Shown: piece by piece, positions 1 through 23,245 of the stretch
Position numbering within the stretch: the stretch's first letter is position 1
How the letters are laid out: each line of letters begins with the position of its first letter
Source of the DNA: a virus
Length of the DNA stretch: 23,245 nucleotides
Strand: one strand, 5' to 3'
Virus record (IMG/VR): IMGVR_UViG_3300030101_003782
Coordinates: 372 to 23,616 of that record
Position numbers and translations under genes: made by a program
Notes under the pieces: model-generated
Told to the model about the DNA's origin: nothing
Databases searched by the model: none
Seen by the model: the letters and a program-made list of their open reading frames with translations, nothing else

Positions 1-113
1 TTTTCAAAAACAATATTGTCTTCTGATATTTCTATACCAGTTAGCTTATCATCTATTTTTAAAGGTTTTAGATGACTGTCTAAAGTGTTATCTATGATTA
101 ACTGCTTACTCAT
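1..113 (-). CDS. Partial CDS (N-terminus only), possible tail-fibre or virion protein
   Basis: The reading frame opens at an ATG at 113-111 and stays open to the left edge, giving 37 residues. An AAGGAG Shine-Dalgarno lies just upstream, and the start overlaps the stop of the preceding gene (ATGAGTAA), so it is translated as part of the minus-strand late operon. The visible start, with a segment reading LKIDDKLTGIEISEDN, resembles the opening of marine phage fibre or virion proteins of the 'L-V-G-TTSLEIS' type. That similarity is from memory and weak. If the window joins end to end, the frame would continue in the right-edge fragment (see findings). Confidence 0.6.
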   Translation of the reverse strand, partial: MSKQLIIDNTLDSHLKPLKIDDKLTGIEISEDNIVFE

Positions 114-315
114 CTGCTCCTTTCATGATGTACTTTGTGTAGTCTATTTTTTCTAATCTTTTTAATCTTTTTTCTAAGTTTTTACATTTAGATTCAAGCA
201 TAGATACCTTGTCATCAAGTTCATTAGGCTCTTTAACATACTTTAAGACTTCTATTAGCTTAAACTTTTTAGCTAATAACTGAATTACCTTATCTACAAT
301 CAACTTTTGTATCAT
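106..315 (-). CDS. Small coiled-coil protein, unknown function (69 aa)
   Basis: I do not recognise the family. The N-terminal third is amphipathic and rich in Leu, Ile and Lys. Residues about 30-60 have a heptad-like pattern (KVSMLESKCKNLEKRLKRLEKI) typical of a coiled coil. No signal peptide or strong membrane segment is seen. The start overlaps the stop of the upstream 89-residue gene by 4 nt, and its own stop overlaps the start of the next gene by 8 nt, so it is translationally coupled in the lysis/late cassette. A role in lysis or in tail accessory structure is possible from position only. Confidence 0.7.
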   Translation of the reverse strand: MIQKLIVDKVIQLLAKKFKLIEVLKYVKEPNELDDKVSMLESKCKNLEKRLKRLEKIDYTKYIMKGADE

Positions 316-581
316 TTATTGTCTGACCTTAATCCTTTGATAAAACCTCTTAATGCACCACCTACTATATTGTCAATTAAATCAATAAAGTAAGGCTCTA
401 TAGTTTTGTTCCATATTTTTTTAGTAAATGACCATTTTGTAAGTCCTGCTGTTAAAAACACACCTGCTTTCTCACATAATGTTTCTACAAAAGCACAAAT
501 ATCTTCATTAGGTATTTTTTTCAAAATCCATAATATTGCACCGCCACTACTTAGTCCTAATCCCATTGTTAATAAATCCAT
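312..581 (-). CDS. Small hydrophobic protein of the lysis cassette, unknown function (89 aa)
   Basis: The first 20 residues are hydrophobic and glycine-rich (MDLLTMGLGLSSGGAILWIL), which could be one membrane segment. A second moderately hydrophobic region (VFLTAGLTKW) and an amphipathic C-terminus ending in charged residues follow. It lies between the holin-like protein and the 69-residue coiled-coil protein, with a 1-nt gap to the former and a 4-nt overlap with the latter. Function is not recognised. Position next to lysozyme and small membrane proteins suggests a lysis accessory or holin/antiholin-type protein, which is inference. Confidence 0.65.
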   Translation of the reverse strand: MDLLTMGLGLSSGGAILWILKKIPNEDICAFVETLCEKAGVFLTAGLTKWSFTKKIWNKTIEPYFIDLIDNIVGGALRGFIKGLRSDNK

Positions 582-582
582 G

Positions 583-891
583 CTATTCTCCTTCTTCTTT
601 TAATATTTTTAAAAACTTGTCTTTTATGTTTTTGCCGCCACTTCTCATTAGCTTTGAAATTATATCAACTAATGCTTTGTAGCTTTTCTCAATGCCTTTT
701 TGTTCTATCTGCATTTTCTTTTGTTGGTCAATCAGCTTTATAACAATGCCTTCTAATCTTTTAAAGCGTTCATCAAGTTCTTCCATCAGTTCATCTTGGA
801 TAAACTTGTTTTGCTTCCATATAAAGAATCCAAAAGCAAGGGCAACCACTACAGGGATGCCAAACTGTTCCAACAAGGCAACAAAATCCAT
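583..891 (-). CDS. Holin-like protein: N-terminal membrane segment plus coiled coil (102 aa)
   Basis: The N-terminus has one clear transmembrane segment (residues about 11-25, IPVVVALAFGFFIWK). It is followed by a long charged helix with heptad spacing (about 30-80) and a Lys-rich tail. This is the architecture of UviB/BhlA-type phage holins: one N-terminal membrane helix and a cytoplasmic coiled coil. It starts within the stop codon of the upstream 48-residue membrane protein (TAATG). It is in the same minus-strand cassette as the T4-type lysozyme, which fits a role in releasing or timing lysis. Holin activity is inferred from topology and context; no catalytic motif exists to confirm it. 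Confidence 0.6.
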   Translation of the reverse strand: MDFVALLEQFGIPVVVALAFGFFIWKQNKFIQDELMEELDERFKRLEGIVIKLIDQQKKMQIEQKGIEKSYKALVDIISKLMRSGGKNIKDKFLKILKEEGE

Positions 892-1037
892 TATTTTAAC
901 AACTTATAAATTTTTACACATATATAAACAAAGGTAGCTAACCCTACCATTATTCTAACTACAACTGGTAACCACTCAAGCCATGTTACCACTATTCCAC
1001 TAACACCTGCTGTGGTTGTTCTTAAACTATCCAGCAT
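891..1037 (-). CDS. Small membrane protein (48 aa), possible holin/antiholin
   Basis: This short frame begins at an ATG at 1037-1035, preceded by GAGGAG with a 5-6 nt gap. The 48-residue product has two hydrophobic stretches (GVSGIVVTWLEWLPVVV, then MVGLATFVYICVKIY) and a short basic C-terminus (YKLLK), consistent with one or two membrane helices. Its stop codon overlaps the start of the holin-like gene by one base (TAATG), so the two are coupled. Two adjacent small membrane proteins beside a lysozyme are typical of a holin pair. Which one is the holin cannot be read from sequence. Confidence 0.7.
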   Translation of the reverse strand: MLDSLRTTTAGVSGIVVTWLEWLPVVVRIMVGLATFVYICVKIYKLLK

Positions 1038-1120
1038 ATACACTCCTCGTAAATTTTGGAAGCGTAGTGCAATTAGCCGAACAAGTCATATACGCTGGAG
1101 AAAGCAAAATCGAGGATGTA

Positions 1121-2335
1121 CTATACGACCACCTTGAATACCGTTTCAGTCTTAGTGTTTTTTCTGGCTGATTTTGCATTATACGCCTCCAATGTTTTAT
1201 CAATTTCATATCCCTTACAATCTGTGTTTTGCAAGTCAACTTTTATTCCGTCTCTATTGCCATTTTCATAAAAAATATAACAATTCTGACTTGCCCTTCC
1301 CCCTAAATTTAGTGCTTTTTCAGAGTAATCATTTGCACCCACCATGCTTGAACTCCTCCCAAAACAATCACCTACTCTTGCACTATGAACATGACCAAAT
1401 ATTACATAGTCAATTCTAATTCCTTTCATTGAATATCTGCCAACCGTTTGATTTACAGACTTTTCAATCGCAGAGCCTACTGAGCCATGCCCATGTATCA
1501 TTAAAAGATTTTGTCCTGCTACATTTATAACTATTTCAGATGGGTCTCCATCTATAAATTGTATATCTGATTCTTTAAACAAATATCTTAGGCAATTAAA
1601 TATAGTGTAATCATAGTTATCTGTAGCCACCATCTTAGACCATCCCAACTCTTTGTTGGCACGACCCTCATTACCTGTTACGCAAGCAACACTTAAATTA
1701 AAATTTTTGTTTAAGTCCACTAAAACTTGTTGAAAAATGTCAACAGCTAAAAATGTAGCCTTTGCTCTATTTGAAGCTTGATTAAGTAATTCATCCAGCC
1801 TTCTGTCACTATTAAGTAGGTCTCCAGTTAAAGCCACAACAACTTGGCTAATTTTATTCATTTTAAAATACGCTGATGCTTTTTCTACAAAGTATTGGCA
1901 TCGTTGAGATGCAACTTTAAAATCATAACGATTGTTCTGAAGTTCGACTAACTCATTAAAGTGAACATCACTAAATTGGATGACCCCCACCGCACCGCTT
2001 TTTACTTTATGTTTTTTAGTTAGCTTGCTAAGTTTATTTTTATCAAAAAGCTTTATTAATTCTATGCTGTATGCAGATACAGCGTTTTCAATTCTTGCGT
2101 GTTCTCTGAATCCTTTTCTTTCTATTCTTGTTACATCTTGGGCTTTTTGCTTTTCTTTTCTATATTTTACATTTTCCCTAAGAAGTTCTAAGTCTTCTAT
2201 AGGTCTTTGCGTTTTTCGCCCACAGGCTTTACATTTATATCTTTGCCTTCCGCTATCAAAACCTTGTTTAGTTAAGGTTGTACTATAGCAGTTAGGGCAA
2301 GCTAAAGCCTTATTTAAATATTCATCAGATAACAT
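1121..2335 (-). CDS. Zinc-ribbon calcineurin-like metallophosphoesterase (404 aa)
   Basis: The N-terminus carries a four-cysteine zinc ribbon (C13-x2-C16 and C35-x2-C38) of the kind seen in transposase or DNA-binding ribbons. A charged helical linker (about 45-110) follows. The rest holds the ordered metal-ligand motifs of calcineurin-like phosphoesterases: D123-V-H125, G171-D172, G221-N-E, H281-G-H, and G314-H-V-H317. Family members are Mn/Fe-dependent phosphodiesterases or nucleases, and the ribbon suggests a nucleic-acid substrate (inference). It sits between lysozyme and the small membrane genes. No Shine-Dalgarno is visible before the ATG, but the start is supported by the ribbon beginning at residue 13. 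The 83 nt after its stop hold the ribosome site of the next gene. Confidence 0.85.
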   Translation of the reverse strand: MLSDEYLNKALACPNCYSTTLTKQGFDSGRQRYKCKACGRKTQRPIEDLELLRENVKYRKEKQKAQDVTRIERKGFREHARIENAVSAYSIELIKLFDKNKLSKLTKKHKVKSGAVGVIQFSDVHFNELVELQNNRYDFKVASQRCQYFVEKASAYFKMNKISQVVVALTGDLLNSDRRLDELLNQASNRAKATFLAVDIFQQVLVDLNKNFNLSVACVTGNEGRANKELGWSKMVATDNYDYTIFNCLRYLFKESDIQFIDGDPSEIVINVAGQNLLMIHGHGSVGSAIEKSVNQTVGRYSMKGIRIDYVIFGHVHSARVGDCFGRSSSMVGANDYSEKALNLGGRASQNCYIFYENGNRDGIKVDLQNTDCKGYEIDKTLEAYNAKSARKNTKTETVFKVVV

Positions 2336-2365
2336 AAATTACGATTTTGCAGTAAATATAAACAA

Positions 2366-2812
2366 CTAAAGAGATGCAATAATCTCAGATAGTTCATTTG
2401 CTCTGTTAGGCGTTTGTTTAGCCCACTTTGAGTCTAACATTTCTTTAGAAGCATTATCCCAATCGCAAGCCTCTAAATAACCTAATGTTTTTTTAAATTT
2501 ACAAAATCCTCTAAAGCCAAGTTGGTAAGCCATGTTAAGCATAACATTCCTGACTTCAACAGGAGATGTAGAAAACCAATCAAATTTGTTTTCAAACCTT
2601 TCTTCTAATACTTCTAATTTTTCTTTTAAGATTAAGGCACAGACTTCTTCTGATAAGTGTAAATCTTTTATAGCAAAACCAATTCCTATTGTATCTACAC
2701 CTTCTGTGCATTTATATACGGTAGGCTTGTAGCCTTCGTGAATTTTTAATTGTTCTATAATATCTTTCATAATGTTAAGTTGCTCTGTCCAATATTTGTA
2801 TTTATCTTCCAT
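2366..2812 (-). CDS. T4-type lysozyme (GH24 muramidase endolysin, 148 aa)
   Basis: Cleaves the glycan strands of peptidoglycan for host lysis. Residues 22-45 align with the T4 lysozyme active site: E26 matches catalytic Glu11, T41 matches Thr26, and the TEG...TIGIG loop is kept. The position of T4 Asp20 is a cysteine here (C35), a substitution known to be tolerated in T4 lysozyme. The T4 histidine after IGIG is Phe46. The C-terminal SKWAKQTPNRANEL is very close to the T4 SRWYNQTPNRAK motif. There is no signal peptide, so a holin is needed. No Shine-Dalgarno is seen before the ATG, which lies 2 nt downstream of a strong hairpin. M15 is an alternative start but also has no SD. Confidence 0.93.
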   Translation of the reverse strand: MEDKYKYWTEQLNIMKDIIEQLKIHEGYKPTVYKCTEGVDTIGIGFAIKDLHLSEEVCALILKEKLEVLEERFENKFDWFSTSPVEVRNVMLNMAYQLGFRGFCKFKKTLGYLEACDWDNASKEMLDSKWAKQTPNRANELSEIIASL

Positions 2813-2814
2813 AG

Positions 2815-2844
2815 TTAAAGGGGGCAGTTTCCCACCCCCTTTAA
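2815..2844 (-). promoter_or_regulatory. Perfect 10-bp hairpin between capsid and lysozyme genes
   Basis: TTAAAGGGGG (2815-2824) pairs perfectly with CCCCCTTTAA (2835-2844) around a 10-nt loop. In the minus-strand transcript it lies 13 nt after the capsid stop codon and ends 2 nt before the lysozyme ATG. There is no U-run after it, so it is not a textbook terminator. It could partly terminate or protect the capsid mRNA 3' end, or limit translation of lysozyme. Structure is seen; function is inferred. Confidence 0.6.
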
Positions 2845-2857
2845 TTAACTTAGATTA

Positions 2858-3913
2858 TTAGTCTAAACTATCGGTTAATGCGATTATTCTTCTGTCACCA
2901 TCAGAATCTGCACATCTTGCAACAGCACCATAAAGAACATCAGCTGAAACAAGGTCAGACATATATGTATGCTGATATGATTGTTTTACATTTTGAGATT
3001 GTATTCCATAGTACAATGCACTTTCATGAATACAAAAACCTCTTAGTAAATCATCATCATCTGTGTCTGCTCCTGATGAACCAGTATCAAAGCCAGTCCA
3101 AGCCTTTGTAATACCTTTTTCAGCATCAGCTGCTACAGAGCCTGCATCAAGAAATACATTGTTTGATGCAATTACTGGCATACCAAGCAATGAACCAACT
3201 ACACCTGTGCTAGCAAAATTAGCACCTAATGGAGCTTGTGTACCTTGTGCAAACGAGTTACCTAAAGAACCTAATGCACCATAAGCTGTTTTACCTAAAA
3301 CTATAGTCCATCCATCAACACTTCCAGTCTGTCCTATTACTAATGCCAATAAAGATGATAAATTAGCAGCAGATATACTTGCTCCTACTTCAACATTCAT
3401 AGTTGCATTAGCATTTACACCATCACCTGAGCCAATAGCACTTGATAGTGCATTAGCAACTGTTGACATTAAATAATTATCAACAGTTTTTGCAATAGCA
3501 TATCCAAGCTGGTCAGAATAAAGGTTAAACAAATCGTATGAAGACTGAACTTTTACTGCATCTGGAATCCACAATGGTGCGACATAATGCTCGTCAAATT
3601 TAAGCTGTGTTGTGGTTGCTGTATCTGAACCAGACACATCCATAGCAATAGTTTCAGAATTTTGAGAAACTGCTTTTACGATTGGCACACCAACGTGTGG
3701 TAAGTTTATAACATCGCCAGCACCAGCCATAGCTGATAAATCTGTGCCAACGCCTGTCATTATTGTATTTTTTCTAAATGAGTCTAATATAGCCTCTCCC
3801 CACATTTCTGGTACAAACTGGTCACCAATAGTGTCGGCATTAGCGTTGTGAGTTGAATTTCCTTGCAATCCACCTATTAATATATTAGAACCCAAAGGGT
3901 CTGTTAAAGCCAT
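2858..3913 (-). CDS. Major capsid protein, HK97-fold type (351 aa)
   Basis: Forms the icosahedral head shell. The call rests on its size, its position directly after a scaffold-like gene, and its composition: an Ala/Gly/Ser/Val-rich protein with the N-terminal FVPEMWGEAILDSFRKNTIM pattern. In phage coat proteins this 'P-E-W...L...R...' helix is followed by the long beta-rich region (GDVINLPHVGVP, EHYVAPLWIPDA). It has the best-balanced base composition in the operon, as expected for a highly expressed gene. An AAGGAG Shine-Dalgarno lies 6 nt before the ATG, and the gap to the scaffold gene is 13 nt. A strong hairpin follows its stop. Confidence 0.85.
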   Translation of the reverse strand: MALTDPLGSNILIGGLQGNSTHNANADTIGDQFVPEMWGEAILDSFRKNTIMTGVGTDLSAMAGAGDVINLPHVGVPIVKAVSQNSETIAMDVSGSDTATTTQLKFDEHYVAPLWIPDAVKVQSSYDLFNLYSDQLGYAIAKTVDNYLMSTVANALSSAIGSGDGVNANATMNVEVGASISAANLSSLLALVIGQTGSVDGWTIVLGKTAYGALGSLGNSFAQGTQAPLGANFASTGVVGSLLGMPVIASNNVFLDAGSVAADAEKGITKAWTGFDTGSSGADTDDDDLLRGFCIHESALYYGIQSQNVKQSYQHTYMSDLVSADVLYGAVARCADSDGDRRIIALTDSLD

Positions 3914-3926
3914 TTTTTACTCCTTT

Positions 3927-4451
3927 TTAATTTTTATTATATTGCTTTACAATGTTTGACCAGTTTGCTCTTTTTTCAGCAGCTGTCATTTCACTATATG
4001 GTTTTTCAGGAATTTGCTTTCGAGCATTTCCTACAACTTCTGGAGCATTTGGTTTTACATTTGCAATCTTATTAGTAACAAATTCAAGAGTTTCTAAGTC
4101 AAGATTTTTTAGAGACTCTCTTTCTTCTTCAGGATGTTTTTCTAACAATGAAGCACGTCTTGTTTCTTCATACTTATTCCATTTATTTGCAACAGATGCC
4201 AAAGATTCATTTTCAGAAGCCACTTTTTCATAAAGCGTTTTAAAATCTTCTTTTTCTTTTAACTTTGTTTCTTCTGCTTTTGCAATAATTTTTTTAAGTT
4301 CTGCTATTTCAGCTCTATCATCCTGCGACCTTTTTCTGTACTTTTTGCTTTCTGCAATTAATGCACCAACATCGGTCGATTGTGTAGGTGTTTCTGTAGT
4401 AGTTTGCTCACTTACTGTTTCGCTTGCTACGCTTTGTGTTTCTTCGGACAT
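3927..4451 (-). CDS. Head scaffolding protein (174 aa)
   Basis: Internal scaffold for procapsid assembly, expected to be lost or cleaved before packaging. The protein starts with a Thr/Ser/Glu-rich disordered segment (about 1-28). A long charged coiled coil follows (about 32-95, KKYRKRSQDDRAEIAELKKI and on). The C-terminal helix is basic and aromatic (about 150-174, EKRANWSNIVKQYNKN), as in scaffolds whose C-terminus binds the coat protein. It immediately precedes the capsid gene. It has one of the strongest ribosome sites in the window (AGGAGGG) and is the first gene of the minus-strand late operon. Confidence 0.8.
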   Translation of the reverse strand: MSEETQSVASETVSEQTTTETPTQSTDVGALIAESKKYRKRSQDDRAEIAELKKIIAKAEETKLKEKEDFKTLYEKVASENESLASVANKWNKYEETRRASLLEKHPEEERESLKNLDLETLEFVTNKIANVKPNAPEVVGNARKQIPEKPYSEMTAAEKRANWSNIVKQYNKN

Positions 4452-4522
4452 CCTGCCCTCCTATGTAGTGTTAGTAAAAATAAAAATACTATATCTTGTA
4501 TTTATATACTGCCATAAGTTAG

Positions 4523-4531
4523 ATTATAGCA
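4523..4531 (-). promoter_or_regulatory. Candidate extended -10 promoter for the minus-strand late operon
   Basis: On the minus strand this reads TGCTATAAT, a perfect TATAAT with the TGn extension. No good -35 hexamer is found 16-18 nt upstream, which is usual for extended -10 promoters. Transcription would start near 4516 and give a leader of about 65 nt before the scaffold ATG. It lies in the 100-nt divergent gap between scaffold and large terminase. Motif match only. Confidence 0.4.
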
Positions 4532-4551
4532 GTTGTTTATTGCAACCTTTA

Positions 4552-5874
4552 ATGGAAAATAATTTAAAACAAGAAACAAAATTTAAACAGTCTTGGTTTG
4601 ACTATATGGGGTACAAACCTCATAAAGGTCAACGCAAGCTTCATTTTCCATCAAAAAAAACATCAAGGTTTTTTGTAATGGTGTGTGGAAGAAGATTTGG
4701 TAAAACAACTTGCTCTGCAATGGAGGCTACTTTTTTAGCTTCCCAGCCAAACAAAAGAATATGGTGTGTAGGCTTATCTTACGACAAAGCAGATTTAATG
4801 TTTAGAGAGATATGGAAAAAAATGGTTGTAGGTAAGCCTAACGATATTGAAAGAGCTTCAGAAAAAGAAAGATTTATAAAATTTAAATGGGGAACTGTTG
4901 TTGAGGGTAAATCAGCAGATAATCCAGACTCATTAGTAGGAGAAGGTTTAGACTTGCTAATTATTGATGAAGCTGCAAAAATAAAAAGGAAAATATGGGA
5001 TATGTATTTATCGCCTACTTTGTCAGATAGAAAAGGTAAAGGAATATTTATAACTACACCTGAAGGGTTTAATTGGGTGTATGATTTATATTTATTAGGG
5101 CAAAAAGACGATTTATGGGAGTCTCATCAAGCACCAAGTTGGGATAACGAGTTTGCTTTTCCAGAAGGTCAAGATGATGATTTTTTAAAAGAAAGAAAAA
5201 GAAATATGTCTAAAGAATCTTTTGACCAAGAATATGGTGCAAAGTTCACAACATTTGCTGGTCAAGTGTATCCTTTTGACCGTAATTTAGATACAGGATA
5301 TTTTCCATATAACCCTAATTACCCTACATTTTGTAGTATTGATTTTGGATACAGGATGCCAGCAGTAGGTTGGTTTCAAACACAAATGATAAATGGTGAG
5401 TGGCACATAAACATAATTGATGAAATTGTACATGAAACAAATATTAAAACAGATGAGCTTATACATCGTATCAAATCGAAACGGTATAATGTTCGTGCGT
5501 ACTATGGTGACCCAGCTGGTAAACAAGCTCAAGGACAGTCAGGGATGGGTGATATAGAAATCTTTAGACAAAATGGAATACAAATACAAACTATACGAGA
5601 TAAAGTTTCAAGAAATATAAGCTCTGGAGTAAGTCATGTTAGAGGTTTTATAGAAAGTGCTATGGGTAAAAGGTATTTGCATGTTGATAAAAAATGTCAA
5701 GGAATAGCAGAAGATTTAGAAAACTATCGCTATCCAGAACATAATGAAGGCAAAGATTTAAAGCCAGAACCATTAAAAGATGGATACCATGACCACTCAT
5801 GCGATATGATAAGATATTTTTTTATAAATAGATTCCCAATAAAACAACAAGAATTAATAGTGAGGAAAAGATGA
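4552..5874 (+). CDS. terL: Terminase large subunit (440 aa)
   Basis: ATP-driven DNA packaging motor and headful/end nuclease. The ATPase domain has Walker A C45-GRRFGKTT, Walker B LLIIDE (135-140) and the coupling motif TTPEG (168-172). The nuclease domain has the three acidic residues of the RNase-H fold: D264 (SIDFGY), D320 (YGDPAG) and D418 (DHSCDM). All expected residues are present, so the protein should be active. The frame is open further upstream, but the ATG at 4552 gives the normal N-terminus, and the longer frame would run into the scaffold region. No clear Shine-Dalgarno precedes it. The stop overlaps the portal start (ATGA). The small subunit is not adjacent; a candidate lies 3 kb away on the other strand. 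Confidence 0.95.
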   Translation: MENNLKQETKFKQSWFDYMGYKPHKGQRKLHFPSKKTSRFFVMVCGRRFGKTTCSAMEATFLASQPNKRIWCVGLSYDKADLMFREIWKKMVVGKPNDIERASEKERFIKFKWGTVVEGKSADNPDSLVGEGLDLLIIDEAAKIKRKIWDMYLSPTLSDRKGKGIFITTPEGFNWVYDLYLLGQKDDLWESHQAPSWDNEFAFPEGQDDDFLKERKRNMSKESFDQEYGAKFTTFAGQVYPFDRNLDTGYFPYNPNYPTFCSIDFGYRMPAVGWFQTQMINGEWHINIIDEIVHETNIKTDELIHRIKSKRYNVRAYYGDPAGKQAQGQSGMGDIEIFRQNGIQIQTIRDKVSRNISSGVSHVRGFIESAMGKRYLHVDKKCQGIAEDLENYRYPEHNEGKDLKPEPLKDGYHDHSCDMIRYFFINRFPIKQQELIVRKR

Positions 5875-7139
5875 CAGTCGAAGAAATAATAAAAGATTCA
5901 ATAAAAGAGTTTAAACAAAGTGAAGCTAAAGCCAGACGAAACCATACAAGAAAACTAATAGATTATTACTGCGGTTCAAATACAGCACAATATATACAAA
6001 ACTATTTTGATGCAGATGCTTTTAGGGAGATTCCAGTATATGAAGCTAACTTTACAAAACGATTTATTAATAAAATGAGCCGAATATACACAGTTGGTGC
6101 TGCGAGAAATGTAAGTGAGTCTTACAATAGGCTTACAACCATGAAAGATGCACGAATGAAACACATAGAAAGAATGACACGATTAATTGGCTCAGTTGCT
6201 ACTCAAATTGTTTTTATTGATGGAGATAATCCTCATTTTGATTATAGACCTGTTTATTACTTTGATGTTCATCTTGGAGACAACCCATTTAAACCTGAAG
6301 CTATAACCTATCCCGTTCTTATGAATGTAGATGATGTATCATATACAGATAAACTAAAGTATGTTTATTGGGATAAAGCTATTTATGCTTTGTATGACGA
6401 AGATGGTAATATACTTGAAGAATATGAGCATGGTTATGGAGTAATTCCTTTTATGTTTACACATAGAGAAAATCAATTAGACTCTTTCTTTGTAGATGGG
6501 GCAGATGATATAGTTTCTTGTAATGAGCATGTAAATATTACTATGACTGAATTACAATTAGGATTAAGATTTCAGATGTTTGGTCAGCCTTATGTTACAG
6601 GACTTCAAGCAGACAAAAGATTAGAAAGAGCAGGCTCAGACACTATATTAGACTTACCTGAAGGTTCTGTATTTGATATTGTTGCTCCTGAAGCCGATTT
6701 ACAGTCAGTAATAGAGACAGTTAAGTTCCAAGTTGACTTAGTTGCTCAAAATAACCACTTATATGTACAGTTTGCACAAGATGGCGGCGAAGTACCAAGT
6801 GGAATTGCTCTTAAAATCAAAGATTTAGAAAGATTTGAAGATTATCAAGACGATATTGAGCTATGGAAGATGTATGAGCATGAACTTTACACAGTAGAAA
6901 GAGAAATAGCTGCATACAATAACATTAGACTTCCAGAAAAGCTTAAATTAGACTTCAATGAGCCAGAATATCCAAAAACAATGCAAGACCAAATACTATA
7001 CGATACTCATAGACTGCAAAACAACCTTACTACACAGGCAAAACTAATGCTTGAGTACAATGATGACCTTACACTTGAAGAAGCAGAGCAAATTGTTGAG
7101 TCGAATAAACTTAAAAACCAAGAGATACAACAACGATGA
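5871..7139 (+). CDS. Portal protein, SPP1 gp6-like (422 aa)
   Basis: Forms the dodecameric ring through which DNA enters the head. Supported by position right after terL with a 4-nt overlap, by length, and by portal-like features. These are an N-terminal helical region with a YYCG motif (about 32-35), a beta-rich wing (FIDGD, FDYRPVYYFDVH), and the long charged helices of the stem/tunnel region (about 305-350, SGIALKIKDLERFEDYQDD and the following helix). The C-terminus is acidic and helical. The call is strong from context and moderate from sequence. The stop overlaps the next start (ATGA). Confidence 0.9.
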   Translation: MTVEEIIKDSIKEFKQSEAKARRNHTRKLIDYYCGSNTAQYIQNYFDADAFREIPVYEANFTKRFINKMSRIYTVGAARNVSESYNRLTTMKDARMKHIERMTRLIGSVATQIVFIDGDNPHFDYRPVYYFDVHLGDNPFKPEAITYPVLMNVDDVSYTDKLKYVYWDKAIYALYDEDGNILEEYEHGYGVIPFMFTHRENQLDSFFVDGADDIVSCNEHVNITMTELQLGLRFQMFGQPYVTGLQADKRLERAGSDTILDLPEGSVFDIVAPEADLQSVIETVKFQVDLVAQNNHLYVQFAQDGGEVPSGIALKIKDLERFEDYQDDIELWKMYEHELYTVEREIAAYNNIRLPEKLKLDFNEPEYPKTMQDQILYDTHRLQNNLTTQAKLMLEYNDDLTLEEAEQIVESNKLKNQEIQQR

Positions 7140-7603
7140 AGCTAAAAATGACTTCAAATTTTAGTTTTGTTAAATTAATAAGTTATCTTAAAACCGATAA
7201 AGGTTTTGGTAAAGTAATTGACGAATACATTACAAGTCCTTTAATTAAAGACTCTAAAGAAAATATAAAGGAAAATAAAGTTATGCCCCCAACATTACCT
7301 TCCACAATTAAAAAAAGAAAGGCAAGAAAATCACCTAAATCTTTAGGAAGTAACTCAACTCTTTATGATACTGGAAAGTTACATGACAGTATTAAACTTA
7401 GCAATAAAAGAGGAATACAGACATCTATAATTCTTAAAAATGCCAAAAGAATTGAAATGGAGGAGTATGGAAAATACCATCAATTAGGAATGGGCAGAAA
7501 TAAAAAAAGACAATTTCTTTCATTGTCTGTAAAAAATGCTGAAACTGCTTCTAATGAAATTATGAAAAGAATGGTTAGAAGTTGGAGAAAAAAACTTCGC
7601 TAA
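7136..7603 (+). CDS. Virion morphogenesis / head-tail completion protein, Mu gpG or HK97 gp10-like (155 aa)
   Basis: Likely joins head and tail or completes the tail. The middle has the pattern of this family: LYDTGKLHDSI (about 76-86) near the centre, then YGKYHQLGMGRNKKRQFLSLS (about 110-130), matching the 'L-DTG-L-SI ... YA-IHQ-G ... P-RPFLG' pattern known from gpG-like and gp10-like proteins. The protein is very basic and ends in RSWRKKLR. It is coupled to the portal by a 4-nt overlap. Which family of the two it belongs to was not resolved by eye. Confidence 0.7.
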   Translation: MKLKMTSNFSFVKLISYLKTDKGFGKVIDEYITSPLIKDSKENIKENKVMPPTLPSTIKKRKARKSPKSLGSNSTLYDTGKLHDSIKLSNKRGIQTSIILKNAKRIEMEEYGKYHQLGMGRNKKRQFLSLSVKNAETASNEIMKRMVRSWRKKLR

Positions 7604-7620
7604 AAAAAACAAGGAGTAAT

Positions 7621-7854
7621 ATGGAAAAGAAATTGCTTTTAGAATTACTCGAGTCAATAAAGAAGTCTAATGCTCGATTAGACCAGTTAGAAGAATTATT
7701 CCAAGAAATACGAGAAATGGTTTCAATACCAGCCGAAGAAGACAAGACAATGCCAGAAGACGAAGATATGGTTGTTCCTATTACTGATGAAATTTATAAA
7801 ATGATTTGCAGGGAAATAGGTTCAAAGACTCTTTTCTTTATGGCTATTGCTTAA
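7621..7854 (+). CDS. Small acidic coiled-coil protein, unknown function (77 aa)
   Basis: The ATG at 7621 has AAGGAG 5 nt upstream, which decides the start over a frame opening earlier at 7582. Residues about 3-35 form a leucine-rich heptad pattern (LLLELLESIKKSNARLDQLEEL). An acidic segment with EEDKTMPEDEDM follows, and the C-terminus is short and hydrophobic (TLFFMAIA). It is the last gene of the plus-strand packaging operon. Its final 33 nt overlap, on the other strand, the end of a 49-residue gene, so the two operons collide tail to tail without an intergenic gap. Family not recognised. Confidence 0.65.
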   Translation: MEKKLLLELLESIKKSNARLDQLEELFQEIREMVSIPAEEDKTMPEDEDMVVPITDEIYKMICREIGSKTLFFMAIA

Positions 7855-7971
7855 ATCGTTTATTTGCTGCTGTAAAGCCTTTATTGCAAGCTTCATAGCA
7901 TAAATCTCAGCCATACACCAAACAATGCCTTTATCCCTGTCCTTGTTGCTCTTCTTTCTTTTTGATTTCAT
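7822..7971 (-). CDS. Small overlapping gene downstream of terS (49 aa), unknown
   Basis: The frame begins at an ATG (7971-7969) inside the 3' end of the terminase small subunit gene (41-nt overlap) and ends inside the 3' end of the plus-strand coiled-coil gene (33-nt overlap). The product has a basic start (MKSKRKKSNKDRDKG) and then a helical, amphipathic region (WCMAEIYAMKLAIKALQQQINDL) that looks like real protein. No good Shine-Dalgarno is present, and M20 is an alternative start. It may be read by coupling to terS. The call rests on composition only. Confidence 0.4.
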   Translation of the reverse strand: MKSKRKKSNKDRDKGIVWCMAEIYAMKLAIKALQQQINDLSNSHKEKSL

Positions 7972-8587
7972 TTATCCATGATTTTCGTTGTGCAGGAGTA
8001 GGTCTTCTTGCAGGCAAGGGTTTCATTCCTACCTTTTCAGCTCTTTTCTTCCAACTATACCACTCTCTACGTTTACTATTGTATTGTTCTTTTTCTTTGA
8101 TTGATTTAATGGTTTGTTTTATCTTCTTCTTTTCTTTGGTAACCCTTATCTTTTGGCTCTCTGTATTCCTTTCAGGTAACTCAACCTCAATATCAGGTAT
8201 TGAATCTACAATATCCTCTACTTCAGCATCCATAACCTCAAATTCAGCCTTTTCAGACTTCAAAAACTTCTCATAAGGACTATCAATAGTAACATTGACA
8301 TTCTTAACCAATTTACCACTATGTTCTAATATAAGGCGACCTGCCTGCACATTGCCCGCTTTAGCTTCTCGTATCATTGCTTGTAAAACCGCAGGCAGTT
8401 CCCCACCAAACTCTACCATATACCTTTCATATATAGCATCGACAAATTTGGGGTTCTTTCGCCAAATATATATCAAAGATGCAGACACACCAATATCCTT
8501 AGCTACCTCAGCAGCAGTAATATCAGGCTTTAAAGCATATAGCTCAATAGCCTTCAATACATCTGGTCTTTTAAGTAAGTCCGACAT
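7931..8587 (-). CDS. terS: Terminase small subunit (218 aa)
   Basis: Recognises phage DNA to start packaging. The N-terminus has a helix-turn-helix (about 22-45, DITAAEVAKDIGVSASLIYIWRKN) like that of phBC6A51/Nu1-type small terminases and insertion-element HTHs. A helical oligomerisation region follows (AVLQAMIREAKAGNVQAGRLILEHSGK), which is characteristic of phage small terminases. The C-terminal half is highly charged and ends with basic stretches and KKKEEQQGQG. The ATG at 8587 overlaps the stop of the upstream 54-residue gene (TGATG). A TTG one codon earlier is a less likely start. It is transcribed opposite to terL and 3 kb from it. Confidence 0.8.
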   Translation of the reverse strand: MSDLLKRPDVLKAIELYALKPDITAAEVAKDIGVSASLIYIWRKNPKFVDAIYERYMVEFGGELPAVLQAMIREAKAGNVQAGRLILEHSGKLVKNVNVTIDSPYEKFLKSEKAEFEVMDAEVEDIVDSIPDIEVELPERNTESQKIRVTKEKKKIKQTIKSIKEKEQYNSKRREWYSWKKRAEKVGMKPLPARRPTPAQRKSWINEIKKKEEQQGQG

Positions 8588-8751
8588 CAATATTTAATAG
8601 TGTTCTTTAAATACTTAGCAATCCACCAACAACGACCATTATCTGAAGCCTCATTAATAGCCTTCTCAATGCGTTTATATCGGTAATAAGAACTGCTTTT
8701 CTTCTTTACCTTAGCCTCCTCCCTTTTAGCGACTAAAGTTTCTTCTTTCAT
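8587..8751 (-). CDS. Small basic protein upstream of terS (54 aa), unknown
   Basis: An ATG at 8751-8749 opens a 54-residue frame with a Lys/Glu-rich N-terminus and a basic aromatic middle (SSSYYRYKRIEKAINEA), then GRCWWIAKYLKN. Its stop codon overlaps the terS start by one base (TGATG), so the genes are co-translated. It is the first gene of the short minus-strand terS operon. No domain is recognised; DNA-binding is conceivable from charge but unsupported. Confidence 0.65.
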   Translation of the reverse strand: MKEETLVAKREEAKVKKKSSSYYRYKRIEKAINEASDNGRCWWIAKYLKNTIKY

Positions 8752-9014
8752 AGCACTAATATATAAACATTCTCACTTCTTTGCAAAATTTATTTGGTAG
8801 TTAGGTTTTACATTTTATGGGGAACGGTATCTCCAGAAAGAATGTATTGCCTATTCCCCACATACCCTCTTTTTTAATGCATAATGGGTTAAAATCATGG
8901 GTTTGTAGTTCTTTTGATAAGTATAAGAGGGAGCAAAACCCTTTATCAGTACTATTTTAGATAATATTAACAATAGAAAAAGAAAGTCTTAGTCTATATG
9001 TTATTCTTTACTAT

Positions 9015-9129
9015 GTATAGTATTAGTTTATGCTTATTCGGCTCGATTTTTAGGGTTTTACTTGCTTTATTCATATAGTATTTGTAAGGCTTAAAGTATT
9101 GCTTTAGGTATAGTTAAAGTATTAGTTTA
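9015..9129 (+). repeat. Three copies of a 16-nt word, iteron- or operator-like
   Basis: Copies at 9015-9030 (GTATAGTATTAGTTTA), 9091-9106 (TTAAAGTATTGCTTTA) and 9114-9129 (TTAAAGTATTAGTTTA). The second is partly palindromic (TAAAG-N5-CTTTA). The 12-mer AGTATTAGTTTA occurs exactly at 9019 and 9119, 100 nt apart. Regular reuse in an otherwise non-coding region suggests binding sites for an initiator or regulator. Confidence 0.5.
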
Positions 9130-9188
9130 ATTGGCTCAAATATTTAAAAAAAGACTTGTTTTATTTATTTAGGTCTATTTGGCTCAAA
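9038..9188 (+). repeat. Three TTNGGCTCRA words
   Basis: TTCGGCTCGA at 9038-9047, and TTGGCTCAAA at 9131-9140 and 9179-9188 (identical copies). The first two follow directly on copies of the AGTATTAGTTTA word, so the two motifs form composite units. Possible protein-binding sites of an origin or operator. Confidence 0.4.
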
Positions 9189-9391
9189 ATTGCCCTTTTA
9201 AAGCCATATGTACCATTTAACGACTGATAACACCTAAAAGTTGAGAAACCTTCTGAATCGCATTTTCACGAGAAGAACTTAAATAAATTGTTGCATATGT
9301 TGTAAATATATCGTATTACGCACACGCACACTTTAATTATATACCTTTTATTAAATGTTTTGTTGTTATTATGTAAATACGGATTAAATAC

Positions 9392-9420
9392 TTGCGTAAT
9401 AATTAAAATATGCTTAAAAT
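9392..9420 (+). promoter_or_regulatory. Candidate sigma70-type promoter of the early operon
   Basis: TTGCGT (9392-9397), a 17-nt spacer and TAAAAT (9415-9420), giving a start near 9427 and a leader of about 40 nt. The same layout (TTGCAT, 17 nt, TAATAT) occurs before the annealing-protein gene at 12416, which supports both. The leader contains a short ACGC/GCGT hairpin. Confidence 0.4.
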
Positions 9421-9466
9421 AGAGCAACGCCCAAATTGAGCGTCAACAAAATAAAAAGGAAACAAC

Positions 9467-9673
9467 ATGCGACAAGATATTTTAAATGCAATTAAGACTT
9501 TTGATAACGACACGCTACTTGATGTTGCTTTAACTATGGGCTTTATTAATGTTAAGCAATTATTAGAGGCACGAAAAAATAATGAGCTACCAAAAAAAGC
9601 AACAAAAGAATATATTAGAAAAATGGCTTTAGCTGATGAGAATGTAGCTGAGTGCGTTCTTTTTAACGCTTAA
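9467..9673 (+). CDS. First early gene, small protein of unknown function (68 aa)
   Basis: Starts at an ATG with AAAAAGGAAAC upstream. The product is helical and has no signal or membrane segment. It contains NAIKTFDNDTLLDVALTMGF at about 7-26, then VKQLLEARKNNELP, and a C-terminal KEYIRKMALADENVAECV. The pattern is compatible with a small helical regulatory protein, but no helix-turn-helix could be assigned. As the first gene behind the candidate early promoter it is expected to be expressed immediately after infection. Confidence 0.7.
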   Translation: MRQDILNAIKTFDNDTLLDVALTMGFINVKQLLEARKNNELPKKATKEYIRKMALADENVAECVLFNA

Positions 9674-9707
9674 ATAAATAACTAAATAAAATAAAAGGAG
9701 TTAAAAT

Positions 9708-9902
9708 ATGAAAAAAGAAAGAGTTATAATAGATGTTTGGAACACAGAAGACGGCTACGAGATATTTAGGGTATATTTAGCAGGAAAATCGGCAGGAGTT
9801 CACGAGCCACCTAACAACACTCATAGCGGAGGGTTTTTCTACTATGATATAGATGATAGCTATTTTGAGGGTTGGGAGGTCGTAGAAGACTATAGAGTAT
9901 AA
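9708..9902 (+). CDS. Small acidic protein, unknown (64 aa)
   Basis: AAAGGAG lies 8 nt upstream of the ATG. The product is rich in Asp, Glu, Gly and aromatic residues (RVIIDVWNTEDGYEIFRVYL, GGFFYYDIDDSYFEGWEVV), and looks like a compact beta-rich acidic protein. Small acidic early proteins of phages are often inhibitors or DNA mimics, but nothing here proves that. Its stop codon touches the 5' strand of stem I of the first hammerhead-like ribozyme, so cleavage would leave this mRNA ending in the ribozyme. Confidence 0.7.
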   Translation: MKKERVIIDVWNTEDGYEIFRVYLAGKSAGVHEPPNNTHSGGFFYYDIDDSYFEGWEVVEDYRV

Positions 9903-9957
9903 TTCATACTGAAGAGCTTTTAAAAAGCGAAACGGCTTTAATTAGCCGTCTATGAAT
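9902..9957 (+). ncRNA. Type I hammerhead self-cleaving ribozyme, copy 1
   Basis: All parts of the hammerhead consensus are present in order. Stem I 5' strand is 9902-9908 (ATTCATA) and the core is CTGAAGA (9909-9915). Stem II is GCTTT/AAAGC with a TAA loop (9916-9928), followed by GAAA (9929-9932). Stem III is ACGGCT/AGCCGT (9932-9937 with 9944-9949) around a 6-nt loop. The cleavage-site base is C9950 (GTC), and the stem I 3' strand TATGAAT (9951-9957) pairs perfectly with the 5' strand. The A-U pair at the base of stem III and G-C at the base of stem II are kept. Cleavage is predicted between 9950 and 9951, 28 nt before the next start codon. The open stem is stem I. Confidence 0.9.
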
Positions 9958-9978
9958 AAAATAAAAGGAGTTAAGAAC

Positions 9979-10170
9979 ATGGAAAAAATGAACAGATACA
10001 AAGAGAACTTAAGGGTTACAGATTCTAATGTATATAGCTATAATACAAAGGTTGCCGATATAGACCATATTAAAAAAGAAGTGAGGGCTTTGGGTTGGTG
10101 GTCGGTTACTACATCAAAGCATATTAATTACGTGGCTTCTGAATATGGCTATAAATCGATAAAATCTTAA
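9979..10170 (+). CDS. Small protein between two hammerhead ribozymes, unknown (63 aa)
   Basis: AAAGGAG at 9964-9970 and an 8-nt gap point to the ATG at 9979. An in-frame ATG at 9952 lies inside the ribozyme stem and before the Shine-Dalgarno, so it is unlikely to be used. The product begins MEKMNRYKENLRVTDSNVYS and has VADIDHIKKEVRALGWWSVT in the middle. It is basic and has no membrane segment or known motif. The gene is bounded by predicted self-cleavage sites at 9950/9951 and 10211/10212. Its stop codon TAA (10168-10170) is part of stem I of the second ribozyme, so terminating ribosomes would cover or melt that helix. Confidence 0.7.
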   Translation: MEKMNRYKENLRVTDSNVYSYNTKVADIDHIKKEVRALGWWSVTTSKHINYVASEYGYKSIKS

Positions 10171-10218
10171 CTGAAGAAGCTCAAAGCAGAAACGGCTATT
10201 TTTTAGCCGTCTTAAGAT
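10164..10218 (+). ncRNA. Type I hammerhead self-cleaving ribozyme, copy 2
   Basis: Stem I is ATCTTAA (10164-10170) with TTAAGAT (10212-10218), a perfect 7-bp helix of different sequence from copy 1. The core CTGAAGA (10171-10177), GAAA (10189-10192) and C10211 cleavage base are identical. Stem III is ACGGCTA/TAGCCGT (10192-10198 with 10204-10210) around a T5 loop. Stem II is weak: GCT/AGC with a CAA loop and an A-A mismatch (10178, 10188) where a G-C is usual, so cleavage may be slower. Predicted cleavage is between 10211 and 10212, before the 10238 gene. Confidence 0.85.
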
Positions 10219-10237
10219 AATAAAAGGAGATTATAAA

Positions 10238-10453
10238 ATGAATAAAAACGAAAAGTATTACATAGATAAAGACGGCAAAATTGATGTATTAAATATTAAA
10301 TATAAATGCTATGATTATTTGGGTTCAAAAATGGGTTACAAAATATATATAAACGGCTCAAAGTTTCCTAAAAAACACGGCTTTTATTATACATCAATGT
10401 ATAAAGATAATTGCATAAAATATGCTATAAAAGATTTTTATAATAATAAATAA
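10238..10453 (+). CDS. Small basic tyrosine-rich protein, unknown (71 aa)
   Basis: AAAAGGAG precedes the ATG by 8 nt. The product is rich in Lys and Tyr (KNEKYYIDKDGKIDVLNIKY, then YKIYINGSKFPKKHGFYYTSMY) and ends in NNK. No membrane segment or known motif is present. It is the first gene downstream of the second ribozyme, so its mRNA would start with a 5'-hydroxyl at 10212 after cleavage. Codon choice is more AT-rich than in the replication genes further on. Confidence 0.7.
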   Translation: MNKNEKYYIDKDGKIDVLNIKYKCYDYLGSKMGYKIYINGSKFPKKHGFYYTSMYKDNCIKYAIKDFYNNK

Positions 10454-10466
10454 GGAGTTAATAAAT

Positions 10467-10556
10467 ATGAATAATAAATGGACTAAAGAAGATTATATTT
10501 CAATGTTTTATTTTACATTAATTATAATAATCTGGTATTTTATATTTTTCGGCTAA
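10467..10556 (+). CDS. Very small single-pass membrane protein (29 aa)
   Basis: An AAGGAG lies 8 nt before the ATG at 10467. After a short polar start (MNNKWTKEDYIS) the rest is a single hydrophobic helix (MFYFTLIIIIWYFIFFG) ending at the stop. The strong ribosome site and clean topology support a real gene. Small phage membrane peptides of this type can alter the host envelope or act as exclusion factors, which is inference. Confidence 0.6.
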   Translation: MNNKWTKEDYISMFYFTLIIIIWYFIFFG

Positions 10557-10596
10557 ATAATAATAAATAAGAAGATTATAAAAGTTTACATAATAT

Positions 10597-10755
10597 ATGT
10601 TATCAGTAATAAATGCTAAGAATAAATATAAATCTATACTTATAAATATTATGAAAAAAATAAAAAAAGATATATTAAATATTATATTTTCAAGTATAAT
10701 TTCAGAGGCTTATAATTATATTATTTATATTTATTTACCATATAAAACAAAATAA
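10597..10755 (+). CDS. Doubtful small ORF (52 aa)
   Basis: A frame starting MLSVINAKNKYKSILINIMKK and ending in YLPYKTK. It lies in a 256-nt stretch between better supported genes. No Shine-Dalgarno is seen at either possible start (M1 or M19), and the composition (Ile, Lys, Asn, Tyr) is what AT-rich random DNA gives. A gene cannot be excluded. Confidence 0.25.
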   Translation: MLSVINAKNKYKSILINIMKKIKKDILNIIFSSIISEAYNYIIYIYLPYKTK

Positions 10756-10812
10756 AGCTTGGATTATAACTTTAAAGATTATAAATTAGATTATAAATAA
10801 AGGAGTTAAGAG

Positions 10813-10965
10813 ATGAGTAAATTAAAAAGTTATATATACGATTGGTTAGAAGATTACGGATATTCGCTTGGATATGATGTTCCAAGTAGATTACCCGAAA
10901 TAAAAGATATGGACTTTATATCTAAGCATAATATTTCATACAATAACTATAAAGGAGAAGAGTAA
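10813..10965 (+). CDS. Small acidic protein, unknown (50 aa)
   Basis: AAAGGAG lies 6-7 nt before the ATG. The product (MSKLKSYIYDWLEDYGYSLG at the start, NYKGEE at the end) is amphipathic and mildly acidic, with no membrane segment. Its stop overlaps the start of the next gene by one base (TAATG), and its last codons contain the ribosome site of that gene. Family not recognised. Confidence 0.65.
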   Translation: MSKLKSYIYDWLEDYGYSLGYDVPSRLPEIKDMDFISKHNISYNNYKGEE

Positions 10966-11186
10966 TGAGTTACGATGTAGAACTATGTAAATGTCAGCAT
11001 GAGTTAGAACAAGAAAAAAAGAAGACTAAAGCAATAGATGAGATTATAAATTATATCTTACAAAATAATGATTACAATTTAAAAGGCATTGAAAATATAT
11101 TAGTAAGGTATAAAATGATTGATAAAAAAGAAAAGAAAATAAATGTGCAAGACCTTGCATCTAAACTATTTGGAGGTATAAAATGA
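10965..11186 (+). CDS. Small helical protein, unknown (73 aa)
   Basis: Coupled to the gene before (TAATG) and overlapping the one after by 4 nt (ATGA). The N-terminal half is a likely coiled coil (CKCQHELEQEKKKTKAIDEI), and the C-terminus is helical (KKINVQDLASKLFGGIK). Cys8 and Cys10 are close together but no partner cysteines exist, so it is not a zinc ribbon. The three genes 10813, 10965 and 11183 form one tight unit. Confidence 0.65.
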   Translation: MSYDVELCKCQHELEQEKKKTKAIDEIINYILQNNDYNLKGIENILVRYKMIDKKEKKINVQDLASKLFGGIK

Positions 11187-11365
11187 AAATAAAAGATTAC
11201 AGAGAAAAATACAGACGGATACATATTCCAATTAGTGAGCATGACATTGATTCATTTGAAAAGTTAATAATGGGAATAAAAAGCCATATTGATTGGACAT
11301 TTGAAACTGATGATGGAGAGCCAATTAACTTAAAGTTTGTTAAAGATTATGAGGGGGAAGAATGA
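11183..11365 (+). CDS. Small protein, unknown (60 aa)
   Basis: Starts in the stop of the previous gene (ATGA) with GGAGG nearby. The product begins MKIKDYREKYRRIHIPISEH and continues with an acidic stretch (DWTFETDDGEPINLKFVKDY). No known motif. Its stop overlaps the start of the next gene by ATGA, and GGGGGAAG at its 3' end serves as that gene's ribosome site. Confidence 0.65.
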   Translation: MKIKDYREKYRRIHIPISEHDIDSFEKLIMGIKSHIDWTFETDDGEPINLKFVKDYEGEE

Positions 11366-11496
11366 AGAAAACTAAATGGACTTACGGAATACATAAATTT
11401 AAGAACAAAAAAGAGGCAGTTAATTTTCTTAAAGGTAATGGGCATAGTCAAAATTGGATAAATGGATATTTAATGATAAAGGAGCAAAAATGTTAA
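11362..11496 (+). CDS. Very small protein, unknown (44 aa)
   Basis: ATG at 11362 in an ATGA overlap, with GAGGGGGAAG upstream. The product is MKKTKWTYGIHKFKNKKEAV, then NFLKGNGHSQNWINGYLMIK and a short EQKC end. It is basic and soluble. The KNKKEAVNFLKGNG part looks like a small alpha/beta fold, but no family is recognised. It overlaps the next gene by 7 nt. Confidence 0.55.
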   Translation: MKKTKWTYGIHKFKNKKEAVNFLKGNGHSQNWINGYLMIKEQKC

Positions 11497-11639
11497 ATGA
11501 TTTAATGTTTGATTTAATCTATCTTACAGACACAACCATCACAATTATAATGAAGCTATCTATAATTATATTGATATATAAAATTATAATCGGCTTGAGA
11601 AAAAAATGTAACCTATTAAATAAAGGAGAGTTAAAATGA
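11490..11639 (+). CDS. Small membrane protein (49 aa)
   Basis: The ATG at 11490 is preceded by AAAGGAG with a 5-nt gap; an in-frame ATG at 11454 has no such site. After MLNDLMFDLIYLTDT there is one long hydrophobic helix (ITIIMKLSIIILIYKIIIGL) and a basic tail (RKKCNLLNKGELK), giving a one-pass membrane protein with its C-terminus probably inside. Function unknown. Confidence 0.6.
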   Translation: MLNDLMFDLIYLTDTTITIIMKLSIIILIYKIIIGLRKKCNLLNKGELK

Positions 11640-11791
11640 AATTACAAAAACTAAAAAAACGAATAGAAGCAACTTTAGAAGAAGAACGAAAAAATATATT
11701 TGAAGGACATCAAGACCAAAGAAATTTAGAAGGTTGGATTGAGGCTCTTGAACATTGTTTAGAGGAAATAGAGTTAGTTGAAAACCAGTAA
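11636..11791 (+). CDS. Small helical protein, unknown (51 aa)
   Basis: ATG at 11636 overlaps the previous stop by 4 nt, with AAAGGAG about 9 nt upstream. The product is a charged helix (LQKLKKRIEATLEEERKNIF) followed by DQRNLEGWIEALEHCLEEIE, likely a helical hairpin. It resembles short phage coiled-coil proteins of unknown role. Its last codons overlap the start of the zinc-ribbon gene in another frame. Confidence 0.65.
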   Translation: MKLQKLKKRIEATLEEERKNIFEGHQDQRNLEGWIEALEHCLEEIELVENQ

Positions 11792-11894
11792 ATGTTGTGG
11801 TCAGAAAGCCAAATATGGCGTAGATAAGAAAGGTTTTGGTGTGTGTTCATGGTGCAATAAGCCAAGCAAATTTATTAACAAGGAGAAAACATGA
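11778..11894 (+). CDS. Tiny zinc-ribbon protein (38 aa), TTG start
   Basis: A short frame opens at a TTG (11778) right after an in-frame TAG, so no longer form is possible. It reads MKTSKCCGQKAKYGVDKKG, then FGVCSWCNKPSKF. Cys6, Cys7, Cys23 and Cys26 form a CC...CxxC ribbon that probably binds one zinc. The gene overlaps the end of 11636-11791 and runs into the next ATG (ATGA). The ribosome site is weak, so confidence rests on the cysteine pattern and gap-free packing. Confidence 0.55.
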   Translation: MKTSKCCGQKAKYGVDKKGFGVCSWCNKPSKFINKEKT

Positions 11895-12094
11895 AGAAAA
11901 TTAATATAGAAAAAAAACTTAAAGATGAAATGAGATATAAAGTAATTTTTAAACTTACTTATTCATGCGTTTATACAATAAAAAAACTTACAAAAAATAA
12001 AACTATTAAAAATTTATGTATTAAATGTATGGATAACATAAAAAGTGTTGTTCCTAAAACAGAAATAAAAGAAATTGAACTTAATAACTTATAA
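11891..12094 (+). CDS. Small lysine-rich protein, unknown (67 aa)
   Basis: AAGGAG lies 5 nt before the ATG, which overlaps the previous stop (ATGA). The product is strongly basic (Lys about one quarter), with a mildly hydrophobic middle (YKVIFKLTYSCVYTIKKLTK) that is too charged for a membrane helix. Three cysteines (26, 43, 46) include a CIKC pair. It is the last gene of the first early block; a 379-nt gap follows. Confidence 0.6.
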   Translation: MKKINIEKKLKDEMRYKVIFKLTYSCVYTIKKLTKNKTIKNLCIKCMDNIKSVVPKTEIKEIELNNL

Positions 12095-12473
12095 TATTAC
12101 AACCTTAGTGAGCAAAAGCATAGAGGATTCCCTACCCCTATCAAAAAGAGCAGGAAACCTATGCCTTTAGAAATTACAACCTCAGAGTCGCTTTCGTGCA
12201 TACACATTATAAATTTAGCTTATAATATGCGATATTCTTTTTATTCGTCGCTAATGATATATCTCACAGTCAAAATATTTCGTCTTCTGTTAGCCTTTGA
12301 GATTCCCCTTTTGGTAGGCTATTTAAATCCATTATCGCCAAAAGTATCGAACCAAACCAATAATGGACTATTAATATATAATACTTCAAATTATAAATAC
12401 AACAATTATTTTTTCTTGCATTATTTCTATAAATATAATAATATATGCAATATACAAACAAAGGAGAGTTAAA
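12095..12473 (+). other. Intergenic region before the recombination genes
   Basis: About 379 nt separates the small-gene block from the annealing-protein gene. Open frames on both strands lack ribosome sites and protein-like composition. The region contains an inverted repeat CCATTAT (12329-12335) / ATAATGG (12360-12366), a perfect TATAAT at 12221-12226 without a good -35, and a well-formed promoter at 12416-12444. It probably marks the boundary between two transcription units. Confidence 0.55.
12416..12444 (+). promoter_or_regulatory. Candidate sigma70-type promoter of the recombination/replication operon
   Basis: TTGCAT (12416-12421), a 17-nt spacer and TAATAT (12439-12444). Transcription would start near 12451, with a leader of about 23 nt containing AAAGGAG before the ATG at 12474. 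The layout matches the candidate promoter at 9392. Confidence 0.5.
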
Positions 12474-13085
12474 ATGAGTTTATTTGAAAAGTTAAATAAG
12501 GTAGATGTTAATAACCATAAAAAGAAAAAAGGTCAGTTTGATTACTTGAGTTGGGCTTTAGCAGTACAAGAGTTGTTAAAGGTCTGCCCAGATGCAGAAT
12601 GGGAAGTACATGAATATCAAAGCGAAAATGGATTAACTGCACCTTATATGACAACCAGTTCTGGTTGCTTTGTAAAGGTCAGCTTAACTTGTGAAGGTGT
12701 AACAAGAAGCCAAGTTCACCCTGTTACTGACCATAGACACCAAACTATAAAAGACCCAAATGCACAACAAATTAACACATCAATACAAAGATGTTTAGCT
12801 AAAGTGATTGCATTGCATGGACTTGGCTTGTATATCTTTGCTGGTGAAGATTTGCCAAACTTTGATAATTCTACAAGTCAACCACAAAAAAGTTACAAGC
12901 CTTATAAAGCTTCTGATTATATGAAGAATAATATGAGGCAGATATTTTCAGCTAAAGGTGTTTATAAAAAAGACAAAGCCGAAGCTATATTTAGAGAATT
13001 AACTAAAGAAGATGGTCAAAGAATTAAAGACTTAATGGAAGGCGGAAAGATAGAACAAGCAGTAGAGGAGTTCTATAAACTATAA
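12474..13085 (+). CDS. Single-strand annealing protein, DUF1071/Sak-type (203 aa)
   Basis: Anneals complementary single strands in phage recombination and repair. Residues 23-130 carry the family pattern: YLSWALAVQELLKVCPDAEW, then GCFVKVSLTCEGVTRSQ, HPVTDHR, and QQINTSIQRCLAKVIALHGLGLYIFAGEDLP. This core is very close to the DUF1071 family of Rad52-like phage annealing proteins. The C-terminal part (135-203) is a variable linker and a helical domain. It is the first gene behind a candidate promoter and sits upstream of an SSB-like gene, the usual partner. No exonuclease partner was identified next to it. Confidence 0.88.
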   Translation: MSLFEKLNKVDVNNHKKKKGQFDYLSWALAVQELLKVCPDAEWEVHEYQSENGLTAPYMTTSSGCFVKVSLTCEGVTRSQVHPVTDHRHQTIKDPNAQQINTSIQRCLAKVIALHGLGLYIFAGEDLPNFDNSTSQPQKSYKPYKASDYMKNNMRQIFSAKGVYKKDKAEAIFRELTKEDGQRIKDLMEGGKIEQAVEEFYKL

Positions 13086-13089
13086 CAAA

Positions 13090-13183
13090 TTTGCGACAGT
13101 ATAAAAACTTCTTAAATCGTAGAACTTTATTAGTAAAGTGCATATAAATACATTGCGTGGCTGAAAGTTGCACGAGTCGCAAA
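13090..13183 (+). ncRNA. Candidate structured RNA closed by an 8-bp helix
   Basis: TTTGCGAC (13090-13097) pairs perfectly with GTCGCAAA (13176-13183). Inside are a 6-bp hairpin ACTTTA/TAAAGT with a TTAG loop (13124-13139), a possible TTCT/AGAA hairpin before it, and a CGTG/CACG hairpin (13156-13174). Together they give a multi-branched fold. It fills the space between the annealing-protein stop and the ribosome site at 13188. It does not match a tRNA or the hammerhead core. Class unknown; a cis-regulatory leader or small RNA is possible. Confidence 0.5.
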
Positions 13184-13199
13184 AAAATAAGGAGAAGGA

Positions 13200-13469
13200 A
13201 TGGTTAAGGTTATAATTATAATATGCAGTTTTATTTTTAGTCTTAGCATTGATGCTATAACTCAAGTAAAAGGCGATACATCAAAGGTGGTTACATACCA
13301 CAAGAACGGTACGCTTAAATCAGAAGGAACAAAGATTAAAAAGTTTCGTCATGGAAGCTGGTATTATTACGATGAAGAAGGATATTTAATTAAAATGGTT
13401 AAATACAAAAACGGCAGAATGGTTAAGGAGTTTAGCAATGAAAGACATCCTAAAACAATTACAAGATAG
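13200..13469 (+). CDS. Exported MORN/YwqK-like repeat protein (89 aa)
   Basis: The N-terminus has a signal peptide or membrane anchor (residues 2-20, VKVIIIICSFIFSLSIDAI). Two MORN-variant repeats as in YwqK-family proteins follow: YHKNGTLKSEGTKIKKFRHG at about 33-52, then SWYYYDEEGYLIKMVKYKNG. Such repeats occur widely in bacterial surface proteins and in YwqK-type antitoxins. Export suggests action in the envelope, but the role in a phage is not known. AAGGAG precedes the ATG, and a structured RNA lies directly upstream, so expression may be controlled. The end of the gene overlaps the next one by 32 nt. Confidence 0.65.
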   Translation: MVKVIIIICSFIFSLSIDAITQVKGDTSKVVTYHKNGTLKSEGTKIKKFRHGSWYYYDEEGYLIKMVKYKNGRMVKEFSNERHPKTITR

Positions 13470-13614
13470 ATACAAAGAATATGAGCAAGAAATTTTAAAG
13501 AAGAAGCAAGAAATTCTTCAGTATCAAGGGGCTATGGCTTCTAACAAAGAAACACAAAATTTTATAAAAGAAAAAATAAAAAAGGAGAAAGAAAATGTCA
13601 GCAATGAAGTTTAA
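13438..13614 (+). CDS. Small coiled-coil protein (58 aa), unknown
   Basis: AAGGAG lies 7 nt before the ATG at 13438, inside the end of the MORN-like gene. The product is almost entirely a charged helix (LQDRYKEYEQEILKKKQEIL), then YQGAMASNKETQNFIKEKIK. It resembles short accessory coiled-coil proteins in phage replication operons. It overlaps the SSB-like gene by 20 nt, so its stop lies within that gene's start region and the two are likely co-translated. Confidence 0.65.
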   Translation: MKDILKQLQDRYKEYEQEILKKKQEILQYQGAMASNKETQNFIKEKIKKEKENVSNEV

Positions 13615-14047
13615 TGTAGGTGAACCAAAGAAAGTAACATTATCATTTGACCAGCCAAAAATAGGAACTAATGATTATGGTAAGTGGTATATGTATGGTA
13701 TAAAAACAGATATAAATGGTGGCGATGATTCATTCTTTGCTACTTATACACTACATACTATGATTCAGAACTTAGGTGCAAAGGAAGGCGATGAAATTAC
13801 TGTAGAAAAATGTCAAGATGGAGATGCTTTTTTCTTTAAAGTAAATGGTCTGTCAATGCACGATATGAATAATGCAGGTTCAGCAGAAAAGATAGAAGAA
13901 GCAAAGCCAAAGCAAGAGATTGGAGAAATTGATAATTCAACTGCGGTCTTGCAACTTGCAAAAGCAAAACAAGAAATCAAGTCTTTAAAAAGCGAGTTAG
14001 AAAAGTTTAAAGCTAACCCAATAAGTGAAAATGACATACCTTTTTAA
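13595..14047 (+). CDS. Single-stranded DNA-binding protein-like, with SSB-type C-terminal tip (150 aa)
   Basis: The N-terminal half (about 5-90) is beta-rich (KKVTLSFDQPKIG, GKWYMYGIKT, DEITVEKCQDGDAFFFKVNG), compatible with an OB fold. A Glu/Lys coiled coil follows (about 110-140). The last six residues are ENDIPF, matching the acidic Asp-Ile-Pro-Phe tip by which bacterial SSB recruits partner proteins. It lies between the annealing protein and a replisome-organizer-like protein. OB fold is inferred; the tip is seen. AAAGGAG precedes the ATG by 8 nt. It does not look like a classic SSB sequence, so it is a diverged functional counterpart. Confidence 0.7.
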   Translation: MSAMKFNVGEPKKVTLSFDQPKIGTNDYGKWYMYGIKTDINGGDDSFFATYTLHTMIQNLGAKEGDEITVEKCQDGDAFFFKVNGLSMHDMNNAGSAEKIEEAKPKQEIGEIDNSTAVLQLAKAKQEIKSLKSELEKFKANPISENDIPF

Positions 14048-14048
14048 T

Positions 14049-14438
14049 ATGCCTAATTTTAAAGATATAACTTTTGAGCAGTTTTATAAATTATATCCAA
14101 GAAAAGTTGGTAGGTATCTTGCTGAAAAGAATTTTAAGAAACTATCTGCAAAAGAAAAGCTAATGGCTTTCAATGGTCTTAGTAGATATAAAAAGTTCTG
14201 GAAGGCAAGTGATACAGATAAGCAGTTCATTCCTCATCCTTCTACCTTTATAAATCAAAAGAGGTGGGAGGATGAAATTGAGTTGCCTAAATCAAAAGCA
14301 TTGTTTAAACACGATGTAACTGGTAAGTTCTTTATTGGTTATTGTGGCAAATGTAAAGATTCTGATTTTTACAACGACTATGAACTAAAAGGCGATAGCA
14401 GATGTTGTAAGTCTGATATATTGCCTGAGAGAGAATAA
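14049..14438 (+). CDS. Replisome-organizer-like protein with C-terminal cysteine motif (129 aa)
   Basis: The N-terminal 80 residues match the conserved C-terminal part of phage replication initiators (lambda O/DnaD-type organizers): FYKLYPRKVGRYLAEKNFKKL at 12-32 and FIPHPSTFINQKRWEDEI at 60-77. The DNA-binding domain usually found before it is missing, so it is a stand-alone version, perhaps a helicase-loading partner. The C-terminus has Cys99, Cys102, Cys119 and Cys120, a possible zinc knuckle. Starts at 14025 (GTG) and 14031 (ATG) are also in frame; none has a Shine-Dalgarno. I chose 14049, just after the SSB-like stop. Confidence 0.7.
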   Translation: MPNFKDITFEQFYKLYPRKVGRYLAEKNFKKLSAKEKLMAFNGLSRYKKFWKASDTDKQFIPHPSTFINQKRWEDEIELPKSKALFKHDVTGKFFIGYCGKCKDSDFYNDYELKGDSRCCKSDILPERE

Positions 14439-14439
14439 A

Positions 14440-14619
14440 ATGGAAGAAACACTTAACATAGAAGATTTTAAAGAGTTTGTACAGCATATAAAAGAAACAT
14501 ATGAAGATGAGCAGTTAGATATGATTTTAAAAATATCTATTAATGCACTTTGGATTATGTTTGAGCAAGGACACGATATGCCAAGAAAAACTTTAATAGA
14601 ATTACAAAAACAATTATAG
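14440..14619 (+). CDS. Small acidic helical protein, unknown (59 aa)
   Basis: Begins one base after the previous stop codon, with GAGAGAAT as a weak ribosome site. The product is acidic and helical (LNIEDFKEFVQHIKETYEDE, then LDMILKISINALWIMFEQGH) and ends in a basic helix (PRKTLIELQKQL). No family is recognised. Tight spacing to the organizer-like gene suggests a related role, by position only. Confidence 0.6.
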   Translation: MEETLNIEDFKEFVQHIKETYEDEQLDMILKISINALWIMFEQGHDMPRKTLIELQKQL

Positions 14620-14627
14620 GAGAGGCT

Positions 14628-14843
14628 ATGAATATTTACATTGTTCGGTATGAGGATGCCGATATAGAATACTGTTCTTTTTACTGCAACCAAAGGGATG
14701 CCCATAAAGGAAGAGCAAAGCTAAGAAGGAAGTTTAAAAAGTTTAAATCAGGGAGCATTGAGAAAGTAAATGTAGGAAGAAAGAAGGAAGGCTTTATAAA
14801 TTTGTTTCATAAATACGCTATAAAATCAAAAGAAAGAAAATAA
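14628..14843 (+). CDS. Small basic protein, unknown (71 aa)
   Basis: AGGAGAGG precedes the ATG. The product starts with a beta-like segment (MNIYIVRYEDADIEYCSFYC) and continues with a strongly basic stretch (KGRAKLRRKFKKFKSGSIEK), ending KSKERK. The charge suggests nucleic-acid binding, without a known fold. A GC-rich hairpin begins 6 nt after its stop codon. Confidence 0.6.
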   Translation: MNIYIVRYEDADIEYCSFYCNQRDAHKGRAKLRRKFKKFKSGSIEKVNVGRKKEGFINLFHKYAIKSKERK

Positions 14844-14849
14844 TAACTC

Positions 14850-14904
14850 GGGGCGAGGGGTCTCTTAACTCTTCTTGGCTAACGCCAATTCCTTCCTTCG
14901 CCCC
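14850..14904 (+). ncRNA. GC-rich structured element
   Basis: GGGGCGAGGGG (14850-14860) can pair with the segment ending TCGCCCC (14898-14904), giving 7 Watson-Crick pairs extended by G-U and G-C pairs. An inner 5-bp hairpin TTGGC/GCCAA with a TAAC loop lies at 14875-14888. It is far more GC-rich than its surroundings. No U-run follows, so it is not a standard terminator. It may be a processing site, attenuator or small RNA. Confidence 0.5.
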
Positions 14905-14923
14905 ACCTAATTATGGAGATATA

Positions 14924-15034
14924 ATGAAAATATTTAAAGAATTAGATAATGTGTGGTTTTGCAATGGTAAAAAGTTTCTTACAGAAGAAGAAGCTAAAAA
15001 GTATAAAGAAAAGCTACTAAAGGAGAAAAAATGA
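14924..15034 (+). CDS. Tiny charged protein (36 aa), unknown
   Basis: TGGAGAT precedes the ATG. The product starts MKIFKELDNVWFCNGKKFLT and continues with a Lys/Glu helix. It reads like a short beta hairpin plus helix. Its last codons provide the AAGGAG of the next gene, and the stop overlaps that start (ATGA). Confidence 0.5.
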   Translation: MKIFKELDNVWFCNGKKFLTEEEAKKYKEKLLKEKK

Positions 15035-15186
15035 ATTGTTGGCATTGTCAGTCTGATTTAATTTGGGGCGGAGACCACACCTATGAAGACTATGGAATGG
15101 AAGGAGAAGGTATTGTAAGTAATCTTTCTTGCTCTAAATGCAATTCTTATGTACTTGTTTATTCAGGAGATGAATATGCCGAATAA
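15031..15186 (+). CDS. Zinc-ribbon protein of phages (51 aa)
   Basis: Cys3-x2-Cys6 (CWHC) and Cys34-x2-Cys37 (CSKC) form a zinc ribbon. The pattern M-x-CWHC-x4-LIWGGDH ... CSKCNSYVLVY is one I recognise as a small conserved protein found in many phages. Its function is not established; a role in nucleic-acid or protein binding is likely. It is coupled to the gene before (ATGA) and contains the ribosome site of the next gene. Confidence 0.75.
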   Translation: MNCWHCQSDLIWGGDHTYEDYGMEGEGIVSNLSCSKCNSYVLVYSGDEYAE

Positions 15187-15310
15187 AAAAGCCAAACAAA
15201 GAAAGCACGAAAAGAAACAAAGAATTAAAGCTATAAAAGAATGGAAGCGAAAACAAAAACTATTAAAAAAGGAGAGAAATGATATACTTAATAAAAGCAG
15301 AAGAAACTAA
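15176..15310 (+). CDS. Small highly basic protein (44 aa), unknown
   Basis: ATG at 15176 preceded by AGGAG inside the zinc-ribbon gene. The product is nearly all Lys, Arg and Gln (MPNKKAKQRKHEKKQRIKAI), then KEWKRKQKLLKKERN. It overlaps the next gene by 32 nt in another frame. Probably nucleic-acid binding by charge, but it could also serve as a coupling frame. Confidence 0.45.
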   Translation: MPNKKAKQRKHEKKQRIKAIKEWKRKQKLLKKERNDILNKSRRN

Positions 15311-15773
15311 CTTATATAAAATTGGGTATACAGCGGGGAAGTCTAAAAACAGAATTAAAGCAATGCAAACTGGCTGTCCTCATAAATTGTTAGTTGTAGA
15401 AGAGGTCGCAGGGGCTGTTGAAAAAGAAAAATGGTTACATAAATCTTTTTCAGAGTATAGGAAACAAGGAGAGTGGTTTGAATTTGATGAACAAATAATA
15501 GATAGCGTTTTGGATAAAATGAAACAAAAACATACTATAGAAGATGATACTACTTTAGAGGATTGGAGAGCTTTTCACGAAAAACATATACGAGACTCTA
15601 AAAGCGTAGACTATCGTATGGACTATTTTATAGCGCTTGCAATTTTAGAGATTATGAGCGGAAATAATGACACAGCCATACAAAGGTTGACGGAATTTAA
15701 AACAATTTTATTTGGAGGGGGCGGTCTCTCAATATTTCCATCACTAACTGAAAGAATATTAAATATCGATTAA
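15279..15773 (+). CDS. GIY-YIG superfamily protein, MUG113/T5orf172-like (164 aa)
   Basis: Residues 2-70 carry the family signature: IYLIK (2-6), YKIGYT (13-18), R25 in the following helix, a glutamate at 48 or 50 in EKEKWLHK, and GEWFEF (64-69). This matches the T5orf172/MUG113 group of GIY-YIG-type nucleases found in many phages. The C-terminal 90 residues are helical with no recognised motif and may give specificity. Preceded by AAGGAG. It opens a run of nuclease-like genes, so a role in DNA processing or host DNA attack is likely. Confidence 0.75.
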   Translation: MIYLIKAEETNLYKIGYTAGKSKNRIKAMQTGCPHKLLVVEEVAGAVEKEKWLHKSFSEYRKQGEWFEFDEQIIDSVLDKMKQKHTIEDDTTLEDWRAFHEKHIRDSKSVDYRMDYFIALAILEIMSGNNDTAIQRLTEFKTILFGGGGLSIFPSLTERILNID

Positions 15774-15785
15774 AGAAGGAGAGAA

Positions 15786-16106
15786 ATGACTCATCCAAGT
15801 AAAGTTAAAGGAAATAAATTTGAAAGAGATGTTGTCAATAAGGCAAAAGATTTTGGTCTCGACGCCAAAAGAGCCTACGCATCCAACGGTGAAAGCTTGG
15901 GGATGCACGCCGAAGTTGACCTTGTTATAGAGGACTACAAAGTTCAAGCCAAAATAAGAAAGAGTATAGCATCCTACCTTATACCCAATGACAATGTAGA
16001 TGCTCAAGTAATAAGACAAAACAGAGGCGAGGCTTATATTGTGTTCAGGTTAGAGGATTGGCTAAAACATATTAGCGGTAAGGCTAACAATAATGTGGGA
16101 AGTTAA
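15786..16106 (+). CDS. Hjc-like Holliday junction resolvase, PD-(D/E)XK (106 aa)
   Basis: The N-terminus KVKGNKFERDVVNKAKDFGL is the Hjc-type helix with E13. The catalytic strand is EVDLVIEDYKVQAKIRK with D45, Q54 and K56; Hjc proteins have E-x-K, so the Glu to Gln change is unusual but found in some PD-(D/E)XK enzymes. RAYASNGES between them corresponds to the Hjc serine loop. Resolves branched DNA before packaging, consistent with a recombination-dependent replication mode. GAAGGAGAG precedes the ATG. Confidence 0.7.
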   Translation: MTHPSKVKGNKFERDVVNKAKDFGLDAKRAYASNGESLGMHAEVDLVIEDYKVQAKIRKSIASYLIPNDNVDAQVIRQNRGEAYIVFRLEDWLKHISGKANNNVGS

Positions 16107-16139
16107 TGGAGATAATATCAGAAAGCGACGGAAACATTG

Positions 16140-16427
16140 ATGAGTCTTACTGCTAACCAAGATTCTTTAAAATATGTTGATTATATTCGAGGATGTACTT
16201 GCTTGGTCTGTTTTGCCTCCTCCCCTGACCCTGACCACCTTGAAGCTATTGGTATGGGGGGTAACCGCAAAAACCCTACACTCAAACACTTCTCTTGCGT
16301 ACCCCTCTGCCGAGAACATCATACTGAAAGACATATGATTGGCATACCAAGCTTTGAAGATAAATATAAAATTAATTTATGGAAAGAAGCATTTAAACTA
16401 CTAAGAAGTTATTATGCCAAGAAATAA
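16140..16427 (+). CDS. HNH endonuclease-like protein, DUF968/Ref-like (95 aa)
   Basis: Cys21-x2-Cys24 with D32-H33-L-E-A, then C53-x3-C57 and REHHTERH (58-65). This is the zinc-bound HNH pattern of the phage DUF968 and P1 Ref-like nucleases, with the H33 and H60/H61/H65 candidates for metal and catalysis. The spacing and the VPLCREHH motif are typical. The ATG at 16140 is preferred over a TTG one codon earlier. The ribosome site is weak. Its end overlaps the next gene by 14 nt. Likely a recombination or packaging-related nuclease. Confidence 0.75.
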   Translation: MSLTANQDSLKYVDYIRGCTCLVCFASSPDPDHLEAIGMGGNRKNPTLKHFSCVPLCREHHTERHMIGIPSFEDKYKINLWKEAFKLLRSYYAKK

Positions 16428-16821
16428 AGACAAGTCTAATTTTGATTTAGATATTAATTTTGGAATTAAGGGAGAAAAGCACATAATTAATTTGTTTGAG
16501 GGAGATGGAAAGGTTGAGGTAAAAACAGAAAGAGATATATGGATGACCACAGGTAATTTAGCTTTTGAAATTAAAGGATTTGAAGATAGGCTTTCTGGAA
16601 TATCAACCACAAAGGCAACATGGTGGATTCATATTTTAAGCTACAATAATAAACCTATAATGCACTTTTGCTTTAATGTTGCATCTTTAAAGAAAGCATT
16701 AAAAAGATTGGTGAAAAACAAAAACGCTAAAATAAAGAAAGGTGGCGATAAAAATTATTCTACCATAATATTAGCACCTATAAATAAACTATTAGAAGAA
16801 TACTATGAAGTTCACAGCTAA
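16414..16821 (+). CDS. Conserved phage protein with EVKTE motif, possible PD-(D/E)XK nuclease (135 aa)
   Basis: The segment GKVEVKTERDIWMTTGNLAF (about 32-51), followed by EIKGFEDRLSGISTTKATWW, matches a widespread phage family I know only as 'EVKTE ... TGN-xx-E ... SGI-T-A-YW'. The EVK strand after an acidic residue (D31) could be the PD-(D/E)XK core. The C-terminal half is basic and helical. Position between an HNH protein and a NinB-like protein supports a DNA-processing role. It overlaps the next gene by 17 nt. Confidence 0.6.
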   Translation: MPRNKDKSNFDLDINFGIKGEKHIINLFEGDGKVEVKTERDIWMTTGNLAFEIKGFEDRLSGISTTKATWWIHILSYNNKPIMHFCFNVASLKKALKRLVKNKNAKIKKGGDKNYSTIILAPINKLLEEYYEVHS

Positions 16822-17146
16822 AATAAAAAACGGAAACTTAATATTCCATGATACAGCAGGTTTAAAAAGATATTTAAACGGGATTGAGGGCGAAGTATCG
16901 GTCAACATAAAAGAAGCCCCTAAAGCCCGTTCTACGCAACAAAACAACTATTATAGGCTTATCATTAGACAGATTGGAAATCACTTAGGTTATGACGAAG
17001 ATGAGATGCACGATGTCATTAAGCAAAGATTTTGTATTCAATCTACTAAAGATTTAGATACTGAAGAATTTAGTGAACTATTAGATAGAATTATTAGATT
17101 TTCGGCAGGATTAGGCTTTATAGTAAAAGACCCTCGCCGAACCTAA
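16805..17146 (+). CDS. NinB-like recombination protein (113 aa)
   Basis: Residues 41-60 read ARSTQQNNYYRLIIRQIGNH, the hallmark RS-x-QQN-x-Y-Y helix of phage NinB-like proteins. EDEMHDVIKQRF and STKDLDTEEFSELLDRIIRF follow as in that family. Lambda NinB (Orf) helps load recombination proteins on SSB-coated DNA, which fits the annealing and SSB-like genes upstream. The start overlaps the previous gene by 17 nt. It is the last gene of the rightward operon, and its TAA (17144-17146) directly abuts the stop of the opposite tail gene. Confidence 0.7.
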   Translation: MKFTAKIKNGNLIFHDTAGLKRYLNGIEGEVSVNIKEAPKARSTQQNNYYRLIIRQIGNHLGYDEDEMHDVIKQRFCIQSTKDLDTEEFSELLDRIIRFSAGLGFIVKDPRRT

Positions 17147-18268
17147 TTACCAAACTTCCATTATATTCATAGACACACTCCAAGTACGATGTGCTACCTG
17201 TGTATAGGTAAGTGAATCTTGGTCAATTACACATAAAGCAAACTCTTTATTATCGGCATCTTTATCAGGGCAGAAGATAAATCTTAAATTTCCGCTATGG
17301 GTGAGGTTAAAAAAACTTGCCATAGATGAATCAAAAGTATATCCTGATTCGCCAAGCTCTTCATCCCATGTAAAAAACTTGTTCTCATTAGTAGATGTGC
17401 TAAACACATCGCTATCAGACATATAGCTTAAAGTAACTTGCCAAGTTCTTCTGCCTCTTTCTGCACCAATCTTATAATCATGACCTTCTTGTTTTTCTAA
17501 TGTCCATGCAGGTAAGTCGCCCCAATGTGGCTGACCTAAATGATTAAAGTTAGTTATAGTGCTACCACCTACAGTTGTTTGTATATTTGCACCTTCATAA
17601 GACTTTATTAGTTTTACATTTAAGTCTGGCGAATGACTTGGCTCAAAAAACCTACCAAAAGTTAAAGCACCAATGTTAGCAGTAAAATCCTTATCTTCTT
17701 GCTTGCGGACTATCATTTGTATTCTACTAAAAGCATGAGGACTGTTTGAGTTGCTCATGTCTCCTATTTCCCATAAAGAATACCCATTATATTCAGGGAT
17801 ACCTTCATTGTCTCCTAAATAATTTAAATTAACTATCTCAGTAAAATTTTTTGCTCTTCCAGAATCAATTTTTTCTTCTCCTGAATCGTTTAAATACTTT
17901 CCTGAATAAAATAAATAAACTGAGTCTGCTACACCGCTATCTGAGCTTTCTAATGTTCCTAAGTTGTGGTTTAATATTCCTGCATAATTAACTTCAGACA
18001 ATAATTTAGATAATTGTTTGTTACCTTCTGTTATAGGTAATCCTTCATTAGGGTCTCCTGCTGTATAAAATCTAAAAGCAAAGCTTGATGGATTTGGGTT
18101 TATCCTAAAATTATTAGTTTGAACTGGGTTCATGTTCCAAACATTTTCAGCATTTTCTTGACCTTCTAACAAGCCATTTGAGTTTGCACCAGTATAATAT
18201 CCAAGCGATTTCAAATATGATGGTATATCTGCATAAAATCTTGGTTTTCCTATAGTTCTTTTCGCCAT
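17147..18268 (-). CDS. Tail/virion structural protein, unknown type (373 aa)
   Basis: Acidic, beta-rich protein with no signal or membrane segment; visible words include GKPRFYADIPSYLKSLGYYT near the start, WTLEKQEGHDYKIGAERGRR in the middle and AHRTWSVSMNIMEVW at the end. I recognise the type as a late tail or baseplate component of marine phages but not a named family. It is the last gene of the leftward tail operon. TAGGAG lies 8 nt before the ATG. A receptor-binding or distal tail role is possible because it follows the tail hub. Confidence 0.65.
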   Translation of the reverse strand: MAKRTIGKPRFYADIPSYLKSLGYYTGANSNGLLEGQENAENVWNMNPVQTNNFRINPNPSSFAFRFYTAGDPNEGLPITEGNKQLSKLLSEVNYAGILNHNLGTLESSDSGVADSVYLFYSGKYLNDSGEEKIDSGRAKNFTEIVNLNYLGDNEGIPEYNGYSLWEIGDMSNSNSPHAFSRIQMIVRKQEDKDFTANIGALTFGRFFEPSHSPDLNVKLIKSYEGANIQTTVGGSTITNFNHLGQPHWGDLPAWTLEKQEGHDYKIGAERGRRTWQVTLSYMSDSDVFSTSTNENKFFTWDEELGESGYTFDSSMASFFNLTHSGNLRFIFCPDKDADNKEFALCVIDQDSLTYTQVAHRTWSVSMNIMEVW

Positions 18269-18277
18269 AATAAACTC

Positions 18278-18700
18278 CTAAATAATTGATTTCCTAACTT
18301 TTCTTCCTATAATTTTTCTTGTTTCTATTTCTTCTGGTTTTCTTGCATCAGAACCAAATGTTCCAAAATTAATATTCCATTTATCTTGATTTTGGTTTAA
18401 CACTTTAGCTTTCATAACCTTCCCATCCCAATCAGAATAACTACATCCTGTTATCTCTAACTCTCCAATGTAAGTAAATAATAACTTAGTAAGCTCTGTA
18501 GATGCAAAACTAAATATAATAATTTTGTTATCACTTGTTTTAATAGTCCAACCATCACCTAATTTTTTAACAGCTTGTATTCTTCCTATGTAATCTATTT
18601 CAAACGCTGCTATCTCTCCATTAGTTTCAACAGAAACAGAACCGTTTCCGTACAATATTTTTACATCACTTGCTCTTGGTTTTTGTCTAAGTTCACTCAT
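18278..18700 (-). CDS. Small tail-associated protein, unknown (140 aa)
   Basis: Starts at the ATG at 18700, with AGGTG 6 nt upstream, and overlaps the end of the tail-hub gene by 8 nt (ATGAGTGA). A GTG three codons earlier is a less likely start. The protein is beta-rich (SVSVETNGEIAAFEIDYIGR, DNKIIIFSFASTELTKLLFT) and ends in a basic stretch (RKIIGRKVRKSII). No domain recognised. Its tight coupling to the hub gene suggests it joins the tail tip. Confidence 0.65.
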   Translation of the reverse strand: MSELRQKPRASDVKILYGNGSVSVETNGEIAAFEIDYIGRIQAVKKLGDGWTIKTSDNKIIIFSFASTELTKLLFTYIGELEITGCSYSDWDGKVMKAKVLNQNQDKWNINFGTFGSDARKPEEIETRKIIGRKVRKSII

Positions 18701-21356
18701 TGTCAACACCTAATATTTGATTAACCACCAACACAACATCGCCTATATTTATTTCTCCGTCGCCATTCATATCTCCATTAGTCAATGCTTGTCCTGTTAA
18801 GATGTTTGTTCCTAAAATATGGCTTACCATGAGGACAATATCTGATACAGAAACATCACTACTTAAAGTAACATCTCCAGCAACAGGCTCTATAAAATCT
18901 GCAAGGTTAATTGAATATGTTTGACCTTTGTAAGAAAAACTTTCATTTTGCATATGATGTAACTGTGTTGCTTTTATTTTTACTTTATCTAAACCTTTTT
19001 GGGTTTCTGTAATCATAAATAAAGGTAAAATAAATTGACCGCATCTTATTGGCATATCATCAGGATTTTTAACCACATAGTCTTCATTGTAAACCTTTTT
19101 ACCTAAAATCATTTCATCAAATTCAATTAAATCACCTATTTGTAAACCATAGTATTTTAAAGGCAAACTTAACTCAACAATGTTATGTTGATTGCAATTC
19201 CATAATAATAAAAACTTTGCCAGCTCATTAGCTGTTTGTGCATCTCTAATGTATTTGTTTTCTAAAGTTAGAAAGCTATCTATATAGTCTAAAGACTTAT
19301 CAATAATATTTGCAAAATTTTGGGATTGTGTTTGAGTTATTTTAAGTCCATAATAATTTTTAGTATTAGCACCAAGATTAAACTTTCCTTCCACAAGTTC
19401 TTTGTATGTACCATTAATAAAATATGCGTTCCTTAAATAATCTTCGTTTATTTTAATTAATCCTGTGCTTTGAGAAAAATTATCTAAACCGTAATCATAA
19501 TTATACTTTATTTCTATTTGAGTAATAACATCTTCTAATGGCGTTCTTGTAAAGTTGTACCCTAAGACTTCATCATGTTTAACAGTTTGGATATTTTCAT
19601 TACCTGTGTAATTATTTTTAATGTTGATAAACTTTAACATATCGTTAGAAAGGGTAGCAACAGATTGTGAAGATTGCATTATTTCTTCTATAAGCTTTTT
19701 GCTTTTTATTTTTTTATTTACACTAAAAGCCATTCTGTATTGTTGATTTATTATTCTTGATTCCTCTAATGAAAGTTGGTCTATTCTTTCAAGGTTGCCT
19801 GCATCGTAACCTAATTCATTTTCTAATATATGATATACAATATCAGCTGGCTTTTCAATTAAGTTGTCTGAAGGGTTATAATCAACCTCACTTTCATCAA
19901 AAATATTTATAATTTTTATAGTGTTTGTGTTACTAAAAGACCATTTACCAGAATCTTCTAAAGCTTCCCAAGAATTTTCAATATCTTCAACTGAATCTTG
20001 ATATTCAAATGTAAAACCAAAAAAATCATAGCTTGCAAAAGTAGCTTCAGACATTGCTTGAAAATTAGGGTTTGTTGTTTTTACAAATATATTAAAAGAA
20101 TCAACTTGACCACCTTGAGGATTAGTGAAAGAATCTGCAAAAAATTTAACTGGAATTTCTTTTGTTTCTCCTGCTTCTATGTTAAATGTGTAAATACCGC
20201 TATCATCAGAATATTGACCCCCTACCTCAACTCTTCCATAATTAACAATATTATCATCTGTTAGCTCTCCGTTAAAATTTAAAAACCCCTCATCTACATT
20301 TAATTGAGATATTAGGTTTTCTTGATTTTTATCAACAATATATACATTAAAATCACCTGCATAGTAACTTGAGCTTATTCTTAAAGTTCCTTCAATATCT
20401 TGTCCTTCAATAACAACAGGTGTTAAATCTAATTCAGCTATTCCTAAATCAAAATTCTTAACAAATTCTGTAAATTTTATAGGTGCATAAAGAATTGGGC
20501 TTTCATGTGGAGGTTTCACATCATTAGTATTTACAACATTAGTCATTGGAGATTCGCCAGATGTTAAAGGCGATGTGTCGGCACATTGAATTTTTTTGTT
20601 TAAAGTTGGTATATATTCGTTTGAATAACTTCCTTGACCGCCACCACTTACAAGCGGCGGAGTGTAAATTACATTTATGTTGTAAATTTCAAAAGAAAAT
20701 GTCATTAAGATAGTATGCCCAAAAAGCGTTTTCCTTTGATAAGAAAAGGAATCTTCTCCTCCATTTTCACTAAAATTTTCAGAAGTATCGTCTGCTTTCC
20801 CCCAAAATTCATCATACCCATCTGGCTTAATGTTTAAATATGGGAAATTCTCTAATTGTTGATTTTTTTGTGCTTGATTTAAAGCATTAGGATGTATAGG
20901 CGGTTCAAAATGAACAAATTGGTCACTTTTAAATTTGTAAACTAAATCATTGTTTAAAGTTACAATTATTGAATAGTTGTAATCTTCCCATTCTATGCTA
21001 TCTACCATATTAGGTTCGTCTTGAACATTAGGCTCTCTGCGATAAGGTAAATTCCATAATGTTGCCCCTATTCCATTTCCTAAAGCTCTAAATTGATTTG
21101 GGTTGTACTCTTCGGCGGCTTGGAAAAATTTATCATAAAAATTAGTACCACCTGCTCTATACCCAAACCCAAAAGAAGCTCCAAAAATATTTTTTACACC
21201 TAAAGTTCCTACTCCATTTTCACAGGCATTAAATAATTTATCTCCATCAACATCAATACCTGATATTTGACTATTATCATCTCTTCTTATTCTTAATTTA
21301 AGAGGCTGATAAAAGTTGGTTGAGTCGCTTTTAAATTCCCATATTAATGCAGACAT
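18693..21356 (-). CDS. Tail hub/tip protein with C-terminal dockerin-type module (887 aa)
   Basis: Large tail protein of the gpJ/hub type. Residues about 495-590 (ADIVYHILENELGYDAGNLE, then SVNKKIKSKKLIEEIMQSSQ) match the hub region of J-like tail tips. The first 480 residues are beta-rich and include an insert around 300-450 with an Ig-like pattern (YTFNIEAGETKEIPVKFFAD). The last 61 residues are a dockerin-like pair: a degenerate repeat (827-849) and a complete calcium loop D862-x-N-x-D-G-x-x-N-x-x-D873 followed by VVLVVNQILG. In bacteria dockerins dock onto cohesins or stabilise extracellular proteins. GGGGGTGG precedes the ATG, which overlaps the previous stop (TAATG). Confidence 0.8.
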   Translation of the reverse strand: MSALIWEFKSDSTNFYQPLKLRIRRDDNSQISGIDVDGDKLFNACENGVGTLGVKNIFGASFGFGYRAGGTNFYDKFFQAAEEYNPNQFRALGNGIGATLWNLPYRREPNVQDEPNMVDSIEWEDYNYSIIVTLNNDLVYKFKSDQFVHFEPPIHPNALNQAQKNQQLENFPYLNIKPDGYDEFWGKADDTSENFSENGGEDSFSYQRKTLFGHTILMTFSFEIYNINVIYTPPLVSGGGQGSYSNEYIPTLNKKIQCADTSPLTSGESPMTNVVNTNDVKPPHESPILYAPIKFTEFVKNFDLGIAELDLTPVVIEGQDIEGTLRISSSYYAGDFNVYIVDKNQENLISQLNVDEGFLNFNGELTDDNIVNYGRVEVGGQYSDDSGIYTFNIEAGETKEIPVKFFADSFTNPQGGQVDSFNIFVKTTNPNFQAMSEATFASYDFFGFTFEYQDSVEDIENSWEALEDSGKWSFSNTNTIKIINIFDESEVDYNPSDNLIEKPADIVYHILENELGYDAGNLERIDQLSLEESRIINQQYRMAFSVNKKIKSKKLIEEIMQSSQSVATLSNDMLKFINIKNNYTGNENIQTVKHDEVLGYNFTRTPLEDVITQIEIKYNYDYGLDNFSQSTGLIKINEDYLRNAYFINGTYKELVEGKFNLGANTKNYYGLKITQTQSQNFANIIDKSLDYIDSFLTLENKYIRDAQTANELAKFLLLWNCNQHNIVELSLPLKYYGLQIGDLIEFDEMILGKKVYNEDYVVKNPDDMPIRCGQFILPLFMITETQKGLDKVKIKATQLHHMQNESFSYKGQTYSINLADFIEPVAGDVTLSSDVSVSDIVLMVSHILGTNILTGQALTNGDMNGDGEINIGDVVLVVNQILGVDNE

Positions 21357-23197
21357 TAGTAACCACCCCCTGTGCTTGTTTTTCTAACCACAGATTTTCT
21401 TTTTATTTGTGTTTTTGGCTTTGTAGGAGTTGCAGATACAAGTTGTCTTACAGGTTTTTTAACTGGCTGTCTAACTGGTTGTCTAACAGGAGAAACTCGC
21501 ATAGGCTGTCCACTTTCATCAAGCTGGGCAACTGAAGGAATTAACTCTTCAAAAACTATTTGCTTTGTTCCTGTGTATCTTCCGTCAACTGTGTCAACTC
21601 TACCTTCAACAAAAGCATAAATATCACGACTTAAAAAATCATTTAAAATTACATTTCGAGATATGTTTAAATTTGACATTTTTATCCAATTAACTTCACC
21701 ACTTTGCTCTTCTAAAACAAAAGGGTTTTCTGATTCTGGATTTTCAAATTTTCTTTGCCCTATTTTAATTTGATTATGAGATATGTTTTTGGTAACAAGA
21801 GTAACTTCTGATTCTAAGTTTTGAACATTTAAAGTATAATTATTTCCTATAGCAATATCCTCTTCTGTAAAGCTATCCATATTAAAAAACTCAACAGACG
21901 AATCTGTACCTTGTAAAAACAAAATAGGAGCATTTATATCGGAATCTATTTGGTTTATATTGGCGGTAATGTTTCTGCTCATTATTAAATTGTAACTTAT
22001 TTCTTTTTGCGTTTTGTCAAATTTATCAAATGAAGTTGCAATAGAGCTACTATTGAAAAATTTACTTGCTTCAAAATTTATAATAGATTCTCCGCTTACT
22101 TTATCAAACTCTTCTTCTTCTACTAAATTTCCATATATCCATTTTTCTAATTCCATTTCATTATTTCCATCAACAGAACTAAAATCTTTAACCATTAAAT
22201 AAATTGAATCGTCATTATCTGCATAAGGTACAGTACCTGCCTCATCTTTAAATCCTAAAACATTAGTTATAATTGTTTTTTCATTTCCGTCAGTTTTTTG
22301 TGTAGTCAAAGAATATGTACTTGTGTTAAATGATAAGCTTGAATTAGTATCAACCTCTACAAAATTATACCCTATTATAGTATTTGGGTCAGGCAATATA
22401 TTTTCGGCTTGAGCAAATACCTCTTTTTGTTTTACAAAAAGTATAGTGTTACCAACTATTCTGTATTGGTCGTCTTCAGCACCACTATATATTGTGCTAT
22501 CTTTTACTGTTGAAAAATAATCTGCATTAGATTTTATGATACCATAAACATCATCAGAAAAAATGTAAGGAAACTGAATGTTTTTAACAAAAAACCTATC
22601 AGGACTAACTAAATAATACTTACTGCCTAAATCTGCTGTTGTGCCATGAGTTGCATAGTAAACACAAGGTGCTTTATCAACTGCCCCATATACAAAAGGT
22701 ATTCTTTCGTTTTTATATCTGTCTGGAATCTTAATATCATCTGGCACAAAATCTGTCGGCAAATCAATATCTAACATTTGCTCAGTAGCATCTTCTACAG
22801 TTAAAGATATAGAGTTTATATTTTCCTCTACAGAACGAATATACCCAGAATACACACTTAAACAGTCATCTAATGTTTCGGCTGATTGAGATTTAAGATA
22901 AACATCTAACTTGACATTCATAATCTCACCTTCAAAGAATCTTTCAGATAATGTTTTGTTATTGTATTCATAATTAAAGAAATCAATTTCTACATTAGAT
23001 ATTTTAAACTTTCGGCTATCAATAGCAAAAGATTCTTTTATTTGCCCTAATGAATCTACTAATGGGTCATATGTTTGATTGTTAAGAGTTAGGTTTGCTG
23101 TAGATAAGAAAAGCCGATTATCAATAACAACTAATGGTATAAGGTTAGTGCTTTGACCTTGTATATCTCTTTGAAAGTTTAGTGGAAGATTTATCAT
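21356..23197 (-). CDS. Tail protein with basic C-terminal PVRQ repeats (613 aa)
   Basis: Residues 1-165 have the look of DUF2163-type or distal tail proteins (NLIPLVVIDNRLFLSTANLT, YDPLVDSLGQIKESFAIDSR, LSVYSGYIRSVEENINSISL), here upstream of the hub as in many siphoviruses. The middle is acidic and beta-rich. The last 45 residues change to a Pro/Arg/Lys tail with PVRQ, PVRQ, PVKK, PVRQ and a final KSTGGGY-type end (RKTSTGGGY). It is encoded just upstream of the hub (TAATG), and its ATG overlaps the stop of the preceding gene (ATGA). The basic tail may contact the hub or DNA. Confidence 0.7.
   Translation of the reverse strand: MINLPLNFQRDIQGQSTNLIPLVVIDNRLFLSTANLTLNNQTYDPLVDSLGQIKESFAIDSRKFKISNVEIDFFNYEYNNKTLSERFFEGEIMNVKLDVYLKSQSAETLDDCLSVYSGYIRSVEENINSISLTVEDATEQMLDIDLPTDFVPDDIKIPDRYKNERIPFVYGAVDKAPCVYYATHGTTADLGSKYYLVSPDRFFVKNIQFPYIFSDDVYGIIKSNADYFSTVKDSTIYSGAEDDQYRIVGNTILFVKQKEVFAQAENILPDPNTIIGYNFVEVDTNSSLSFNTSTYSLTTQKTDGNEKTIITNVLGFKDEAGTVPYADNDDSIYLMVKDFSSVDGNNEMELEKWIYGNLVEEEEFDKVSGESIINFEASKFFNSSSIATSFDKFDKTQKEISYNLIMSRNITANINQIDSDINAPILFLQGTDSSVEFFNMDSFTEEDIAIGNNYTLNVQNLESEVTLVTKNISHNQIKIGQRKFENPESENPFVLEEQSGEVNWIKMSNLNISRNVILNDFLSRDIYAFVEGRVDTVDGRYTGTKQIVFEELIPSVAQLDESGQPMRVSPVRQPVRQPVKKPVRQLVSATPTKPKTQIKRKSVVRKTSTGGGY
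21443..21490 (-). repeat. Four tandem 12-nt units encoding PVRQ-type repeats
   Basis: Units at 21443-21454, 21455-21466, 21467-21478 and 21479-21490 (for example TTGTCTAACAGG) differ by one to four bases and encode PVRQ, PVRQ, PVKK, PVRQ near the C-terminus of the tail protein. In-frame expansion or loss would change only the length of the basic tail. Confidence 0.75.
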
Positions 23198-23245
23198 GCT
23201 ATGCCTAAGTCCGCACCTCTTCTAACTGCTTTTTTAATTTTAGGT
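23194..23245 (-). CDS. Partial CDS, C-terminus only (16 codons)
   Basis: The minus-strand frame entering from the right edge reads PKIKKAVRRGADLGIA and ends with a TGA that overlaps the ATG of the 613-residue tail gene (ATGA). The piece is basic and helical. It is the end of the gene before the distal tail protein, where a tape-measure or tail accessory gene would be expected, but too little is visible to tell. Confidence 0.6.
   Translation of the reverse strand, partial: PKIKKAVRRGADLGIA

Follow-up and report, generated by a model that had tools for sequence, protein, structure and literature searches.

Paired type I hammerhead ribozymes between small genes of a tailed phage and their predicted role in mRNA processing

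Two type I hammerhead ribozymes, HHR1 and HHR2, lie in the same sense on either side of one small phage gene and very probably self-cleave the polycistronic phage RNA cotranscriptionally, dividing it into single-gene mRNAs. The type I identity is settled by comparative sequence evidence; the processing role is predicted from the fold, covariation, and placement of the two elements.

Genomic setting and structure of the two hammerheads

The whole stretch of DNA analyzed (the window) is 23,245 nucleotides long and corresponds to positions 372 to 23616 of the 23,616-base virus record IMGVR_UViG_3300030101_003782. A large terminase and a major head protein are encoded in it, as is a Sak-type single-strand annealing protein, which marks it as DNA of a tailed phage. 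Small plus-strand genes form a rightward run from approximately 9467, and HHR1 and HHR2, both also on the plus strand, occupy the second and third visible gaps of this run. The upstream neighbor of HHR1 is a 64-amino-acid gene (9708 to 9902), the gene bracketed by HHR1 and HHR2 encodes a 63-amino-acid protein of PHROG 5643 (9979 to 10170), and a 71-amino-acid gene (10238 to 10453) lies downstream of HHR2. Promoter-like sites in the region were not in excess (19 versus 16.2 in shuffles), and blastn found no match to 9400 to 10500 in annotated phages.

The first-pass annotation had claimed a full set of constant type I hammerhead elements, in order, at 9902 to 9957, and direct reading of HHR1 together with its MFE and centroid folds, which are exactly the hammerhead three-way junction (z of -2.65 to -2.69), bears this out. 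HHR1 begins with the stem I 5' strand AUUCAUA (9902 to 9908), whose first base, A9902, also completes the upstream stop codon UAA (9900 to 9902), followed by the core CUGAAGA (9909 to 9915) and by stem II, GCUU(UUAAA)AAGC (9916 to 9928), with the G10.1-C11.1 pair present at its base (G9916-C9928). Stem II can also be read as 5 bp (GCUUU, 9916 to 9920, with AAAGC, 9924 to 9928). The core GAAA (9929 to 9932; G12, A13, A14, and A15.1) leads into a 6-bp stem III hairpin (9932 to 9949), in which A9932 to U9937 pair with A9944 to U9949 and A15.1-U16.1 forms the base. The GUC triplet is at 9948 to 9950, and the stem I 3' strand UAUGAAU (9951 to 9957) would be the start of the predicted downstream mRNA. 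The predicted cut, 9950/9951, is 28 nucleotides ahead of the AUG at 9979; the placement described in the earlier annotation, between genes with the 5' edge on a stop codon and 28 nucleotides before the next start, is correct.

HHR2, which was absent from that annotation, spans 10164 to 10218 and reads AUCUUAA-CUGAAGA-AGCUCAAAGCA-GAAA-CGGCUAUUUUUUAGCCG-UC-UUAAGAU. Its predicted cleavage site, 10211/10212, is 26 nucleotides ahead of the start codon of the gene at 10238 to 10453, and the last three bases of its stem I 5' strand are the stop codon UAA (10168 to 10170) of the bracketed gene. All core nucleotides are kept, stems I and III are 7 bp each, the A15.1-U16.1 pair is present (A10192-U10210) along with GUC, and there is a U at position 1.7. 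The weak point is the shortened stem II, AGCUCAAAGCA (10178 to 10188), which lacks the G10.1-C11.1 pair and has A10178·A10188 instead; the rest of HHR2 is complete, and both elements contain the invariant core C3 U4 G5 A6 N7 G8 A9 ... G12 A13 A14. With stem II weakened by the A·A at 10.1/11.1, HHR2 may be slow. It is also possible, although we doubt it, that HHR2 is a decaying copy and that active HHR1 makes the only cut, between the genes at 9708 to 9902 and 9979 to 10170. The short stem II with its A·A would fit such decay, as would the rarity of a missing first stem II pair, seen in 3 of 196 members of the family described below, most of which have G-C. However, the full core, the 7-bp stems I and III, and the U at 1.7 are all retained, in another phage (L150) the HHR2 site holds a hammerhead whose stems differ, and core variants of hammerheads are sometimes active (PMC3088659).

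Comparison with chance and with Rfam models

A covariance model, R1, was built from 12 sequences that included HHR1 and HHR2. In the window, R1 detected only HHR1 (75.3 bits; E value, 1.2e-17) and HHR2 (67.8 bits; E value, 1.2e-15), with the next best match at 13 bits, but the scores of the two are not independent because R1 was trained on both. When the whole window was shuffled 3000 times with dinucleotides preserved, an intact core with three helices was matched 2 times, compared to 2 times in the real window by itself, which puts the chance expectation at approximately 0.0007 per window. Large databases do throw up hammerhead-like motifs by chance, but two matches per 3000 shuffled windows versus two in adjacent gaps of one window, together with the covariation and conserved placement described below, contradict a chance resemblance to the hammerhead consensus, which we consider extremely unlikely. 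The earlier judgment that a chance match was very unlikely is upheld by these counts.

Rfam gave a different result. No family was reached at its gathering threshold anywhere in the window, by either HHR1 or HHR2. The covariance search that had been proposed as a check on HHR1 thus yielded no match at gathering, but the best subthreshold matches in the 1-kb region were hammerhead families: RAGATH-1-hammerhead (RF03152; 31.9 and 29.0 bits, with a gathering threshold of 56.3) and HH9 (19.3 bits). In the RF03152 model, stem II is a single base pair and a hairpin lies upstream, whereas HHR1 has a stem II of 4 to 5 bp and no conserved upstream hairpin is evident. With RF00163 the elements share the core, the topology with stem I open, the GUC triplet, and the contact between loop II and nucleotide 1.7; they differ in scoring below threshold and in belonging to a family with mostly a UNNNU pentaloop, not GNRA, and with U-A, A-U, or G-C at L2/1.7. 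The RF00163 gathering score that HHR1 and HHR2 fail to reach is a model threshold and not a defining chemical or structural feature. In seven related loci, Rfam passes only 1 of approximately 39 R1-defined members. This indicates a blind spot of the models, so that a lack of covariance hits, which had been named as grounds for refutation, is misleading when used in that way. Since the standard Rfam models miss almost all hammerheads of this architecture, their abundance is underestimated.

Covariation of the stems and of a tertiary contact

Relatives were collected with two sequence patterns, both of which left stem I unspecified. The first, the core plus a GGCU stem III, occurred at seven places in six virus contigs, and 7 of 7 also had stems I and II. 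The second, the core plus a GCC stem III, matched no more than 18 stretches when 257 Gb of cellular genomes were scanned. Among the matches listed, 99 of the 117 distinct virus-contig matches to the two patterns had a stem I of at least 6 bp (exactly 6 bp in 92 and 7 bp in 7), while none of 468 slid controls, in which the partner strand was moved by 2 to 3 bases, reached a stem I of 4 bp. Covariation extends over all three stems in the 12-member alignment, where 96.4% of cells are paired, 52 cells are changed on both sides, and the covariation score is 0.75, compared to 0.04 to 0.14 in slid registers. Of 196 distinct members, 169 have a 6-bp stem I and 155 have a 4-bp stem II, and loop II is usually a UNNNU pentaloop. 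Three helices are confirmed, with stems II and III capped and stem I open.

A tertiary contact covaries as well. The two solved hammerhead classes have in common a Hoogsteen A-U between an A that ends the stem II loop and a U that adjoins position 1.6 (PMC2553840), and the same contact is described in PMC9217987. HHR1 has A-U at this known position: A9924 is the last base of loop II and the expected partner of U9957, at position 1.7, directly 3' of a 6-bp stem I. Across the 196 members, the last nucleotide of loop II and nucleotide 1.7 are a Watson-Crick combination in 176, compared to a permutation maximum of 125, and nothing comparable was found at adjacent positions. The pair types are U-A in 131, A-U in 38, and G-C in 7; related sequences inflate these counts, and when each contig is counted once per type the numbers are 72, 27, and 7 contigs, respectively. 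A contact known as A-U in crystal structures covaries here (U-A, A-U, and G-C), which is useful for designing fast hammerheads. Because stem I of the relatives is nearly always 6 bp, the seventh pair of HHR1, A9902-U9957, probably opens and frees U9957 for loop II, so that in active HHR1 this pair is probably replaced by the contact between U9957 and loop II. The 7-bp stem I of the first-pass annotation is pairable over all 7 bp but is probably not wholly secondary structure.

The same data bear on whether the two structures are only mRNA-stabilizing or transcription-terminating hairpins that resemble hammerheads. Stem III would make a stable 3' hairpin, and there is a terminator-like match at 9951 to 9930 on the minus strand. 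The transcribed strand has no such match there, however, and a hairpin would need neither the conserved single-stranded core nor the covariation seen within stems I and II and between loop II and nucleotide 1.7, leaving this explanation very unlikely.

Placement between genes and predicted processing of the mRNA

Members of the family are sense oriented and intercistronic. A stop codon typically lies at stem I, and the distance from predicted cut to start codon is mostly 22 to 30 nucleotides. For the 188 members with enough flanking sequence, 56% have both the stop of an open reading frame on the 5' side and a start with a Shine-Dalgarno sequence no more than 60 nucleotides past the cut; the corresponding figures are 6% for random positions and 2% for the opposite strand. 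The upstream stop alone is found for 99% of members versus 51%, a figure biased by the UGA within the core; the downstream start alone, which is free of this bias, is found for 56% versus 12% and 3%. The sense intercistronic placement of these 188 relatives, the covariation of three stems, and the covarying tertiary contact agree with the type I identity and the mRNA-processing location that had been assigned to HHR1.

In the mechanism that we propose for HHR1 and HHR2, each ribozyme would fold on the nascent polycistronic RNA once its stem I is complete and, with its stem II loop docked on nucleotide 1.7 (immediately 3' of a 6-bp stem I), would cut the RNA after GUC. The 3' end of the upstream mRNA would then be the stem III hairpin, bearing a 2',3'-cyclic phosphate, and the downstream mRNA would begin with a 26- to 28-nucleotide leader that has a 5'-OH and its own Shine-Dalgarno sequence: AAGGAG (9965 to 9970, plus strand) on the predicted 28-nucleotide leader of the bracketed gene and AAAGGAG (10223 to 10229, plus strand) on the predicted 26-nucleotide leader of the gene at 10238 to 10453. 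Cuts at both sites would release the bracketed gene as a 261-nucleotide single-gene mRNA (9951 to 10211), with a possible effect on its expression. A ribosome terminating at the upstream stop codon, which overlaps stem I, may transiently hold the ribozyme open and would thereby couple cleavage to completed translation.

The arrangement of one gene flanked by two type I hammerheads in the same sense also recalls viroid-like RNAs and retrozymes, and HHR1 and HHR2 could conceivably excise the bracketed gene, with the RNA then religated to a circular mRNA. Such circles would be favored by the interchangeable stem I strands of 45 of 86 consecutive pairs in other phages, compared to 9.7% of random pairs. 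HHR1 and HHR2, however, cannot exchange their stem I strands (1 bp), and self-ligation by HHR2 is therefore not expected. Circular or spliced products were sought for other phage hammerheads and not found (PMC3088659), and likeness of stem I within a contig can come from duplication. We consider circularization highly unlikely and retain linear, single-gene mRNAs as the predicted products. For the phages whose stem I strands are exchangeable, gene-length circles or cross-cleavage would be possible.

Stem I identity is 0.77 within contigs and 0.44 between contigs (196 members; loci L003 to L008 and L031 to L169). We considered selection for interchangeability as the cause and rejected it: stems II and III show an excess too, although a smaller one, when pattern-found members are left out, and shared ancestry by duplication is therefore enough to account for the similarity of stem I.

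Arrays in other phages and known systems

Consecutive members are commonly 240 to 1000 nucleotides apart, which is the length of a gene. The largest array is on a 22.5-kb virus contig (L105), where 14 type I matches lie on one strand between 2288 and 8615, mostly in successive gaps of one operon; many of these share the stem I GUAAUA/UAUUAC, and a few are weak or deviate in the cleavage triplet or in stem III. Other related contigs have 9 members (L039) or 7 each (L003 and L005), and such dense arrays are widespread among uncultured phages. Clusters of hammerheads in prophages, which likewise border one gene or a short run of genes within a phage operon, were reported by Perreault et al. in 2011 with a proposed role in mRNA processing; the tandem examples were cleaved in vitro and, in one set, in E. 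coli as well (PMC3088659). The pair in the window is thus a further case of a known kind. The phage in that paper is a different one, and the arrangement described is a triple one, compared to up to 14, 9, and 7 in the contigs here; the unusual feature is how dense hammerheads can be elsewhere, with as many as 14 on a single 22-kb contig.

Two cultured phages offer comparisons. Agrobacterium phage OLIVR1 has an unannotated intercistronic type I hammerhead between gp12 and gp13 (L248, MT234338.1:3956-4017) with a 6-bp stem I, a 4-bp stem II, and a U-A 1.7 contact; it scores 31.4 bits with RF00163, compared to a threshold of 34 bits, and differs from the window pair in being a single copy and in having a cultured host. 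Streptomyces phage R4 (L249, NC_019414.1:41776-49461) also has repeated hammerheads between small phage genes, nine of them above gathering, including beside an Ocr-like antirestriction gene, but these are of the circularly permuted type II topology (RF02276). Short blastn matches had made R4, Yara (like R4, a Streptomyces phage), and MW202801.1 candidate carriers of type I hammerheads; their hammerheads proved to be type II, with those of Yara below threshold. OLIVR1 (type I) and R4 (type II) make a direct test practical.

The pair, the arrays, and the fixed geometry, with a stop codon at stem I and the predicted cut just ahead of a Shine-Dalgarno sequence, point to mRNA punctuation as a role for bacterial and phage hammerheads. 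Operons punctuated by ribozymes may even be a widespread phage strategy, in which the transcripts of early operons would be cut at gap after gap into single-gene mRNAs without host RNases, with cleavage tied to translation termination by the overlap of stop codon and stem I; we advance this broader suggestion tentatively, as one that falls somewhat short of probable.

The bracketed gene in other phages

The bracketed gene has 118 confirmed relatives, 80 of which were examined, and for 75 of these 80 no hammerhead was present in the flanking DNA covered; the element is therefore dispensable for this gene. The relatives of the upstream gene (9708 to 9902) in L001 and L002 likewise had no hammerhead. 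In the closest phage found (L150; portal 70% identical and terminase 73% identical over a part), a hammerhead directly follows the homologue of the bracketed gene, at the HHR2 site, with stems that differ from those of HHR2 by paired changes. In L161 and L169, a hammerhead directly precedes the homologue, at the HHR1 site, and in L158 and L159 weak matches lie farther from it. The recurrence at these sites in L150, L161, and L169 and the differing stems in L150 indicate that sites are reused, that sequences turn over, and that the element is optional. Just upstream of the homologue in L150, at 4947 to 4990, is a GGGG...CCCC hairpin holding CTGATGA, possibly a hammerhead relic or another permutation.

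Other genes in the window

Two minus-strand proteins were also noted. The 219-amino-acid protein at 7931 to 8590 has a transposase-type helix-turn-helix (PF13022), is conserved in L150, L169, and L158, and is a candidate for the small terminase subunit, the large subunit being encoded on the other strand. The 887-amino-acid protein at 18693 to 21356, in the structural-gene region, carries a C-terminal Dockerin type I domain (Pfam PF00404; E value, 2.4e-07), which is unusual for a phage tail-region protein.
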